From Microbispora sp. ZYX-F-249 (lineage in GTDB: Bacteria; Actinomycetota; Actinomycetes; Streptosporangiales; Streptosporangiaceae), in NCBI RefSeq assembly GCF_039649665.1, contig NZ_JBDJAW010000021.1, forward strand, positions 1 to 64,000: 64,000 nt of DNA, in the 5' to 3' direction. Numbering within the stretch: position 1 is the stretch's first letter; every line of letters begins with the position of its first letter. The position numbers were made by a program, and so were the translations under genes. The notes beneath the pieces are model-generated. The model was not told the DNA's origin. It ran no database searches and worked only from the letters and a program-made list of their open reading frames with translations. This document shows positions 1-64,000 of the stretch, one piece after another.

Positions 1-64
1 GCGGGCGCCCGAGCCGCGCGAGCGGAGCGAGCGCCATAAGCACAGCGAGCGCCGTGGGCAGGAC

Positions 65-1177
65 TCAGCCGCCGGAGGTGGGGTCCTCGGCTCCGGCGCC
101 GGGGATCGTCATGTCGTCGGGGTCGTCGAGCCAGCCGTGCGGCAGGGACACCTTGGACCGCTCGCCGCTCTTGCCACGAGGGCCGTCCGCCTCGTCCGGC
201 CAGGGCTGGTCGGCGTCCAGTTCGGCGACCCGCTCGGCCATCTCGGACAGCCCGGTGACCGAGGTGAGGGCGCGGCGGGTCTCCGCCCCGACGACGAAGC
301 CCTTGAGATACCAGCCGACGTGCTTGCGGAAGTCGGCCAGCCCGTGGCGTTCGCTGCCAATGACCTCGCAGAGCAGCTCGGCGTGGCGCAGCATCATCGC
401 GCCGACCTCCCCGAGGCGGGGGCGGGTGCGCTCGGCCGAGCCGCGGAAGGCCAGGTCGAGGTCGCGGAACAGCCACGGCCGGCCCAGGCAGCCCCGGCCG
501 ATCACCACCCCGTCGCAGCCGGTCTCCGCGACCATGCGCAGCGCGTCGTCGGCGCTCCAGATGTCGCCGTTGCCGAGCACCGGGATCTCCGGCACGGCGT
601 CCTTCAGCCGCTTGATCGCGTCCCAGTGCGCGGTGCCGCCGTAGTGCTGGCGGGCCGTGCGCGCGTGCAGCGCGACGGCGGCGAGGCCCTCCTCGACGGC
701 GATCCTGCCCGCCTCGACGTAGGTCAGGTGGTCCTCGTCGATGCCCATGCGCATCTTCATCGTGACCGGCAGCGGCCCGGCGCCGGCCACCGCCTCGCGC
801 AGGATGGCGCGCAGCAGGTTCCGCTTGTACGGCAGGGCCGACCCGCCGCCCCTGCGGGTGACCTTGGGCACCGGGCAGCCGAAGTTCAGGTCGATGTGGT
901 CGGCCAGGTCCTCCTCGGCGATCATCCGCGCGGCCTTGCCGATCACGGCGGGGTCGACCCCGTACAGCTGGATGCTGCGGGGCGACTCCTCCGGGCCGAA
1001 CCGGATCATCTGGAACGTCAGCGGCACCCGCTCGACCAGCGCCCGGGAGGTGATCATCTCGGAGACGAACAGGCCGCCGCCCTGCTCCCGGCAGAGCGTG
1101 CGGAAACCGATGTTCGTGATGCCCGCCATGGGAGCGAGCACCACCGGGGGCCAGACCTCGAGCGCGCCGACTTTCAC
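65..1177 (-). CDS. dusB: tRNA-dihydrouridine synthase, DusB/NifR3 type
   Basis: This flavoenzyme reduces uridine to dihydrouridine in the D loop of tRNA. The 370-residue product has the family's usual length. It shows PMAGITN near residue 16 (FMN barrel start), FGCPVP with the catalytic Cys at about 101, and the glycine-rich run GNGDI/VVIGRGCLGRPWL towards the C-terminal half. The chosen start is a GTG with GGGGA ten bases upstream. The frame stays open for about 340 codons further upstream, but that extension lies antisense to the next gene and resembles no protein. It is transcribed away from the ACT gene, about 100 bp apart. Family assignment is secure; the exact start is less so. Confidence 0.93.
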   Translation of the reverse strand: MKVGALEVWPPVVLAPMAGITNIGFRTLCREQGGGLFVSEMITSRALVERVPLTFQMIRFGPEESPRSIQLYGVDPAVIGKAARMIAEEDLADHIDLNFGCPVPKVTRRGGGSALPYKRNLLRAILREAVAGAGPLPVTMKMRMGIDEDHLTYVEAGRIAVEEGLAAVALHARTARQHYGGTAHWDAIKRLKDAVPEIPVLGNGDIWSADDALRMVAETGCDGVVIGRGCLGRPWLFRDLDLAFRGSAERTRPRLGEVGAMMLRHAELLCEVIGSERHGLADFRKHVGWYLKGFVVGAETRRALTSVTGLSEMAERVAELDADQPWPDEADGPRGKSGERSKVSLPHGWLDDPDDMTIPGAGAEDPTSGG

Positions 1178-1279
1178 ACCTTCATTTTCCCCGCTGCCGG
1201 ATGTGAGCCGTACAAGATCGTGGACGTGGAGCTTTTGCCCCGGATAATCTGACCTGGACCAACGGTGGGGGAGGTCGTC

Positions 1280-1942
1280 ATGCTGTTGCGGCTGAGAATC
1301 GCCTTGCCGGATCGTCCGGGCTCGCTGAGCCACGTGACCGGGGTCCTGGGGGCCGCGGGCGCCGACATCACCCAGGTGACGGTGCTCGACCGGGGCGACG
1401 GCCGCGCCCTCGACGACTTCACCGTCTACTGGCCCGACTCCGCCCCCCGCGAGGACCTCGTACGGGCCATCGAGGACATGGACGGGGTCCGGATCGAGGG
1501 GATCTGGGGCACCAGGGAGGCGCCCGGCACCTACCCGGAGCTGGAGATCCTGAAGTTCCTCGCCACGGCGGGCGACCGCGCGCTCGGCACGCTGATCGAC
1601 TCCATGCCGGTGCTGTTCAGCGCCGGCTGGGCCGCGGCGGCGACCGAGAAGGACCCGCGCGTCACCGTGTACGCGAGCTGGCGCGCCCCCGAGGACATCC
1701 CGTTCCCGAAGGAGACCCCGCCCAGGCCGACGGCGACCACGCTGCCATCCGGCCTGCACGTCATCGTCGCGCCGCTGCCGCCGCTGGCGTTGGCGCTGAT
1801 GCTGGCCAGGGCGGAGGGGCCGGCCTTCCACCGCAACGAGGTGCACCGGCTCACCCGGATCCTGGAGATCTTCCTGACCCTGCCCGCGATCGAGCGGGGA
1901 GCCGACCGCGCCTTCCGCGGACCGACCGCCCGGCCGTTCTGA
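1280..1942 (+). CDS. ACT domain-containing protein
   Basis: The 220-residue protein starts with an ACT-like regulatory domain: a beta strand (LLRLRIALPDRPGSL), then the glycine-containing turn and HVTGVLGAAGADI. ACT domains bind amino acids or other small ligands. The remaining 140 residues resemble nothing I can name with confidence. The ATG was preferred over an in-frame GTG 15 bases upstream because GGGGGAGG lies six bases before the ATG. It is followed at 55 bp by a tRNA gene in the same direction. The ligand and partner are unknown. Confidence 0.8.
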   Translation: MLLRLRIALPDRPGSLSHVTGVLGAAGADITQVTVLDRGDGRALDDFTVYWPDSAPREDLVRAIEDMDGVRIEGIWGTREAPGTYPELEILKFLATAGDRALGTLIDSMPVLFSAGWAAAATEKDPRVTVYASWRAPEDIPFPKETPPRPTATTLPSGLHVIVAPLPPLALALMLARAEGPAFHRNEVHRLTRILEIFLTLPAIERGADRAFRGPTARPF

Positions 1943-1996
1943 GTACACACTGGGGGCGAAAACCCGGTACAGTAGCCACGTCGCCGCGAGGCGGAC

Positions 1997-2068
1997 GCGG
2001 AAGTGGCTCAGTGGTAGAGCATCACCTTGCCAAGGTGAGGGTCGCGGGTTCGAATCCCGTCTTCCGCT
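1997..2068 (+). tRNA. tRNA-Gly (GCC)
   Basis: A 72-nt cloverleaf. The acceptor arms GCGGAAG and CTTCCGC pair perfectly, the anticodon loop is TTGCCAA (anticodon GCC), and the T arm carries GGTTCGAATCC. The discriminator is T and CCA is not encoded. A second copy, identical over all 72 bases, lies at 39938-40009. Confidence 0.97.
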
Positions 2069-2098
2069 CCGAGAGGTCACGAATGCGGGCCTCGCTCT

Positions 2099-2169
2099 GG
2101 TGGAGTGGCCGAGAGGCGAGGCAGCGGCCTGCAAAGCCGCGTACACGGGTTCAAATCCCGTCTCCACCT
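2099..2169 (+). tRNA. tRNA-Cys (GCA)
   Basis: A 71-nt cloverleaf with acceptor arms GGTGGAG and CTCCACC, anticodon GCA in the loop CTGCAAA, and T arm GGTTCAAATCC. It is 30 bp after the tRNA-Gly, so the two are probably co-transcribed. CCA is not encoded. Confidence 0.97.
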
Positions 2170-2364
2170 CTTTTTGTGATTCGGTTCCGGAATCGGCGTC
2201 GTGTGTCATGCGGCGCCCGGAACTTCTTTGCCTCCACGATCGTCGCCCCCGGCTCCGGGCTGCGCCGAGGCGTGCGTTCCGGTCGATGGTAGAGCCGGCA
2301 CCACCACGGAAAGGCGTGCCTGCACTCTCGATGCGGGCTCCCCGTCCCCAGCAGGATCGTCACC

Positions 2365-3618
2365 ATGACCGATCACTCGACCGATCACTCGACCGATCAC
2401 TCGACCGATCACATGCCCGGGCGCGCCCGTTCCCGCCGGTTGATCCATCTGTCGGCCGCCGTGCTCTCCTTGACGTACGGCCTCGCCGCCGCACAGGACA
2501 CGGCGCACGCCGAGAAGACCGCGCACGCCGAGAAGACCGCGCACGCCGATCGGACCGTGCACACCGAGGCCGCCGCGCGGCCCGGGAACAGCATCCAGGA
2601 GTCGCTGGACCGTCTCGTGCGGTCCGACGGGTTCCCCGCCGCGCTGGCCTCCGTACGCGGCCGCGACGGGCGTGTGCGCGACTACACGGCCGGGGTCGCC
2701 GACCTGCGCACCAGGGCGAAGGCGCCGGTCGACGGCTACGTCCGCATCGGCAGCAACACCAAGACCTTCACCGCCGTCGTCGTGCTGCAGCTCGCCGGTG
2801 AGGGCAGGGTGAGACTCGACGAGCCGATCGAGACCTACCTGCCCGGGCTCGTCCGCGGCGGGGGCGGCGACGGCCGCCGCATCACCGTGCGGCAGCTGCT
2901 CCAGCACACCAGCGGCCTGCCCGACTACACCGCCTTCCTCGCCGAGGACCCGCTCTCCCACCGGAACACCTACATGCAGCCCCGCGAGCTGCTCGACATG
3001 GCGCTGAAGGAGAAGGCGCGCTTCAGGCCCGGCGCGAAGTGGGAGTACAGCAACACCAACTACCTGGTCGCCGGGCTGCTGATCGAGAAGGTCACCCGCC
3101 GTCCGCTGGCCGAGCAGATCGATCAGCGGATCGTCAGGCGGCTCGGACTGCGCCACACCTACCTCCCGGACGCCGGCGACCGAAGCGTCCGCGCGCCGCA
3201 CCCGAAGGGCTACCACCGCGACGAGCCGGACGAGCCGTTGACCGACGTCACCCGCTGGGATCCGTCGCAGGCCTGGGCCGCCGGGGGGATGATCTCCACG
3301 CCGAGGGACGTGAACCGCTTCTTCGGGGCCGTGCTCGGCGGCGAACTGCTCGAACCCGAGCAGCTGAGGGAGATGCGGACCACGGTGAGGGCGGACGGCC
3401 TCGGCAAGGGCGCGCGCTACGGCCTCGGCCTGATCAGCACACCGCTGAGCTGCGGCGGCCTCGCCTGGGGCCACGGCGGCGACATCTTCGGCTATCACAC
3501 CGGCAACGCCGTGACCGAGGACGGCCGGGCCGCCGCCGTCGCCGTCACCCGGCTACCCGGCAGCCTCGAGGCGCTCGGCCACGTCGACAAGGCCGTCGAC
3601 GCGGCCCTCTGCTCCTGA
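2365..3618 (+). CDS. Secreted serine hydrolase, beta-lactamase/DD-carboxypeptidase family (S12)
   Basis: This is probably an exported penicillin-recognising hydrolase acting on D-Ala-D-Ala peptides or esters outside the membrane. Visible motifs are SNTK (SxxK nucleophile and base), YSNTN (YxN) and GHGGD (HxG box). The N terminus is odd. Residues 1-16 are four copies of TDHS/TDH encoded by a 12-bp tandem repeat. They are followed by a hydrophobic signal segment (IHLSAAVLSLTYGLAAAQ) and a second repeat, TAHAEK/TAHADR/TVHTE. AGGA before the first ATG supports that start. The ATG at 2413, after the first repeat, has no ribosome-binding site but would give a more normal signal peptide. Confidence 0.88.
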   Translation: MTDHSTDHSTDHSTDHMPGRARSRRLIHLSAAVLSLTYGLAAAQDTAHAEKTAHAEKTAHADRTVHTEAAARPGNSIQESLDRLVRSDGFPAALASVRGRDGRVRDYTAGVADLRTRAKAPVDGYVRIGSNTKTFTAVVVLQLAGEGRVRLDEPIETYLPGLVRGGGGDGRRITVRQLLQHTSGLPDYTAFLAEDPLSHRNTYMQPRELLDMALKEKARFRPGAKWEYSNTNYLVAGLLIEKVTRRPLAEQIDQRIVRRLGLRHTYLPDAGDRSVRAPHPKGYHRDEPDEPLTDVTRWDPSQAWAAGGMISTPRDVNRFFGAVLGGELLEPEQLREMRTTVRADGLGKGARYGLGLISTPLSCGGLAWGHGGDIFGYHTGNAVTEDGRAAAVAVTRLPGSLEALGHVDKAVDAALCS

Positions 3619-3771
3619 GATCCCCCGCGACGCCCGCACCGGTGGCGCATTGGTACGGCCGCCACTGGTGCCGCCATGCCGAGGACAAGTCGGAGTAAGG
3701 GTTCTTCTCAATGCCCGATGCCGGGCGCACACTGAAAGGGACACCATAGGCGATTTAGCGTGGAGTAGCTC

Positions 3772-4548
3772 GTGCACGGTCACATGCCCCCGGCGATGCC
3801 CATGCTGTCTCGTGGCAAGCATCGCAATCCCAGCAAGGGCGCCTGCTTCATGGAGTTCGCGTCCTACCTCGCAGGTGAGCGGTGGAGCGACCATCCGTCG
3901 TGCACACACCCGCTGCTCGCCGGGCTCGCCAGGCTCGTCAACGACCACACCTCCGACGCCGCCCGGCCCCGGCTTGCCGAGCTGATCCCGTCGGTGATCG
4001 GGCTGACGGGCGACGATCCGCGACTCGACGCGCGGATCGCCCTGTGCTCGGCCAGGGCCGCGCTGCCGGTCGTCGCGCACGAGCGCCAGCTCGCGATGGC
4101 GGTGGCGATTCTCTCGGGCGAACACGTGCTCGCCGAACTGGAGGGCCGCCCGGCCCGCGACCTGAGCGAGCGCAGCAGGCAGGCGCTGGCCGAGGTGCCG
4201 GACGCCACCCGCTGGGCCTGCACCTTCGGCCGCGGCGTACGGGTCTCGCCCAAGGGTTTCCGCAGGTACGCCGCGCCGAACACGGTGCAGCTCGCGGTCC
4301 GGGGCATCGCCCAGGCGTGCGTGCCCGACCCCGATCCGCTGCTGCGGGACCTGCTGGCCGAGGCGATCGACGACTGCTGGGCCCTGTTGCGCCCTGCCGC
4401 CGGAACCGGCGCCGGAACCGCCGCGGGAGCCGTAGCCGGAACCACTGCCGGAACCGCCTCGGGGACCGCCGCCGGACAACCGGCTCCGGCCACGGTCGAT
4501 CCCGCACGCTGGGCCGACGCCTGCCGTCTTGCCGGCGTTTCGGCCTGA
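3772..4548 (+). CDS. Conserved hypothetical protein with glycine/alanine/threonine-rich linker
   Basis: I recognise no function. The 258-residue protein has a conserved-looking, mostly helical body (about residues 25-200, including MEFASYLAGERWSDHPSCTHP). A low-complexity linker of repeated GT/AG units follows at about 203-232, encoded by imperfect repeats at 4398-4480. There is no signal peptide or membrane segment. The GTG at 3772 has GGAG at suitable spacing, while the ATG at 3784 lacks one. The gene stands alone and ends at a strong bidirectional hairpin. Proteins of this look occur in many actinomycetes, but their role is unknown to me. Confidence 0.7.
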   Translation: MHGHMPPAMPMLSRGKHRNPSKGACFMEFASYLAGERWSDHPSCTHPLLAGLARLVNDHTSDAARPRLAELIPSVIGLTGDDPRLDARIALCSARAALPVVAHERQLAMAVAILSGEHVLAELEGRPARDLSERSRQALAEVPDATRWACTFGRGVRVSPKGFRRYAAPNTVQLAVRGIAQACVPDPDPLLRDLLAEAIDDCWALLRPAAGTGAGTAAGAVAGTTAGTASGTAAGQPAPATVDPARWADACRLAGVSA

Positions 4549-4599
4549 CCGCCCCGGCCGCCGGCTCCCCTTGGACGGGAGCCGGTCGGCCCGGGGCGG
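4549..4599. terminator. Bidirectional terminator hairpin
   Basis: It lies directly after the stop codon at 4548. The arms (4549-4569 and 4577-4599) are GC-rich and complementary apart from two small bulges, closing a 7-nt loop. Convergent genes end at 4548 and 4633, so it can serve both. Confidence 0.75.
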
Positions 4600-4632
4600 C
4601 GGAGCCGGTGAAACCTGTGCGGCGGGAGCCGG

Positions 4633-5397
4633 TCAGGCCCGCGCGGCGCCGCGTACGGCACGCCCGCTCGCGGCGCGCCGCGACGCCGCGAGCGGCCGCA
4701 GCAGCAGGGCCTGGGCGAGCACGACCACGCAGAAGATCCCGAGCACGTAGCCCCAGCTCACGTCCGTCAGATGGTGCATGCCCCGGTAGAGCCGCGCAAG
4801 ACCGACCGCCAATGCCGCGCCCGCGCCGAGCAGCCACCACAGCGCCTTGAGGATCGTGTGGCGGTGCGTGTGCAGCGTCAGGACGAGCGCGGTGCCGCAG
4901 TAGAAGGCCACGGCGGCGCTGGTGTGCCCCGACGGATAGCTCGACGTCGGCGGCGCGGGGTCGAGGTGCGGCACGTGCGGGCGGGCCCGCTGCGCGAACA
5001 CGGTCGCGAGCAGGAAGATCGCCGACTGGGCGCAGACGGCGGCCACCAGGAAGACCGACTCCCGCCAGCGCCGGTAGACGAGCCGGAAGAGCACCGCCAT
5101 GATCGCCGTCACCACGATGATCACGGGGGTGTCGGACAGCATCGAGGCGTAGTGGGTCACGTCGTTCCAGAACGGAGTGCGCTCCTGGGCGATCTCGCGG
5201 CTGATCGCCTCGTCCTGCGCGACGAGCGTCGAGTGCTCCATGACCTTGGTGATCAGCAGGCCGATCCCGAGGGTCACCAGGGCCATGAGCACGAGCGGGA
5301 GCAGGATCCTCCGGCCCGCTTCCGCGGCGACTCCGTGCGCGGGCGCGGAGGACGACCCCCGTCCGCCGCGGGCCGGACGTTCACGAACGGTGGCCAA
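4633..5397 (-). CDS. PAP2-family phosphatase, membrane (third gene of operon)
   Basis: An integral membrane phosphatase of the phosphatidic acid phosphatase 2 fold, likely acting on lipid phosphates or undecaprenyl pyrophosphate. It carries the three-part PAP2 signature: RARPHVP (a variant of KxxxxxxRP), SYPSGHTS (PSGH), and a final LARLYRGMHHLTDV (SRxxxxxHxxxD). About five or six hydrophobic segments are visible. The start is taken as TTG because AAGGAGG sits five bases upstream, whereas the longer GTG-initiated version would overlap the previous gene by 71 bp. With TTG the overlap is 17 bp. Its neighbour upstream is a paralogue. Confidence 0.85.
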   Translation of the reverse strand: MATVRERPARGGRGSSSAPAHGVAAEAGRRILLPLVLMALVTLGIGLLITKVMEHSTLVAQDEAISREIAQERTPFWNDVTHYASMLSDTPVIIVVTAIMAVLFRLVYRRWRESVFLVAAVCAQSAIFLLATVFAQRARPHVPHLDPAPPTSSYPSGHTSAAVAFYCGTALVLTLHTHRHTILKALWWLLGAGAALAVGLARLYRGMHHLTDVSWGYVLGIFCVVVLAQALLLRPLAASRRAASGRAVRGAARA

Positions 5398-6154
5398 TTC
5401 GTCCTCCTTGGGGGGTGATTTCGCTCTGGGCCTCCGGCCCGACGCCCTCACGTAACGGCTGAGCCGGGCGGCGGCCCGCGTCCCGCCGGCGCCAGGTCTC
5501 GAACGCGGCGGCCGTGGCGGCCACCACGGCCACGCCGAACACCAGGCCCGCCACCACGTCGCTGAACCAGTGCACGCCGAGCGCGATCCGGCTGAAACCG
5601 ACCGCCAGCGGGATCAGCACGGCGAGCGCCCAGGCGAGTGCGCGCCCCCGCTCGCGTACGAGGGGCAGGACGAGCAGCAGCAGGATCCCGGCTCCGAGCG
5701 TGGCGTTGACCGTGTGCCCCGAGGGGAAGGACGCGCCGGGAGCGATGGCGACGGGGTCGGGCAGGCTGGGCCGGGCCCGCGCGACGACGACCTTCAGGGC
5801 GAGGCCGAGCAGTCCGCCGACCGTGAGCGTGGTGGCCGCCCACAGGGCCAGGTGGTAGGCGCGGCGCCAGACCAGCCAGGCGACCGCGGCGCCGACCGCG
5901 ATCCGCCACGTCAGCGGTGCGAAGACGTCGCTGACGAGTTGCATCAGCCGGGCGAAGCCCGGGTTGCCGATCGCGTAGACGTGCAGGTCCCGCGCGGCGC
6001 CCTCGTCGATCTCGGTGAGCGGTCCGAAGGAGGTCTTGACGAAGACCAGCAGCACCGTGAACGGCACCCCGATCAGCGCCACCGCCGCCACCGCCACCGT
6101 CAGCCGCAGACCGAGTCCGTGCCGGGGGTCGAAACGCCTGCGCCACCAGTTCAT
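5381..6154 (-). CDS. PAP2-family phosphatase, membrane (second gene of operon)
   Basis: A 257-residue PAP2 membrane phosphatase with KVVVARARPSLP, FPSGHTVN and FSRIALGVHWFSDV as the three catalytic motifs. Several transmembrane segments flank them. Its ATG overlaps the stop of the YihY gene in an ATGA junction, which indicates translational coupling. The C-terminal 40 residues are polar and probably cytoplasmic. It and the next gene are only distantly alike, so a recent tandem duplication is unlikely. Pairing with YihY suggests a role in envelope lipid metabolism, which is inference. Confidence 0.88.
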   Translation of the reverse strand: MNWWRRRFDPRHGLGLRLTVAVAAVALIGVPFTVLLVFVKTSFGPLTEIDEGAARDLHVYAIGNPGFARLMQLVSDVFAPLTWRIAVGAAVAWLVWRRAYHLALWAATTLTVGGLLGLALKVVVARARPSLPDPVAIAPGASFPSGHTVNATLGAGILLLLVLPLVRERGRALAWALAVLIPLAVGFSRIALGVHWFSDVVAGLVFGVAVVAATAAAFETWRRRDAGRRPAQPLREGVGPEAQSEITPQGGRIGHRS

Positions 6155-7155
6155 CGGCCGCTCCCGACGGGCTGGTGCTCCCGCGGCGCGCTCGGGGCCG
6201 GGGCGGGGCCGGGGTCGGGTTCCGCCGGTTCGCCGCGCCCCGCCCGGCAGGCCTCCAGCTGCGCCGAGAAGGCCAGGCCGAGGAAGAGCGCCATCGAGCT
6301 GAGGAACGCCCACAGCAGCAACGCCACGATCGCCGTGAGCGGTCCGTACGTCGCGCCGAACGTGCCGCTGCCGGCCGTGTAGAGCGCGAGCAGCCAGGTG
6401 AACAGCGTCCACAGCAGCACGGCGACCGTCGCCCCGACCGCGAGCCAGGTGTGGCCCGGCTGCCTGCGCCGGGGCGAGGCGCGGAACAGCACCGAGATCG
6501 ACAGGACGGCGAGCAGGAAGCCGATCGGCCATCGCAGCCAGCCCCACAGCCGCTCCGTCGTGTCGCTCCAGCCGTAGGCGTGCGCCGCGGCCTCGCCGAC
6601 CGCGCCGCCGCCGACCAGGATGACGAACCCGACGCTCATGAGGAGGCCCGCGGTGACGGCCATCAGCAGCGCCCTGCCGTACTTGGCCGCGAACGGGCGG
6701 TCGCGCTCGATGCCGTAGATGCGGTTGGCCCCGCGTTCGAACTGGCCCATGGCGGTGGTCAGCGACACCAGCGCGGTCAGCAGGCCGAGCCACAGGGCCA
6801 GCTTCCCTCCCACGCCCGAGGCGTGGTGGCTCTGGTCGAGGGTCTCCTGGATCACGCGCGAGCCCGCGCCGGGGGTCAGCCGCCGCAAGGTGAGCTCGAG
6901 GAGCCGGCCGAAGCGCTCCTGGTGCAGCACCGAGCTCAGGCCGACGACGGCGATCGCTCCCGGGATGATCGCGAGGCAGGTCTGGAAGGCGAGGGCGCGG
7001 GCGTTGCTCGTGCCGTCGCCATACCTGAACCGGACGTACGCGTCACGGATGAGGTGCCAGCCGCCGTACCGTCGCATGGCGGCGTAGGCGTCGTCGGCCG
7101 ACAGCTCGTCGCCGCTCATGCTCCTGGTCTCCGGCACCGGGGTCGCGGTTCCCAT
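6151..7155 (-). CDS. YihY/virulence factor BrkB family membrane protein
   Basis: A 334-residue polytopic membrane protein. The N-terminal part (RYGDGTSNARALAFQTCLAIIPG) carries the characteristic segment of the YihY/BrkB family, and five or six further hydrophobic stretches follow. The C terminus is a Pro/Ala-rich tail. The family has no assigned biochemical activity and is no longer regarded as RNase BN. It is the first gene of a three-gene operon with two PAP2 phosphatases. A long hairpin lies just upstream of its start at 7182-7229. Confidence 0.9.
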   Translation of the reverse strand: MGTATPVPETRSMSGDELSADDAYAAMRRYGGWHLIRDAYVRFRYGDGTSNARALAFQTCLAIIPGAIAVVGLSSVLHQERFGRLLELTLRRLTPGAGSRVIQETLDQSHHASGVGGKLALWLGLLTALVSLTTAMGQFERGANRIYGIERDRPFAAKYGRALLMAVTAGLLMSVGFVILVGGGAVGEAAAHAYGWSDTTERLWGWLRWPIGFLLAVLSISVLFRASPRRRQPGHTWLAVGATVAVLLWTLFTWLLALYTAGSGTFGATYGPLTAIVALLLWAFLSSMALFLGLAFSAQLEACRAGRGEPAEPDPGPAPAPSAPREHQPVGSGR

Positions 7156-7181
7156 GTCAGTCCCTCACAGGTCGGGGGGGT

Positions 7182-7229
7182 GGGGACCCGCCGGAGGCCG
7201 GGTCGCGGGCCGGCCTCCGGTGGGTCCCC
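7182..7229 (-). terminator. Long hairpin upstream of the YihY operon
   Basis: Two 20-nt arms (7182-7201 and 7210-7229) are complementary with a single mismatch around an 8-nt loop. It is the second strong hairpin after the stop of the secreted-protein gene, so termination is the simplest reading. It ends only 26 bp before the YihY start, so an effect on that operon's leader is also possible. Confidence 0.6.
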
Positions 7230-7322
7230 GCCGGCCCACCGACTACCCCGATCACGACGATTGGAACGCCAGGCCTACCAGAAGATCCCCTGACCCCGGC
7301 CGCTGCTCACCGGTGACGCGCC

Positions 7323-7352
7323 GGAGGACCGGCCCGACCGGGCCGGTCCTCC
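7323..7352 (-). terminator. Terminator hairpin of the secreted protein gene
   Basis: A perfect 13-bp stem with a 4-nt loop, starting 36 bp after the stop codon at 7389 of the minus-strand gene. There is no T-tract, as is common in actinomycetes. Confidence 0.75.
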
Positions 7353-7388
7353 GTGTTCACCGTTATGGGTAGTCCGCCGCCTTCGGGG

Positions 7389-8111
7389 TCAGAGGACGGC
7401 GCAGCCGACGCGTACGGGGACCTTGGCGGACCAGCGGCCGGAGATCACGTCCTGCGCCTGCGCGTAGGCGTTGGCCGGCTTGCCCCCGAAGGCGCAGTCG
7501 AACACGCCGGTCTTCTTGCCGAAGCTCCCCGCGACGTATCCGCTGTGCGCGCTCGCGGTCACCGTGCCGCTCCAGTAGACCTTGCCGCTGGTGTACCGGA
7601 TGTAGAGCCTGACCTGCCCATGGTTGAAGTGGTCGCCGTTGATCTTGAGGCGCGGGATGTCGTCGACGGAGGTGCTGGTGGAGGTGCCGTCGCCGTTGTC
7701 CACCGGCGGGACGGTGTAACGGGTGATCCACAGCCTGGCCGAGACCTTGCGCTCGGCCGCCTTGCCGTTGTCGAGCTTGGCCTGCGCGCGGACGGCGGGG
7801 GTGACGCACACGTCGTCGCCGGTGAACGCCTCGCGCCACACGTAGCCCGTCGTGCAGGTGTGCGGGCCGTACGGGCCGGAGGTCCAGCGGGACGCCTTGG
7901 CGGCGTTGTCGGCGAGGGTCCGGGTGCGGGTCGCGGAGGTCACGCAGACGTGGTCGGTGGGGCCGGCCTCGCGCCAGACGTAGCCCTCGATACAGGTGTC
8001 CGGGCCGTAGTCGCCGCTCGCGGAGGCCGGACCGGCCATGAGGGTGACGGGGGCCGTGACGGCCAGACCGGAGATCGCGGCGGCGGCCAGACCGAGCAGG
8101 GTGCGCTTCAT
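7389..8111 (-). CDS. Secreted protein with two GPxTCxxGYVWREA repeats
   Basis: The 240-residue protein begins with a clear Sec signal peptide (MKRTLLGLAAAAISGLAV, cleavage probably after ASA). Two tandem repeats follow at about 34-64 and 79-109. Each holds YGP-TC--GYVWREA then D-VCVTP or D-VCVTS, with two cysteines that could form a disulfide. The remaining 130 residues look beta-rich and contain a late cysteine pair. Proteins with this repeat are common in actinomycete secretomes and mostly uncharacterised. It is monocistronic and followed by a perfect terminator hairpin. Confidence 0.82.
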   Translation of the reverse strand: MKRTLLGLAAAAISGLAVTAPVTLMAGPASASGDYGPDTCIEGYVWREAGPTDHVCVTSATRTRTLADNAAKASRWTSGPYGPHTCTTGYVWREAFTGDDVCVTPAVRAQAKLDNGKAAERKVSARLWITRYTVPPVDNGDGTSTSTSVDDIPRLKINGDHFNHGQVRLYIRYTSGKVYWSGTVTASAHSGYVAGSFGKKTGVFDCAFGGKPANAYAQAQDVISGRWSAKVPVRVGCAVL

Positions 8112-8310
8112 GACTGTCTCCTGGAAGTGCGGGGTGAGGGTGCTTCCCGGTCTGGCCGTCGCCGCCGGGGCGGTACACCTCAGTGATAGGCCCGCACGCC
8201 TGCACGCCTCTTGCCGCAGGCTTTCCGCAACCGCTGCAAGCCGCCCGCAAGCCCGCCGCCGCCCCGCCGCGATCCCGCCTCCCTGGAGGCCGGTGGAGAC
8301 GGCGCGGCGC

Positions 8311-8703
8311 TCAGTAGGACTGGAGCTCGACGAGGTTGCCGTCGGGGTCGCGCAGGTGGGCGGTGCGGCAGGTCGGCCCCCATTCGGGCCGGTCGCCCGG
8401 CGGCACCACGACCCGGCCGCCGCACGCCGCCGCCACGGCCGCGGCGCGCTCGACGTCGGCCACGGTCAGGACCAGCATCGTCGCGCCGCCGGAGCCGTCG
8501 AGGCTGATGCCGGTCACGCGTTCCAGCATCGACCGGTCGAGCAGCGCCAGCACCGCCTCGGTTTCCCGGTCCCAGTTGGCGTACGGCCCGTCCTCGGCGC
8601 CCTTGACGAGCCGGGCCCCGGCGACGACGGTGAGCAGACCGTCGTAGAAGCGGAAGGCCTCGGCGAACCTGGAGGTGAGCACGCGGGGGTAGAGAGCGTC
8701 CAT
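8311..8703 (-). CDS. VOC-superfamily protein (glyoxalase/bleomycin-resistance fold)
   Basis: A 130-residue protein with two beta-alpha-beta-beta-beta units typical of vicinal oxygen chelate proteins. It ends in the usual signature RDPDGNLVELQSY. AAGGA lies five bases before the ATG. It diverges from a MarR regulator across 49 bp that contain an 11-bp palindrome, so it is probably controlled by that regulator. Possible roles are sequestration or modification of a small toxic or signalling molecule; the ligand is unknown. Confidence 0.85.
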   Translation of the reverse strand: MDALYPRVLTSRFAEAFRFYDGLLTVVAGARLVKGAEDGPYANWDRETEAVLALLDRSMLERVTGISLDGSGGATMLVLTVADVERAAAVAAACGGRVVVPPGDRPEWGPTCRTAHLRDPDGNLVELQSY

Positions 8704-8721
8704 GAAAATCCTTGGGTAGCA

Positions 8722-8732
8722 CCAATCATTGG
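8722..8732. promoter_or_regulatory. Palindrome in the VOC/MarR divergent promoter
   Basis: CCAATCATTGG is a perfect 5+1+5 inverted repeat between the divergent start codons at 8703 and 8753. Its position suits an operator for the adjacent MarR-type regulator. It is short, and binding is inference. Confidence 0.5.
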
Positions 8733-8752
8733 CCTGCCCTATCCTGCTCCTT

Positions 8753-9211
8753 GTGAGTGAGGTGCCGCAACTTCCCCCCTCCCTGCTCGGCATCACCGCG
8801 TTCCTGCTGTCGAAGGTGGGCATCGCTGGTCGACGCCGTATGGGCGACCGTCTCCGCGCGCACGGCATCGGCCTGTGGGACATGGCCGTGCTCGCCGCGC
8901 TCCGCGACTTCGGCCCGGCGTCCCAGCGCGAGCTCGGCGCCCGGCTGGGCATCGACCCCAGCGACCTCGTGGCGGTGATGGACACGCTCGTGCCGCTGGG
9001 CCTGGTGGATCGCGAGCGCGACCCCGTGGACCGGCGGCGCTACCGGGTCGCGCTCAGCCCCGCGGGCCGGGCCACGCTGGAGGCGGCCCTGCGCGAGGCC
9101 GGGGAGGTGCGCGACGACCTGCTGGCCGCGCTCGACGAGGACGAGCGGGCGACCCTGCACGCGCTGGTCAGGAAGGCGTACGCCGGGCTGGAGCCGCGAG
9201 CGCGGGCCTGA
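8753..9211 (+). CDS. MarR-family transcriptional regulator
   Basis: A 152-residue winged-helix regulator with the MarR core: SQRELGARLGIDPSDLVAVMDTL as the recognition region and DRERDPVDRRRYRVALSPAGR as the wing. The GTG at 8753 is chosen because it begins the conserved helix; an upstream TTG would run into the promoter. MarR proteins usually repress the divergent gene until a ligand binds. The divergent VOC gene and the intervening palindrome support local autoregulation. Confidence 0.88.
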   Translation: MSEVPQLPPSLLGITAFLLSKVGIAGRRRMGDRLRAHGIGLWDMAVLAALRDFGPASQRELGARLGIDPSDLVAVMDTLVPLGLVDRERDPVDRRRYRVALSPAGRATLEAALREAGEVRDDLLAALDEDERATLHALVRKAYAGLEPRARA

Positions 9212-9241
9212 CGGGCCTCGGGCGGGCGTCGCCGAGCGGTC

Positions 9242-9955
9242 TCAGCCGGCGGTGAGCCAGACGTAGCCGGCGAAGCGCCCGGTGCGCTGTTCCCGCCGGT
9301 AGGAGTAGAGGTCGTCCGTCTCGATCGTGCAGCGGTCGTCGTGCCGGACGTCGGCCACGCCGGCCCGGGCGAGCTGGGCCGCGATCCCCGCCCTGATGTC
9401 GAGCGCGGGCGTGCCCCGCCGGGTGCGCGACCAGGTCTCGGGCACGCGGGCGGCGACGCGCTCGCGCAGGTCCTCCGGCACCTCGTAGCACCGCCCGCAC
9501 GCCGACGGCCCGATCACCGCGACCATCCGCTCCGGCTCGGCCCCCCGGGCCGCCATCGCCTCGACCAGGGCGGGGACCACGCCCGCCTCGGTGCCCGGCC
9601 GTCCCGAGTGCGCGCCGCCGACCAGACCGGCCACCGGGTCGGCCACCAGCACGGGCGCGCAGTCGGCCACCAGGACCGCCAGGCCGAGCCCGGGACGGTC
9701 GGTGAACACCCCGTCCAGCGCGGGCGGGTCGTCCCCGAACGGCCGTGCGGCGTAGGCGACGTCGGTCCCGTGGACCTGGCGCATGAACACCACCTGGTCG
9801 AGCCCGAACTCCGCGGCCGTCTTCGCCCGGTTCTCGGCGACCGCCGCGGGGTCGTCCCCCACCGCCCCGCCGAGGTTGCGCGTGCCGTACGGTCCGGCGC
9901 TCACGCCGCCGTGCCGGTCGGTGAAGGCCATCCGTATCCGGTCGATCGCAATCAC
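9242..9955 (-). CDS. pgeF: Peptidoglycan editing factor PgeF (YfiH/multicopper polyphenol oxidase family)
   Basis: The family removes incorrectly incorporated L-Ser from peptidoglycan precursors. The 237-residue protein has the three metal ligands of the purine-nucleosidase-like fold: His in RQVHGTD, Cys in VADCAPV and His in GGAHSGRPG. The conserved AFTDRHGGVS opening and GPSACGRCYEV are also present. The GTG at 9955 has TACGCT ending six bases upstream and no ribosome-binding site, which suggests a leaderless transcript. The ATG at 9931 is an alternative. It is divergent from the alcohol dehydrogenase gene by 34 bp. Confidence 0.9.
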   Translation of the reverse strand: MIAIDRIRMAFTDRHGGVSAGPYGTRNLGGAVGDDPAAVAENRAKTAAEFGLDQVVFMRQVHGTDVAYAARPFGDDPPALDGVFTDRPGLGLAVLVADCAPVLVADPVAGLVGGAHSGRPGTEAGVVPALVEAMAARGAEPERMVAVIGPSACGRCYEVPEDLRERVAARVPETWSRTRRGTPALDIRAGIAAQLARAGVADVRHDDRCTIETDDLYSYRREQRTGRFAGYVWLTAG

Positions 9956-9989
9956 CCGATTAGCGTACGGCCAGGGAAAGGAGCGTGAG

Positions 9990-11033
9990 ATGCGCGCGGT
10001 GGTGTACGAGGAGTTCGGCGGGCGGGCCGAGGTGCGCGAGGTGGCGGACCCGGTGGCGCCGCCGGACGGCGTGGTGATCAGGGTCGAGGCGACCGGGATG
10101 TGCCGCAGCGACTGGCACGGGTGGATGGGCCACGACGCGGACATCACCGTCCTGCCGCACGTGCCCGGGCACGAGCTGGCGGGCGTGGTGCACGCGGCCG
10201 GGCCGGGCGTGTCCGGCTGGCGGCCCGGCGACCGGGTCATGGTGCCGTTCATCTGCGCCTGCGGGAGCTGCCGCGAATGCGCCGCCGGCGACCAGCAGGT
10301 GTGCGAGCGCCAGACGCAGCCCGGCTTCACCCACTGGGGGTCGTTCGCCGAGCTCGTCGCGATCGACCACGCCGACGTGAACCTCGTGCGGCTGCCCGAC
10401 GGCATGGCGTTCGCCACGGCGGCGAGCCTGGGCTGCCGCTTCGCCACCGCGTTCCGGGCCGTCGTCGAGCAGGGGCGGGTCCGGGCGGGCCGGTGGCTCG
10501 CCGTGCACGGCTGCGGCGGGGTCGGGCTGTCGGCCGTGATGATCGGCGCCGCCGTGGGCGCGCGGGTGGTCGCGGTGGACCTGTCCCCCGCCGCGCTGGA
10601 TCTGGCCGAGCGCTTCGGCGCGGCCGAGTGCGTCCTGCTCGGCGAGGGCGGCTCCCCCGAGGAGGCGGCCGCACGGGTCAGGGCGGCCACCGGCGGCGCC
10701 GGCGCCGACGTCTCCCTCGACGCGCTGGGCGCCGCCGCGACCTGCGCCACGTCGATCGGCGGCCTGCGCAGGCGGGGCCGCCACGTGCAGGTGGGCCTGC
10801 TCCCCGGGGAGACCTCCCTGCCGATGGGCCGGGTGATCGCGCACGAGCTGGAGATCGTGGGCAGCCACGGCATGGCCGCCCACGCCTATCCCCCGATGCT
10901 GGAGCTGATCGCGGCGGGCGTGCTCCGCCCCGACCTGTTGGTCACCCGCACCATCGGTCTCGACGACGCGCCGGACGCGCTGACCCGGCCGGGCGCGTCC
11001 GCCGGCGTCACCATGATCATCCCTGGCGGGTGA
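9990..11033 (+). CDS. Zinc-dependent alcohol dehydrogenase (MDR family)
   Basis: A 347-residue medium-chain dehydrogenase/reductase. The catalytic zinc residues are in GMCRSDWHGW and PGHELAG. The structural-zinc loop is CACGSCRECAAGDQQVC, and the Rossmann motif GCGGVGLS is in the second half. It should oxidise an alcohol or reduce an aldehyde with NAD(P); the substrate cannot be read from sequence. GGAAAGGAG precedes the ATG at good spacing. Its 3' end overlaps the glgA stop by 17 bp on the opposite strand. Confidence 0.92.
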   Translation: MRAVVYEEFGGRAEVREVADPVAPPDGVVIRVEATGMCRSDWHGWMGHDADITVLPHVPGHELAGVVHAAGPGVSGWRPGDRVMVPFICACGSCRECAAGDQQVCERQTQPGFTHWGSFAELVAIDHADVNLVRLPDGMAFATAASLGCRFATAFRAVVEQGRVRAGRWLAVHGCGGVGLSAVMIGAAVGARVVAVDLSPAALDLAERFGAAECVLLGEGGSPEEAAARVRAATGGAGADVSLDALGAAATCATSIGGLRRRGRHVQVGLLPGETSLPMGRVIAHELEIVGSHGMAAHAYPPMLELIAAGVLRPDLLVTRTIGLDDAPDALTRPGASAGVTMIIPGG

Positions 11034-12201
11034 GCGACGCGTAGAGCTCGTGGGTGCGCTCGGCGATCCGCCGCCAGGAGAAGTGCTGGATCGCCCGCGC
11101 CCGCCCGGCCTCGCCCATCGCGGCGGCCAGGCGCGGATCGCCGAGCACCGTGTTCACCCGCTCGGCCAGCGCGGCGGCGAACGCCTCGGGGTCGTGCGGC
11201 TCGCCGTCCCCGCCCTGGTCGATCGGGACGAGCAGGCCCGTCTCGCCGTCGGCGACGACCTCGGGGATGCCTCCGGTCGCGGTCGCCACGACGGCGGTCT
11301 CGCACGCCATCGCCTCCAGGTTCACGATGCCCATGGGCTCGTAGACCGAGGGACAGACGAACACGGTGGCGTGCGTGAGGATCTGGATCACCTCGGGCCT
11401 GGGCAGCATCTCGGAGATCCACACCACGCCCTTGCGGGAGGCCGACAGCTCGCGCACGAGCGCGGTGACCTCCTCGGCGATCTCCGGCGTGTCGGGCGCG
11501 CCGGCGCACAGCACGAGCTGCGCCGCCGGGTCGAACGAGCGGGCCGCGTGGAGCAGGTGCACCAGGCCCTTCTGCCGGGTGATCCGCCCCACGAAGACGA
11601 CGTACGGCACGGCCGGGTCGATGCCGTGCCGCACCAGCGCCTCGGTGCCCCGGGAGGGCGCGTACTCCTCGGTGTCGATGCCGTTGTGGATCACCCGTAC
11701 GCGCTCGGCGGGGATCTCGGGGTAGGCCGTGAGCACGTCGCGGCGCATGCCCTCGGACACCGCGATGATCGCGTCGGCCGACTCCAGCGCGGTCCGCTCC
11801 GCCCACGACGACAGCGTGTAGCCGCCGCCGAGCTGCTCGGCCTTCCACGGCCGCAGCGGCTCCAGGCTGTGGGTGGTGGCGACGTGCGGCACGCCGTAGA
11901 GCATCTTGGCGACGTGGCCGGCGAAGTTCGCGTACCAGGTGTGGCTGTGCACGACGTCGGCGCCCTCGCAGCCGGCGGCCATCTCGACGTCGACGCCGAG
12001 CACCTGCAGGGCGGCGTTCGCGCCCGACAGCCCCCCGGGGACCGCGTAGGCCCGCACCCCGGGCTCGTCGCGCGGGGCGCCGAAGCAGCGAACGCGCACG
12101 TCGGCCAGCCGGCGGAGCTCCCGGGCGAGGTACTCGACATGGACTCCGGCGCCGCCGTACACCTCGGGCGGATACTCACGGCTCAGCAGATCGACACGCA
12201 T
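11017..12201 (-). CDS. glgA: Actinobacterial GlgA/GlgM-type glucan glycosyltransferase
   Basis: A 394-residue GT-B enzyme of the short actinobacterial type. In mycobacteria its orthologue elongates alpha-1,4-glucan and makes maltose-1-phosphate from ADP-glucose. Visible signatures are [20 protein letters not shown] near the N terminus, [10 protein letters not shown] at the start of the nucleotide-binding domain, and [16 protein letters not shown] (the E-x7-E motif). It is divergent from glgC, whose product supplies ADP-glucose, with 85 bp between the starts. The pair is conserved in actinomycetes. Whether it acts mainly as a synthase or a maltose-1-phosphate former cannot be decided here. Confidence 0.9.
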
Positions 12202-12286
12202 ACGAGTGAGCTTAGAGTCCCCGATCCGCACTGTTTGCCGGTGTCCCTGGTGTTTGTTAGCCATTTCGCGGGTTAAGGTCCTGCCT

Positions 12287-13513
12287 ATGAAGGTCCTGGC
12301 GATCGTGCTCGCTGGTGGTGAGGGCAAGCGGCTGATGCCGCTGACCGCGGACCGGGCCAAGCCCGCCGTGCCCTTCGGGGGTATCTACCGGCTCATCGAC
12401 TTCGTGTTGTCGAATCTGGCCAACGCGCACTACTGGCAGATCGTGGTGCTGACGCAGTACAAGAACCACAGCCTGGACCGGCACATCTCCCGGACGTGGC
12501 GGCTGTCGTCGATGCTCGGCAACTACGTGACCCCGGTGCCCGCGCAGCAGCGGCTCGGGCCGCGCTGGTTCGCCGGATCGGCCGACGCGCTGTTCCAGAA
12601 CCTGAACCTGATCTACGACGAGCTGCCCGACCATGTGATCGTCTTCGGCGCGGACCACATCTACCGGATGGATCCCCGCCAGATGGTCGACCAGCACATC
12701 GACTCGGGCGCGGACGTGACCGTCGCCGCGATCCGCCAGCCGCTCGAACTGGCCGACCAGTTCGGGGTGATCGAGGCGGACCCCTCCGGCCGCCGGATCG
12801 TCGCGTTCCGCGAGAAGCCGAAGGACGCGGTGGGGCTGCCCGACGCCCCCGACCAGATCTTCGCCTCGATGGGCAACTACGTCTTCAAGACCCAGGCGCT
12901 GATCGAGGCCCTGCGCGAGGACGCCCTCGACCCCAGCAGCAAGCACGACCTCGGCGGCAACATCATCCCGATGTTCGTCAAGAGCGGCGGCGCCGAGGTG
13001 TACGACTTCGCGGACAACGTGGTGCCCGGCTCCACCGAGCGCGACCGGGGCTACTGGCGCGACGTGGGGACGCTCGACGCCTACTACGAGGCCAACATGG
13101 ACCTCATCTCGGTGCAGCCGGTCTTCAACCTCTACAACGACCGGTGGCCGATCTACACGGGCAACGACCCGCTGCCGCCGGCGAAGTTCGTGCACAACGA
13201 GGGCGACCGGGTGGGGCACGCGCTGGAGTCGCTCGTGTCGCCCGGGGTCATCGTGTCGGGCGGCACGGCGTTGCGCTCGATCCTGTCCCCCGGTGTGGTG
13301 CTGCACTCCCACTCGCACGTCGAGGACTCGGTGCTGATGGGCTCGGTCAAGGTCGGCAGGGGCGCGATCGTCCGCAAGGCCATCATCGACAAGAACGTGG
13401 TGATCCCCGACGGCGCCCGGATCGGCTTCGACCTGGAGTACGACCGCCAGCGGTTCGCGGTGACCCGCAGCGGTGTCGTCGTCATCGGGAAGAACGAGAT
13501 CATCGACCGCTGA
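12287..13513 (+). CDS. glgC: Glucose-1-phosphate adenylyltransferase
   Basis: Makes ADP-glucose from ATP and glucose-1-phosphate, the committed step of bacterial glycogen synthesis. The 408-residue protein has the nucleotidyltransferase motif [13 protein letters not shown], then [19 protein letters not shown], and the C-terminal left-handed beta-helix ([18 protein letters not shown]). Length and order match the family. TAAGGT ends seven bases before the ATG without a ribosome-binding site, pointing to a leaderless mRNA. Its regulation probably interlocks with the divergent glgA. Confidence 0.96.
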
Positions 13514-13607
13514 GCCGTGCGGGCGCGTCCGCCCCGCGCCGGTCGTGAGCCGTGGGCAGGCGGCCCGCCCTCTCCCGCATCCTCCCGGAGCGCGGCAAGA
13601 TGTGCGA

Positions 13608-14459
13608 ATGGATCTCGACATCAGCGCGGTCTGTGATGCGTTCGGCCTCGGCCTGGCGGTGACGCGAGGGCTGCGGGTGGCCGGCTACTACCACAACGAG
13701 GTGTGGCGGCTCGACACGATCACCGGCGCGTACGCCGTGAAGCGGCTGCCGCCGTCGGCCGCGCCCGCCGTGGAGATCGAGGTCTCCGCCTGGCGGGCGG
13801 GCATCCCGGTGCCCGAGCCGGTCCCGTCGCCCGCGACAGGAGCGTACGTCGTCCCCATCGGGGACGGCGCGGTGCGGGTGCACCGCTGGCTCGACGGGAA
13901 GGCGCCCGCCCTCGGCGATCTCAGCCCCGAGCTGTCGGCCGCGATGGGCGAGCTGGTGGCCGCCGTCCACACGGCCGGTCGCGGCATCGCTCCGCAGGAA
14001 CCACCGCGGGCGGACCCCTCCGGACGAGCGGCCACGGATGCCGCGTCCGGACCGGCCGGCCTCGCGGCCGCGACCGCGCGACCGGCCGGGGTGGGCACCC
14101 TGACCATGTCCCACGGCGACCTGCACCCGAAGAACGCCCTGCTCCGGTTCGACGGCAGCCTGGCGATCATCGACTGGGACACCGCCGGTCCGTACGTCGC
14201 CGAGCAGGAGGCCGCGGGCATGGCCCTCGACTGGGCGGCCCGCCTCGACGGGAGCGTCGACGTCGACCGGTTCGACGCCGCCGTGTACGGCTACCGCAAA
14301 GCCGGCGGCGACATCCCGGCGGAGCCCTGGGTCTTCGGCGGCTGGGTGCGCGGCTATCTGGCCTTCCTCGACGGAGCCGGGCGGAACGAGCCCACCGGCA
14401 CGCTCGCCCGGCTCCGCTGGGTCGAGGCCAACCTCGACGCGCTGACCCGGCGCCTCTAG
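13608..14459 (+). CDS. Phosphotransferase of the APH/choline kinase fold
   Basis: A 283-residue kinase-fold protein. The catalytic loop is SHGDLHPKN and the magnesium motif is IIDWDTAG. The N lobe (YAVKRLPPS, then EIEVSAW) carries the ATP lysine. A Pro/Ala/Thr-rich insertion of about 45 residues precedes the catalytic loop. The substrate is unknown. The stop overlaps the end of the convergent NRPS gene by 4 bp. No ribosome-binding site is seen, and CAAGAT lies about eight bases before the ATG, so it may be leaderless. Confidence 0.82.
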   Translation: MDLDISAVCDAFGLGLAVTRGLRVAGYYHNEVWRLDTITGAYAVKRLPPSAAPAVEIEVSAWRAGIPVPEPVPSPATGAYVVPIGDGAVRVHRWLDGKAPALGDLSPELSAAMGELVAAVHTAGRGIAPQEPPRADPSGRAATDAASGPAGLAAATARPAGVGTLTMSHGDLHPKNALLRFDGSLAIIDWDTAGPYVAEQEAAGMALDWAARLDGSVDVDRFDAAVYGYRKAGGDIPAEPWVFGGWVRGYLAFLDGAGRNEPTGTLARLRWVEANLDALTRRL

Positions 14460-17400
14460 ACGGCGGCGCGACGCCGGATGGCCTCGACCCCGACGAGGTC
14501 GTCGGGCAGCGCGTCCGGCGTCTCGGTGTCGAGGCGGGCCAGCCGCCTCACCCGCAGGGCGCCGGCCGCCACGAGGAGCATGCCCAGCGCGCACACCAGA
14601 TAGAGGAAGGCGATCCCGCGGCCGGGGCCCACCCCGATCAGGGCGCCCACGGTCGGGGCGAGCGCCCCTCCCGGGGCCAGCATCGGGTCGAACAGCGCGG
14701 CGCCGAGCGGGGCGACCAGGCCGATGCCGACGGGCAGCGTCGACCAGGCGACCAGCGTGTTGAGCGCGAAGACCCGCCCATGGAACCGCGCGGGCACCTT
14801 GATCTGCACGATCGTGACGTAGATGCCGTTCATCAGCGTGAGGAAGTAGCTCAGCGCGAACGCCCCTGCGCCGACCACGGCAAGCGACGGGGCGAGGCCG
14901 GTGACGGCGCCGCCTGCCGCGATGGCCACGGCGAAGGCGAGCACCGCGCGGAACCGCCCGCGGCGCGGACCGCCCCACAGCGACATGGTCAGCCCGCCGA
15001 GCATGACGCCGAGCCCCGACACCAGCGAGATCACGCTGACGTCCTCGAGCGTGGCGAAGGAGAGCACCAGCGGCGAGACCAGCAGGAGCAGCGGGGACAG
15101 GAACACGTTGAGCACGGCGAAGAACACCAGCGTCGAGCGCAGGCCCCGGTCGTGCCACGTGTACGTGAAGCCCTTGGCGATCTCCGTGCCCAGCGGCTCG
15201 CGCGGCCGCCAGGGAAGCGTGTCGGGGAAGCGGACCAGCAGCACCGTGACGATGGCGAACGCGTAACTCGCCACGTCGATCGCCACGATGCCGCCGAGCC
15301 CGATCCAGGCCAGCAACCCGGCCGCGACGAGGGGGACGACGAGCTGCGCGACACCGTTGGTCATCTGGGTGACGCCGATGGCGTGACCGAGATAGTGCTT
15401 GGGGACGAGTTGCGGCACCGCCGACTGGTAGGCCAGCCGTTGGAAGCTCGTCGCCATCGACAGGCTGACGATCAGCAGGTAGATCTGCCAGATCCGTACG
15501 TCGCCGAACAGGAGCAGCCCGGCCAGCACGGCCTGGATCCCGACCGAGGCGCAGTCGGCGAACAGCATCACGCGCCGCCGGTCCGCCCGGTCCACGATCG
15601 CCCCGGCCAGCGGGGAGATCAGCAGCCCGGCCAGGTTGAGCACGGCCAGCGTGGAGAACTGCCCGATCGAACCGGAGTCCATGAGCACGGTCAGCGGCAG
15701 GGCCCACCCGGTGAGCGCCGAGCCGATCATCGAGAGCTGCTGCCCGGCGGAGATCGTCAGGAAGCGGCCCATGCTGGGCCGCACCCCCTGCTTGTCGGAC
15801 CCGGGCGGGGCGGACCCGCGCGAGACCGCCTGCACCCACCACGAGGGGTTCCCCGAGCGGTCGGAGACCTCCATGTGGGTGTGGGTGCGCAGGGCGGCGG
15901 CCAGTTCCTCCGCGCGGTAGCGCAGGAAGTAGTGGCCGCCCTCGTCGAGCACGACCAGCGCCGTCACGTCGGTGAGGAAGCCCCACTCGCGGTAGCGCTC
16001 CGCGTAGAAGTCGGTGGCGGGGTCGCGCTCGCCGATCACCGAGATGATCGGAGCGCGTAGCCGTGGCCGGTCCGGCGCGTCGAACAGCCCGGTGAAGTAC
16101 TTCTCCGCGGCCTTGGAATCGTGGCGCATCGTACGGATGATGCGGTCGGCCACGCCGGGATCGAGCTCCTCGAGGTCCACCCCACGGGCCTTGAGGCGGT
16201 TGATGTCGGTCTGACTGCTCCGGAGGCGGTCGAACTCCCCGATCCTCGACAGCGCCCGCATGAGCCCGCGCGGCCGGGCGAACGGGAAGATCGCCCCGAC
16301 GTAGACGGCGTCCACCGCACGGCCCGCCGCCTCGGCCCTGGCGGCCAGCTCGACCGCGAGCGCGGCGCCGACCCCGCAGTGGCCGTAGATCACCAGGGGG
16401 CCCTCGATGGCGAGGATCTCCTCGGTGGCGCGGGCGGCCAGCTCGGCGAACTCCATCGGCTCCTCGTCCAGGCCCACGTCGTGGCCGGGGATCGCGAGCG
16501 CGTACAGCGCCTGGTCGGCCGGCAGGGCGTCGGCCAGCGGCTGGTAGACCACGGCGCTGCCCGACCCGTACGGCACGCACACGTAGGTGACGCTCGCCGT
16601 GCGTGCCGGGGTGAGCCGCTGGAGCAGCGGGCGCGGGCCGTCCTCGCCGGAGCCGGCGTAGGCCGCCAGTTCGCGCACGGTCCGGTAGGTGAAGACGTCC
16701 ACCAGCCCCACCTGCGCCGACCCGGCCGGGAGCGCCCTGCGGAGCTTCGCGACGACCTGGACGGCGAGCAGCGAGTGGCCGCCGAGATCGAAGAAGTCGT
16801 CGTCGGCCCCGATCCGCTCGGCCGCCAGCACGTCGGCCCAGACGGCCGCGACGGCCCGCTCGATCTCGGTCTCCGGCGCGGCGTACGGCACGTCGGCCTG
16901 GACCTGCGGGACGGGCAGGGCGGCCCGGTCGAGCTTGCCGTTCGGCGTGAGCGGAAGGGCGTCGAGCGGGACGAACATCGACGGCAGCATGTACTCCGGC
17001 AGCGTGCCCCTGATCGCCGCGCGCACCTGGGCCGGCTCGGGCACGGCGTCGCCCGTGAGGTAGGCGACCAGCCGGGGGTCGCCGGGCACGTCCTCGCGGA
17101 CGATCACCGCGGCGTCCCGCACACCGGCCTTCTCACGGAGCACGGCCTCGATCTCGCCGAGCTCGATGCGCAGGCCGCGCAGCTTGACCTGGCCGTCGAG
17201 GCGGCCCAGGAACTCGATCGTGCCGTCCGGCAGCCAGCGGGCCGCGTCACCGGTGCGGTAGCGGCCGCCGGCGAACCGCTCGGCGGTCAGCTCCGGGCGG
17301 GCGTGGTAGCCGAGGGCGACGCCCACGCCGCCGATGTACAGCTCGCCGGGCACCCCCACGGGCACGGGCTCGCCATGGCGGTCGAGGACGTGCAGCGTGA

Positions 17401-19777
17401 TGTTCTGGATGGGCGAGCCGATCGGCACCCTCGCCCGGCCCGCCAGCGCGGACGGTGTGCACTGCCAGGCGGAGACGTCGACGGCCGCCTCGGTGGGGCC
17501 GTACAGGTTGTGCAGTTCGGCCGGGAGCGTGCGCAGGCAGCGCTCGGCCAGGTCGACGGGCAGTTCCTCCCCGCTGCACACGATGACGCGCGGCGAGGTG
17601 CAGGTCTCCACGCCCTCTTCGGCGAGGAACGCGCCGAGCATGGACGGCACGAAGTGCAGGACGGTCACCCGCTCGGCGTTGACCAGGTCACGCAGGTACG
17701 CGGGGTCGCGGTGGCCTCCGGGCTCGGCCAGCACAAGCCGCGCACCGGTGAGCAGGGGCCAGAAGAACTCCCACACCGAGACGTCGAACCCGGCCGGTGT
17801 CTTCTGCAGCACCACGTCGGCGTCGGTGAGCCGGAACCGTTTCTGCATCCAGTCGAGCCGGTTGACGATGCCGCGGTGGCTGTTGGGCACGCCCTTCGGC
17901 CGGCCGGTGGAGCCGGAGGTGTAGATCATGTACGCGGCCGTGCCGGGCCCGCCCCTCACCTCGGGCGCGGTCGCGGGCAGCCCGTCCCATACGGCGTCCA
18001 GGTCGAGCGGCAGGATGACGGCGCCGCCGGTGGCCAGCCGCTCGGCCAGGTCCTGCTGGGTGAGCACGACGGGCGCGCCCGAGTCCGACAGCATGAACGC
18101 CAGCCGGTCGGCGGGGTAGCCGGGGTCGAGCGGCACGTACGCCGCGCCGCTCTTGAGCACGCCGAGCAGTGCGGCGACCAGGTCGAGCGAGCGTTCGGCG
18201 CAGACCGCGACCAGACCGCCCGGCGCCACGCCGAGCCCCACGAGGCGGTGCGCGATCCGGTTGGCCCGCTCGTCGAGCTGCCGGTAGGTCCACGACCGCC
18301 CGGCGAAGGTCACCGCGACGGCCTCGGGGGTGCGGGCGACCTGCTCCTCGATCAGGCCGTGCAGCGTGGCCGTGTCCGGGTAGTCCGCGCCGGTCGCGTT
18401 CCACCCGGCGATCAGCGCGTCGTCGCCCGTCAGCGGCAGCCGGCTGATCGGGACGTGCGGGTCGCGCACGATCGCGCGCAGCAGGTCCTCGAACTGCCCG
18501 GCCATCCGGGCGATCGTGCTCTCGCGGAACAGCTCGGGCCGGTAGGTGAACGCGCAGTGCAGGCCCCCCTCGTCGGTGGGCACGGCGTACAGCTCCACGT
18601 CGTGCCTGGTCGACGTGGGGGCCAGCGCGAGGACCTCGGTCCCGTCGCCGGGGGCGAACTCGTGCAGCGTGCAGATCGTGTCGATCAGGGGCGGCCTGCT
18701 GGTGTCCCGCGGCACGCCCAGGGCGTCGACGAGCTGGGCGAAGGACAGTTCCTCGTGATCGAGCGCGGCGAGGACCGTGCCCCTGGTCCGGGCGAGCAAC
18801 TCGGCGAACGTGGGCTCGCCGTCCAGCCGGGCCCGTATCGCCAGCACGTTGACGAACATGCCCACGACGTCCTCGAACTCCGGTCTGTTCCGCCCGGCCA
18901 CCGGCACGCCGACGGCGAAGTCGTCCTGGCCGGTCAGCCGGGAGAGCAGGACCTGGTAGGCGGCCAGCAGGGTCATGAACGTGCTCGCGCCGTGGTCCCG
19001 GCTCAGCGCGGCGACGCCCTCCACCAGATCCGGCGCGAGGGAGCGTACGTGGGTCGCGCCGTCGAGTGTCTGAAGCGCCGGACGGGGCCGGTCCGTGAGG
19101 AGTTCGAGGCGCGGCAGCCCGGCCAGCTCCCCGCACCAGTAGTCCAGCTCGCGGTCGGGAGACCGCTCACGCTGCCACGCGGCGACGTCGCCGAAGCGCA
19201 CGGCGGGCGCGGGCGGCTCCTCGCCGCGGCAGAGCGCGAGCAGGTCGCGCATGAGCAGGTGCAACGACTGGCCGTCGGCCACGATGTGGTGCACCAGCAG
19301 GGCGACGATGTGCTCGTCCTCGCCCTTGCCGACGACGACGCACTTGAGCAGCGGTCCCCGGGCGAGGTCCAGCGGGATGGCGCTCTCGGCGCCGATGAGC
19401 GCGATCGCCTCCTCGTCCGTGACCGCCGTGGTGCGGTTCAGCGGCACCTCCGCCGTGTCCACGACGTGGACGGCTGGCCTGCCCTCCTCGGTCGCCGGGA
19501 ACCGCTGGCGCAGGCCCTCGTGCCGGGCCGGCAGCGCGGCGAGCGCGCGGGTCAGCCGGTCCTCGTCCAGCGGCTCGCGTATCCGTACGGCGAGCACCAG
19601 GGTGTAGGTGGTGGTGCCCGGCGTGAACTGCTCCATGAACCACAACGGCTCCTGGGCCGGGGACATCGGGGGTTCGACGCCCTCCGGGCGCCGGGGGATG
19701 GGATCGCGTGCGGAGCGGGCCCGCAGCCTGCGTCGGAGCAGTTCTCGCTTGGCGTCTGACAGGTCAGCCACAGACAT
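14456..19777 (-). CDS. Single-module NRPS fused to an MFS exporter (C-A-T-TE-MFS)
   Basis: A 1773-residue fusion. Residues 35-450 form a condensation domain with HHIVADG at 163-169. Residues 465-955 form an adenylation domain (YTSGSTGRPKG at 619-629, YRTGD at 840, K948 in NGKLDR). Its specificity residues, read against GrsA and EntF, are D665, V666, W669, H708, V733, S735, L758, V766, D767 and K948. That is one residue from the serine code of EntF. The carrier domain has DLGGHSLL (Ser1002). The thioesterase (about 1060-1300) has YGHCGVG with Cys1134 where serine is usual, plus D1252 and H1282. From about 1336 an EntS-like MFS permease of 11-12 helices follows, with the loop DRADRRRVM. There is no frameshift, no other NRPS gene and no carrier-activating enzyme nearby. 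The donor for the C domain must come in trans. Confidence 0.93.
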   Translation of the reverse strand: MSVADLSDAKRELLRRRLRARSARDPIPRRPEGVEPPMSPAQEPLWFMEQFTPGTTTYTLVLAVRIREPLDEDRLTRALAALPARHEGLRQRFPATEEGRPAVHVVDTAEVPLNRTTAVTDEEAIALIGAESAIPLDLARGPLLKCVVVGKGEDEHIVALLVHHIVADGQSLHLLMRDLLALCRGEEPPAPAVRFGDVAAWQRERSPDRELDYWCGELAGLPRLELLTDRPRPALQTLDGATHVRSLAPDLVEGVAALSRDHGASTFMTLLAAYQVLLSRLTGQDDFAVGVPVAGRNRPEFEDVVGMFVNVLAIRARLDGEPTFAELLARTRGTVLAALDHEELSFAQLVDALGVPRDTSRPPLIDTICTLHEFAPGDGTEVLALAPTSTRHDVELYAVPTDEGGLHCAFTYRPELFRESTIARMAGQFEDLLRAIVRDPHVPISRLPLTGDDALIAGWNATGADYPDTATLHGLIEEQVARTPEAVAVTFAGRSWTYRQLDERANRIAHRLVGLGVAPGGLVAVCAERSLDLVAALLGVLKSGAAYVPLDPGYPADRLAFMLSDSGAPVVLTQQDLAERLATGGAVILPLDLDAVWDGLPATAPEVRGGPGTAAYMIYTSGSTGRPKGVPNSHRGIVNRLDWMQKRFRLTDADVVLQKTPAGFDVSVWEFFWPLLTGARLVLAEPGGHRDPAYLRDLVNAERVTVLHFVPSMLGAFLAEEGVETCTSPRVIVCSGEELPVDLAERCLRTLPAELHNLYGPTEAAVDVSAWQCTPSALAGRARVPIGSPIQNITLHVLDRHGEPVPVGVPGELYIGGVGVALGYHARPELTAERFAGGRYRTGDAARWLPDGTIEFLGRLDGQVKLRGLRIELGEIEAVLREKAGVRDAAVIVREDVPGDPRLVAYLTGDAVPEPAQVRAAIRGTLPEYMLPSMFVPLDALPLTPNGKLDRAALPVPQVQADVPYAAPETEIERAVAAVWADVLAAERIGADDDFFDLGGHSLLAVQVVAKLRRALPAGSAQVGLVDVFTYRTVRELAAYAGSGEDGPRPLLQRLTPARTASVTYVCVPYGSGSAVVYQPLADALPADQALYALAIPGHDVGLDEEPMEFAELAARATEEILAIEGPLVIYGHCGVGAALAVELAARAEAAGRAVDAVYVGAIFPFARPRGLMRALSRIGEFDRLRSSQTDINRLKARGVDLEELDPGVADRIIRTMRHDSKAAEKYFTGLFDAPDRPRLRAPIISVIGERDPATDFYAERYREWGFLTDVTALVVLDEGGHYFLRYRAEELAAALRTHTHMEVSDRSGNPSWWVQAVSRGSAPPGSDKQGVRPSMGRFLTISAGQQLSMIGSALTGWALPLTVLMDSGSIGQFSTLAVLNLAGLLISPLAGAIVDRADRRRVMLFADCASVGIQAVLAGLLLFGDVRIWQIYLLIVSLSMATSFQRLAYQSAVPQLVPKHYLGHAIGVTQMTNGVAQLVVPLVAAGLLAWIGLGGIVAIDVASYAFAIVTVLLVRFPDTLPWRPREPLGTEIAKGFTYTWHDRGLRSTLVFFAVLNVFLSPLLLLVSPLVLSFATLEDVSVISLVSGLGVMLGGLTMSLWGGPRRGRFRAVLAFAVAIAAGGAVTGLAPSLAVVGAGAFALSYFLTLMNGIYVTIVQIKVPARFHGRVFALNTLVAWSTLPVGIGLVAPLGAALFDPMLAPGGALAPTVGALIGVGPGRGIAFLYLVCALGMLLVAAGALRVRRLARLDTETPDALPDDLVGVEAIRRRAAV

Positions 19778-20050
19778 GTGACACGGCCCTTCGATGGCGT
19801 ACAGCGGACAGTCACGCACGCAGGGAGACGAGCTTGATTCCCGGTCGGTGATCAAGGCGTTGTCCGTCACTGTACGGCTGCGGCACCGTGCCCGGCGTAG
19901 GCAGTGGTGGTCAGAGCGGTTTCCGGTGACGACCGGCGCTCGCCGCACGTCCCGTCACTGAAACTTTCACCCGGCGGGACCTCCGGCCACACGAGCCGAG
20001 CCCGTCGGCGCCCGCGCGGCAACCGCTGAAACCCAGGGCTCAGCGTGGGG

Positions 20051-20149
20051 CTGCGTCATGGGCCCTGCGTCATGGGCCCTGCGTCATGGGCCCTGCGTCA
20101 TGGGCCCTGCGTCATGCGCCCAGCGTCATGGGCCCTGCGTCGGTGGGCC
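20051..20149. repeat. 14-bp tandem repeat, about seven copies
   Basis: The unit is CTGCGTCATGGGCC. The first four copies are identical, and the last three carry one or a few changes. Successive units create the palindrome GGGCCC at each junction. The array ends 3 bp before the stop codon of the Rv1733c-type gene on the minus strand, so it forms that gene's 3' flank. Short open frames through it are products of the repeat, not genes. Confidence 0.9.
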
Positions 20150-20152
20150 CGC

Positions 20153-20743
20153 TCAGCGGCCGTTGATCCGCCACATGGGCTCGACCACGGTCCACTGGGC
20201 CTCCCACACCCCGCGGGCCCGGCGCTGGTTGACCAGGCGGGTGCAGGTGACCAGCAGCGCGAGGATCGCGGCGGCGGCCAGCGGCACGCCCGTGCCGACG
20301 GTCAGCGCGGCGACCACCGTGGTCTCCCGGTCCTGTGGCCGAGGTGCGATCACGCCTTGGTCGTCGGTCCAGATGCGCACCGTCTCGCCCGCCCGCCTGC
20401 TGGGGGGGACCTCGATGACCCCGGCCTTCGCCGTGCCGTCGGGGGCCACCCAGGCGGCCTGGGCGTGCCCGACCGCCGCTCCGGCCACCGACAGCCGGGG
20501 CGCCGTCACGTCACCTGTCAGCGTGGCGACGACCTGATGCCGGTCGCGCGCCTGCTGGGCCTCGGTCCTCAGGCCCTTGCCGTACTCGCGGATGCCGAGC
20601 ATCACGCCGAGCACGATCGCGACCACGACTCCCAGCACCGCGGCAAGCCGGACCACCGCTTCGACCCGGTCACACCGGCGCCGAAGCGGATTCCTGTCCA
20701 GTCCCAGCCAGCGAGCGAACCTGGCGAATAGATTCTGCGACAT
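20153..20743 (-). CDS. Rv1733c-type membrane protein
   Basis: A 196-residue protein with the arrangement of the Rv1733c family. It has an N-terminal basic segment (RNPLRRRCDRVE), a first membrane helix (about 32-50), an extracytoplasmic middle domain (about 55-140, with AAWVAPDGTAK), a second helix (about 148-170) and a short basic tail. The mycobacterial relative is dormancy-associated, and its biochemical role is not known. The coding sequence ends right at the 14-bp repeat array. Confidence 0.8.
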   Translation of the reverse strand: MSQNLFARFARWLGLDRNPLRRRCDRVEAVVRLAAVLGVVVAIVLGVMLGIREYGKGLRTEAQQARDRHQVVATLTGDVTAPRLSVAGAAVGHAQAAWVAPDGTAKAGVIEVPPSRRAGETVRIWTDDQGVIAPRPQDRETTVVAALTVGTGVPLAAAAILALLVTCTRLVNQRRARGVWEAQWTVVEPMWRINGR

Positions 20744-20787
20744 CTCACACCTCACAGGGTCATTACCACTGCGAGTCCCGTTTATGC

Positions 20788-21552
20788 CTATTTTGCATCC
20801 CAAGAGAATCCAGGGGAACGCCCCTCCCGATATGCCCGGACACCTTCGGCCAATTCGCCGCTCTCTCGCGCCTCCCGCTGCCAGGCGCGCACCTCGGCCT
20901 CCCCGGCCCGGCCGTCGATGATCTGCTTGGCGGCCGTCAGCGTGAGCCGGGACCTGCCGGCCATCGTGGCCGCCAGGCCGTACACGCGCTCGCGCAGCTC
21001 CTCCGGCGGGCACACCTCGTCGACGAGGCCGGTGCGTACGGCGTGATCTGCGGTGATGAGCTCGGCCGAGAAGAGCAGGAGCTTCGCCGTGGCGGGCCCG
21101 GCGATCTCCGCGAGCCGCCGCGTGGAGCTGAGCGGGTAGACGATTCCGAGCTTGGCCGGGGTGACGCCGAAGCGGGCCCCGGCCGCCGCGACGCGCAGGT
21201 CGCAGGCGAGCGCGAGCTGGCATCCGCCGCCGACGCAGTATCCCTCGATCATCGCGATCACGGGTTTGGCAAAGGTCACCAGCGCGTGCTCGGCGACAAC
21301 GGTGAGACCGGTGTCATCGTCTTTATCGCCAAGCTCATGAATTTCCGAAATATCGGCACCAGAACAGAAAGTTCCCCCGGCTCCGGTAAGGACGAGGACG
21401 CGTACCTTCGGGTCCGCGGCGAGATCCGCCAGGATTCCCGGCAGGGCCCGCCACATGGCCGCGGTCACGGCGTTGCGCTTGGCCGGCCGGTTGAGGGTGA
21501 GGGTGGCGACGTGCTCCTCGATGGTCAGTTCGAACCCGTCGGTAACTTCCAT
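20788..21552 (-). CDS. Enoyl-CoA hydratase/isomerase family protein
   Basis: A 254-residue crotonase-fold protein. It has NRPAKRNAV for CoA binding, the oxyanion-hole segment TFCSGADISE, and GYCVGGGCQLALACDLR with the second oxyanion glycine. It probably hydrates or isomerises an acyl-CoA in fatty acid or amino acid breakdown, but the family has many activities. The gene stands alone, 113 bp from the divergent DUF5685 gene. A stretch of lower GC (about 21310-21400) inside the gene is unusual for this window. Confidence 0.88.
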   Translation of the reverse strand: MEVTDGFELTIEEHVATLTLNRPAKRNAVTAAMWRALPGILADLAADPKVRVLVLTGAGGTFCSGADISEIHELGDKDDDTGLTVVAEHALVTFAKPVIAMIEGYCVGGGCQLALACDLRVAAAGARFGVTPAKLGIVYPLSSTRRLAEIAGPATAKLLLFSAELITADHAVRTGLVDEVCPPEELRERVYGLAATMAGRSRLTLTAAKQIIDGRAGEAEVRAWQREARESGELAEGVRAYREGRSPGFSWDAK

Positions 21553-21665
21553 TCCTCGATTGTGCAGGCCGCCCGCACGGCTCCTCCGGCAGGGTCCCGG
21601 CCCTGATGGCATAATCGCCGCGCAACGGGATGATCCCGTACGCATGACCCCCAAGGAGTCTCTGG

Positions 21666-22910
21666 GTGTTCGGGATCCTCCGGCCGTGTGCCCGCCACTC
21701 CTGCCCGTCCGTCCACGAAGCCTGGCGCGCGCACCTGTGCGGGCTCTGCCTGACGTTGCGGGACCGGCACGGGCAGCTGGCCCGCATGGCGACCAACTAC
21801 GACGGCCTCATCCTGTCCGTGCTGACCGAGGCCCAATCACGGGCCCGGCCCGAGGCCGGGGGCGGGCCGAACCGGCGCACCGCCGGGCCCTGCGCGCTGC
21901 GCGGCTTCCGCTCCGCGGAGGTGGTGCGGTCGGACGACCGGGGCGCCCGCCTGGCCGCCGTGGTCTCCCTGGCCCTCGCCGCCGGCAAGATCCGCGACCA
22001 CGCGTCCGACGGCGACGGGATCGCGGCCCGGCGCGTGGCCGGCGTCCCGATGCGCGCGACGGCGACCTCCTGGGCCGCCGCCGCCCGGCGCGGCGCGGAG
22101 TCGATCGGCTTCGACACGACCGTCCTGACCGAGGTCTCCACCCGCCAGGCGCTGCTGGAGGCGTCCCCCGGGCGCGCCCTGCTGGAGGTCACCGAACCCA
22201 CCGAGACCGCCGTTGCCGCGGCGTTCGCGCACACGGCGGTGCTCGCGGAGCGGCCGGGCAACGCCGAGAGCCTGCGCGAGGCCGGGCGCTTCTTCGGCCG
22301 CGTCGCGCACGTGATCGACGCGGTGGAGGACCTCGCCGAGGACCGGGCGCGCGGGGCGTACAACCCCCTCGACGCGACCGGCACCTCGCCCGCCCAGGCG
22401 CGGCGCGTGTGCGAGGAGGCGCTGCACGGGCTGCGCCTCGCCGTACGCGACCTCGATCTGGAGGATCGGCACCTGGTCGAGGCGCTCCTGTGCGGCGAGA
22501 CCCGGCGTGCCGTCGACCGGGCGTTCGGGACGCGCGCCCACGGCGCCGCCTGCGCGACGCGCCGCGCGCCGGCCGGGGAGTCCCCCACGGCCCCGCCCGA
22601 CGCCCCGCCGGAACCCCCCGGACAGCCCGGACAGCCCGGACAGCCGCCGGGCGTACTCCCGGGGATCGCGCTGACGGCCGCCGCCGGGGCGGCGATCTTC
22701 CTGACCTGCGGGCTCTACCGCCCCCCGTGGAGCACCTACCGGAACGCGCCGTGGCACGAGCGCTGCTTCTGCGACCGATGCGACTGCTGCCCCGACTGCT
22801 CGGGGTGCTGCGACGCCTGCTCGGCCTGCTCCGACTGCTGCTCCGGCGACGGCTGCTGCGGAGACGGCTGCTGCTGCGGGGACGGCTGCTGCTGCGACTG
22901 CGGCGCCTAG
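21666..22910 (+). CDS. DUF5685 family protein with cysteine-rich C-terminal tail
   Basis: The N-terminal region (HLCGLCLTLRDRHGQ, then ATNYDGLILSVLTEAQ) matches the DUF5685 family of actinomycetes, whose function is unknown. The body is helical with conserved acidic residues (VIDAVEDLAEDRA). The 414-residue protein then has a Pro/Gln/Gly repeat (GQPGQPGQPPG), one hydrophobic segment (about 335-352), and a tail of about 50 residues with more than 20 cysteines in CC, CDCC and GCCCGDG patterns. Such a tail could bind metal or form disulfides. The start is GTG, and an SD-like AAGGAG lies upstream. Confidence 0.8.
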   Translation: MFGILRPCARHSCPSVHEAWRAHLCGLCLTLRDRHGQLARMATNYDGLILSVLTEAQSRARPEAGGGPNRRTAGPCALRGFRSAEVVRSDDRGARLAAVVSLALAAGKIRDHASDGDGIAARRVAGVPMRATATSWAAAARRGAESIGFDTTVLTEVSTRQALLEASPGRALLEVTEPTETAVAAAFAHTAVLAERPGNAESLREAGRFFGRVAHVIDAVEDLAEDRARGAYNPLDATGTSPAQARRVCEEALHGLRLAVRDLDLEDRHLVEALLCGETRRAVDRAFGTRAHGAACATRRAPAGESPTAPPDAPPEPPGQPGQPGQPPGVLPGIALTAAAGAAIFLTCGLYRPPWSTYRNAPWHERCFCDRCDCCPDCSGCCDACSACSDCCSGDGCCGDGCCCGDGCCCDCGA

Positions 22911-22971
22911 CCGTGGCCGCTGCCGGCTGCGACTGTGGCTGTGCCTGCGGCTGCGGCTGCGGCTGCGGCGC

Positions 22972-24012
22972 TCACGCGGGCGCGGTCCGGCCGGCCGCTC
23001 CCGGGAGCCGGTCGTAGGGGACCGCGTGGCTCGTCCGGCCGCGGAATCCGGTGGTGGTCGTCGCGGTGAACAGGGAGTTGAGCAGCGCCTCCTCGACCGC
23101 GTCCATGACCCCGGCGAAGACGGGGTTCAGCGCCTCGTCGGGCACGGGCGGAAGCCGCGGCGGCGCCGTGCTGAAGGCGATCGCGTAGTCGCCGCTGCCA
23201 TGGGAGTACGACGCGCCCACCCGGCCCATCGCGAAGACCGCCCGGCGGGCGAGGCGGCCGAGCCGGCGCGCGTCGAGCGGCGCGTCGGTGGCCACCACGA
23301 TCATGCAGGAGCCGCCGGCCTGCCCGTGCCGGACGGCCCCCGGGATGAGCTCGCCGACCGGCATCGGGACCCCGCGGACGGTCAGCACGCCGCCGAAGTT
23401 GGCCTGGACGAGCACGCCGACCGTGACCGGAGCCCCGTCCGCCACCTGCCGCCGGGAGGAGGTGCCGATGCCGGCCTTGAACCCCAGGGCCGTCGTCCCG
23501 GTCCCCGCTCCCACGCAGCCCTCCGCGGGCAGCCCGCCGGACGCGCCCTCCAGCGCGTCGAGAACATGCCGTCCGGTGATCGGGCGGCGCCGGATGTCGG
23601 ACAGGAAGCCGTCGTTGGTCTCCCCCACCAGGGGATTGAAGGAGAGCCCGTCCGGGCGGCGGTCCATCAGATAGGTGAGCAGCGCGTCGGCGGCCCGGAA
23701 CACCGACAACGTGGCGGTCAGGACGACGGGTGACTCCAGCACGCCGAGTTCGTCGACCTGGGTCGAGCCGACCAGCTTGCCGTACCCGTTGCCGGCGTAG
23801 ACGGCCGCGGGCAGCCACCGGCGCCCGGCGATCAGCTGCCGCGGGACGACGGCGGTGACCCCGGTGTGGAGGCCGGCGCCGTCGTCGATCGTGGTGTGAC
23901 CCACCAGGACCCCGTCGACGTCGGTGATCGCGTTCAGCGGCCCGGTCGGCGACGCGCCGACGACGACGCCCAGCGAGCGCGCCCGCACGCGCCCGTTCGG
24001 ATGGTTGTCCAT
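22972..24012 (-). CDS. P1 family (DmpA-type, S58) aminopeptidase
   Basis: A 346-residue member of the self-cleaving DmpA/P1 family. It has ITDVDGVLVGHTT near the N terminus and AAVYAGNGYGK in the middle. AGGSCMIVVATDAPLD contains the Gly-Ser pair at which the precursor is cut to expose the catalytic serine. DmpA releases N-terminal D- or L-amino acids from small peptides. It is convergent with the DUF5685 gene, with 61 bp of GGCTGC-rich sequence between the stops. Confidence 0.88.
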   Translation of the reverse strand: MDNHPNGRVRARSLGVVVGASPTGPLNAITDVDGVLVGHTTIDDGAGLHTGVTAVVPRQLIAGRRWLPAAVYAGNGYGKLVGSTQVDELGVLESPVVLTATLSVFRAADALLTYLMDRRPDGLSFNPLVGETNDGFLSDIRRRPITGRHVLDALEGASGGLPAEGCVGAGTGTTALGFKAGIGTSSRRQVADGAPVTVGVLVQANFGGVLTVRGVPMPVGELIPGAVRHGQAGGSCMIVVATDAPLDARRLGRLARRAVFAMGRVGASYSHGSGDYAIAFSTAPPRLPPVPDEALNPVFAGVMDAVEEALLNSLFTATTTTGFRGRTSHAVPYDRLPGAAGRTAPA

Positions 24013-24093
24013 GTCGCTCCGTCCTCCTCGCTGTCACGCTCCGCGCGGTACGAGGGCCGGTCCCCCTTCGAAGATCGGCGATATCGTCGCCCC

Positions 24094-25662
24094 ATGGGAA
24101 GATCACGGCCCCCCTTCCGCCGGCTCACCCCCGCCGAACGACGGCTGTGGGACGCCTACCCCACCGGCGCCTGGGTCGACCTCCGCCACGGCCGCGAGAC
24201 GGACTCCTCCTCCGGCGGCTCATGGGGCCGCTCCCGGATGGTCCGGGCCGAGGTGATCTCCGCTCTGCTGCTCGACCGGACCGCCGGCGGATCGTCCTCG
24301 GTGCCGGGGGTCCGGCTCGCCGGGGCCCGGATCGTCGGCGACCTCAACCTGTCCGACGCCACGATCGAGACGAAGGTCCACCTGCTCGACTGCCACATCG
24401 CCGGGACGGTCTCGCTCGCCGACGCCAAGACCAGAGGCGTACGGCTGCGGCGCTGCGACGTCCTCCACTTCCGCGCCAGCCGGGCCACGGTCGACGGGCT
24501 CCTCGACCTCGACGGATCGGTCGTCCACGCGGGGGTGCGCCTGGACAACGCCCACGTGACCGGGCAGCTCCGGCTCTCCGGCACCCGGTTGGGCACCCCC
24601 GGCGCCATGCCGTACCGATCGCCGGCGGCGCCCCCGTGGGAGCTGGGCGGCTGGAACGGCCCGGAGGGATCGGAGGAGCCGCGGACCTGGGAGTCGGTCG
24701 CGCTGTGGGCCGGCGGGCTCGTGGTGGACGGCAGCGCCTTCCTGCGCGACATGCGGGCCACCGGCGGGCTGCGGCTGATCGGCGCACGCTTCTCCAGCGG
24801 GCTCTACCTCGAGGGCGCCGTCGTCAGGGGGGACGGCACCCCCGCCGTCCACGCCGACCACCTGCAGGCCGCCGCGGCCGAACTCGGCGCGGGGTTCACC
24901 GCCGACGGCACCGTACGGCTGCGCGGCGCGCGCATCGGCGGGGTCCTGTCGTTCCACGGCGCGGTGCTGCGCGCGCCGGACCGGGTGCTGCACCTGAGCC
25001 ACATGCAGGCCGACGAGCTCATCCTGCTGCCCGAGTCGATCGAGGGCGAGGTCAACCTCGGCTACTCCCGCCTGGGGGTGTTGTTCGACCGCCCGGAGAG
25101 TTACCCGGGCCACGTCCGGCTCAACGGGCTGACGTACGAGTCGCTGCGCGGGCCCGCGACCCTCGCGGACCGGCTCTCCTGGCTGCGGCGCGACCCCGGA
25201 GGCTACCTGCCCCAGCCGTACGAGCAGCTGGCGGCCTACTGCCGCCGCATCGGGCACGAGCCGGACGCGCGCCGGGTGCTGCTGGCCCGGCAGCGGGCGC
25301 GGCGGCGGACGCTGCGGCTGCCCGGGCGGCTGTGGGGCCGTCTGCTCGACGGGCTCGTCGGGTACGGCTACCGGCCCTGGCTCGCCGGCCTGTGGGCCGT
25401 GCTGCTCCTCGCCACGGGCACGGCGATCTTCACGCAGTGGCCCCCACACCAGATCGGGCTGGACGAGTCGCGCCACTTCAACGCGTTCGTCTACACGCTC
25501 GACCTGCTCGTCCCGGTGAGCGTGTTCGAGCAGCGGGGCGCCTGGGAGCCGGCCGGATGGACCCAGTGGCTGGCGAACGGGCTCGTCGCGGCCGGATGGA
25601 TCCTCGCGACCGCGCTCATCGCGGGCGCGAGCAGGCTCCTGCGCCCGTCCAGCACCCCCTGA
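24094..25662 (+). CDS. Membrane-anchored protein with beta-helical repeats
   Basis: The 522-residue protein has a repeated pattern in which a short strand ends in a small or charged residue (GARIVGDLNLSDATI, TRGVRLRRCDV, GVRLDNAHVTGQLRLSG). This suggests a right-handed beta-helix related to pentapeptide or bactofilin-like repeats, from about 65 to 345. A basic linker and two transmembrane helices (about 430-450 and 495-515) follow. Actinomycete homologues are often labelled membrane-associated oxidoreductase, but I see no cofactor motif. TATCGT ends six bases before the ATG with no ribosome-binding site, which suggests a leaderless mRNA. Confidence 0.75.
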   Translation: MGRSRPPFRRLTPAERRLWDAYPTGAWVDLRHGRETDSSSGGSWGRSRMVRAEVISALLLDRTAGGSSSVPGVRLAGARIVGDLNLSDATIETKVHLLDCHIAGTVSLADAKTRGVRLRRCDVLHFRASRATVDGLLDLDGSVVHAGVRLDNAHVTGQLRLSGTRLGTPGAMPYRSPAAPPWELGGWNGPEGSEEPRTWESVALWAGGLVVDGSAFLRDMRATGGLRLIGARFSSGLYLEGAVVRGDGTPAVHADHLQAAAAELGAGFTADGTVRLRGARIGGVLSFHGAVLRAPDRVLHLSHMQADELILLPESIEGEVNLGYSRLGVLFDRPESYPGHVRLNGLTYESLRGPATLADRLSWLRRDPGGYLPQPYEQLAAYCRRIGHEPDARRVLLARQRARRRTLRLPGRLWGRLLDGLVGYGYRPWLAGLWAVLLLATGTAIFTQWPPHQIGLDESRHFNAFVYTLDLLVPVSVFEQRGAWEPAGWTQWLANGLVAAGWILATALIAGASRLLRPSSTP

Positions 25663-25709
25663 CGCGCCGCCGGTCCCACGGGCCCGGTTCGAGAGGCCGG
25701 ACGAGGCGC

Positions 25710-26765
25710 TCAGCGAGCCGGGGTTTCGAGGCGCAGGCGCGGCAGGCTCTCGGGGTACTTCTCGCGGATGAACTTCACCAGGTGCTCCCGGATGTCGCAG
25801 CGCAGGTCGAAGGCGCTCGCCGAGTCGGCCGCGCTCATCAGCGCGCGCAGCTCGACCAGCCCCTCCGGGGTGATGTCGGTGACCTGCAGCGTCCAGTCCT
25901 TCTGGTCCCACAGCGGGTTGTCGCGCAGCGCCCGGTAGAGCTCGGTGCGGACCTCCTCGACGGGGATCGACCAGTCCACGCGGAGGTAGACGCTGCCGAG
26001 GATGCGGCTCTCGTGGCGCGTCCAGTTCTCGAAGGGGTTGCCGGTGAAGTAGGACACCGGCAGGATGAGCCGCCGCTCGTCCCACAGGCGCAGCGCCACG
26101 TAGGTGAGCGTCAGCTCCTCGATCCGGCCCCACTCGTCCTCCACCACGACCACGTCGTCGAGCCGCAGCGCGTCGCTGAAGGCCAGTTGCAGCCCGGCCA
26201 GCATGTTGCCGAGCGTGGACTGGGCCGCGATGCCGCCCACCACGCCGGCGATCCCCGCGGAGGCGAGCAGCCCCGCGCCCAGGGCCCGCACCTGCGGGAA
26301 CGTGAACAGCATCGCCCCCAGCGCGAGCACCACGACCACCGCCGCCGACACCCGGCGCACCAGCGCGATCTGGGTGCGGATGCGCCGGGCGCGGCGGTTG
26401 CGCTCGCCCTCGACCCGCGTGAGCCGGTCGAGGACGACGTCGGTCACCGCGTACGCCGCCTGGATCAGCAGCCAGGTCACGCAGACGATCAGCAGCAGCG
26501 AGAGGATCTGCTGGAAGCCGCGCGAGTCCGACCCGGGCATGTCCGGGTCGTAGGCGGCCTTGACGGTCCCCACCACCGCCGACGCGAAACCCGGCCAGGT
26601 GCACCGGCGCGCGAACGGCCCGGCGAGCGCCCATCGCTCCCCTATGAGGCGTGATTTCAGCACCCGCCGGACCAGCTCCACCGCGACGATCGCGGCGGTC
26701 ACGGCGATCGCCAAGGTCGCCCAGTTCCACGCTGCCGCTGTGACGGCGCCCCCTGTCGTCGTCAT
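25710..26765 (-). CDS. Small-conductance mechanosensitive ion channel family (MscS)
   Basis: A 351-residue MscS-type channel. The pore helix and its hinge are in GLLASAGIAGVVGGIAAQST. The beta domain follows with DDVVVVEDEWGRIEEL, then TGNPFENWTR. Four hydrophobic segments precede the pore. It should open under membrane tension to release solutes. Upstream on the same strand is nrdB, 58 bp away, with AAAGGGAA before its own ATG, so it may share the nrd transcript or use its own promoter. Confidence 0.9.
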   Translation of the reverse strand: MTTTGGAVTAAAWNWATLAIAVTAAIVAVELVRRVLKSRLIGERWALAGPFARRCTWPGFASAVVGTVKAAYDPDMPGSDSRGFQQILSLLLIVCVTWLLIQAAYAVTDVVLDRLTRVEGERNRRARRIRTQIALVRRVSAAVVVVLALGAMLFTFPQVRALGAGLLASAGIAGVVGGIAAQSTLGNMLAGLQLAFSDALRLDDVVVVEDEWGRIEELTLTYVALRLWDERRLILPVSYFTGNPFENWTRHESRILGSVYLRVDWSIPVEEVRTELYRALRDNPLWDQKDWTLQVTDITPEGLVELRALMSAADSASAFDLRCDIREHLVKFIREKYPESLPRLRLETPAR

Positions 26766-26823
26766 GGGGTTCCCTTTGCCCCTTATGGAAGCGCCGAAAA
26801 CAGACAGATAAGAAACAGGCGGA

Positions 26824-27828
26824 TCAGAAGGCTTCGTCGAAGCTGACGTCGCCCTCGACGGCCACCTGGTAGGCCGAGACCCGGCGCTCGAAGAAGTTCG
26901 CCAGCTCCTGCACGTCCTGGAACTCCATGAACGGGAAGGGGTTGTCGGTGCCGTACCGGACGGGCAGGCCGAGCCGGGCGAGCCTGCGGTCGGCGACGTA
27001 CTCCAGGTAGCACCGCATGTTGCCGGCGCTCATCACGCCGTGCCCGTCGCCGCACAGGTCGCGGGCGAAGGCGAACTCGGCGGCGACCGCCTCCTCCATC
27101 ATCCGCGTCACCTGGGCCGCCAGCTCGTCGTCGAACAGGTCCGGCTCCTCGCGGCGTACGGTGTCCACCACGTCGAAGGCGAACTCCATGTGCATCGACT
27201 CGTCGCGGAACACCCAGTTGGTGCCGGTCGCCAGGCCGCCGAGCAGGCCGCGCGAGCGGAACCAGTAGACGTACGCGAAGGCGCCGTAGAAGAACAGTCC
27301 CTCGATGCAGGCGGCGAAGCAGATGAGGTTGAGCAGGAAGGCCCGCCGGTCCTCCCGGGTCTCCAGCCGGCTCAGCTCGCTGATCGAGTCGATCCAGCGG
27401 AAGCAGAACTCGGCCTTGTCGCGGATCGACGGGATGTGCTCGACGGCGGCGAACGCCTTGACCCGCTCGTCGTGGTCGGGCAGGTAGGTGTCCAGCAGGG
27501 TCAGGTAGAACTGAACGTGCACCGCCTCCTCGAACAGCTGCCGGCTCAGGTAGAGCCGCGCCTCGGGGGCGTTCACGTGCTGGTAGAGGTTCAGCACCAG
27601 GTTGTTGGCCACGATCGAGTCGCCGGTCGCGAAGAACGCCACGAGCCGGTTGATCAGGTGCCGCTCCCCCTCGTCGAGGGTCGCGAGGTCGGCGAGGTCG
27701 GAGCCGAGGTCGACCTCCTCGACCGTCCAGGTGTTCCTGATCGCCGCGCGGTACCTCTCGTAGAACCCGGGGTAGCGCATCGGGCGCAGGGTCAGGTCCA
27801 TGCCCGGGTCGAGCAGCATCGTTCTCAT
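26824..27828 (-). CDS. nrdB: Class Ia ribonucleotide reductase, small subunit (R2)
   Basis: Houses the diiron-tyrosyl radical needed by NrdA to make deoxynucleotides. Metal ligands appear in AFFATGDSI and EEAVHVQ (the ExxH pair). The tyrosine four residues after that histidine (VQFY) is the radical position, so it is a tyrosyl rather than a Mn-Fe Ic type. A second ExxH is in DESMHMEFAF. The start was set at the ATG that overlaps the nrdA stop as ATGA, with GAGG seven bases upstream; an ATG six bases earlier is also possible. It is translationally coupled to nrdA. Confidence 0.93.
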   Translation of the reverse strand: MRTMLLDPGMDLTLRPMRYPGFYERYRAAIRNTWTVEEVDLGSDLADLATLDEGERHLINRLVAFFATGDSIVANNLVLNLYQHVNAPEARLYLSRQLFEEAVHVQFYLTLLDTYLPDHDERVKAFAAVEHIPSIRDKAEFCFRWIDSISELSRLETREDRRAFLLNLICFAACIEGLFFYGAFAYVYWFRSRGLLGGLATGTNWVFRDESMHMEFAFDVVDTVRREEPDLFDDELAAQVTRMMEEAVAAEFAFARDLCGDGHGVMSAGNMRCYLEYVADRRLARLGLPVRYGTDNPFPFMEFQDVQELANFFERRVSAYQVAVEGDVSFDEAF

Positions 27829-30050
27829 TGGCATGCCTCGCAGATCTCGGGGTTCTCAAGGGAGCAGGCGACGGCCTCACTGGGAGTGACGGCCGGAACG
27901 GTCGTCTGGGCGATCCGCGTCGCCGGACGGGAGCGCAGGTAGTAGGTGGTCTTCAGGCCCGACCGCCAGGCGTAGGCGTACATCGACGAGAGCTTGCCGA
28001 TGGTGGGGGCGGCCATGAAGAGGTTGAGCGACTGCGACTGGTCGATGTACGGCTGCCGCGCGGCGGCCATGTCGATCAGCGCCTTCTGGGGAAGCTCCCA
28101 GGCGGTGCGGTAGAGCGTCTTGAGCTCGCCGGGGATGGCAGGGATGTCCTGGATCGAGCCGTCGTTGAGCTTGATCGCGTCGCGCATCGGCCGGCTCCAC
28201 AGGCCCAGCGACTGGAGGTCACGGACGAGATACCGGTTGACCTGGAGGAACTCGCCCGACAGCGTCTCCCGCTTGAAGACGTTGGACACCTGCGGCTCGA
28301 CGCACTCGTAGCAGCCGGCGATCGAGGCGATCGTGGCCGTCGGCGCGATCGCGACCAGCAGGGAGTTGCGCAGCCCGGTCTCCGCGATCCTGGCCCGCAG
28401 CGCCGCCCACTCCTCCGGGTGCGCCGGGGAGCACGGGTAGTGGTCCGGGTGCAGGACGCCGCCCGCCGCCCGCGTCTGCTCGTACGCCGGGTGGCGCCCG
28501 CGCTCGACGGCCAGGTCGGCCGAGGTGCCGTACGCCGCGAGCGCGATCTCCTCGGCGATGCGGGTGGACAGGGCCAGCGCCTCGGGCGAGTCGAACGGCA
28601 GGCGCAGCGCGAAGAACACGTCGGCGAGGCCCATGACGCCCAGGCCCACCGGCCGCCACTTCCGGTTGGCCGCCTCCGCCTCCGGCGTCGGGTAGAAGCC
28701 GAGGTCGATCGTCCGGTCCAGGAACCGTACGGCGGTGCGGACCGTGGCGCGCAGCCTGCCGAAGTCGACGGCGTCGCCCCCGGGGGTCAGGTGCGCCGCG
28801 AGGTTGACCGAGCCGAGGTTGCACACGGCCGTCTCGCCGTCGCTGGTGACCTCCAGGATCTCGGTGCACAGGTTGGACAGGTGGATGACGTTGCCGGGCA
28901 GCGCGGTCTGGTTGGAGGTGCGGTTGGCGGCGTCCTTGAACGTCATCCAGCCGTTGCCGGTCTGGGCGAGCGTGCGCATCATCCGGGCGTACAGGGCGCG
29001 GGCCGGCACCTGCCGGACGTATCGCCCGGCGGCCTCCAGCTCGCGGTAGCGGGCGTCGAAGGCCTCACCCCACAGATCGGTCAGCTCGGGGGCCTCCTTG
29101 GGGTCGAACAGCGACCACGTGCCGTCCGCCTCGACCCGGCGCATGAACTCGTCGGGCACCCAGTTGGCCAGGTTGAGGTTGTGCGCGCGGCGCGACTCCT
29201 CACCCGTGTTGTCGCGAAGCTCCAGGAACTCCTCGATGTCGGCGTGCCAGGTCTCCAGGTAGACGCACGCGGCGCCCTTGCGCCTGCCGCCCTGGTTGAC
29301 GGCCGCCACCGACGCGTCGAGCGTGCGCAGCCAGGGGACGATGCCGTTGGACAGGCCGTTGGTGCCCCGGATCAGCGAGCCGCGCGAGCGCACCCGCGTC
29401 CAGGCGACGCCGATGCCGCCGGAGTACTTCGACAGCCGGGCCACCTGGCCGTACCGCTCGTAGATGCTCTCCAGCTCGTCGCGGGGCGAGTCGAGCAGGA
29501 AGCACGACGACAGCTGCGGGCGGCGCGCGCCCGAGTTGAACAGCGTCGGCGAGCTGGGCAGGTAGGCCAGCGTGGACATCAGGCCGTACAGCTCGGCCGC
29601 CTCGGCCGCCGTCGCAGACAGGCCGCAGGCGACCCGCAGCAGGAAGTGCTGCGGGCGTTCGAGCACGCGCCGGGTGACCGGGTGGCGCAGCAGGTAGCGG
29701 TCGTAGACCGTGCGCAGCCCGAAGTACTCGAACCGGTCGTCGGCCGCCGGGTCGATCAGCTCGTCCAGCGCGTCGGCCTCGCGGGCCACGAACGCGGCGA
29801 CGGCGTCGCCCAGCAGCCCGGCGGCATGGGCGGCCGCGACCGACTCGGAGAACGCGCGCACCCCCTCGGCCGCCGCCTCCTCCGCGATCAGCCCGCTCAG
29901 CAGCCGGGCGGCCCGGCGCGAGTTCTCCGGGTCGGCGATGACCCCGGCCGCCGCCTCCTCGATGGCCTGCCACACGGTCGCCGCGTCCCGCGTGCCGCCT
30001 TCCCCTGACACGGGGTCCGCGGACGCGGAGACCGGGTCGGTGATCGTCAT
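27825..30050 (-). CDS. nrdA: Ribonucleoside-diphosphate reductase, large subunit (R1)
   Basis: The 741-residue catalytic subunit reduces ribonucleotides. It has the substrate-reducing cysteines in LSSCFLL and CNLGSVNLA, the catalytic SNLCTEI, and a C-terminal CEAC pair for re-reduction by thioredoxin-like partners. The N-terminal 100 residues lack the VxKRDG signature of an ATP cone, so activity control by ATP/dATP is doubtful. The start has GAGGG six bases upstream. The mRNA leader carries a cobalamin riboswitch and NrdR-like sites. This fits the known arrangement in streptomycetes, where B12 shuts off nrdAB in favour of the B12-dependent enzyme NrdJ. Confidence 0.94.
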   Translation of the reverse strand: MTITDPVSASADPVSGEGGTRDAATVWQAIEEAAAGVIADPENSRRAARLLSGLIAEEAAAEGVRAFSESVAAAHAAGLLGDAVAAFVAREADALDELIDPAADDRFEYFGLRTVYDRYLLRHPVTRRVLERPQHFLLRVACGLSATAAEAAELYGLMSTLAYLPSSPTLFNSGARRPQLSSCFLLDSPRDELESIYERYGQVARLSKYSGGIGVAWTRVRSRGSLIRGTNGLSNGIVPWLRTLDASVAAVNQGGRRKGAACVYLETWHADIEEFLELRDNTGEESRRAHNLNLANWVPDEFMRRVEADGTWSLFDPKEAPELTDLWGEAFDARYRELEAAGRYVRQVPARALYARMMRTLAQTGNGWMTFKDAANRTSNQTALPGNVIHLSNLCTEILEVTSDGETAVCNLGSVNLAAHLTPGGDAVDFGRLRATVRTAVRFLDRTIDLGFYPTPEAEAANRKWRPVGLGVMGLADVFFALRLPFDSPEALALSTRIAEEIALAAYGTSADLAVERGRHPAYEQTRAAGGVLHPDHYPCSPAHPEEWAALRARIAETGLRNSLLVAIAPTATIASIAGCYECVEPQVSNVFKRETLSGEFLQVNRYLVRDLQSLGLWSRPMRDAIKLNDGSIQDIPAIPGELKTLYRTAWELPQKALIDMAAARQPYIDQSQSLNLFMAAPTIGKLSSMYAYAWRSGLKTTYYLRSRPATRIAQTTVPAVTPSEAVACSLENPEICEACQ

Positions 30051-30053
30051 CAG

Positions 30054-30103
30054 ATGCCCTCTCCTCGTCGTCTCGTGGCCCGGCCGGACCGGAGGAGGGG
30101 CAT
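30054..30103 (-). promoter_or_regulatory. Possible Shine-Dalgarno-masking helix of nrdA
   Basis: The RNA segment from 30103 to 30091 can pair with that from 30066 to 30054, which contains the nrdA ribosome-binding site (AGGAGAGGG). The helix has 6 and 5 base pairs around a small internal loop. It lies downstream of the riboswitch core, where an expression platform is expected. It suggests translational control, but the switch itself is inferred. Confidence 0.5.
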
Positions 30104-30204
30104 GCCGCGGCGCACGCGCACAGAGGCCAGCGGGTGGCCCGTGCCGTGGCGGCCGGCGGCGAGCCCTCCCTCGGGGCCCGGCGCGGGGCGCGCGCTCATG
30201 CGCG

Positions 30205-30409
30205 CGCGTCACCGGCAGGTCTTCGGACTCGCGGGCGTCCGGCCGGGCTCGCGCCCGCCGGTCCTACTGGCCGTCGCTTCCCGGGCGCGCTCGCGCCCAG
30301 TGCTCGTACACAGCGCAGTGCTGTTGACGGCGGTCGTTCCCGCTCACCGCTGCGGGGCAGCCCCGGATTCACACCGGGTTCCCTCTTGCCTCACCAAGGT
30401 GAACCAGCG
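30205..30409 (-). ncRNA. Cobalamin riboswitch upstream of nrdAB
   Basis: Read on the minus strand, the leader has the cobalamin-aptamer landmarks in order: AGGGAACCCGGTGTGAATCC, then GGGGCTGCCCCGCAGCGGT, then GGGAAGCGACGGCCAGTAGG. It ends in the B12 box AGTCCGAAGACCTGCC. Complementary ends (GGTTCACC and GGTGAC) close the outer stem. In Streptomyces coelicolor the same element represses nrdABS when adenosylcobalamin is present. Exact boundaries are approximate. Confidence 0.93.
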
Positions 30410-30418
30410 ACGCGATGG

Positions 30419-30464
30419 ATCCTACATCTTGTGGCCCTTCTCGCAACCGCCCCCACAAGTTGTG
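30419..30464 (-). promoter_or_regulatory. nrdAB promoter with two NrdR-like boxes
   Basis: On the minus strand TTGCGA (30446-30441) and TAGGAT (30424-30419) are 16 bp apart, and the start of transcription would fall at the 5' end of the riboswitch. CACAACTTGTG (30464-30454) is a perfect palindrome. A weaker copy, CACAAGATGTA (30433-30423), overlaps the -10 region. The boxes are exactly 31 bp apart, the three-turn spacing expected for a pair of NrdR sites. Repression by NrdR is inferred; its gene is not in the window. Confidence 0.6.
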
Positions 30465-30468
30465 TTTT

Positions 30469-31407
30469 TCAGCGGAGTCCGAGATCATTGAGCAGCAGGG
30501 CAGTCCGGCGCGCCTCGCCGGTCAGCCATTGCCGGAAGTCGTCGCCGTCGAGCCACATCGGCGTCCAGTCGTTGCGTTCGCACAGGCTCCGCCAGCCCGG
30601 GGTCGCGGTGACGGCCCGGCACAGGTCGAGCAGGGCGTCCGGCCCGGGCGTGCCCGGCGGGGCGACCAGCCCGGTCCAGTCGGCGTACACGACGCGCACG
30701 CCCGACTCCGACAGCGTCGGCGCGTCCAGCCCGGGCAGCCGCTCGGCGGAGGAGACGGCGAGCGGCCGCAGCCGTCCGGCGCGGACGTGGGGGGCGACCT
30801 CGCGCCTGCTGCCGAACCCGAGCGCGAGCCGCCCGTCGAGGACCGCGGCGACGGCCTGCGCCCTGCTGCCGAACGCGACGTAGTCGAGCAGCCGCGGGTC
30901 GGCCCCGAGGCCCTGCGCGGTCATGCCGAGCAGCAGGTGCTCCGGACCCCGATCGGCGCCGCCGGCCACCCTGACGCCGCCCGGGTCGCGCAGCAGCGCG
31001 GCGGCGAACTGCTCGAACGTGCGGTAGCCCGACCCGGGCGAGGCGACCAGCACCTCCCACTCCCCCGCCAGCCGCGCGAGCGGGACGGCCCTGGCGACCA
31101 GGAGCGGGTCGCGGGCCAGCGCGCAGGCGGCGAGCAGCGCGGAGTCGGCGACCACCAGGCCGGTCCACGCCCCGGCCCGCCGGCCGAGGGCCGCCCCGCC
31201 TCCGGTCTCCCATCTGATCCGTACGGCCCGGGCCCAGCCACGCCCCTCGACGAGGGCCTTGAACCCGGCCGCGACGCCGTCCCCGCACCCGCCCGGCGGA
31301 CGGGGGACGGTCAGGGACAACTCCCCCCACCGGCGCGGCGGCGCCTGGACGCCGCACGCGCCCGCGAGGGCCAGGACCCCCAGCGCGAGGACCGTACGGC
31401 GTCGCAT
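30469..31407 (-). CDS. TctC/Bug-family solute-binding lipoprotein
   Basis: A 312-residue extracytoplasmic binding protein with a lipoprotein signal (VLALGVLALAGAC, lipobox cysteine at 18). The body follows the TctC/Bug fold: PRPPGGCGDGVAAGF, then DYVAFGSRAQAVAAVLDGR and ERLPGLDAPTLSESG. Such proteins deliver carboxylates to tripartite tricarboxylate transporters, but no TctA or TctB gene is next to it. It could therefore be an orphan or serve a transporter elsewhere. Its stop lies just 5 bp from the nrd promoter region on the same strand. Confidence 0.82.
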   Translation of the reverse strand: MRRRTVLALGVLALAGACGVQAPPRRWGELSLTVPRPPGGCGDGVAAGFKALVEGRGWARAVRIRWETGGGAALGRRAGAWTGLVVADSALLAACALARDPLLVARAVPLARLAGEWEVLVASPGSGYRTFEQFAAALLRDPGGVRVAGGADRGPEHLLLGMTAQGLGADPRLLDYVAFGSRAQAVAAVLDGRLALGFGSRREVAPHVRAGRLRPLAVSSAERLPGLDAPTLSESGVRVVYADWTGLVAPPGTPGPDALLDLCRAVTATPGWRSLCERNDWTPMWLDGDDFRQWLTGEARRTALLLNDLGLR

Positions 31408-31551
31408 GTCGGCACCCTCCTGCCCGAAGAGTCCCTTACACGCACAGACTATGAGTAACTACACCATGTCACCACATAACGGACGTTAGGGCTGCGGCGA
31501 TCGATGGATGCTTCTCGCGGCGGAAGGCGGTTCGGGCCGTCGCCGTACCGC

Positions 31552-32019
31552 TCAAACGTCGCCGAGCATGCGGCCCCTGTCACCGGCTCGCGCCCGGAAC
31601 TCCTGCAACGCGGGGTTCAGCGACCGCTCCTCGTCGGCGAAGTGGGCGTTCATAACGGACTTGATCTCATTGATCCGCACGAGCAGCCGCTCCGGAGAGG
31701 ACTCGCCCGAGTCCAGGCACCGCTGGAAGTCCGCAAGGAGCCGTGCGAGCCGGCGGTGGTCGCGGGCCAGGCGTTCGATCACGGGCCGCAACTGCGGCGC
31801 CTGCGCCAACAGGGCGGGAAAGAAGCCGTCGTCCTCACTGCGATGGTGACCGCCCAGGGCGGCGCAGAAGGTGTAACAGCGGGCACGCAGGTCGGGCTTG
31901 ATCGCCTCGACCTGCTTGCCGGCGAGGAGGGACACCCTGACCCGGTCCAAGGCCCGTTCGAGTCGATGATGGGCGTTCTGCAGTTCGAGGTCCCAGGCGT
32001 GGACGCGGTCGCGTGGCAT
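31552..32019 (-). CDS. Hemerythrin-domain protein
   Basis: The 155-residue four-helix protein has the hemerythrin ligand pattern: H18 region (NAHHRLE), HHRSEDDGFFPAL in the second helix, DHRRLARLL in the third, and AHFADEERSLNPAL in the fourth. These would hold a diiron centre that senses or binds oxygen, nitric oxide or related species. Its ATG overlaps the stop of the PadR gene by one base (TGATG), so the two are co-translated. The PadR protein is its likely regulator or partner. Confidence 0.85.
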   Translation of the reverse strand: MPRDRVHAWDLELQNAHHRLERALDRVRVSLLAGKQVEAIKPDLRARCYTFCAALGGHHRSEDDGFFPALLAQAPQLRPVIERLARDHRRLARLLADFQRCLDSGESSPERLLVRINEIKSVMNAHFADEERSLNPALQEFRARAGDRGRMLGDV

Positions 32020-32648
32020 CAGGCGTCCCTTCCTCGGGGCTCCCCTTGCGAGGCCGTGTCGCGCTCCCGGCCGAGCCGCCGGGGGGCCGGGTCCTTCCGC
32101 GCCCTCTCGTCGGCGAGCAGTCCGGGCAGGTGTGACACCAGCTCCCGGTGCCAGGCGATCTCGGCGCGCAGCCGGACGACCCGGTGCCGCATGGCGAGGG
32201 TCTCCGCCGGGGTCAGGTAGCGCGCGACCGTCCCGGCGTGGGCTTCGTACTCGGCGAGCATGGTTTCCAGGGAGGCGACCCTGGCGTCGATGATCGCGGG
32301 CAGGTCTTCACGGTGCTGCGGATCCAGCCGGGTCAGGACGAGGTCGAACGGATCGGGCCTGAGGACGATCTCGCGCAGCCCGCTCAGCCGCAGCGACGAG
32401 AGCGCCCGCGCGCCGGCGTCGGTGATCTGCCAGACCTTGCGTTCGGGGTACGCGCCGACCTGCTCGGTCCTCACCGGCTCGATCAGCCCCTCCGCGGCCA
32501 GGCGCTTGATCGCCCCGTAAAGGCCGCCGACGGTGATGTCGGTCCACATGTCGAGGCGCTCCTCCTCGAACAGGAGGCGCAACTGGTGGCCGTGCATGGG
32601 GCCGCGCTCGCGCAGAGCGCCGAGAATGAAAATCCGGATGGATGACAC
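32019..32648 (-). CDS. PadR-family transcriptional regulator
   Basis: A 209-residue regulator. The N-terminal winged helix (LGALRERGPMHGHQLRLLFE, then GGLYGAIKRLAAEGLI) is typical of PadR. A C-terminal dimerisation helix bundle (about 100-180) follows. The GTG at 32648 is the conserved start; an extended upstream frame overlaps the divergent AraC promoter. It is co-translated with a hemerythrin protein, so the pair may respond to oxygen or nitrosative stress, which is inference from context only. Confidence 0.86.
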   Translation of the reverse strand: MSSIRIFILGALRERGPMHGHQLRLLFEEERLDMWTDITVGGLYGAIKRLAAEGLIEPVRTEQVGAYPERKVWQITDAGARALSSLRLSGLREIVLRPDPFDLVLTRLDPQHREDLPAIIDARVASLETMLAEYEAHAGTVARYLTPAETLAMRHRVVRLRAEIAWHRELVSHLPGLLADERARKDPAPRRLGRERDTASQGEPRGRDA

Positions 32649-32727
32649 ACGACTAGTCTCGCGCGAGTAGCAGCCCTGATCAACACCTGTGATCCGGAAC
32701 CGGAACGGCGTCCGATACAAAGGCAGC

Positions 32728-33525
32728 ATGGAGGACGTCGTCGAGCACCGTTATGGCCGGGACGACATGCGACTGGTGACGGCGTCCTTCCGCGCCCATC
32801 GCTTCGTCCCGCACGCGCACAGCGAGTACGCCGTCGCGGCGATCGAGCGTGGGGTGGAGGCCGTCCGCTACCGCGGCGCCACCGAGCACGCGGGCGCCGG
32901 CAGCCTGCTCCTTCTCGACGCGGACACCATCCACGCCGGCCGTCCCGGCATCGCCGAGGGCTGGGACTACCGGGTCTTCTACCTCCCGCCGGCGCTGCTG
33001 GCGGAACTCGCCGGGCACCGGCCCACCTTTCCCGTGCCGACCCCGCACGACCCGCGTCTGGCCGCCCGCCTGATCCGGCTGCACCGCCGCGGAGACCAGG
33101 ACTGCCTGGCCGCGCGGGAGGAATTCGAAGCGCTGTGCACCGAGATCCTCGTCCGCTACACGCGCCGCGGAATCGCCCCGACGCCACCGGCACCCGTCGC
33201 GAAGGTGCAGCGGCACCTGGCCGCCGACCTTCTGCGCACCCCGCCCCTGGACGAGCTCGCGAATGTGGCGGGCCTGCCCCGATTCCAGCTGCTGCGCGCC
33301 TTCCGCCGCGAAACCGGCGTCACTCCGCACGGCTACCTGCTCCAGCTACGCCTGCGCCGTGCCCAGCAGCTCCTGACCGCCGGGCACACCGTGGCGCGCG
33401 CGGCCGCCGAGAGCGGCTTCTACGACCAATCGCATCTGCACCGCCACTTCCGCCGCACGTTCGCCGCCACCCCCGGCCGGTTCGCGCGCAACGACGTACA
33501 AGACCGGTACGGCTCGCGCGCCTAA
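32728..33525 (+). CDS. AraC-family regulator with N-terminal cupin domain
   Basis: A 265-residue activator. The N-terminal half (RFVPHAHSEYAVAAIERG, then GAGSLLLLDADTIHAG) is a cupin ligand-sensing domain. The C-terminal half has two helix-turn-helix units, PPLDELANVAGLPRFQLLRAF and TVARAAAESGFYDQSHLHRHF, and ends in TPGRF. AAAGG lies before the ATG. The isochorismatase gene begins 10 bp after its stop and is its probable target. Confidence 0.9.
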   Translation: MEDVVEHRYGRDDMRLVTASFRAHRFVPHAHSEYAVAAIERGVEAVRYRGATEHAGAGSLLLLDADTIHAGRPGIAEGWDYRVFYLPPALLAELAGHRPTFPVPTPHDPRLAARLIRLHRRGDQDCLAAREEFEALCTEILVRYTRRGIAPTPPAPVAKVQRHLAADLLRTPPLDELANVAGLPRFQLLRAFRRETGVTPHGYLLQLRLRRAQQLLTAGHTVARAAAESGFYDQSHLHRHFRRTFAATPGRFARNDVQDRYGSRA

Positions 33526-33535
33526 CGTCTCCGGC

Positions 33536-34162
33536 GTGGACGAATACACCAGCCCCGAGTTCTCCCGCAGCGCTCTGCTCACCATCGACCTGCAACGCGA
33601 CTTCGTCGCCGGAATCGCCGGCACCGCCGAGGCGCTGCCCGCGGTCCGGCGTCTGACGCATGCGTTCCGCCAGGCGGGGCGCCCCATCGTGCACATCGTG
33701 CGCCTGTATCTGCCCGACGGCAGCAACGCCGACCTGTGCCGGCGAACGCTGCGCGGCACGGTCAACCCGCACTCACCGGGTTCCCGGCTCGCCGACGGGC
33801 TGGCGCCCGGAAGCGTGCTCGACCCGGACCTGCTCCTGGCGGGACACGCGCAGGAGGTCGGCCCGGACGAGCACATCCTGTACAAACCCCGCTGGAGCGC
33901 CTTCTTCCGCACCCGGCTGCTGGAACACCTCGCCGAACGCGCCGTGAGCACGGTGGTCGTCGCCGGCTGCAACTACCCGAACTGCCCGCGTTCCACGCTC
34001 GTCGACGCCACCGAACGCGACCTGCGCACTGTCGCCGTCCGCGACGCGCTCTCCGGCTGGACCGCCGACGCGGACCGCGAGATGACCGGCATGGGCATCG
34101 TCTGCCTGGACACGAGCGAGGTCGTCGCCGCCATCCGATCGCACGCGACGTTCCCGGCTTGA
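33536..34162 (+). CDS. Isochorismatase-family cysteine hydrolase
   Basis: A 208-residue hydrolase of the isochorismatase-like fold. The catalytic triad is visible as Asp18 in LLTIDLQRDF, Lys in LYKPRWSAF and Cys in VVAGCNYPNCPRST. Members act on amides such as nicotinamide or on vinyl ethers; the cysteine form here suggests an amide or imide substrate. The GTG start has TAACGT seven bases upstream and no ribosome-binding site, so it may have its own leaderless promoter inside the 10-bp gap after the AraC gene. Confidence 0.87.
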   Translation: MDEYTSPEFSRSALLTIDLQRDFVAGIAGTAEALPAVRRLTHAFRQAGRPIVHIVRLYLPDGSNADLCRRTLRGTVNPHSPGSRLADGLAPGSVLDPDLLLAGHAQEVGPDEHILYKPRWSAFFRTRLLEHLAERAVSTVVVAGCNYPNCPRSTLVDATERDLRTVAVRDALSGWTADADREMTGMGIVCLDTSEVVAAIRSHATFPA

Positions 34163-34194
34163 CCGTCGAGTCCCCGGCCCGGGCGCCCCTGACG

Positions 34195-34231
34195 CCGTAC
34201 GGCCCGCGCCGGGCGGGCGCGAGCCGTACGG
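34195..34231. terminator. Bidirectional terminator hairpin between isochorismatase and glmS
   Basis: CCGTACGGC (34195-34203) pairs with GCCGTACGG (34223-34231), and the loop can pair further through CGCG-rich arms. It lies between the convergent stops at 34162 and 34247. Confidence 0.65.
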
Positions 34232-34246
34232 GAAGGAAGGTGGGTT

Positions 34247-36064
34247 CTACTCGACCGTCACGCTCTTGGCGAGGTTGCGCGGGCGGTCGACGTCGCGGCC
34301 GAGCGCGACGGCGGCGTGGTAGGCGAACAGCTGCAGCGGGATCGTCAGCAGGATGGGGTCGAGCTCGACCTCGTTCTTGGGCACCACGATGCAGTCGTCG
34401 GCGGCCTCGGAGGTGCGGTGGCCGACCATGAGGATGCGCCCGTGCCGGGCCCGGATCTCGCCCAGCGTGGTGAGGTTCTTGTCCAGCAGCTCGTCGTCCG
34501 GGACGATCGCGACCGTCGGCAGCTCGGGGCTGATCAGCGCGAGCGGGCCGTGCTTGAGCTCGCTCGCCGGGTACGCCTCGGCGTGGACGTAGGAGATCTC
34601 CTTGAGCTTCTGGGCGCCCTCGCGGGCCACGGGGTAGCCGCGCACCCGGCCGACGAACATCATGCCCGGCGAGTCGGCGTACTTCTTCGCCAGCTCCCTG
34701 ATCCGGTCCTCCAGCGTGAGGATCTCCTTGATCTGCTCGGGCAGCCGGCGCAGGCCCTCGCAGATCCTGCGGCCGTCGGCCGGCGACAGGTCCCGTACGC
34801 GGCCGAGGTGCAGGGCGAGCAGCGCGAACGCGACGGCCGTGGAGGTGAACGCCTTGGTCGAGGCCACCGAGACCTCGGGACCGGCGTGCAGGTAGATGCC
34901 GCCGTCGGTCTCCCTGGCGATGGCGCTGCCGACGGTGTTGACGATGCCGAGCACCCGGCCGCCCTTGCGCTTGAGCTCCTGCACCGCCACGAGCGTGTCG
35001 TACGTCTCACCCGACTGGCTGATCGCGACGTACAGCGTGTCGGGCTCCACGACGGGGCTGCGGTAGCGGAACTCGGAGGCGGGCTCGGCGTCGGCGGGGA
35101 TGCGGGCCAGCTCCTCGATGAGCTGCGCGCCCATCTGCCCCGAGTAGTACGCGGACCCACAGCCGATGATCTTCACGCGGCGGAAGGAACGGATCTCGCG
35201 GGCGTCCATGTTGAGGCCGCCGAGGTGGGCGATGTGGAACCGGTCGTCGATGCGGCCGCGCAGCGTGCGGGCGACCGTGTCGGGCTGCTCGGAGATCTCC
35301 TTGAGCAGGTAGTGCTCGTAGCCGCCGTTGTCGTAGTGCCCGGCGTCCCAGTCGACCGTGAACGGCTCCTTGGCCGTCTCCCTGGCGTCACTGGTGAACG
35401 TGTTGAACCCGTCGGCCTTGATGACGGCCAGCTCGCCGTCCTCCAGGTGGACGACCTGGCGCGTGTAGCGGATGAGCGCGGCGACGTCGGAGGCGGCGAA
35501 CATCTCCTTCTCGCCGAGGCCGAGCACGATCGGGCTGCCGTTGCGGGCCACCACGATCTCGCCGGGGCGCTGCTCGTCGATGACGGCGATACCGTACGTG
35601 CCGACCACGCTCTTGAGCGCCCGCAGCACGGCCTCCCGCAGCGACTCGGTCTCCTTGACCATCCGTCCGATGAGCTGCGAGAGCACCTCGCTGTCGGTCT
35701 CGCTCTCGAACTTCACGCCCTCGCCCTCCAGGCGGCGGCGCAGCTCGTCGGCGTTCTCGATGATGCCGTTGTGCACGACGGCGATGCGCTGCTCCTGGTC
35801 GAGGTGCGGGTGCGCGTTCACGTCGCTCGGCGCGCCGTGGGTGGCCCAGCGGGTGTGCCCGATGCCGATCGTGCCCTTGAACTTGGCGGGAACCGCCGCC
35901 GCCAGGTCGGCGACCCGGCCCTTGACCTTGCGCGTCTTGAGGCTCTTGGCGTTCACGACGGCGAGGCCGGCCGAGTCGTAGCCCCGGTACTCCAGCCGCT
36001 GGAGACCTTCGAGCAGGATGGGTGCCGCATCCTTCGGCCCGACGTAAGCGACGATTCCGCACAT
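34247..36064 (-). CDS. glmS: Glutamine-fructose-6-phosphate aminotransferase (isomerizing)
   Basis: Makes glucosamine-6-phosphate for peptidoglycan. The 605-residue protein starts MCGIVAYVG; Cys2 is the amidotransferase nucleophile after Met removal. HTRWATHG and the HNGIIEN loop follow. The synthase half has two SIS domains (GCGSAYYSG, SQSGETYDT, and later the catalytic-site EISYVHAEAYPASELKHGP). It ends in the conserved LAKSVTVE. AGGAG lies five bases before the ATG, and the small upstream gene ends 8 bp before it. No glmS ribozyme-like leader is expected or seen in this group. Confidence 0.97.
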   Translation of the reverse strand: MCGIVAYVGPKDAAPILLEGLQRLEYRGYDSAGLAVVNAKSLKTRKVKGRVADLAAAVPAKFKGTIGIGHTRWATHGAPSDVNAHPHLDQEQRIAVVHNGIIENADELRRRLEGEGVKFESETDSEVLSQLIGRMVKETESLREAVLRALKSVVGTYGIAVIDEQRPGEIVVARNGSPIVLGLGEKEMFAASDVAALIRYTRQVVHLEDGELAVIKADGFNTFTSDARETAKEPFTVDWDAGHYDNGGYEHYLLKEISEQPDTVARTLRGRIDDRFHIAHLGGLNMDAREIRSFRRVKIIGCGSAYYSGQMGAQLIEELARIPADAEPASEFRYRSPVVEPDTLYVAISQSGETYDTLVAVQELKRKGGRVLGIVNTVGSAIARETDGGIYLHAGPEVSVASTKAFTSTAVAFALLALHLGRVRDLSPADGRRICEGLRRLPEQIKEILTLEDRIRELAKKYADSPGMMFVGRVRGYPVAREGAQKLKEISYVHAEAYPASELKHGPLALISPELPTVAIVPDDELLDKNLTTLGEIRARHGRILMVGHRTSEAADDCIVVPKNEVELDPILLTIPLQLFAYHAAVALGRDVDRPRNLAKSVTVE

Positions 36065-36072
36065 AACCGCTC

Positions 36073-36348
36073 CTATCCGTAAACGATCCGCCGGAGCTGG
36101 CGCAGGGTCAGCTCCGGTGCCGCGACACGTCTTCCCGCGAGCTCGGCGGAGATTCTGGGGAAGATCTGGTCGTTGGTCAGCCCCCTCGACTTGAGTTCGC
36201 CGTGGCGGCGCCGCACGTACTCTTCCGCGGGCTCGCCGAAGTACGCCAGAACGTCGGCCACCACGCGGGCCGCCTCCCCCGGCCCCAGCGACGTGGTCCG
36301 GGTGAGGTGGCCGATCAGGTCCTCGAAGGGATGCCGTGCCGTGGACAC
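36073..36348 (-). CDS. Small conserved protein upstream of glmS
   Basis: I recognise no function. The 91-residue protein is basic, mostly helical and without membrane segments. It ends in LTLRQLRRIVYG, and the whole length looks conserved rather than random. It precedes glmS by 8 bp with the same orientation, so the two share an mRNA. The GTG start lies eight bases after TAGGGT, which suggests a leaderless start. A role in amino-sugar supply is possible only by association. Confidence 0.7.
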   Translation of the reverse strand: MSTARHPFEDLIGHLTRTTSLGPGEAARVVADVLAYFGEPAEEYVRRRHGELKSRGLTNDQIFPRISAELAGRRVAAPELTLRQLRRIVYG

Positions 36349-36452
36349 AGAGCAGGACCCTAACGCAGTACCGCTGCCGACTAACAAGTTTCCTGCCCGT
36401 TTTCGGGCAGGATCAGTCCCGGAAGCCGTCCGGCGGCATCTCAGCGGTCGCC

Positions 36453-37292
36453 TCAGCCGTTGACCGCGATGTCGGCCACGCTGAAGGACAGGACTTGGGG
36501 GTCGTCGGCGAGGGGCAGCAGGTCCACGGGCCATCCGCTGAGGACGAAGCCGTGCACGCCCCGGCCGGGGAGGCTTTTCAACGCGTCCAGGTTCAGTCCG
36601 AAGGCGGTCAGCGACTTCTCGTCGCCCGGCCCGAGCAGAGAGATCCAGGTCTCGAACTCCTTCGTGAGCGACGACTCGGCGCCCGACGAGCACCAGGCGT
36701 CGAAGCCCCGGGAGTCGCAGTACTTGGAGCCGTCCCAGGAGAGAGGCTTTCCGTTGGGCCCGGTGGAGAACAGCAGCACGTCCGGTGTCCTGCCGGCGAC
36801 CTTCACCACCTCGGACTCGGAAAGCGGCTCGCGCAACCCGACGACGACCTCGGACCTGACGGACGGGCCGAGCGACCGCAGCACACGGCGCGCCTCCCGC
36901 CTCTCGTCCTCATCCTGGAGCGGGTTAGCGCCGAGCTTCACGAGCGCGCCCGTCAGGCTCGACCCGCTCAGGTTCATCGAGACGTGCGCGGCGTCCTCGA
37001 CGTCGTCGAGCCGCGTACTCCAACCCCCGTACTCCGAGCCGGAGGAGGGCGACGGCCGTCGGGGTTCGATGGTGGTCCAACCGTCGGCAGAGCCGAAGCC
37101 CTCGGCTCCACCGGATTGGATCACGCGGTAGTCGGGATTGGTCACAGAAAGGAGGTTTCTCCAGACCGCGACCGCGTGCCCGTCATTCGAGCGCGCGGAG
37201 GACCCGCCGACCCCCATCACCGTCATGACCGTCATCACCGCCAGTCCGACGAGCAGCGTCCGCTTTTCTCGCATTCGCACCCGCTCATTCAT
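36453..37292 (-). CDS. Membrane-anchored protein, Sigma_reg_C-like (intact paralogue)
   Basis: A 279-residue protein with an N-terminal signal anchor (LLVGLAVMTVMTVMGVGG). The extracytoplasmic domain shows the pattern of the Sigma_reg_C family: EVVVGLREPLSESEVV, DVLLFSTGPNG, and near the end GVHGFVLSGWPVDLLPLAD followed by VLSFSVADI. Such proteins act with ECF sigma-factor systems, but no sigma gene is next to it. It begins one base after the stop of its frameshifted paralogue, so the two were one operon. Base composition is less GC-rich than the surroundings. The family call is moderate. Confidence 0.6.
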   Translation of the reverse strand: MNERVRMREKRTLLVGLAVMTVMTVMGVGGSSARSNDGHAVAVWRNLLSVTNPDYRVIQSGGAEGFGSADGWTTIEPRRPSPSSGSEYGGWSTRLDDVEDAAHVSMNLSGSSLTGALVKLGANPLQDEDERREARRVLRSLGPSVRSEVVVGLREPLSESEVVKVAGRTPDVLLFSTGPNGKPLSWDGSKYCDSRGFDAWCSSGAESSLTKEFETWISLLGPGDEKSLTAFGLNLDALKSLPGRGVHGFVLSGWPVDLLPLADDPQVLSFSVADIAVNG

Positions 37293-37293
37293 C

Positions 37294-38324
37294 TCACACG
37301 ACCCGCCGATGCGGAACGCGCTCGGACCGAAGAATCCGGTCGTATTCGAGCTGGCCGCCTGCCGCGCCGCCGGCAGGTGAACGTCTTGCCTGTCGATTCC
37401 CGGCGCTGCGCCGGCCCGATGGCCGCGGTACAGCCTCAACGACACGGATGTCGCGCACCGCGGGCTTTGCGAGCAGGCCCAGCAAATCTTTCTTCGTCAT
37501 CCAGTTGACCACGAAACCGTACACATGGCCGTCCGCGGCGGCCTTGCGCAAGGCGCCCGGATCAAGGCCGAGTCTGCGCAGGTTGGGACGATCGTCGTCG
37601 GTCAGCAGGCCGACCCACTGCTGGAACTGCTTCGTCGCGGAGTGGTCGTCGCAGCCATCCAGACCGCGTCCGCACAACTGTCGAGAGTCGACCAGAAAAT
37701 GGGCTTGGTCCCAGGACCCGCCGGAGACATCAAAAAGTACTTGTCCCAACCTTGAGGGCCGAACCCGTACGGATTCATCTCGTCGATCAGGTCCGGCTCC
37801 GCGAGAGGCTTCGCCAGTTCCACCAGGGCCGTCGCCCACATCGCGTCCCCGAGCTCGCCGATCTCCTGTTCCGCCGCCTTCTTCACAGCCGGATCCGGCC
37901 CCTGGCCGCCGGCGAATTCTCGCAGATACCTCGTCAAATCCGTGCTGGGGAACGAGGGCACGACGGTGAGATCGCCCAGCGGGTTCTCCACCACGTCCTG
38001 CCGTCCGCTCGAACTGCCGGAGGACTGGCGCTCGACGGACAGAGGAAGAGTGAGGGAGAACATTCCCTCCGGCGGCTGCAAGCGCACCCGATATTCCGGA
38101 TGGGCGACCCGCGTCGCGTTCCCGACAACCGCCAGCATCCGGTGTGCGCGCCGGGCGGACGTCGAGACGAACCACACCGCGGCCCCGCCCAGCGCCACGC
38201 ATATCGCGACAGCGAGCAGTCCGGCCACTCGCGAACCCCGGAAACGCGCAGGAGCCGGGTCAGGGATCCCAGCGGCTTTTCCTGCCGCCGTAATCGCTGG
38301 AACTCGCACGGCCACCTCCGTCAC
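37294..38324 (-). pseudogene. Frameshifted paralogue of the Sigma_reg_C-like protein
   Basis: The first part reads in one frame from a GTG at 38324 (or 38309, which has GGAGG five bases upstream). It has a membrane helix and ALVELAKPLAEPDLIDEMN, then KPIFWSTLDS, and runs into Ser-rich nonsense and a stop at 37602. The homologous C-terminal part, TKQFQQWVGLL to HVYGFVVNWMTKKDLLGLL and VRDIRVVE, continues in another frame to a stop at 37294. The paralogue at 36453-37292 has both parts in one frame. A single-base shift between about 37620 and 37690 explains this: real decay, a sequencing error, or less likely a programmed shift. Confidence 0.7.
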
Positions 38325-38405
38325 CGGCCATCCGGAACACTTCAGGCACCGCGGGACCCTAACCCATTTCGCGTACGCTCGGATTTACGGTCGCGCCGAA
38401 GGCGT

Positions 38406-39044
38406 TTATTTCCGGCGCAGCAGCAGACGGCCCTGGCGGAAGCGCCCGCCTTCGAGGGGTTCGCGCAGCATCCGTGCGATCTCGGTGAAACCCGCCTCGC
38501 GGGCCAGTTCGGCGAGGTCGTCGATGGGCCAGCGATACGCCGGCGCCGCCTTGTGGTCGAACTCCGACACCGGACCGTCCTCGGCTTCGTAGAAGCCGAG
38601 GAGGAGGATGCCGCCGGGGGCCAGTACGCGGCGGAACTCGGCGAAGTACGGCGGCAGTTCCCGCGGCGGGGTGTGGATGACCGAGTACCAGGACAGGATG
38701 CCGCCCAGCTCGCCGTCGGCGAGGTCGAGCGCGTCCATGGACCCGACCTCGAAGCGCAGATCGGGATAGGCCGCACGGGCGAGCTCGATCATCCTGGGCG
38801 ACAGGTCGACGCCGAAGACGTCCAGTCCCAGGTCGCGCAGGTGCGCGGTCACATAGCCGGGACCGCAGCCGAGTTCGGCCACACGCCCGGCGCCGGCGGC
38901 CTGTACGGACTCGGCGAACGCGGCGAACATCGCGCGGTCCAGCGGCAGGCGGCCGAGCGAGTCCCGGAAGAGATCGGCGTAGAGGTCGGCGACGGCGTCG
39001 TACGCCTCCGCCGTCGCGGTGAGGTAGGCAGCGGGTTCGGTCAT
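38406..39044 (-). CDS. Class I SAM-dependent methyltransferase
   Basis: A 212-residue methyltransferase with motif I VAELGCGPGYVTAHL, the acidic residue closing beta-2 in DVFGVDLSPRM, and the post-motif LADGELGGILSWYSVIHT. The substrate is unknown. The ATG at 39044 is preferred to an upstream in-frame ATG because TAGAGT ends eight bases before it, suggesting a leaderless transcript, and the conserved region starts just after. Confidence 0.88.
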   Translation of the reverse strand: MTEPAAYLTATAEAYDAVADLYADLFRDSLGRLPLDRAMFAAFAESVQAAGAGRVAELGCGPGYVTAHLRDLGLDVFGVDLSPRMIELARAAYPDLRFEVGSMDALDLADGELGGILSWYSVIHTPPRELPPYFAEFRRVLAPGGILLLGFYEAEDGPVSEFDHKAAPAYRWPIDDLAELAREAGFTEIARMLREPLEGGRFRQGRLLLRRK

Positions 39045-39135
39045 GGCGGGCGACTCTAGTGCCTCGGCCAACGCCCCGCTGATCACCGGGACGGCTCGCC
39101 CCGCTGGCCGCCGGCCGCGCCGACGGGGTGAAAGC

Positions 39136-39164
39136 CGGGGCGGATCAGGAGCCCTGATCCGCCC
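39136..39164 (-). terminator. Terminator hairpin of the DJ-1/PfpI gene
   Basis: A perfect 13-bp stem (GGGGCGGATCAGG and its complement) with a 3-nt loop, about 23 bp after the stop codon at 39187 on the minus strand. Confidence 0.78.
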
Positions 39165-39186
39165 CCTCGGCCGGTCGGTGTGGTGA

Positions 39187-39750
39187 TCAGGTCGCCGGGG
39201 CCGCGGTGCGCAGCACCTTCATGAACTCGCGCATCCACGCCGGGTGGTCCGGCCAGGCCCGCCCCGTCACGAGGTTCTGGTCGACGTGGGCCTCGCTGTC
39301 GACCCACGTGCCGCCGCCGCTCTCGACGTCGAGCGCGCAGGCCGGGTACGCGCTGCTCTCCCGGCCCTTGAGCACTCCGGCCGCCGCGAGCACCAGCGGC
39401 CCGTGACAGAGCGCGGCGATCGGCTTCCCGGCGGCGGCGAAGTGGCGGACGATCTCCTGGACGTCCCGGTCGCCGCGGATGTACTCGGGCGCGCGCCCGC
39501 CCGGGATCACCAGCGCGGCGTACTCGTCCGGGTTCACGTCGGCGAAGGCCACGTCGGCCGCCCAGGTGTGGCCCGGCTTCTCTGTGTAGGTGTCGAAGCC
39601 CTCGGCGAAGTCGTGCACCACGAACTGGAGCTTCTTGGCGGACGGCGCGGCGATGTGCGTCTCGTAGCCCTCCTCCAGGAGTCGCTGGTAGGGATACATC
39701 ACCTCCAGGTCCTCGGCCGCGTCACCCGTGATGATGAGCACCTTCGCCAT
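39187..39750 (-). CDS. DJ-1/PfpI family protein (type 1 glutamine amidotransferase-like)
   Basis: A 187-residue protein of the PfpI/DJ-1 fold. The nucleophile elbow is ALCHGPLVLAAAG with cysteine at about 107, and the acidic partner is in GDAAEDLEVMYPY near the N terminus. Members include stress proteins, deglycase candidates and peptidases. The ATG follows AAGGAGGGGG. The gene is monocistronic with a strong downstream hairpin. Confidence 0.88.
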   Translation of the reverse strand: MAKVLIITGDAAEDLEVMYPYQRLLEEGYETHIAAPSAKKLQFVVHDFAEGFDTYTEKPGHTWAADVAFADVNPDEYAALVIPGGRAPEYIRGDRDVQEIVRHFAAAGKPIAALCHGPLVLAAAGVLKGRESSAYPACALDVESGGGTWVDSEAHVDQNLVTGRAWPDHPAWMREFMKVLRTAAPAT

Positions 39751-39937
39751 GACGGAACCCCCTCCTTCGTACGGTCGCGGCCTCATCCTGCGCACGGCCT
39801 CCCCGGCGGGTCAACGTCTCGCCCCACTTCGGTCACGGCCGCGCGTCCGCGTACGGGATCGGGGGAGGTTGGCACCGGCACCCCCGGGAATCCGCTAGAG
39901 TTGTTCACGCGTCGCCGGGGAAACCCGAGCGATGGCT

Positions 39938-40009
39938 GCGGAAGTGGCTCAGTGGTAGAGCATCACCTTGCCAAGGTGAGGGTCGCGGGTTCGAATCCCG
40001 TCTTCCGCT
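39938..40009 (+). tRNA. tRNA-Gly (GCC), second identical copy
   Basis: The 72-nt gene is base-for-base the same as that at 1997-2068, with anticodon GCC and no encoded CCA. It is followed after 25 bp by tRNA-Val. The 5' flanks of the two copies differ beyond a few bases. Confidence 0.97.
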
Positions 40010-40034
40010 CGGAGCCCGGACCATATCCGGGCAC

Positions 40035-40109
40035 GGACGATTAGCTCAGCGGGAGAGCGCTTCCCTGACACGGAAGAGGTCACTGGTTCAATCCCAGTAT
40101 CGTCCACCA
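40035..40109 (+). tRNA. tRNA-Val (GAC)
   Basis: A 75-nt gene counting the encoded CCA. Acceptor arms are GGACGAT and ATCGTCC, the anticodon loop is CTGACAC (anticodon GAC), and the T arm has GGTTCAATCC. It is probably co-transcribed with tRNA-Gly and stops at the hairpin that follows. Confidence 0.97.
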
Positions 40110-40115
40110 CTATTC

Positions 40116-40150
40116 GAAGGCCGGATCCGGAATCAGCGGATCCGGCCTTC
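40116..40150 (+). terminator. Terminator of the tRNA-Gly/Val unit
   Basis: A perfect 14-bp stem (GAAGGCCGGATCCG and its complement) with a 7-nt loop, 6 bp after the tRNA-Val CCA end. Confidence 0.85.
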
Positions 40151-40482
40151 GGCGTTCCGGACCCTGAAGACCATGAAATGGCCGGGTGATGGCAACGGGG
40201 CCGTAGGCCGGCCCCCTCTCCGCCTACCGCGGAGCTCCACCCGTGGCGGCGCCGGCCGCTGACATACGGCCGGCACCGCCGGTGAAATCGCGGCAGCCCG
40301 ATCACCGGGACAAAACTCTGCCGCCGTCACCGGTACGGCCCCCGCCATTGAGCACCGGTGTCACGATGGGCGCGGCCGGCTCCCCTGCCGGTTCCAGCAC
40401 CGAGATAATCTTCTACCAATTGCCCCGTGCGTGCACAATCAATTTACTCCGGAAATCTTACGACTCTCATCTAGATTTCTTC
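40151..40482. other. Gene-free spacer
   Basis: The 332 bp between the tRNA terminator and the stop of the next minus-strand gene hold no ORF with protein-like composition. Positions 40151-40390 are GC-rich. From about 40400 to 40490 the sequence turns distinctly AT-richer, which is unusual here. I see no clear terminator, promoter or repeat. Confidence 0.5.
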
Positions 40483-41292
40483 TTAATGACGGACTTTGTC
40501 GTCGTTTTCCGAACGCGGGACGGCGAGCACCTGCGGCGCGGCCCGGTGCATCCGGGTACGCAGCCAGAGCAGGTGGACGGCCGTCTCGGGGGCGCAGTGG
40601 CGGGTGAGATCGAGCAGGTCGTCGTCTCTCAGCCCGCGGGCGGCCTGCGCGAGCACGCTCCAGGACAGATCGCACTCCGTCGCGAGGAGATACAGCCCGT
40701 GCAGGTCCCGCAGCAGCACGAGGCCGCCGCCGTCCCCGCCGCCCCGCCCCGATGTCACACGCGGGCGCCGTGCCGCCCCGGGGTCCGGGCCCTCCATGCC
40801 CGCCCGCTCCATGCCCGCCCGCTCCATGCCCGCCCGCTCCATGCCCGCCCGCTCCCGTTCCGCGGCCGCGCGGACGACCCGCTGGAGGTCGGCCGCCTCC
40901 AGGCCCGCGGCGTCGAAACCCCCCGCGTCGAAACCGCCCGTGTCGAAACCCCCCGCGTCGAAACCGCCCGTGTCGAAACCCACAGCGTCGAGGGTCCCGG
41001 CGTCGAAGCTCGCGGTCTCCAGGCGCGGCGCCTCGAAGCCCGGCGGTCGCAGCCCCGCCGTCCTCGGCTCGGCCCCGATCGCACGCGGATCGCGCGGTCC
41101 GCCGGAGCGGTACCGCCGCAGGAATGGCTTCAGCCGCTCGGCGTGGTCGCGGCACTGCGCGGCCAGCCGCTCGCAGACGCCGCACAGGTCGGGCTCGCGG
41201 GGATGGCCGCGCCGCAGCGCGCGGAACCCCGACGCCAGCTCGTGCTGCGTGCGGGAGAGCGTCTCCAGGTAGCGCGCCAGATGCTCGCTCAC
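40483..41292 (-). CDS. Helical partner protein of the molybdopterin enzyme, with repeat insertion
   Basis: No named function. The 269-residue protein has an N-terminal helical part with a CGVCERLAAQC cysteine cluster and HAERLKPFLRRY. Its C-terminal helical part contains LLRDLHGLYLLATECDLSW and LLWLRTRMHRAAP. Between them sit two low-complexity blocks: FDTGGFDAGG repeats (about 100-130) and ERAGM repeated four times (about 148-170). From memory, actinomycete homologues next to molybdopterin oxidoreductases have the two helical parts with only a short linker. GTG 41292 has GGTGGGG six bases upstream and is preferred over GTG 41304. Confidence 0.65.
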   Translation of the reverse strand: MSEHLARYLETLSRTQHELASGFRALRRGHPREPDLCGVCERLAAQCRDHAERLKPFLRRYRSGGPRDPRAIGAEPRTAGLRPPGFEAPRLETASFDAGTLDAVGFDTGGFDAGGFDTGGFDAGGFDAAGLEAADLQRVVRAAAERERAGMERAGMERAGMERAGMEGPDPGAARRPRVTSGRGGGDGGGLVLLRDLHGLYLLATECDLSWSVLAQAARGLRDDDLLDLTRHCAPETAVHLLWLRTRMHRAAPQVLAVPRSENDDKVRH

Positions 41293-41407
41293 GGAGCGCC
41301 CCACCCGCGGTCCGCGTCCCCCCCGGCGGTGCGTGTGCGCGCAGGGACCATCTCTCGTCGCTTCCTTCCGGTAGGCCGACCCACCTCATCTCCGGCGAAT
41401 GCGGACG

Positions 41408-43876
41408 TCAGACCTCCTCGTACCGCTCCGGCGCCTCCCCTCCTCCCGCTGCGGCCGTCACCTCGGGCCGTGCGGTCACACCGCGGCCGAGGCGCGCGGC
41501 GGCGGAGCAGAGGCCCTCCTCCAGCGAGGCGTCCCCGCGCCGCCCGGCCCTCACCAGCCGGACCGCCACGGCCGTGCGCAGCGGCCGGCGGGACACCGCG
41601 TCCCAGGCGGTGAGCGTGAGCTCCTCCGCCGTCCGTGTCACGGCCTCGCCCTGTCCGTCGAGCAGCAGGACCACGGCTCCGGGGCGTACGCCCGACAGGC
41701 GCGCGACGGCCTCCAGCACGCCCAGGGGCGACTCGACCCGGACGAGGTCGCCGCCCTCGACGCCCAGTGCCGCCGCGTCGCCCGGATGGACCTCCAGGCA
41801 CGGCCCGGGCAGAGTGTCGCCGAGCCGCGCCAGCCGGGCGGGAAAGCGGCGCAGCGCCCGGCGGGTGGTGAGGACCAGGGGGTGCTCGTCGTCGGCGACC
41901 TCGGCGGACGGCTCGAATTCGGCGGCGTGGAGGAAGGCCCGTCCCCCGGGGTCCACGGTGCGGTACCGCTCCTCGCCGTACTCGGCCCCCGTGGCGAGGT
42001 CGGCCCCGAACGTCTGGCAGTGGCCGGGGCCGGTGGCGAAGCGCCCTCCGGCGTACAGGCGCTCGACGCCCTGGGAGCTGGAGGGCGCGCAGGGCCACTG
42101 GACGCCACCGGCCCGCAGCCGCTCGTAGGTGATCCCGGTGTGGTCGCACGGACGGCCCCTGGTGCACGCCTTCCACGCCTCGAACGCCGACTCGGCGTCC
42201 GTCCAGTGCACGAGCGGCCGGCCGTCCCGGTCGCGCAGGTCCATCCGCCGCGCGTAGTCGAGCAGGATGTCGAGGTCCGTCCTGGCCTCCCCCGGCGGTT
42301 CGACCGCCTTCTCGCACAGGTGCACCGTGCGGTCGGCGCCGGTGACGGTGCCGGTCCTCTCTCCCCAGGCCGCCGCCGGGAGCACCACGTCGGCCAGCCG
42401 CGCGGTCTCGGTCAGGTACGGATCCTGGACCACGACGAACAGGTCCTCCCGGCCGAGGATCCGGCCGAGGCCGGGCATCGTGGCCGCGGGATCGGACGCG
42501 GTGATCCACAGCAGCCCGACCGACCCTTCCTCGGCGTACCTGAGGATCTGGCCGGCGTGCGTGGCGGGCCCCCAGTGCGGGATGACGGCGGGGTCGACGT
42601 TCCACAGGTCCGCCAGCTCGCGTACGTGCCCCGTGTCGGCCCAGTTGCGCAGCCCGGGCAGGTCCGCGGCCGAACCCGCCTCCAGCGCGTCGCACCCGGG
42701 CCCGCCGAGCTGGAACAGCCCGGCCCCCGGACGGCCCAGCATGCCGCGCAGCAGGTGGACGTTGTTGACCTGGCAGGCCGCGGCGGTCGCCTGGTTGGAG
42801 CCCAGGAAGTCCCGGCCCACCGTCGACACCAGCCGCTCGGCCGCGCCCAGGATCTCGGCGGCCTGCTCGATGAGCGCGACCGGCACCCCGCAGATCTCCG
42901 CCGCCCGTTTGGCGGGGTACGCCTCGACGGTTCGCCACAGGTGCTCGAAGCCGACGGTGTGCGCGGCGACGTACGCCGCGTCGTGCCAGCCGCCCGCGAT
43001 CAGTTCGTGCAGCAGTCCGTTGAGCAGCGCCACGTTGGTGCCGGGACGCACGTCGAGGTGGACGTCGGCCTCCCCGGCGGCCGCCGTTCCCTCGGGCCCG
43101 ACCACGATCATGGCGGGCGGTCCGGGCCCGAGCCGCCGGTCGAGCATCCGCTCCCACAGCACGGGATGGGTGGCGGCGCAGTCGTGCCCCCACAGCGCGA
43201 GCGCGTCGCAGTGGTCCACGTCGGTGTAGGAGCCGGGCTGTCCGTCGGCGCCGAAGCTCGCCGCGAGCGCGGCCGCGGCGGCCGCCGCGCCCCAGCGGGT
43301 GTCGCCGTCCATGTGCGGGGTGCCGATCCCCGCCTTGCCGATGACCGCGAGGGTGTAGTGCTCCTCCAGGAACAGCCGCGTGCCCGTGTGGAAGGCGAGA
43401 CGGCCCCAGCCGCCGGGGCGGGCGAGCAGCTCCCTCGACCTCGCGACCACGCGGTCCATCGCGGCCTCCCATGTGGCCTCGACCAGCCGCCCGTCCTCGC
43501 GGACCAGCGGGCGGGTCAGCCGTCCCGCGCGCGGCTGCCAGGCGTGCCACTCCCGGGGGTCGAGCCTGCCGTGGTTGACGCGGTCGCCGGCCCGGCCGCG
43601 TACGCCGGCCACGCGGCCGCCGCGCACCGCGAGGTCGATGGCGTTGTCGCCCCAGCCCGCCGCCGACACGGCGCGGGCCCAGTGCTCGACCTGCTGCTCG
43701 GTGAGGCCGTCCTCCAGGAACACGTCCACCCGCACCGGCCAGGGGCTGCCGAGACGGATGACCGAAGGGAGCGCGTCGCGCATGTGGCTCGGCAGGGCCG
43801 CCGCCAGCCGCTCCACCGCGTCGGGAGGTCCGTACGGCGTGCGCCGCCCCCTGGGATCGGCGATCCGGTCCAGCAC
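41408..43876 (-). CDS. Molybdopterin oxidoreductase homologue lacking cysteine ligands
   Basis: The 822-residue protein follows the bis-MGD oxidoreductase fold of assimilatory nitrate reductase/formate dehydrogenase relatives: RPLVREDGRLVEATW, IGTPHMDGDTRWG, QATAAACQVNNVHLLRGMLGRP, LWITASDPAATMP, QDPYLTETARLADVVLPAA and a C-terminal MGD-binding domain. Odd features are decisive. Near residue 80, where relatives carry a CxxCxxxC 4Fe-4S motif, there is AVSAAGWGDNAI with no cysteine. In DTRWGAA the molybdenum cysteine (NTRLC in relatives) is replaced. It may be an inactive or repurposed enzyme. GTG 43876 has GGAGG six bases upstream. No electron-transfer partner is adjacent. Confidence 0.82.
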   Translation of the reverse strand: MLDRIADPRGRRTPYGPPDAVERLAAALPSHMRDALPSVIRLGSPWPVRVDVFLEDGLTEQQVEHWARAVSAAGWGDNAIDLAVRGGRVAGVRGRAGDRVNHGRLDPREWHAWQPRAGRLTRPLVREDGRLVEATWEAAMDRVVARSRELLARPGGWGRLAFHTGTRLFLEEHYTLAVIGKAGIGTPHMDGDTRWGAAAAAAALAASFGADGQPGSYTDVDHCDALALWGHDCAATHPVLWERMLDRRLGPGPPAMIVVGPEGTAAAGEADVHLDVRPGTNVALLNGLLHELIAGGWHDAAYVAAHTVGFEHLWRTVEAYPAKRAAEICGVPVALIEQAAEILGAAERLVSTVGRDFLGSNQATAAACQVNNVHLLRGMLGRPGAGLFQLGGPGCDALEAGSAADLPGLRNWADTGHVRELADLWNVDPAVIPHWGPATHAGQILRYAEEGSVGLLWITASDPAATMPGLGRILGREDLFVVVQDPYLTETARLADVVLPAAAWGERTGTVTGADRTVHLCEKAVEPPGEARTDLDILLDYARRMDLRDRDGRPLVHWTDAESAFEAWKACTRGRPCDHTGITYERLRAGGVQWPCAPSSSQGVERLYAGGRFATGPGHCQTFGADLATGAEYGEERYRTVDPGGRAFLHAAEFEPSAEVADDEHPLVLTTRRALRRFPARLARLGDTLPGPCLEVHPGDAAALGVEGGDLVRVESPLGVLEAVARLSGVRPGAVVLLLDGQGEAVTRTAEELTLTAWDAVSRRPLRTAVAVRLVRAGRRGDASLEEGLCSAAARLGRGVTARPEVTAAAGGGEAPERYEEV

Positions 43877-44032
43877 CTGGCACCTCCGCGGTGGCGATGT
43901 GTGAACGACGCGTCCCGTACCCGGTGCCATGCTCCCCTGATCCCGGAATCGCCCGAACTGACCGGTTCCTTTTCGAATACTTTCCAGAAGGGGTTAATGC
44001 CGAGCTGCTACCCCTGTACGCTCTGTTGATCT

Positions 44033-44047
44033 GTAAAGTGCATTTAC
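44033..44047. promoter_or_regulatory. Dyad upstream of the LAL regulator
   Basis: GTAAAGTGCATTTAC has perfect 5-bp arms (GTAAA/TTTAC) around a 5-nt centre, 63 bp before the ATG of the LuxR-type gene, in a locally AT-rich patch. It may be an operator or part of the promoter. The evidence is weak. Confidence 0.3.
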
Positions 44048-44109
44048 TGGGAGTTGTCTGCGCGCGCGGCTGGTGAGGGGCGGCCCGCGTATTCGCGTGT
44101 GGGGTGCGG

Positions 44110-47061
44110 ATGGATGGACGCGCGGCCGGGCCGGTCGTTCCGGGCACTGCCGCGCCGCTCGTCGGACGACGGGACGCGCTGGCCGCGCTGAACGGCGCGA
44201 TGGCCGCGAGCCGGCGGGACGGGTTCCAGTTCCTCGCGCTGGTGGGCGAGCCGGGTGCGGGCAAGACGCGGCTGCTCGGCGAGCTGATGGCGATGGCGGG
44301 CCGGGACGGCTTCACCCCGCTGTGGGGGCGCGCCGCCGAATACGAGCAGATGCTGCCCTACAGCGCCCTGGTGGACGCGCTCGACGACCACATCGACGCC
44401 CGCCGCGACGAGGTCGTGCGGGCCGTGGGGACCGGGCAGGCCGCCCTGCTGTCCGGCGTCTTCCCCGGGCTCGCCTCCGGCGGCGGCCCGGCGGGGGACG
44501 AACCGGCCCTGGCCGACGACCGCAGCGGCCTGGCCCGCTACCGGCTCTACCGGGCCGTACGTCACCTCGTCGGCGCGCTGGCCGGGCCCTCCGGCCTGCT
44601 GCTGGTCCTCGACGACGTCCACTGGGCAGACGACGGCACGATGGAGTTCCTCGACCACGTCGTGCGTCATCCGCCCGCCGGGCCGGTGCTGATGGCCGTG
44701 GCCTACCGTCCGGCCCAGGCCGCCCCGCGCGTCGCCAGGCTCGCCGCGGCGGCGGGGCCGCGCGGGCACGAGGTCGCGGTCGGCCCGCTCAGCGCGGCGG
44801 AGGTCCGGCAGTTCCTCGGCCCCGGCGTCAGCCGCGGTCGGGGCACGGCGCTGTACGAGGCCAGCGGCGGCAACCCGTTCTACCTCGAGGCGCTGGCCCG
44901 GATGGGCGGCACCGACGTGACCGAGCTGCCGCCGACCGTGCTCGCGGCGCTCCAGGTCGAGCTGGGCGACCTGTCTCCCGGGGCGCTGCTGGTGGCCCAG
45001 GCGGCCGCCGTGGCCGCCGACGAGTTCGAGCCCGCCATCGCCGCCGTGGCCGCCGAGGTGCCGCCGGAGGCCATGCTCGCCGCGCTGGACGAGCTGGTCG
45101 AGCGTGACATCGTCCGCAGTGCGGGCGGCCGGTTCCGCTTCCGCCACCCCCTCGTGCGCCGCGCGGTCTACGAGTCCGCCGCGGCGGGCTGGCGCCTGGG
45201 CGCGCACGCGCGCATCGCGGCCCACCTGGCCGGGCTGGGGGCTCCCGCGACGGTGCAGGCCCACCACGTCGAGCACTCCGGGTCGTTCGGCGACCAGCGG
45301 GCGGTGGAGGTGCTGGTGGCGGCGGCCCGCGCGGTCACCGCGCACGCGCCGGCCACCTCGGCGCACTGGCTGCAGGCGGCGCTGCGGCTCATGCCGGAGG
45401 ACGCCGCCACCCGGGAGGGCCGGCTCGCCCTGATGATGGAGCTGAGCTGGGCGCAGGGCATCAGCGGCAGGCTGGCCGAGGGCCGCGACACCGCCCGTGA
45501 GCTGCTGCGCATGCTGCCCGAGGACGACTATCCCCGCCGGGGCCGGGCGGCCCGCGTGTGCGCGCTGATGGAGCGCCAGCTCGACCGCCCGCACGAGGCG
45601 CGGGCGCTGCTGCTCGACGAGCTGAGCCGCATGCCCAACCCGCGGGCGGCCGCCGCCGTGCCGATGCGGATGCGCCTGGTCGCCGAGAGCATGATGCGGG
45701 TGGACTTCCGGGCCGCGCAGGCCGTGCTCGACCTCATGCCCGACAGCGCCGACGACTGGGAGCCCGGCCTCGCGGTCGCGGTCGCGGCGCTGCGCCCGAT
45801 GCCCGCCCTGGCCGCCGGTCGTACGGACGACGCGCTGCGCTACGCCGAGATCGCCGGCAAGCTGCTCGCGGACGCGCCGGACGAGCACCTGTCCGAATGG
45901 CTGGACGCCATCGCCTGGCTGTGCTGGGCCGAGTCCCACCTCGGCCGGTACGGCGAGGCGCTGCGGCACTTCGACCGGGCGGCGGCCGTCGCCCGCTCCA
46001 CCGGCCAGAGCTACATCCTGACCAACCTCCTGGCGGGCCGGGCCAAGACGCTGGTGGCGATGGGCCGCCTGGCGGAGGCCGCGGCCACCGCCGAGGAGTC
46101 CGTCGAGGGCGCGCGGCTGCTCGACTCCGGCCAGCAGCTCGTCTTCGCGCTCACCCAGGTCTGCCTGGTCGAGTCGTGGAGCGGCGACGACGACGCGGCG
46201 CTGCGGGCCGGCGAGGAGGCCGTGCACCGCGGTGTCGGGGCAGGCGAGACCTGGGAGGCCACGGCCCGCTACGCGCGCGGGCAGGCCCTGGTCAACGCGG
46301 GCAGGTACGCCGAGGGCGTCGAGGCGGTGCTGGACGCGTGCAACCGGTTCGAGTCGCCGCGCCTGGACCCGGGGACGCTGCTCCAGGCGTGCGAGACGCT
46401 CGCCTACGCGGACGCCTCCCTGGTAACGAGCACAGGGACGGGCACAGGCACGGGAACGGACGCGGAGGCGGACGCGGAGGCGGACGCGGAGGCGGACGCG
46501 GCGCGGTGGGCGGCGCTCGCCGCGCGGCTGGAGGACCCGCGCCTGCCGGCGTACTGCGGTTTCGCCGCGCTCGCCCGCGCCCACGCGCTGTCCCCCCGGG
46601 ACCCGGGCGCGGCGGCCGCGGCCGCCGAGGAGGCGGCCGCCCAGCTGGGCGCGGGCGAACGGCGGCTGGACGCGGGCCGGGCGCTGCTCACCGCCGGGCT
46701 AGCGCGTCTCGGGACGCCGGACGGCCGCGCCCGCGCCCGGGAGCACCTGCGGGCGGCGGCCGAGATCTTCGACTCCTGCGGCGCCCGCGCGCTCAAGGCG
46801 CGCACCGAGCGGGAGCTTCGCCGCCTCGGCGTACGGGTGGGCGGCGGCGCGACCACCGCCGCGGGCGGGGACGCCCCCCGGTTCGGGCTCTCGCCCCGGG
46901 AGCTGGAGGTGGCGCTGCTCGTCGCCGAGGGGCTGACCAACCAGCAGGTCGCCGAGCGGCTCTTCCTCAGTGTCCGTACGGTGGAGACGCACCTGTCGCG
47001 GATCTTCGCCAAGCTGGAGGTCACCTCCCGGGTCGGCGTGGCGACCGCCCTCAAACGGTGA
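44110..47061 (+). CDS. Large ATP-binding LuxR-family (LAL/MalT-type) regulator
   Basis: A 983-residue regulator of the LAL class. Walker A is GEPGAGKT at 46-53 and Walker B is LLLVLDDVHWAD at about 155. A long helical TPR-like middle (350-880) follows. The C-terminal LuxR helix-turn-helix is LSPRELEVALLVAEGLTNQQ, then RTVETHLSRIFAKL. A low-complexity stretch of GT and AEAD units (about 775-798) is encoded by short tandem repeats at 46428-46500 and probably varies in length. ATG 44110 has GGGG five bases upstream; GTG 44104 is an alternative. It precedes a hydrolase and a GMC oxidoreductase and probably controls them. Confidence 0.9.
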   Translation: MDGRAAGPVVPGTAAPLVGRRDALAALNGAMAASRRDGFQFLALVGEPGAGKTRLLGELMAMAGRDGFTPLWGRAAEYEQMLPYSALVDALDDHIDARRDEVVRAVGTGQAALLSGVFPGLASGGGPAGDEPALADDRSGLARYRLYRAVRHLVGALAGPSGLLLVLDDVHWADDGTMEFLDHVVRHPPAGPVLMAVAYRPAQAAPRVARLAAAAGPRGHEVAVGPLSAAEVRQFLGPGVSRGRGTALYEASGGNPFYLEALARMGGTDVTELPPTVLAALQVELGDLSPGALLVAQAAAVAADEFEPAIAAVAAEVPPEAMLAALDELVERDIVRSAGGRFRFRHPLVRRAVYESAAAGWRLGAHARIAAHLAGLGAPATVQAHHVEHSGSFGDQRAVEVLVAAARAVTAHAPATSAHWLQAALRLMPEDAATREGRLALMMELSWAQGISGRLAEGRDTARELLRMLPEDDYPRRGRAARVCALMERQLDRPHEARALLLDELSRMPNPRAAAAVPMRMRLVAESMMRVDFRAAQAVLDLMPDSADDWEPGLAVAVAALRPMPALAAGRTDDALRYAEIAGKLLADAPDEHLSEWLDAIAWLCWAESHLGRYGEALRHFDRAAAVARSTGQSYILTNLLAGRAKTLVAMGRLAEAAATAEESVEGARLLDSGQQLVFALTQVCLVESWSGDDDAALRAGEEAVHRGVGAGETWEATARYARGQALVNAGRYAEGVEAVLDACNRFESPRLDPGTLLQACETLAYADASLVTSTGTGTGTGTDAEADAEADAEADAARWAALAARLEDPRLPAYCGFAALARAHALSPRDPGAAAAAAEEAAAQLGAGERRLDAGRALLTAGLARLGTPDGRARAREHLRAAAEIFDSCGARALKARTERELRRLGVRVGGGATTAAGGDAPRFGLSPRELEVALLVAEGLTNQQVAERLFLSVRTVETHLSRIFAKLEVTSRVGVATALKR

Positions 47062-47141
47062 TCCCCGACAAGTACGGGTTTTCCACGATGCCGCCGGTGC
47101 GGGCGGGTTTGCGATCGTATCCCCGGCAGAAAGGCGATCGC

Positions 47142-48263
47142 ATGGGACACCGCATACCCCGGTTCACGCTCGACGGCGTGGGGAACGCCGAGGTCACGGT
47201 CCATCCGTTCGCCACCGAGGATGAGCTGGGGTTACAGCTCACCCGGTTCCGCCGGGACGACGCGCCGGCGCAGGGGGCGCCGGATGACGTCGTGCTGCTC
47301 GTGCACGGTCTGACCTCGTCGAGCGACATGTTCGTCATGCCGGAGCACACGAACCTGGTCAGGTTCCTGCACGACAGCGGGTTCGGCGACGTGTGGGCGC
47401 TGGACTTCCGGATGAGCAACAGGTTTCCGTACGCCATGGAGACCCGCAGGGACACGCTGGACGACATCGCCCAGTACGACCACCCGGCAGCACTGCGCGA
47501 GATCCGCCGCCACGTGGGGGCGCGGCGGATCCACGTGGTGGCCCACTGCCTGGGGTCGGTGACCTTCCATATGAGCCTGTTCTCCGGGGCCGTGAGCGGG
47601 ATCGCCGGCGTGGTCGCCAACAGCGTCGCGCTGACGCCCAGGGTCCACCCCTGGGCACGGCTCAAGCTCACCCTCGGTCCGGCGCTGCTGGAGTACGGCA
47701 CGGGCCTGTCGTACCTGGACCCCCGGTTCAGGGACGCGCCGCCGCTGACGCGGCGGTGGCTGCTGGCCCGCGCCGTCTCCTTCCTCCATCCCGAGTGCCG
47801 GGAGGCGGCCTGCCACATGCAGAGCTTCATGTGGGGCAGCGGCAGGCCCGCGATGTACCGCCACCGCAACCTGGCGCGCAGAACCCATACGCACGAGCGG
47901 CTCGCCGACCTCAACGGCGCCTGCGACCTGCACTACTACCGGCATGTGCGGAAGATGGTGGCGACCGGGCGGGCGGTGAAGTCCGACCCCGGCGACCCGC
48001 GCTACGCGACGCTGCCCGACGACTATTTGGTCAACGCGGCCGACGTCGACACGCCGATCCTGTTCCTGACCGGTGACCGCAACGACGTCTTCACCGACTC
48101 GAACATCGTCTGCCACCGCGTGCTGTCGAAGGCGGCGCCGGGCCGGCACGAGCTGCGGATCCTGCCCGGTTACGGGCACATCGACCCCCTGATCGGGGCG
48201 AACGCGCACCGGGACGTCTTCCCGCACATCCTCGACTTCCTGAAGCGGCACAGCGGTAGCTGA
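47142..48263 (+). CDS. Alpha/beta hydrolase with cysteine nucleophile
   Basis: The 373-residue hydrolase has the oxyanion region LLVHGLTSSSDMF, a nucleophile elbow VVAHCLGSV, an acidic residue in FLTGDRNDVF and His in GYGHIDPL. The elbow places Cys where lipases and esterases have Ser. In larger actinobacterial proteins a hydrolase domain of this kind is fused to a GMC oxidoreductase like the next gene's product, so the two probably work on the same lipid or sterol-like substrate. AAAGG lies seven bases before the ATG. The GMC gene begins 21 bp after the stop. Confidence 0.87.
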   Translation: MGHRIPRFTLDGVGNAEVTVHPFATEDELGLQLTRFRRDDAPAQGAPDDVVLLVHGLTSSSDMFVMPEHTNLVRFLHDSGFGDVWALDFRMSNRFPYAMETRRDTLDDIAQYDHPAALREIRRHVGARRIHVVAHCLGSVTFHMSLFSGAVSGIAGVVANSVALTPRVHPWARLKLTLGPALLEYGTGLSYLDPRFRDAPPLTRRWLLARAVSFLHPECREAACHMQSFMWGSGRPAMYRHRNLARRTHTHERLADLNGACDLHYYRHVRKMVATGRAVKSDPGDPRYATLPDDYLVNAADVDTPILFLTGDRNDVFTDSNIVCHRVLSKAAPGRHELRILPGYGHIDPLIGANAHRDVFPHILDFLKRHSGS

Positions 48264-48284
48264 CGCGGCACTGAGAGATCACTT

Positions 48285-50708
48285 ATGGAACACGTCGACG
48301 CGGTCGTGGTCGGTTCGGGCTTCGGTGGCGCGGTCGCCGCCTACCGCCTCGCCGAGGCGGGGCTGTCGGTGGTCGTCCTGGAGCGGGGCAGGGCGTACGC
48401 GCCGGGCGACTTCCCGCGCGGCCCGGCCCAGCTCGGCCGGGCCTTCTGGGACCCGGCCGAGGGCCTGTACGGGATGTACGACATCTGGAGCTTCTCCGAC
48501 TGCGACTCGGTGGTGGCCAGCGGCCTCGGCGGCGGCTCGCTCATCTACGCCAACGTCATGCTGCGCAAGGACGAGGACTGGTTCGTCCACGAGCAGGCGC
48601 TGCCCGGCGGCGGCTACGAGTCGTGGCCGGTGACCAGGGCCGACCTCGATCCGCACTACGACGCGGTCGAGCGCATGATCGGCGTGGCGCCGTACCCGCT
48701 CAGCCATCCCGGCTTCGACGGCACGCTGAAGACCCTCGCCATGCGGGACGCGGCGGCCGAGCTGGGGCTCGACTGGAGGCTTCCGCCGCTGGCCGTCAGC
48801 TTCGCGCCGTCGCCGGACGCGGAGCCCTGCCAGGGCGTGCCGGTCGCCGCCGCGGCGTACGGCAACCTGCACGGCGTGCCGCGCCGTACGTGCCGGTTGT
48901 GCGGCGAGTGCGACATCGGCTGCAACGACGGCGCGAAGAACAGCCTCGACCACACCTACCTGTCGGCCGCCCGGCACCACGGCGCGGACCTGCGCACGCT
49001 GCACGAGGTGCGGCGCGTCCGGCCGCGGGTGGGCGGCGGCTACGACGTGCAGTACGTCGAGCACATGCCGCGCGGGGACGACACGGCCGAGGACGGCGAC
49101 GGGCCGCCGCGGTCGACCGGGCCGCACACGATCAGCTGCGACCGGCTCGTCCTGGCCGCCGGCACGTACGGCACGTCGCATCTGCTGCTGAAGAACCGGG
49201 CGGCCTTCCCCGGCCTGAGCGCGGCCCTCGGCACGCGCTTCTGCGGCAACGGGGACATGCTGGCGTTCCTGCTGCGGGCCACCGACCGGAGCAGGACCCG
49301 GCCCATCCGGGCGAGCCGCGGACCGGTCATCACCAGCGCGATCCGGCTCGACGACGGCGCGGACGGGCGCGGCGCCTACATCGAGGACGGCGGCTATCCC
49401 GAGTTCGTCGACTACCTGGCCGAGGGCGCGGCCATGGGGCCCGGCCGCGTCGCGCGGTTCCTGCTGCGGCGGCTGCGCAACATCGTCACCCACGACACCA
49501 ACCTGTCCGCGGAGTTCGCCGACCTGATCGGCCGGGGCGAGCTGTCGGGCACCTCGCTGCCGCTGCTCGGCATGGGCCGCGACGTCCCCGACGGAAGGCT
49601 GCGCCTGCGGGACGGCCGCCTCGACGTGGAGTGGACGGCCGAGACGAGCGAGGACTACTTCGACCGGGTGCGTGCCATCATGCGAAGGATCGGCGACGTG
49701 CTCGGCGCGGAGTACGCCGACAGTCCGCCATGGTGGCGCAGACGGGTCATGACCGTGCATCCGCTGGGCGGCGCGCCGATGGGCCTCCATCCGGGCGAAG
49801 GGGTGTGCGACGCGTACGGGGAGGTCTTCGGGTTCCCCGGGCTGTACGTCGCGGACGGCGCGGCCCTTCCCGGGCCGGTCGGCGCCAACCCGTCGCTGAC
49901 GATCGCCGCGCTCGCCGACCGCATGTGCACCAGGATCCTGGAGACCCGCGCGGCCGTCACCGCGCCCGTGGCGAAGCTGTCCCCGATCGAGGCGGAGGCC
50001 GTGCCGGTGGGGGCGGCGGCCCGGCCGGCGGACGCCCCCGAAGCTCCGGCCGCCGCCGCGGACGGCCCGCGCGCCTTCGCGGCGGGCCCGCAGGACGAGC
50101 CGAGCGTGTTCGAGGGCCGCACCTCGCTGTGGTTCGTGGAGGAGATGCGGGGCCTCCTGCTGCCCGGCCCGCCCGGCCGCGCGGCCCGTGGCGGTCCGGC
50201 CGGAGGCTTCCCGTTCGCCTTCCGCCTCACGATCACGATCGACGACATCGAGCGTTTCCTCACCGACCCCGGGCACGAGGCCAGGGCGGAGGGCTGGATC
50301 GAGGCCGACCTGTGCGGCGGCAGGCGGCCCCTCGCCCGGGGGTCGTTCAACCTGTTCGTCCCCGGCGAGACGGCCGGGCAGCGGTGCATGCGCTACCGCC
50401 TGCACTTCTACGACGCCGACGGCCGTCCCCGGACGCTGGCCGGGCACAAGGAGATCCAGCCGGGCGCACCGACCCGCCTGTGGCTGGACACCTCCACCCT
50501 GCACGCCCGCCTGCTGGAGGGACACGTCGAGGAGGACGGGGACGAGCGGGCGGCCGTGGTCGCCACGGGGGCGCTGCGCATCCTGCCGTCCGACCTCGTG
50601 CGGATGCTCACCACCTTCCGTACGGCAGGCCCGGACGGCACGGCGGCGGTGGCCCGCTTCTGCCGCTTCTTCCTCGGCGAGCTGTGGGAGGTCTACGGCC
50701 CGGGCTGA
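48285..50708 (+). CDS. GMC-family oxidoreductase (cholesterol-oxidase-like)
   Basis: An 807-residue flavoprotein. The N-terminal GSGFGG at 10-15 binds FAD, and ASGLGGGSLIYANV and the C-terminal HPLGGAPMG plus NPSLTIAAL match cholesterol-oxidase-like GMC enzymes. A cysteine cluster, CRLCGECDIGC, lies at about 204-214 and could hold a metal centre. After a Pro/Ala linker near 575-600, a beta-rich C-terminal domain begins with SLWFVEEMRG. No signal peptide is seen. It is downstream of the Cys-nucleophile hydrolase and likely in the same operon. Confidence 0.9.
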   Translation: MEHVDAVVVGSGFGGAVAAYRLAEAGLSVVVLERGRAYAPGDFPRGPAQLGRAFWDPAEGLYGMYDIWSFSDCDSVVASGLGGGSLIYANVMLRKDEDWFVHEQALPGGGYESWPVTRADLDPHYDAVERMIGVAPYPLSHPGFDGTLKTLAMRDAAAELGLDWRLPPLAVSFAPSPDAEPCQGVPVAAAAYGNLHGVPRRTCRLCGECDIGCNDGAKNSLDHTYLSAARHHGADLRTLHEVRRVRPRVGGGYDVQYVEHMPRGDDTAEDGDGPPRSTGPHTISCDRLVLAAGTYGTSHLLLKNRAAFPGLSAALGTRFCGNGDMLAFLLRATDRSRTRPIRASRGPVITSAIRLDDGADGRGAYIEDGGYPEFVDYLAEGAAMGPGRVARFLLRRLRNIVTHDTNLSAEFADLIGRGELSGTSLPLLGMGRDVPDGRLRLRDGRLDVEWTAETSEDYFDRVRAIMRRIGDVLGAEYADSPPWWRRRVMTVHPLGGAPMGLHPGEGVCDAYGEVFGFPGLYVADGAALPGPVGANPSLTIAALADRMCTRILETRAAVTAPVAKLSPIEAEAVPVGAAARPADAPEAPAAAADGPRAFAAGPQDEPSVFEGRTSLWFVEEMRGLLLPGPPGRAARGGPAGGFPFAFRLTITIDDIERFLTDPGHEARAEGWIEADLCGGRRPLARGSFNLFVPGETAGQRCMRYRLHFYDADGRPRTLAGHKEIQPGAPTRLWLDTSTLHARLLEGHVEEDGDERAAVVATGALRILPSDLVRMLTTFRTAGPDGTAAVARFCRFFLGELWEVYGPG

Positions 50709-51893
50709 TCACTGGGCCCAGGGGTCGTAGTCGACCTCGAGCGGTTCCTGGCCGGGCCGGTCGGGCTCGGGGACGTGCCGGAGGTTGACCCGGATCCTCG
50801 TCCACACGGAGCTGCGCCCCCGCATGGAGTCGACCAGGACGTCGGCCGGCCGCAGGAGCCGCGCCACCTCGGGGTGGCGGGCCTTCCACCGCTCGAGCCC
50901 GGCCATCGCCTCCTCGCGCGTGGCCGCCCTGGCGATCTCGACGAGCGGCATGACCGGCTGTCGCCGCCCCCGCACGGGCGGGGCCGCCGGCCTGTCCGGC
51001 CGCGGGCCCTGGGCCTCGGCCAGGTCGAGCAGGGCGTCCAGGGAGCCCGCCCGCTCGTCCATCCCGGCCCACGGGTCGCCCACTTCGGCGTAGCGGTCGG
51101 GCATGGACGCGAGCGTGAAGTCCTCCGGCCGGCACCCGGGCACCTCGTCCCAGGTCAGCGGGGCCGAGACGAGGCCGGTCGGCCGTACGGAGTAGGCGGA
51201 GGCGACGGTGTGGTCGCGGGCGTTCTGGTTGTAGTCCACGAAGACGCCCTGGCGTTCCTCCTTCCACCACCGGCTGGTGGCGACGTCCGGCTCGCGGCGC
51301 TCGACCTCCCTGGCCACCGCCTCGGCGGCCCGCCGTACGTCGCGGAAGGTCCACCGCGGCTCGATGCGGGCGTAGACGTGGAACCCGCGTGAGCCGGACG
51401 TCTTGGGCCAGGCGGTCAGACCGTGCTCCTCCAGCACGTCGCGGGCGACCAGGGCGACCCGGACGATCTGCTCCCATCCGACGCCGGGCACGGGGTCGAG
51501 GTCGATCCGCAGCTCGTCCGGGTGGTCGAGGTCCTCGGCCCGCACGGGATGGGGGTTGAGGTCGACGCAGCCCAGGTTCACGGTCCACAGCAGGCAGGCG
51601 AGATCGCGGATCACCACCTCGTCCGCCGTACGGCCGGAGGGGTAGCTCAGCTCGACGACCTCCACCCACTCGGGGCGCTTGGCCGGCGCGCGCTTCTGGA
51701 AGAACGCCTCCTTGTCGACGCCGTGCACGAAGCGCTTGAGTATCACCGGCCGGTCGGCCACGCCGCGCACCGCGCCATCGGCGACCACCCGGTAGTAGGA
51801 GATCAGGTCGAGCTTCGTGTGCCCGGTCCGCGGGAAGACCACGCGGTCCGGATTCGTGATCTTCACGATCCTGCCGTCGAGCTCCAGCGTCAT
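50709..51893 (-). CDS. LigD-type polymerase/primase domain protein
   Basis: A 394-residue archaeo-eukaryotic primase-like polymerase, the stand-alone equivalent of the polymerase domain of LigD in non-homologous end joining. It has TNPDRVVFP at the N terminus, DLNPHPVR, the catalytic Asp pair in RIDLDPVPG, and SGSRGFHVYARI with the nucleotide-binding His. The C-terminal part (about 300-394) is a linker plus a short conserved segment, and no ligase domain is present. TAGTGT ends six bases before the ATG, suggesting a leaderless mRNA. The stop is adjacent to that of the convergent GMC gene. No ku gene is nearby. Confidence 0.9.
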   Translation of the reverse strand: MTLELDGRIVKITNPDRVVFPRTGHTKLDLISYYRVVADGAVRGVADRPVILKRFVHGVDKEAFFQKRAPAKRPEWVEVVELSYPSGRTADEVVIRDLACLLWTVNLGCVDLNPHPVRAEDLDHPDELRIDLDPVPGVGWEQIVRVALVARDVLEEHGLTAWPKTSGSRGFHVYARIEPRWTFRDVRRAAEAVAREVERREPDVATSRWWKEERQGVFVDYNQNARDHTVASAYSVRPTGLVSAPLTWDEVPGCRPEDFTLASMPDRYAEVGDPWAGMDERAGSLDALLDLAEAQGPRPDRPAAPPVRGRRQPVMPLVEIARAATREEAMAGLERWKARHPEVARLLRPADVLVDSMRGRSSVWTRIRVNLRHVPEPDRPGQEPLEVDYDPWAQ

Positions 51894-51951
51894 GCCGCCA
51901 CACTACGTCGATCCCCCGCCCGCGCCCGGGATCCCGTGCGGAGCCGGGCCG

Positions 51952-51980
51952 CTGACATTTGCGGGCGGACGCTCTAAGAT
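51952..51980 (+). promoter_or_regulatory. Promoter of the P450 gene
   Basis: CTGACA and TAAGAT are separated by 17 bp, a good match to a housekeeping-type promoter. A start at about 51987 gives a leader of roughly 60 nt to the ATG at 52050, which has AAAGGCAGG upstream. Confidence 0.6.
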
Positions 51981-52049
51981 CGCCGCGCATACCGAGGTTC
52001 GCATCGCCTGAGGAGCGGCTCGGCGACCCGAAAGGCAGGCGCACGCCCC

Positions 52050-53432
52050 ATGATCTCCGACAGACGGTCCGCGTCGGCCGTGGAAGGTCTCATCTCGTTA
52101 CCGCTGGAACCTCTGCTCACCAAGGACTACGAGACCGATCCCGCGCTCGTCCACGAGCGCCTGCGCGCGACGTACGGCCCGGTGGCCCCGGTCGACCTCC
52201 TCGGTGTGCCGGTCTGGCTCGCGATCGGCTACGACGAGGTGCTGCACGTCATGCAGAACCCGGGCGACCTGTGGAGCAAGCGCGTGGACAACTGGCGGGC
52301 GTACGCGGAGGGGCGCGTTCCCGCCGACTGGCCGCTGCTCGCCCTCCTGCGGGCCGACAACTCGGGCTTCCACGACGGGGACAGGCACCGGAGCCTGCGC
52401 GGCGCCTGGTCCGCGGGGCTCCGGCCGTTCCAGGAGCCCGGAAGCGGGCAGGCGCAGCGGCTGGAACGCGCCATGCTGCGGTTCTGCGACGACCTCATCG
52501 GCGTGATGGCGGAGGGCGGGCCCATCGGATGGGCGGACCTGGTCACCCAGTACGGGCGGCCGTTCCCGCTGCTCGTCGCCAACCACCTGCTCGGCGTCAC
52601 CATCGAGCGGGGCGAGGACATGGTGATGGACCAGTGGCGCCTGCTGGACGGCCCCGACTCCGCCGGGGCGTACCAGCGGCTCTTCGCCGCCCTCCACGAA
52701 CTGGCGACGGCCAAGCGGCACCACCGGGGCGACGACCTGCCGTCGTACATGCTGGAGGCGAAGCCGGACCTCACCGACGAGGAACTGGCCGGCGAGCTGT
52801 TCATGCTGTCCGGCTTCCTCGACTTCACCGGCAGCCTGATCTGCAACGTCATCGTCGAGGTGGTCACCAACCCCCGGATGCGGGAGACCGTGTCGGTCGG
52901 CGCGATCGAGGAGACCGTCAACCGCGTCGCCCTGCTCAACCCGGCGCTGGCCAACGTGACCTTGCGCTACGCCAGGACGGACCTGAGACTGGGCCGCTTC
53001 ACGATCGCGGCAGGCGACCCGGTGATGCTGTCCATCGCGGGCGCCCACACCGACCCGCGGCTCACCGCCGCGCTCCGGGACACCGTCCGCAGCACCCGCG
53101 CGCACCTCGCGTGGGGCGCGGGCCCGCACAGGTGCCCGAGCCAGCGGCTGGCCACCCAGATGGCCACGATCGCCGTGCGCCGGCTGCTCGACCGCTTCTC
53201 CACGCTCGAGCTCGCGGTCCCCCGCGACGAGCTCGCCTGGCGCCCCTCCCCCTTCATCCGCACGCCGCTCTCCCTGCACGTGCGCTACCAGGTCAACCCG
53301 AGCTTCGCCGCCGCGCCCTGGCCGGGACCCGAGGCCGGCGCCGAGCCGTCGCCCGCCGCCGAGGGCGGCGGTGACTGGCGCCCGAGGTCCGGCCTCTGGG
53401 CGTTCCTGCGCAAGCTGCGCCGCATGCAGTGA
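52050..53432 (+). CDS. Cytochrome P450 with degenerate ExxR motif
   Basis: A 460-residue P450. The heme-binding loop is HLAWGAGPHRCPSQ with Cys362; Trp replaces the usual Phe at the start of the loop. The I-helix region GFLDFTGS lacks the common acid-Thr pair. At the K helix EETVNR (287-292), where ExxR is expected, the arginine lies one residue late and Asn occupies its place. CYP157-type P450s of streptomycete conservons also lack ExxR, and the C terminus (WRPSPFIRTPLSLHV) resembles that group. No roadblock, GTPase or kinase genes of a conservon are adjacent. Substrate unknown. Confidence 0.88.
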   Translation: MISDRRSASAVEGLISLPLEPLLTKDYETDPALVHERLRATYGPVAPVDLLGVPVWLAIGYDEVLHVMQNPGDLWSKRVDNWRAYAEGRVPADWPLLALLRADNSGFHDGDRHRSLRGAWSAGLRPFQEPGSGQAQRLERAMLRFCDDLIGVMAEGGPIGWADLVTQYGRPFPLLVANHLLGVTIERGEDMVMDQWRLLDGPDSAGAYQRLFAALHELATAKRHHRGDDLPSYMLEAKPDLTDEELAGELFMLSGFLDFTGSLICNVIVEVVTNPRMRETVSVGAIEETVNRVALLNPALANVTLRYARTDLRLGRFTIAAGDPVMLSIAGAHTDPRLTAALRDTVRSTRAHLAWGAGPHRCPSQRLATQMATIAVRRLLDRFSTLELAVPRDELAWRPSPFIRTPLSLHVRYQVNPSFAAAPWPGPEAGAEPSPAAEGGGDWRPRSGLWAFLRKLRRMQ

Positions 53433-53565
53433 TCGAAGCCACAGGGATTCGTGGTCACGCTGGCGGCGTTCCTGGCCTTCCAGGGCGTCGTGCTGCTGCT
53501 GGTGACCCGCCGCGGCCGGTCCGCCCCACTCGGGGCCGGCCCCCGGTCGACACGACCGCCCCGGG

Positions 53566-54501
53566 TCACGCGAACCAGGTGATCGCCTGCCCGTGCGACC
53601 GGGTCCAGGCGAGCGGAGTCCCGTCCAGCGCGAGCACGTTGAACAGCGCCGCACCCGGCGGCCGCGGCAGCCCCGCGTACGGCAGCACGTCCGGGGCCTC
53701 GTTCGCGATCCAGTGCCCCGGCAGCCCACGGGCCAGCTCGGCGAACGCCCGCCGCCTCGGCGCCGGCACCTGGTACAGGACCGAGGTGTGGAACACCACG
53801 AGCGTCGCGCCCCGCGGCGCCTGCGCGGCCAGCGCCGGCAGGTCGTCCACCAGGTCGCCGCGCACGAGCAGCGGCGGCTCGGCCGCGGCGACGGACGCCG
53901 CGGCCCGCAGCCGGGCCCGGCGGTGCACGTGTTCCGGCCAGACGAGGGCGTCGAGCCACGCGACGTCCGCGGGATCGGTCACGTCGAGCGGGTTCAGATC
54001 GAGCCCGGCCCGCCAGACGACCCGGGGCAGGCGGGCCGGCGGCGCCACCCCGGTCGCGGCACAGTCCAGGACCGGTTCGCCGGCCCCGACCAGGTGCTCG
54101 CCGTAGCGGTAGGCGTACCGGTCGGGGTAGAGACACAGCCCGGCCGAGGCGCCGACCTCCAGCAGGGCGAGCGGCTGCGGCAGCGCGGCGAGCACCGGCA
54201 GCAGCAACGCGCACCGTCCGGCCTCGTTCGTCTGCGTGGCGCGGGTGCGCATCTCCGCTTCGACCGCCGGCCAGTTTCCCAGGGTGTAGTCGCGGAACGC
54301 GGCGGGGTCCTCGACCGGGCCGCCGAGGAACCGTACGACGCCGAACAGCAGGTTCGGCTGCCGCTTCGCCGGCGGGAGCGTGCCGAGCAGCGCGAGCATC
54401 TCACGGTCGCGGGAGACCGCGAGCGCCAGGCGCTCGTACGCCGGGGACACGCCGCGCGCCTCGCGAGCGGCGAACCCGGCGTAGATCTCGCTGATGGTCA
54501 T
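53566..54501 (-). CDS. DUF2332 family protein
   Basis: A 311-residue protein of the DUF2332 family, whose function is unknown. It begins with a helical region (EIYAGFAAREARGVSPAYERL). LLEVGASAGLCLYPDRYAYRYG resembles a Rossmann-type loop of SAM-binding proteins, and HTSVLYQVPAPRRRAF and a C-terminal LALDGTPLAWTRSHGQ follow. A methyltransferase-like activity is possible but not shown. The region before its start holds a 9-bp tandem repeat. Confidence 0.8.
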   Translation of the reverse strand: MTISEIYAGFAAREARGVSPAYERLALAVSRDREMLALLGTLPPAKRQPNLLFGVVRFLGGPVEDPAAFRDYTLGNWPAVEAEMRTRATQTNEAGRCALLLPVLAALPQPLALLEVGASAGLCLYPDRYAYRYGEHLVGAGEPVLDCAATGVAPPARLPRVVWRAGLDLNPLDVTDPADVAWLDALVWPEHVHRRARLRAAASVAAAEPPLLVRGDLVDDLPALAAQAPRGATLVVFHTSVLYQVPAPRRRAFAELARGLPGHWIANEAPDVLPYAGLPRPPGAALFNVLALDGTPLAWTRSHGQAITWFA

Positions 54502-54540
54502 GTCCCGATGATCGCCTTGCGCCGCCTCCCGCGCTCCTGG

Positions 54541-54603
54541 CGGGGCGGCCGGGGCGGCCGGGGCGGCCGGGGCGGCCGGGGCGGCCGGGGCGGCCGGGGC
54601 GGC
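54541..54603. repeat. 9-bp tandem repeat, seven copies
   Basis: CGGGGCGGC is repeated seven times without change, with partial units on both sides. It lies between the DUF2332 start (54501) and the stop of the isomerase gene (54613), so it is intergenic and upstream of DUF2332 on the minus strand. Length variation between strains is likely. Confidence 0.92.
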
Positions 54604-54612
54604 CGGGCTCGG

Positions 54613-55674
54613 TCAGGCGAGGCCGGCGGCGCGCAGGGCCTCGCCGAAGGCGGCGCGGTTGGCCCGCTGGTCGGCGACGGCGCGATCGAGGGCCTCGGTG
54701 TCGGCCGCGCGGAAGGCCGGGACGTCCTGCTCGACGACGATCCAGCCCTCGTAACCCGACCGCCGCAGCTCGCCCAGCACGGCGGGCAGGTCCAGGTCGC
54801 CCCGCCCGAGCGGCGGGAAGCCGCCCGCCGCGACCAGATCCCACAGGTCGCCGCCCCTCGCGCGGACCCGGGCGAGGATGTCCCGGGAGGCGTCCTTGAC
54901 GTGCACCTGGCGGATGCGCGGGCCCCACTCGCGGATGGCCGCCACGGGGTTGCCCCCGGCCAGCCACAGGTGCCCGGTGTCCAGGCACAGCGAGACGTCG
55001 GTCAGGCCGAGCAGCCGCTCGATCTCCTCCGGGGTCTCCACGTCGGTGCCCAGGTGGTGGTGGAAGACGGGTTCCAGGCCTCGGTCACGGCAGCGGGCCG
55101 CCGCCTGCCCGACGCGCGCGGCGTAGGCGGGCCAGTCGCCGTCGGGCAGGGACAGCCGTGGGTCGGGGGGCATGCCGGGACGGGCGAACCGTTCGGGCCG
55201 GTCCGGGCACGCGAGCGTGGGCCGCGGCGCGAACCGCGGGTCGGCCGCCCACGTCCTCCCCGCCGCCCGGACCGGCCCGGTCCGTTCGCCTCCCGAGCCG
55301 CCGGACCCGGCGTCGTACGCGGCCTCGGATCCGGCATCGGACCCGGCGTCGTACGCGGCGTCGCGGGCGGCGGCGAACACGTCGAGGGCGGCGTCGAGCG
55401 CGGCCAGGTCCTCGCGGAAGCCGTCCGGGTCGCCGTAGCGGAGGTCCACCCACCCGCCCGCGAGCCCGAGACCATGCTCCGCGAGCCGGGCGGGCAGGCT
55501 TCGCGCCGTTCCCAGGTAGCCGATCGGCCCGGAGTCGGTGCCGTCGTACCCGGCTTCGCGCATCGTCGCGAGCATCTCGCCCGGCTCCGGCGGCGCGCCG
55601 CCGGCGCGGTAGACGCCGAAGTTGACGGGCGCGCTCGCCACCCGCACCGCCCAGGAATCGGCCCGCGCCGTCAT
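54613..55674 (-). CDS. Sugar phosphate isomerase/epimerase-like TIM barrel protein
   Basis: A 353-residue xylose isomerase-like TIM barrel, of the group containing inosose dehydratase IolE and related epimerases. Signatures include FHHHLGTDVETPEEI, SLCLDTGHLWLAGGNP, RQVHVKDA and EGWIVVEQDVPA; the acidic and His residues in these would hold a metal. Between barrel strands there is a low-complexity insertion of DAGS/EAAYDAGSGG units (about 106-127). The ATG overlaps the stop of the phosphotransferase gene as ATGA, so they are co-translated. Substrate unknown, possibly a cyclitol or rare sugar. Confidence 0.82.
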   Translation of the reverse strand: MTARADSWAVRVASAPVNFGVYRAGGAPPEPGEMLATMREAGYDGTDSGPIGYLGTARSLPARLAEHGLGLAGGWVDLRYGDPDGFREDLAALDAALDVFAAARDAAYDAGSDAGSEAAYDAGSGGSGGERTGPVRAAGRTWAADPRFAPRPTLACPDRPERFARPGMPPDPRLSLPDGDWPAYAARVGQAAARCRDRGLEPVFHHHLGTDVETPEEIERLLGLTDVSLCLDTGHLWLAGGNPVAAIREWGPRIRQVHVKDASRDILARVRARGGDLWDLVAAGGFPPLGRGDLDLPAVLGELRRSGYEGWIVVEQDVPAFRAADTEALDRAVADQRANRAAFGEALRAAGLA

Positions 55675-56669
55675 GATCCGCTGAGGTAGCGCTCGGCCAG
55701 CTCGCAGCTGCCCAGGGTGTAACCGGCCCCGAGTTCCCCGGCGATCTCGGCGGCCGAATGGGAGCCGATCCACGCGACGAGGAGGAGGCGGCGGAACATG
55801 ATGAACGTCCAGATCTCGGCCTCGTCCTCCTTCGGCAGGTCGAGCACGGACCGGTAGCCGCGCACCCACGCCTCCGCCATGTGCGGCACCTCGGGACGGT
55901 GCTCGATGAAGCTCAGGGCGGCGCCGAGATCGTAGAGGTACCAGCCGAGGCCGCAGTCGTCGAAGTCGATGACGCCGATTCCCGCCTCGCCGTCGACGAG
56001 CAGGTTGGCCAGGCGCAGGTCGGCGTGGATGAGCCCGTACCGGTCCGGGCCCTTGCCGAACCGCTCCAGCCTGCGGCGCAGCTCGGCCTCCAGCCGGGCG
56101 AGCACGGCGTGCGCCTCCTTGTCCACGCCCAGGCCGTCCTGCCACCTGCCCCATCGGGGCACCGGGCCGAAGGCGGCGTCCAGATCCCAGTGGAACCGGG
56201 TGAAGGACGGAGGACTCGCCCAGGCGCGGGCGTGGCGGTGCATGCGGGCCGTCAGCGCGCCCAGCCGCTCGAACTCCTCCACCAGCCGGTCCTCGGCCGG
56301 CTCGGCGCCGGGCAGGAACTCGAACATCACGCAGTGGCGGGGCTCGAAGCCGGGGTCCTCCACGGTGACGACCCGCGACCCGTCGGGCGCCGGCAGCACG
56401 CGGGGGGTGACGACGCCCGCGTCGTCGCGCAGCGCCTCCAGCCAGGCGAGCTCGCTGGCGATGGCCTCCGGCGAATGGTAGCCGAGCCGGTGGACCCGCA
56501 GGATCGCCGTCGTGCCGCCGTCGTCGACCTTGAAGGTGGCGTTCTCCGACACGTTGAGCAACGTCACGGCGGCGTCCGGGGACAGGCCGTACCGCTCCCT
56601 GGCGCGGTGGGCGACCCCCACGACGCGGGTGAGGACGTCGTCGCCCCCGGACAGGTCGTGGACCTGCAT
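55671..56669 (-). CDS. Phosphotransferase, SrkA/homoserine-kinase-like fold
   Basis: A 332-residue kinase-fold protein. The N lobe has NVSENATFKV and ILRVHRLGYHS, the catalytic loop is YGLIHADLRLANLLV, and the metal-binding motif is VIDFDDCGLGW. Helices near the C terminus (AEIWTFIMFRRLLLVAWIGSH) are typical. The ATG at 56669 has GGGAG five or six bases upstream and is preferred over the ATG at 56681. It is coupled to the isomerase-like gene downstream, suggesting that the pair phosphorylates and rearranges one small molecule. Confidence 0.85.
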   Translation of the reverse strand: MQVHDLSGGDDVLTRVVGVAHRARERYGLSPDAAVTLLNVSENATFKVDDGGTTAILRVHRLGYHSPEAIASELAWLEALRDDAGVVTPRVLPAPDGSRVVTVEDPGFEPRHCVMFEFLPGAEPAEDRLVEEFERLGALTARMHRHARAWASPPSFTRFHWDLDAAFGPVPRWGRWQDGLGVDKEAHAVLARLEAELRRRLERFGKGPDRYGLIHADLRLANLLVDGEAGIGVIDFDDCGLGWYLYDLGAALSFIEHRPEVPHMAEAWVRGYRSVLDLPKEDEAEIWTFIMFRRLLLVAWIGSHSAAEIAGELGAGYTLGSCELAERYLSGS

Positions 56670-56784
56670 GCGCTCTCCCATCGGATCCCGTGAAAGGTGT
56701 CCGTCAGATCTTCTCCTGTGATCGTCGAGATCGTTACGCGAGGGAGCGGGCGGAAAATGCGTTTTCCGGCCCGGGCCGTTTCCG

Positions 56785-56790
56785 TACACT
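56785..56790 (+). promoter_or_regulatory. -10 element before the EF-G paralogue leader
   Basis: TACACT stands six bases before a short ORF at 56796, as expected for a leaderless transcript. The -35 region 17 bp upstream (TTTTCC) is weak. It is the only good promoter candidate in the 460-bp gap before the EF-G-like gene. Confidence 0.5.
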
Positions 56791-56795
56791 CGCCA

Positions 56796-56834
56796 ATGAT
56801 CACGCGCGCCGCGACCCCGCGGCGCGCGCCATGA
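56796..56834 (+). CDS. Upstream short ORF 1 (12 codons)
   Basis: A 12-residue ORF, MITRAATPRRAP, whose ATG is placed for leaderless initiation just after the -10 element. Its stop overlaps the ATG of the next short ORF (ATGA). No function can be read from the peptide. Its position upstream of a translation-factor gene suggests attenuation. Comparative data would be needed to call it real. Confidence 0.35.
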   Translation: MITRAATPRRAP

Positions 56835-56962
56835 CCGAGAGAGGGGAGTTGACCGTGCGCCAGCGCATCGCGGTCGTCGTCCTCCGGTCGCGGCACGAGG
56901 TGATCCTGGTGTCCACGTCGCTTCCCGGTGCCCGCCGCGCGGCCCGCACCGGACGTTCCTGA
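56831..56962 (+). CDS. Upstream short ORF 2 (43 codons)
   Basis: Coupled by ATGA to the preceding 12-codon ORF. An internal GTG at 56855, with GAGGGGAG about six bases upstream, gives a 35-residue alternative. The peptide is basic, with VVVLRSRHEVILVSTS in the middle and an Arg-rich end. It ends 169 bp before the EF-G-like gene. It may be a leader peptide that senses ribosome stalling, but no family is recognised. Confidence 0.4.
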   Translation: MTERGELTVRQRIAVVVLRSRHEVILVSTSLPGARRAARTGRS

Positions 56963-57131
56963 CGAACTCCACACCCCTGGTTGAAGCGGATCGATCCGGA
57001 GGCCCGGTCATGGCCTCGGCGCTCCGCCATGGCGTCCGCCGCAGGGGTCGCGTCCGGCCCGAATCCGGCCGGTTCGTCTCGTCAGGCCAATCGCGCCCGC
57101 CACCGTAGGAACCCTCCCGAAGGGCATGGCC

Positions 57132-59261
57132 ATGCGCGCCGACCTGAGACACGATCACCTCGTCCCGCTGACCGGCATCCGCAACCTGGGCATCCTCGCC
57201 CACGTCGACGCGGGCAAGACCACCGTCACCGAACGGATCCTCTACCTCACCGGCGCCGTCCACCGGCGCGGCGAGGTGCACGAGGGGACCACCGTCACCG
57301 ATTTCGACCCCCTGGAGCGCGACCGCGGGATCACCATCTTCGCCGCGGCCGTGAGCTGCCTGTGGGACGGCCACCGGATCAACCTGATCGACACCCCGGG
57401 CCACGTGGACTTCTCCGACGAAGTGGAGCGCTCGCTGCGGGTGCTCGACGGCGCGGTCGCGGTGTTCGACGCCGTCGCGGGCGTCGAGCCGCAGAGCGAG
57501 TCGGTGTGGCGCCAGGCCGACCGCTACGGCGTGCCACGCATCGCGTTCGTCAACAAGATGGACCGCGCCGGCGCCGACCTCGACGCGGCGGTCGCGTCGA
57601 TCCGCGCGCGGCTGCGGGTCACGCCGCTGGTCGTCCAGCTGCCCATCGGACGCGAGGACGGGTTCACCGGCGTGGTGGACCTGCTGCGGATGCGGGCGCT
57701 GACCTGGGACGCCGGCCGTGACACGCCCACGGAGGGACCGGTGCCGGAAGCCCTCGGGGACGAGGCCCGCCGGCGCCGCCGCCTGCTCGAGGAAACGGTG
57801 GCCGAGCTCCACCCGGCGGCGCTGGAGGAGTTCTGCGCCCGGCCGGAGATCTCGGCGCCGACTCTCGCCGCCGCCCTGCGCGACCTGACCCTGAGTGGCG
57901 AGGCCGTGGTGGTGCTGTGCGGGTCGGCCTACCGCGACCGGGGCGTCGAGCCGCTGCTGGACGCCGTCGTGGCCTATCTGCCCGCACCGCCCGACGTGCC
58001 GCCCGTACGCGGCGCGTGGGACGGATCCGGGCAGGAGCGGCCGGCCGATCCGGCGGCGCCGTTCGCCGCGCTGGTGTTCAAGGTGCACGCCGCCGCCACC
58101 GGGCGGCTGACCTACCTGCGTGTGTACGCGGGGACGATCAGGAGGGGGGACGTCGTGCTGGACGCCGGCGCCCGGCGCACCGAGCGGATCGGCCGCATCC
58201 TGCGGGTGCAGGCCGACCGGCACACCGAGACGGACCGGGCCACGGCCGGGGACATCGTCGCGGTGGCCGGGGTCAAGGCGGCCCGCGCCGGAGCCACTCT
58301 CTGCGCTCCCGGCGCGCCGCTGGTCCTCGAACCGCCGGTCACGGCCTCGCCGGTGGTCTCCGTGGCCGTCGAGCCGCGCGGACGCGGCGACGCCGACCGG
58401 CTGGCGGCCGCGCTGGCCCGGCTGACCGACGAGGACCCATCGCTGTCGGTCCGGACCGACCCCGAGACCGGCCAGACGGTGCTGTCGGGGATGGGCGAGT
58501 TGCACCTGGAGGTCGCGGTGGAGAAGCTCCGCCGGGCCCACGGGCTCGACGTCTCCGTCGGGCGGCCCCGCGTCGCCTATCGGGAGACGGTCGTGCGCGG
58601 GGTTTCCGGGCTGCTCTACCGGCACGTCAAGCAGGACGGCGGCGCGGGGCAGTTCGCCCACGTCGTGCTCGACGTGGACCCGATGGACGACGCCGACGGC
58701 TTCGTCTTCCGGTCGACGGTCACCGGCGGCCGGGTGCCCCGCGAATACGTCGGGGCGGTGGAGGCCGGTTGCCGTGACGCCCTCGCCGAGGGACCGCTCG
58801 GCGGTCATCCGGTGACCGGCCTGCGGGTCACGCTCACCGACGGCGCCACCCACCCGAAGGACTCCTCGGAGATGGCGTTCCGGACGGCCGGGCGGCTCGC
58901 GCTGCGGGAGGCGCTGCGTGCCGGTGAGATGGCACTGCTGGAGCCGCTGGCCGAGGTCACCGTCACCGTGCCGGAGGACGCCGTCGGCGGGGTGCTGGGC
59001 GACCTGGCGGCCAGGCGCGGCCGGGTCACCGGTTCGGCGGCGCTGGCGGGCACCCTGCCGGACACCGGGGCAGACACTCGGGCAGACACCCGGACAGGCA
59101 CCGTGGTGGTCACCGCGACCGTGCCGCTGGCCGAGCTCTTCGGGTATGCGACCGCGCTGCGCGGGCGAACCCGGGGCAGGGGCGCCTTCACCAGCCGGCC
59201 CGCCGGCTACGCCCGGGTGACCGGCGCCGCCACGGCTACCCGGACGGACCCCGCCCGGTAG
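57132..59261 (+). CDS. Elongation factor G paralogue / ribosomal-protection-type GTPase
   Basis: A 709-residue translational GTPase. G motifs are AHVDAGKTT (23-31), RGITI (65-69), DTPGHVDF (87-94) and NKMD (141-144). Domain II, III ([14 protein letters not shown]), IV (VAYRETV, then [14 protein letters not shown]) and V ([34 protein letters not shown]) follow in order. Length and domains fit EF-G, but divergence and its location outside any rps/tuf operon indicate a paralogue (EF-G2-like) or a ribosomal-protection relative of OtrA/TetM. GAAGGG is seven bases before ATG 57132; the ATG at 57126 is too close. Short coupled ORFs lie upstream. Confidence 0.88.
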
Positions 59262-59354
59262 ACACGACCGCGCAGGCGCGGTGGGCGGCACCATGCGAGA
59301 GGCGCTCCGCCGGGTCCTGCTCGTGCGCACGTGCGGGCGGGTCCGGACGGAGCG

Positions 59355-59471
59355 CCGTGGCGCCCCCTTGATCCGCCGCGGCGCCCCGGGGTTTGTCGCG
59401 GCGCCCCTTGGTTTTGCCGTGGTGCCCCGGGGTCCGCCGTGGCGCCCCTTGATTTTGCCGTGGTGCCCCGG
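59355..59471. repeat. Degenerate 20-21 bp tandem repeat, six copies
   Basis: Six imperfect units of the type CCGTGGCGCCCCTTGATTTTG alternate in two subtypes (ending CTTGATTTTG or CGGGGTCCG), giving an effective period of about 41 bp. The array fills much of the gap between the EF-G-like gene and the hydrolase gene, upstream of the latter's promoter. No coding function is apparent. Confidence 0.8.
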
Positions 59472-59573
59472 TACGCGGGGCGCGGGCGATCACCGGCGAC
59501 CCGCGCGACGACGGTTCCCGGACGGCTTCTACCCTCGAACACGTCAACCGGTCCGATCGACAGTGGGAGTCGG

Positions 59574-60383
59574 ATGAGCCTCGACACACCTGCCGCCAAC
59601 GCCGCCGTGACGTTCGACAGCGGTGGCGAGACCCTGCTGGGGGTCCTCCATCTGCCCGCCGGGGCCGGGCCGCATCCGATCGTGGTGCTGCTGCACGGCT
59701 TCCCCGGACACGAGCGCAACTTCGACCTGGCCCAGGACCTGCGGCGGGCGGGGTACGCCTCCCTCGTCTTCCACTACCGCGGCTCCTGGGGCGTCGGCGG
59801 CACCTGGTCGTGGGGGAACGCGCTGGAGGACGCCGCCCGCGTCGCGGCGGCCGTACGCGATCGGGAGTTCGCGGCGGCGCACCGCCTCGACCGGGACCGG
59901 CTGGCGCTGGCGGGGCACAGCTTCGGCGGCTTCGCCGCGCTGACGACCGCGGCGGCCGACCCGTCGGTCACCGCCGTCGCGTCGGTCTCCGCCTTCGACT
60001 TCGGCCGGGTCGGGGTCGCCTGCCGGCGGGACGACACGCTGCGGGCGGCGTACGTCGAGGGCTTCGGCGAGGACCTGCTTCCGCTGAAGGGGACAGGCGG
60101 CGAGGCGCTGGTCGAGGAGATGGTTTCGGCGGGCGAGGCGTGGAGCCTCGCCGGGCTCGCCCCGCGGCTCGCGGACCGGCCGGTCCTGCTCGTCGGCACG
60201 GCCGGGCGCGACACCGTCACCCCCGCCGCCGAGCACCACGAGCCGGTGGTGGCGGCGTACGCCGCGCACCCGGTGCCGCTTCTGGAGCACCGGGTGTTCG
60301 TCACCGACCACGCCCTGTCGGACCACCGCCTCGAACTCGCCGAGACCCTCCGCGACTTCCTCGACCGGCACCTCGGACGCTGA
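59574..60383 (+). CDS. Alpha/beta hydrolase (dienelactone hydrolase/peptidase-like)
   Basis: A 269-residue cytoplasmic hydrolase. The oxyanion region is VVLLHGFPGHERNF and the nucleophile elbow is LAGHSFGGFA with serine. The acid is in LLVGTAGRDTVTP and the His in VTDHALSDHR. The substrate is probably an ester or amide of low molecular weight. GGGAG is four bases before the ATG, and TACCCT at about 59530 may be its -10 element. A GC-rich hairpin follows the stop. Confidence 0.87.
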   Translation: MSLDTPAANAAVTFDSGGETLLGVLHLPAGAGPHPIVVLLHGFPGHERNFDLAQDLRRAGYASLVFHYRGSWGVGGTWSWGNALEDAARVAAAVRDREFAAAHRLDRDRLALAGHSFGGFAALTTAAADPSVTAVASVSAFDFGRVGVACRRDDTLRAAYVEGFGEDLLPLKGTGGEALVEEMVSAGEAWSLAGLAPRLADRPVLLVGTAGRDTVTPAAEHHEPVVAAYAAHPVPLLEHRVFVTDHALSDHRLELAETLRDFLDRHLGR

Positions 60384-60400
60384 CCGCCGGCGGCCGGCGG
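60384..60400 (+). terminator. Short hairpin after the hydrolase gene
   Basis: CCGCCGG and CCGGCGG form a 7-bp stem with a 3-nt loop directly after the stop codon. It may terminate transcription; the stem is short. Confidence 0.4.
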
Positions 60401-60525
60401 TGGCGTCCAGGCGCCGGCCGCCCCCGTGGGCCCGGCGGCGCGGGACAACGCCCGTACCCTCCGGACCCGCTCTCGTCGCCTCGCGGTAAGCGTGGATCCG
60501 GGGGCACCCCGGCCTATCGTGAATC

Positions 60526-60840
60526 ATGTCCGCACGTCGCGCGTGGCGGCCCGCGCCGAGAGCTCTGTGGTACGCGATTCCCGTCGTCCTCTTCCTGAGC
60601 GCGGCGGTCTTCTGGGTGCTCGCACTTGTGGCGTGGGTGGCGCCGAAGCCGCTCTACGACGTCTTCACATCCGACGGGGTGGAGCTTCCCCCGCAGTGGT
60701 ATGAGCCCGGGCAGCGGTTCTGGGCCGGGGTGGCGTGTTTCCTGACCGGGCTCGTCGTGAGCGTCGTCCTCGCCGCCCTGCGCCGGCGCGCCGGAGCGCC
60801 CCATCAGCCGTCCGTTCCGCCGGAGCGGCCGGGGCCGTAG
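60526..60840 (+). CDS. Small two-helix membrane protein
   Basis: A 104-residue protein with two clear membrane segments ([20 protein letters not shown] and [20 protein letters not shown]). An extracytoplasmic loop containing PPQWYEPGQ lies between them, and a basic, Pro-rich tail follows. No named family. TATCGT ends five bases before the ATG without a ribosome-binding site, suggesting a leaderless mRNA. Its 3' end overlaps a decayed dioxygenase on the other strand. Confidence 0.75.
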
Positions 60841-61066
60841 GGACGGTCGCCGCGCAGGGTGATGCGGTGCATGACGCGGTGCGCGTCGCCGCCTTCGCGG
60901 TTGGCGTAGTGGGCCGTGCTCCGGTTGTCCCACACGGCGACGTCGCCGACCCTCCAGGTGAACCCGGGGCTGACGAAGATCCCCTTACGGCCGGTCTCGG
61001 GGTGGACGCGGACCACGGGGTGCTCCACCGGCTCCAGCCGGGTGACGACCTCGCCGTCCAGACGTT
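60804..61066 (-). pseudogene. Decayed TauD/TfdA-type dioxygenase fragment
   Basis: The frame encodes the C-terminal hallmark of taurine/alpha-ketoglutarate dioxygenases: [25 protein letters not shown], then [14 protein letters not shown] (iron His in HYA) and [16 protein letters not shown]. Two parts are missing. The whole N-terminal two thirds, with the HxD iron motif, is absent. About 50 residues between FVSPGFT and [10 protein letters not shown] have also been deleted. Upstream the frame runs into sequence next to the serine hydrolase stop. It cannot encode a working enzyme. Confidence 0.82.
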
Positions 61067-61110
61067 GCCCCTGCCGCCGCGGCGGCGCGCTACCGGGCGC
61101 GGGCCCGGTG

Positions 61111-62331
61111 TCAGTCGTCGATCGCCTGATAGAGGGTGGTCCAGAAGTCGTGGACGAGCCGCATCGAATCCGGGGTGGACGCCCCGACCTGGGTGAGCAG
61201 GATTCCGGTGAGTCGCTCGGCCGGGTCGGCGTAGGCCGCGGTGCCGCTTCCGCCGTCCCAGCCGAACTGGCCGACGGAGGCGTAGTCGCCGCGGTAGGTG
61301 CGCACCGCCATGCCGAAGCCCCACCCGCCGTGCTGCCCCTGGCCGTGCGAGATGTGGACGTTGTCGACGGCCATCGCGTTCCTGGCGGCGTTCTGCTCGG
61401 GCGTGAGGCGGTTGGTGGTCATCAGCTCGACGGCGGGCCGGGACAGGATCCGCTCGCTCCCGTGCGTCCCGCCGTTCAGCAGCATCCGGAAGTAGGCGTG
61501 GTAGTCGTCGACGGTGGAGACCAGCCCGCCGCCCCCGCCCTGGAACGCCGGCGGGGTGCTCCACCGTCCCCCTTCCGCCTCGTCCCACACGAGGAACTCG
61601 CCGGTCCGCGGGTCGGGGGCGTAGAGCGTCGGCAGCCGGTCGATCCGCTCGGCGGGGACATGAAAGCCGGTGTCCTTCATGCCCAGCGGCTCGAAGACGC
61701 GTTCGCGCAGGAACTCCCCGAACGACTGTCCCGTGACCCGGGAGACGAGCACACCGACCAGATCGCTGCTGATCTGGTACTGCCAGCGCTCCCCCGGCTG
61801 GTGCATCAGCGGAAGCTCACCCAGGCGGCGCATCCACTCATCCGGCTCGGGCATCGGCTCCGGCAGATTGGGCGTGAGCCCCCGCTCGAAGACCGCGTTC
61901 ATGATCGGGGTGCCCAGCGACGTCATGTCCATGCCCAGGCCGAACGTGGAGGACAGCACGTCCCGGACGGTGATCGGCCGCCGCGCCGGCACGGTGTCGT
62001 CCAGCGAGCCGTCGACCCGCCTCAGCACCCGCCGGTCGGCGAGCTCCGGCAGCCACGGGTCCACGGTGTCGTCCAGCCGCAGCCTGCACTCGTCGAGCAG
62101 GACCATCGCCGCCGCGATCGTGACCGGCTTGGACGTGGACGCCATCCGGAAGATCGTGTCCCGGCGCATCGGCGCGCCACCGTCGTGGCGCGTCGTCCCG
62201 ATCGCCTCGACGTACGTCTCGTCCCCCCGGCCCACCAGCGCGACGAGCCCGGGGATCCTCCCGGACTCGACGTGCCGGGTCAGCACCTCACGCACTCTGC
62301 GCAGCCCTGCCGCGGACAAGCCGTTTCTCAT
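61111..62331 (-). CDS. Serine hydrolase, family VIII esterase/beta-lactamase-like
   Basis: A 406-residue protein of the class C beta-lactamase fold, without a signal peptide, so probably a cytoplasmic esterase. The nucleophile motif is MASTSKP (SxxK), and Tyr in WQYQISSDL is in the usual second position. A glycine-rich FGWDGGSG stands in for the KTG box. Relatives are EstB-type esterases. AAGGAGA is six bases before the ATG. It is divergent from a GbsR-like regulator, and a palindrome overlaps its start of transcription. Confidence 0.87.
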
Positions 62332-62359
62332 CTCGAATCTCCTTCGCACACTGTCCGTC

Positions 62360-62413
62360 GTTCAGAAATCTCTGAACATCGGTGACAGTACATTGCGTTC
62401 ACAGATCGGTCAA
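62360..62413 (-). promoter_or_regulatory. Promoter and operator of the serine hydrolase gene
   Basis: On the minus strand TTGACC (62413-62408) and TACTGT (62390-62385) are 17 bp apart. GTTCAGA-AATC-TCTGAAC at 62360-62377 is a perfect 7+4+7 palindrome just after the -10 element, where a bound repressor would block transcription. The adjacent divergent GbsR-like gene is the likely source of the repressor. Confidence 0.68.
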
Positions 62414-62596
62414 CACATGGTCCCGACACCAGGCCCTGCACAAGCGTGATATCAGGGATGTTCATTGCAATGATTATGCGAGCGAACGCAATGGGCGATC
62501 GGACGCACGTTGCAATGGGCTCTGAGTGAATGCATACTGTGCAGCGGGCGTGGGGCGAACGGCTCCGCGCAGGTGACAGACAGGAGACCATCGCCG

Positions 62597-63316
62597 ATGC
62601 CGGGAGGCAGACTCACCGACGAGGACCGCCGGCACATCGCCGCGGGGCTGGCCGAGGGACTCGGATACGCCGAGATCGGCCGGCGTCTGGGACGGCCCGC
62701 CTCGACCGTCATGCGGGAGGTCACCCGCAACGGCGGACCCGGCGGCTACGGGGCGGACCGCGCGCACGAGGCCACCAGGCATCGTGCGCGCCGGCGCAAA
62801 CCGGCACAGCCTCCGGCCCCGCCCGTCCCCGACAGCGGCCATGGACGTGACCCGGGGGCGGTCGAGGACTTCACGGAGTCCTTCATCGCGCTCCTCGTGC
62901 AGCAGGGGCTGCCCCGGATGGAGGCCAGGGTGCTGGCCTGCCTGTACGTCACCGACTCCGGCGCTCTCACCGCGGCCGAGCTGGTGCGGCGGCTCCGCGT
63001 CAGCCCCGCGTCGATCTCGCACGCCGTCGCCTTCCTCGAACAGCAGGGGATGCTCAGGCGGGAACGGGTCCCCGGCGCGCGGCGCGAACGCTATGTCATC
63101 GACGACGAGATCTGGCTGCGCTCCATGCAGGCGTCCCTGCGGATGAACGACGCCCTGGTGAACGCGTCGCGGCGCGGGGCCGAGATCCTCGGGGCCGCGA
63201 CCCCGGCGGGTGCCCGCTTCGAGGCCTCCGCCGAACTCCTGCTCCTCGTGAGCGACGCCTTCCGGCAGGTCATGGAGCAGTGGCGGCAGGGCCGCGCGGC
63301 GCAGCCGGGAGCGTAG
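62597..63316 (+). CDS. GbsR/MarR-like regulator with extra N-terminal helix-turn-helix
   Basis: A 239-residue regulator. The N terminus (RLTDEDRRHIAAGLAEGLGY, then IGRRLGRPASTVMREVTRN) is a helix-turn-helix of the kind found in IS30-type transposases, but no catalytic domain follows. After a Pro/Arg linker, residues 90-230 form a GbsR-like winged helix (FIALLVQQGLPRMEARVLAC, SPASISHAVAFLEQQGM). It may thus bind DNA at two sites. AGGAGA lies about ten bases before the ATG. CATTGCAATG at 62463-62472 and repeated GCAATG elements in the divergent region may be further binding sites. Confidence 0.84.
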   Translation: MPGGRLTDEDRRHIAAGLAEGLGYAEIGRRLGRPASTVMREVTRNGGPGGYGADRAHEATRHRARRRKPAQPPAPPVPDSGHGRDPGAVEDFTESFIALLVQQGLPRMEARVLACLYVTDSGALTAAELVRRLRVSPASISHAVAFLEQQGMLRRERVPGARRERYVIDDEIWLRSMQASLRMNDALVNASRRGAEILGAATPAGARFEASAELLLLVSDAFRQVMEQWRQGRAAQPGA

Positions 63317-63343
63317 GGGCGACGTGCGGGATATGGTCGCCGA

Positions 63344-64000
63344 GTGCCCGACGCGATCTTCGCCCACCCTCGCCTGGCCGCCGTCTACGACGCCTTCGAC
63401 GGTGACCGTGACGACCTGAGCGCCTATCTCCGCATCGCCGACGAGCTGGGCGCCGGGCGCGTGCTCGACGTCGGCTGCGGAACGGGGTGCCTGGCGGTCC
63501 TGCTCGCGGACCTCGGACGCACGGTCATGGGCGTCGACCCCGCGGAGGCGTCGCTGCGGATCGCCAGGTCGAAGGACCCGGCCGGAAGGATCACCTGGGT
63601 CCACGGCGACGCCACCGGCCTGCCGCCGTTCGGCGCCGACCTCGCCGTCATGACGGGGAACGTCGCGCAGGTGTTCCTCACCGACGACGAATGGACGCGG
63701 ACGCTCCGGGGCGTGCGCGCCGCGCTCCGCCCGCGGGGGCATCTCGTGTTCGAGACCAGACGCCCCGAGCGCCGGGCGTGGGAGGAATGGGCCCGCGACA
63801 CCGGTCCGGTCGTCCTCGACCTGCCGGAGACCGGGGTGGTGGAGCGGCGTCTCGAGGTCACCGACGTGAGCCCGCCGCTAGTGTCCTTCCGCTACACCTA
63901 CACCTTCGCGGCGGACGGCGCGGTCGTCACGTCGGACTCGACTCTCCGGTTCCGCGACCGGGACGAGGTGGAGGAGAGTCTGACCGCGAGCGGCTATCGC
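63344..64000 (+). CDS. Class I SAM-dependent methyltransferase (cut by window edge)
   Basis: The first 219 codons are present; the end lies outside the window. Motif I is VLDVGCGTGCLAVLL, the beta-2 acidic residue is in VMGVDPAEAS, and motif II is VHGDATGLPPF. The post-region (LRPRGHLVFETRRPERRAW) is typical of small-molecule methyltransferases. TATGGT ends six bases before the GTG with no ribosome-binding site, so the mRNA is probably leaderless. The substrate is unknown. Confidence 0.87.
   Translation, partial: MPDAIFAHPRLAAVYDAFDGDRDDLSAYLRIADELGAGRVLDVGCGTGCLAVLLADLGRTVMGVDPAEASLRIARSKDPAGRITWVHGDATGLPPFGADLAVMTGNVAQVFLTDDEWTRTLRGVRAALRPRGHLVFETRRPERRAWEEWARDTGPVVLDLPETGVVERRLEVTDVSPPLVSFRYTYTFAADGAVVTSDSTLRFRDRDEVEESLTASGYR

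Follow-up and report, generated by a model that had tools for sequence, protein, structure and literature searches.

A terminal non-ribosomal peptide synthetase module joined to a predicted MFS exporter in Microbispora and its possible action in trans

Introduction

Why should a non-ribosomal peptide synthetase (NRPS) module be joined in one reading frame to a transporter of the MFS type, and what can such a protein do where no NRPS partner lies beside it? Both questions are raised by a stretch of 64,000 nucleotides from the soil bacterium Microbispora sp. ZYX-F-249 (NZ_JBDJAW010000021.1, assembly GCF_039649665.1), here termed the window, in which condensation (C), adenylation (A), carrier (T), thioesterase (TE) and MFS domains are encoded together. 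The annotation class 'non-ribosomal peptide synthetase/MFS transporter' presumably has the same domain content, and we know of no product or mechanism described for it. Among the matches listed from the open-licence PMC literature, no title described a C-A-T-TE-MFS fusion, and the accessible part of PMC3924187 treats other transporter fusions only.

Results

Architecture of the fusion gene

The fusion gene (protein P0001) was found in the ORF listing as a single uninterrupted frame of 1773 amino acids plus stop at 14456–19777 on the minus strand, with an ATG at 19777. Pfam placed Condensation at residues 37–452, AMP-binding at 477–825, AMP-binding_C at 875–948, PP-binding at 975–1040, Thioesterase at 1066–1296 and MFS_1 at 1347–1679, all six above their own cut-offs, confirming the single C-A-T-TE-MFS polypeptide claimed in an earlier note on this DNA. 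C, A, T and TE thus stand in the order of an NRPS terminal module, each above its curated cut-off, and the HHxxxDG motif, the phosphopantetheine serine and the TE triad residues are all retained; the phosphopantetheine serine, TE Asp and TE His were each present in 99/99 family members examined. On the minus strand the C domain, with HHIVADG intact, lies at 18422–19669, the A domain at 16934–18349, the T domain, with a GGHS motif, at 16658–16855, and the TE at 15890–16582. A TE-MFS linker (15764–15889; 28–112 residues across the family, median 43) leads into the predicted MFS exporter domain at 14459–15763. An N-terminal tail motif, matched in its strict form by 16/99 members and in its loose form by 71/99, was dropped.

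An SD-like GAAGGG precedes the ATG and was kept in 6/6 orthologues. The alignment of these six revealed a conserved 5' region of ∼200 bp (19778–19990, minus strand), beyond which conservation stopped; a sigma-70-type promoter scan and an RNA-family scan upstream of the gene gave no match.

The fusion is conserved and is not an assembly artefact

Conservation was assessed in 99 genes, comprising 80 of the 460 loci from one scan, 18 selected fusion-bearing stretches and the window; three loci were doubled, leaving 96 distinct loci. A fusion was scored by C, A and MFS matches inside one ORF and not by frame length, because one locus (L138) had an open frame of 2035 amino acids yet was called as two overlapping genes, an NRPS and an MFS. 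All 99 close relatives carried C, A and MFS within one ORF of >1500 amino acids. Five further Microbispora genomes, including one that is a single contig, carry orthologues of 94–97% identity, and four additional full-length paralogues were found in the window's own genome. Plasmid records gave further tblastn matches spanning 98% of the protein, from two strains of Embleya and three of Streptomyces clavuligerus, in one piece for 4/5 strains as judged by alignment coverage rather than ORF calls. Misassembly, which the earlier note had named as a way in which its reading could fail, was rejected on this evidence.

The note had likewise allowed for a separate MFS gene starting at about 15770. 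The corresponding Met1336 (15772), within the linker, is Met in 86/99 genes, but an SD-like sequence preceded it in 10/86, against 11.5% at random codons, and no start signal was seen in the window; with one ORF in 99/99, a separate MFS gene was rejected. More remote MFS matches (31–37% identity) do include stand-alone genes (L135, L136, L138 and a 469-residue frame in G017), and one match of 56% identity (G017:C47) sits in a frame of 304 residues. In an MFS tree of 80 rows, from which 26 near-duplicate and three doubled rows were left out, the 73 fused rows were set apart from the others by a single branch (SH-aLRT 89, not starred).

An ObiF1-like cysteine thioesterase

ObiF, the obafluorin synthetase, has the domain order C-A-T-TE seen in the window, as does the enterobactin synthetase EntF, whose A domain is Ser-specific. 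In EntF the TE nucleophile is a Ser and the exporter is encoded by a gene of its own, whereas the window protein has a Cys and a fused MFS. ObiF1 was the best PDB match of the TE both by sequence (1.5e-30; next match 8e-17) and by fold (1e-10), and the two share the GHC nucleophile motif, a Gly at Cys+27 and a triad Asp at position II. In the window these residues are Cys1134 (codon 16376–16378, minus strand), the nucleophile predicted by alignment, Gly1161 and Asp1252, completed by His1282. Across the family the nucleophile is Cys in 93/99 and Ser in 6/99, Gly occupies Cys+27 in 98/99 and Asp occupies position II in 99/99. The window TE thus has the Cys nucleophile, position-II Asp and position-I Gly of the ObiF1 type, and lacks the position-I Asp of the EntF type.

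The accessible part of the ObiF1 description gives Cys1146 and Gly1173 as the equivalents of the window Cys and Cys+27 Gly. As far as the ObiF account available extends, an MbtH-like and an aryl A domain follow its TE; these are missing from the fusion, where the MFS follows instead. The excerpt of PMC6668435 available places the EntF Asp on another strand than the ObiF1-like position, and the fusion scored 548.1 bits against the EntF model NF007605 (curated cut-off 2400). The sulfazecin enzyme SulM, the third enzyme among the PDB sequence matches of the TE, also combines a Cys nucleophile with a position-II Asp, but in the section of its description available it has a Gln-Cys-Asn motif in place of GHC and forms a beta-lactam (PMC11298585).

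Adenylation and MFS domains

The A-domain core alone was taken as PDB query because LgrA had ranked first, ahead of Txo2, on two summed domains when the whole A domain was used. The top four matches of the core were Txo2, Txo1, FscH and EntF, all of which we take to be Ser-activating. The pocket, DVWHVSLVD, its positions placed by motif, differs in the alignment from that of EntF at one of nine positions, and we take DVWH to denote Ser, DLYN a Cys/Ser-like and DFTK an Asp/Asn-like residue. Serine is the predicted substrate.

MFS_1 and MFS_3 scored above their Pfam cut-offs in the fusion protein. The nearest NCBIfam MFS model, TIGR00900 (H+ antiporter), gave 176.4 bits, below its cut-off of 319.6, and the MFS part had no match among PDB sequences at E 0.1.

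A two-gene insert in Microbispora

The fusion gene converges with, and overlaps by 4 bases, a plus-strand APH-family phosphotransferase gene (13608–14456, stop codon to 14459), which among 15 genomes of the genus occurs in exactly the six that bear the window-type, or orphan, fusion. Comparison with relatives' sites defined both genes as a 6.6 kb insert (13514–20152) between a glgC-like gene and a gene at 20156–20743, present in 6/15 genomes and absent from 4/4 inspected sites of relatives, where the last sense codons of the two flanking genes are 27–73 bp apart. The earlier statement that no partner gene is adjacent holds for NRPS and PKS genes in the window and 5/5 orthologues, but the APH-family gene is tightly linked. 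An enoyl-CoA hydratase gene nearby (20791–21552) was rejected as kin of one beside Actinacidiphila fusions (35–37% identity only); the window gene is present in 14/15 genomes of the genus.

Most relatives have partners, and two genomes retain a cluster lacking its module

Full-length homologues covering both NRPS and MFS were compared for their neighbours, as the note had proposed. Among these closest relatives, 83/96 distinct loci had NRPS, PKS or E1/E2-type genes within six genes, 5/96 had a TauD-like gene alone among the counted clusters, and 8/96 (six Microbispora, two Sphaerisporangium) had no counted neighbour type. The suggestion of a minimal one-gene system is thus borne out only in part and does not stand as a family rule.

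The order A, C-T, E1alpha, E1beta, E2 and then the fusion was found at L040, L059 (by Pfam) and L061–L064. NapB/NapD of naphthyridinomycin, attributed to Peng (2012), reportedly belong to an E1/E2-primed NRPS system, and we know of no TE-MFS fusion there or in the pepteridine system. Pepteridine, in the part of its description available, is E1/E2-primed, with 2-oxoacid-dehydrogenase E1 and E2 genes beside its NRPS genes (PMC5384830). As far as these accounts extend, both systems resemble the relatives' partner operon in having E1 and E2 beside the NRPS; they differ from the window, where the relatives' partner proteins, used as queries, matched nothing beyond the fusion gene.

Two of the six orphan genomes, G010 and G012, retain the matching upstream cluster at another place, where it has no terminal module. 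The NRPSs of the two clusters are 94% identical; no credible fusion remnant was detected in either (best E 0.067), and the sole close copy of the orphan fusion lies ∼3.9 Mb away in G010 and on a different contig in G012. No matching cluster was found in the other four (G000, G003, G004 and G006), the window's genome among them; in the latter the best E1alpha was 67% and the best NRPS 57% identical. Because the family is mostly clustered and two genomes hold an unlinked cluster lacking its module, we prefer to read the orphan gene as a terminal module that has become detached.

In the tree, the Thermocatellispora gene L058 is the sister of the orphan copies (100/99), rather than the copy that lies within a cluster in Microbispora G013. 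Simple relocation of a resident module within Microbispora is thus unsupported; an external origin of the orphan is probable, and it does not have to match a resident cluster.

Selection on the orphan copies

The fusion gene is under purifying selection. Mean pairwise Nei-Gojobori dN/dS values among the six orphan copies, rows from related genomes not being independent, were 0.48 for C, 0.16 for A, 0.16 for T, 0.11 for TE and 0.27 for MFS. The C domain looks relaxed in these copies, with 80 replacement and 66 silent-only codons against 58 and 145 in A, T and TE together (odds 3.03, p 9e-7; such counts are not phylogenetic tests). A control pooling five partner-bearing groups, with rows from Actinacidiphila (4), Planotetraspora (4), Amycolatopsis (9/12) and Micromonospora (3/11), gave odds of 1.37. 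Partner-lost copies gave 3.57 for the C domain; compared directly, partner-lost and partner-retaining copies did not differ significantly (p 0.088), and a single pair of partner-lost copies on its own gave p 0.15. A faster C was also seen in two groups with neighbours, one Amycolatopsis set (p 0.002) and the DLPK group (p 0.0006), both at odds 1.8. Nonomuraea and the remainder of the window's clade, which entered the dN/dS comparison alone, had C and A values of 0.37 and 0.32, and of 0.37 and 0.29, respectively.

Discussion

Taken with its conservation and the selection acting on it, the sequence supports the earlier proposal that synthesis, release and export may be coupled in one polypeptide. 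We lean towards reading the fusion as a detached terminal module and hold this to be somewhat probable: it would receive its chain in trans, extend it by Ser, free it by way of the Cys-TE, perhaps with formation of a beta-lactone, and then transport it out. In part of the genus Microbispora this module and an APH-family kinase gene are inserted together into a housekeeping region. The module's C domain would take over an acyl or peptidyl chain from a carrier protein whose gene lies elsewhere, the A domain would load L-serine onto the T domain, as its pocket residues predict, and the chain would be condensed onto the Ser. The ObiF1-type TE would then take the chain on the aligned Cys1134 and release it. 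Attack by the Ser beta-hydroxyl to yield a beta-lactone is the leading but unproven option; against it, 20/93 Cys-TE members have A codes (DFTK, DLPK or DLTK) not read as beta-hydroxy or beta-thiol residues, and a position-II Asp is, in the literature extracts available, also found in type II thioesterases and so is not exclusive to ObiF1-type enzymes. Since the MFS is covalently joined, the product would be exported beside the site of its release. The clusters lacking a module in G010 and G012 appear to back action in trans, with none found in the window's genome.

The same absence of a matching cluster from 4/6 orphan genomes, where A, T, TE and MFS nonetheless stay under purifying selection, would suit an autonomous one-gene system, or a two-gene system with the kinase, in which C takes free acyl-CoA or acyl-ACP and an N-acyl-serine product is both made and exported by this one protein. 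Its own conserved 5' region and another lineage of lone copies (L073 and L074, Sphaerisporangium) point the same way; but it is C that looks relaxed in the partner-lost copies, close relatives adjoin partners bearing carrier proteins, and other NRPS clusters of the window's genome could act as donor, which leaves autonomy rather unlikely. A missing cluster and a faster-changing C domain might also mark the relic of a cluster that was lost or acquired, decaying towards a pseudogene. That outcome is very improbable, with the gene intact in 6/6 genomes, catalytic residues and 5' region retained, and dN/dS values of 0.11 in TE and 0.16 in A.

A donor might instead be another resident line, for instance that of cluster C27 or C51, for which the fusion would serve as an alternative terminal module, one upstream line giving two products. 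Besides E1alpha, E1beta, E2, A, C, ACP and MbtH-like genes, C27 includes a fusion of its own whose A code is different, and C27-type fusions (MFS 55–56% identical to the window's, with E1alpha nearby) occur in 6/6 orphan genomes. They are likewise present in most orphan-free genomes of the genus, so that their co-occurrence is uninformative and was rejected as a sign of use in trans; we regard this arrangement as doubtful.

It is a speculative thought that the terminal modules with an ObiF1-type Cys-TE, a large family in actinomycetes that numbered 460 loci in a single scan, produce strained beta-lactones of N-acyl-serine, or four-membered rings of a related kind, and pass these directly to the attached exporter, the Microbispora insert with its kinase being a portable 'finish-and-export' unit that completes lines encoded elsewhere. 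The ObiF1-type Cys and Gly in at least 92/99 members suggest that the family is a reservoir of assembly lines that may form beta-lactones and whose terminal modules are separable. With a matching cluster that lacks its module in two genomes, the Microbispora insert lends itself to testing in-trans complementation between NRPS clusters, and if the fused exporter receives its product at the release site, the family would be a natural setting in which to test channelling from biosynthesis to export.

The NRPS-MFS fusion gene and its relatives

The earlier note described an NRPS module and an MFS exporter joined in one polypeptide, and this gene was borne out at 14456-19777 on the minus strand as a single frame of 1773 aa. 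Pfam domains were found in the order Condensation (C), AMP-binding with its C-terminal part (A), PP-binding (T), Thioesterase (TE) and MFS, each above the cut-off. The start at 19777 is preceded by an SD-like GAAGGG, and six orthologues share a conserved 5' region of ∼200 bp, the sequence farther upstream being unconserved. A 14-bp tandem repeat (CTGCGTCATGGGCC) is present in seven copies at 20051-20150, ∼270 bp upstream of the gene; none of the five orthologues has an exact copy within 400 bp upstream of its own start. The window lies on contig C21 of an 8.8-Mb genome, assigned to Microbispora because the named genomes closest to it are those of M. bryophytorum, M. sp. H13382 and M. hainanensis. 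Four more full-length homologues, with 41-50% identity, are encoded on contigs C27, C51, C3 and C34.

A scan with the TE-MFS region, using one genome per species, gave 460 encoding loci. The best 80, the window and 18 fusion-bearing stretches out of 20 (14 from relatives, picked from MFS matches, and the four paralogues) formed a set of 99 closest relatives, in which three Microbispora loci were doubled, leaving 96 distinct loci. C, A and MFS lay within one ORF of >1500 aa in 99/99 genes having an MFS match, and the alternative that homologues carry a separate MFS gene was unsupported among these relatives. The possible separate start at ∼15770 corresponds to Met1336, a position that is Met in 86/99; SD-like sequence precedes 10 of these 86, against 11.5% at random codons, and with no enriched SD signal the fusion reading stands.

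More distant MFS matches (31-37% identity) are partly separate genes (L135, L136, L138 and a 469-aa frame in G017), and three, L137, L139 and L140, are longer NRPS-MFS fusions. These three are of 2730-2901 aa and all carry a YGHCVGS nucleophile motif; L137, the only one domain-scanned, has two C, A and T domains before TE-MFS. On contig C47 of G017 a 56% MFS match lies within a 304-aa frame. An MFS tree was built from 80 rows after 26 near-duplicates had been removed by hand. It contains long branches, and a single branch separates its 73 fused rows from the others (SH-aLRT 89, not starred). Among the closest unfused relatives of the MFS part, one (L135) belongs to an NRPS cluster that also has E1/E2 (2-oxoacid-dehydrogenase-type) genes and a carrier-plus-C protein, and another (L138) overlaps a C-A-T-reductase gene. 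The C-A-T-TE-MFS architecture is widespread in actinomycetes and is known as an annotation class; among the papers listed in a literature search, no title described the fusion.

Neighbourhoods of the fusion loci

The comparison of neighbours proposed in the earlier note found partner genes beside most fusions: NRPS, PKS, MbtH, carrier, A, C or E1/E2 homologues lay within six genes at 83/96 distinct loci, and a TauD-like gene was alone among the counted clusters at five. The remaining eight, six in Microbispora and two in Sphaerisporangium, had no counted partner, in stretches of ∼10 kb each side, some ended by contig ends, so that partners may be under-counted. The Sphaerisporangium loci (L073 and L074) are a second solo-fusion lineage; they have a conserved set of neighbours of their own, which in the stretch examined includes no partner genes.

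Within the clade of the window's gene, the order A, C, E1alpha, E1beta, E2, fusion was found at L040, L059 and L061-L064, with the partner domains of L059 confirmed by Pfam. L058 has the same gene kinds in a different order, and L060 only a divergent NRPS within the stretch examined. Pepteridine, as described in PMC5384830, offers a precedent for E1/E2 enzymes priming NRPS carriers.

A two-gene insert in Microbispora

Close fusions were present in 7/15 genomes of the genus: the six without counted partners (orphans) and G013, where the gene is in an operon. All six orphan genomes carry an APH-family phosphotransferase gene (13608-14456) convergent on the fusion, which was undetectable in the other nine genus genomes (E 1e-60); in Nonomuraea dietziae (L059), too, the fusion is followed by a homologue of this gene. 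The protein matches Pfam APH (3e-15) and homoserine kinase weakly, far below the cut-off (24.6 of 271 bits). A self-protection or tailoring kinase is possible.

In all four insert-free genomes inspected (G013, G008, G001 and G007) a glgC-like gene adjoins the 20156-20743 gene, with 27-73 bp between last sense codons; ∼13514-20152 is therefore a two-gene insert. The full-length tree groups the orphans with Thermocatellispora L058 as their sister (100/99) rather than with G013, and the insert was therefore probably acquired from outside.

Two orphan genomes, G010 and G012, retain a matching upstream cluster at a place syntenic with that of G013, without a fusion and with no credible fusion remnant in the gap after E2. 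Identity to the G010 copy is 94% (G012) and 92% (G013) for E1alpha, and 94% and 90% for the NRPS. Cluster and orphan fusion are ∼3.9 Mb apart on one contig in G010 and on separate contigs in G012. In each of the window's genome (G000), G003, G004 and G006, the closest E1alpha match reaches 66-67% identity and lies in a C27-type locus.

Selection on the orphan copies

Among the six orphans dN/dS was 0.48 (C), 0.16 (A), 0.16 (T), 0.11 (TE) and 0.27 (MFS); the gene is under purifying selection. Replacement and silent-only codons numbered 80/66 in C versus 58/145 in A+T+TE (odds 3.03, p 9e-7). The same contrast gave 1.37 in five pooled partner-bearing groups (range 0.97-1.76), one Amycolatopsis set by itself reaching p 0.002, and outside the pool 1.79 in the DLPK group (p 0.0006) and 1.56 in solo Sphaerisporangium (p 0.03). 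The four partner-lost copies gave 3.57 (p 5e-6), against 1.81 (p 0.17) in the two that retain a partner; compared directly, p was 0.088, and for the pair window-L056 alone 0.15. Faster C-domain change would fit a changed or lost chain donor, and these data are suggestive only.

Adenylation and thioesterase residues

The A pocket of the window fusion reads DVWHVSLVD, and the best four solved structures for the A core were Txo2, Txo1, FscH and EntF, which we take to be Ser-activating. Codes in the 99 members were DVWH-SL-D (62), DFTK (14), DLYN/DLWN (11), DTEL (6), DLPK (5) and DLTK (1). A TauD-like gene adjoins all five DLPK loci. The C3-type fusion (code DLPKVAEVG) occurs with a divergent TauD-like gene at L049 (8605-17632) and its homologues L051-L054, L049 additionally encoding a carrier-domain protein of 686 aa. 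Matches to its MFS part with 45-48% identity occur in 14/15 genus genomes and were taken as this type.

ObiF1 was the best TE sequence match among solved structures (1.5e-30), followed by BorB (8e-17) and SulM (5e-11). By fold, ObiF1 ranked first and SulM eighth, using an AlphaFold2 model of TE-MFS with pTM 0.59 and a mean pLDDT of 77, falling below 50 in part of the TE. As described in PMC6668435, the ObiF1 TE has Cys1146, Gly1173, Asp1254 and His1284, whereas EntF has Asp at the Gly position. The fusion family matches the ObiF1 set: the nucleophile is Cys in 93/99 and Ser in the six DTEL members, Cys+27 is Gly in 98/99, and Asp and His are invariant (99/99). The Cys nucleophile and Asp position are also common to SulM (PMC11298585). 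Because of these ObiF1/SulM-like residues, four-membered-ring release is the leading candidate chemistry for the fusion TE. Weighing against it, no beta-hydroxyl or beta-thiol is evident from the A codes of 20 Cys-nucleophile members, and the Asp is not exclusive to ring-formers, type II thioesterases having the same position according to PMC11298585. The Ser-nucleophile members (L070, L076, L078, L085, L091 and L093) share the A code DTELIGT (6/6), as would be expected if substrate and nucleophile were linked, though the six probably represent one event.

The window fusion is best read as a detached terminal module under selection. It probably accepts a chain in trans and extends it by Ser; an ObiF1-type Cys-TE would then release the chain, and the fusion's own MFS domain would export the product.
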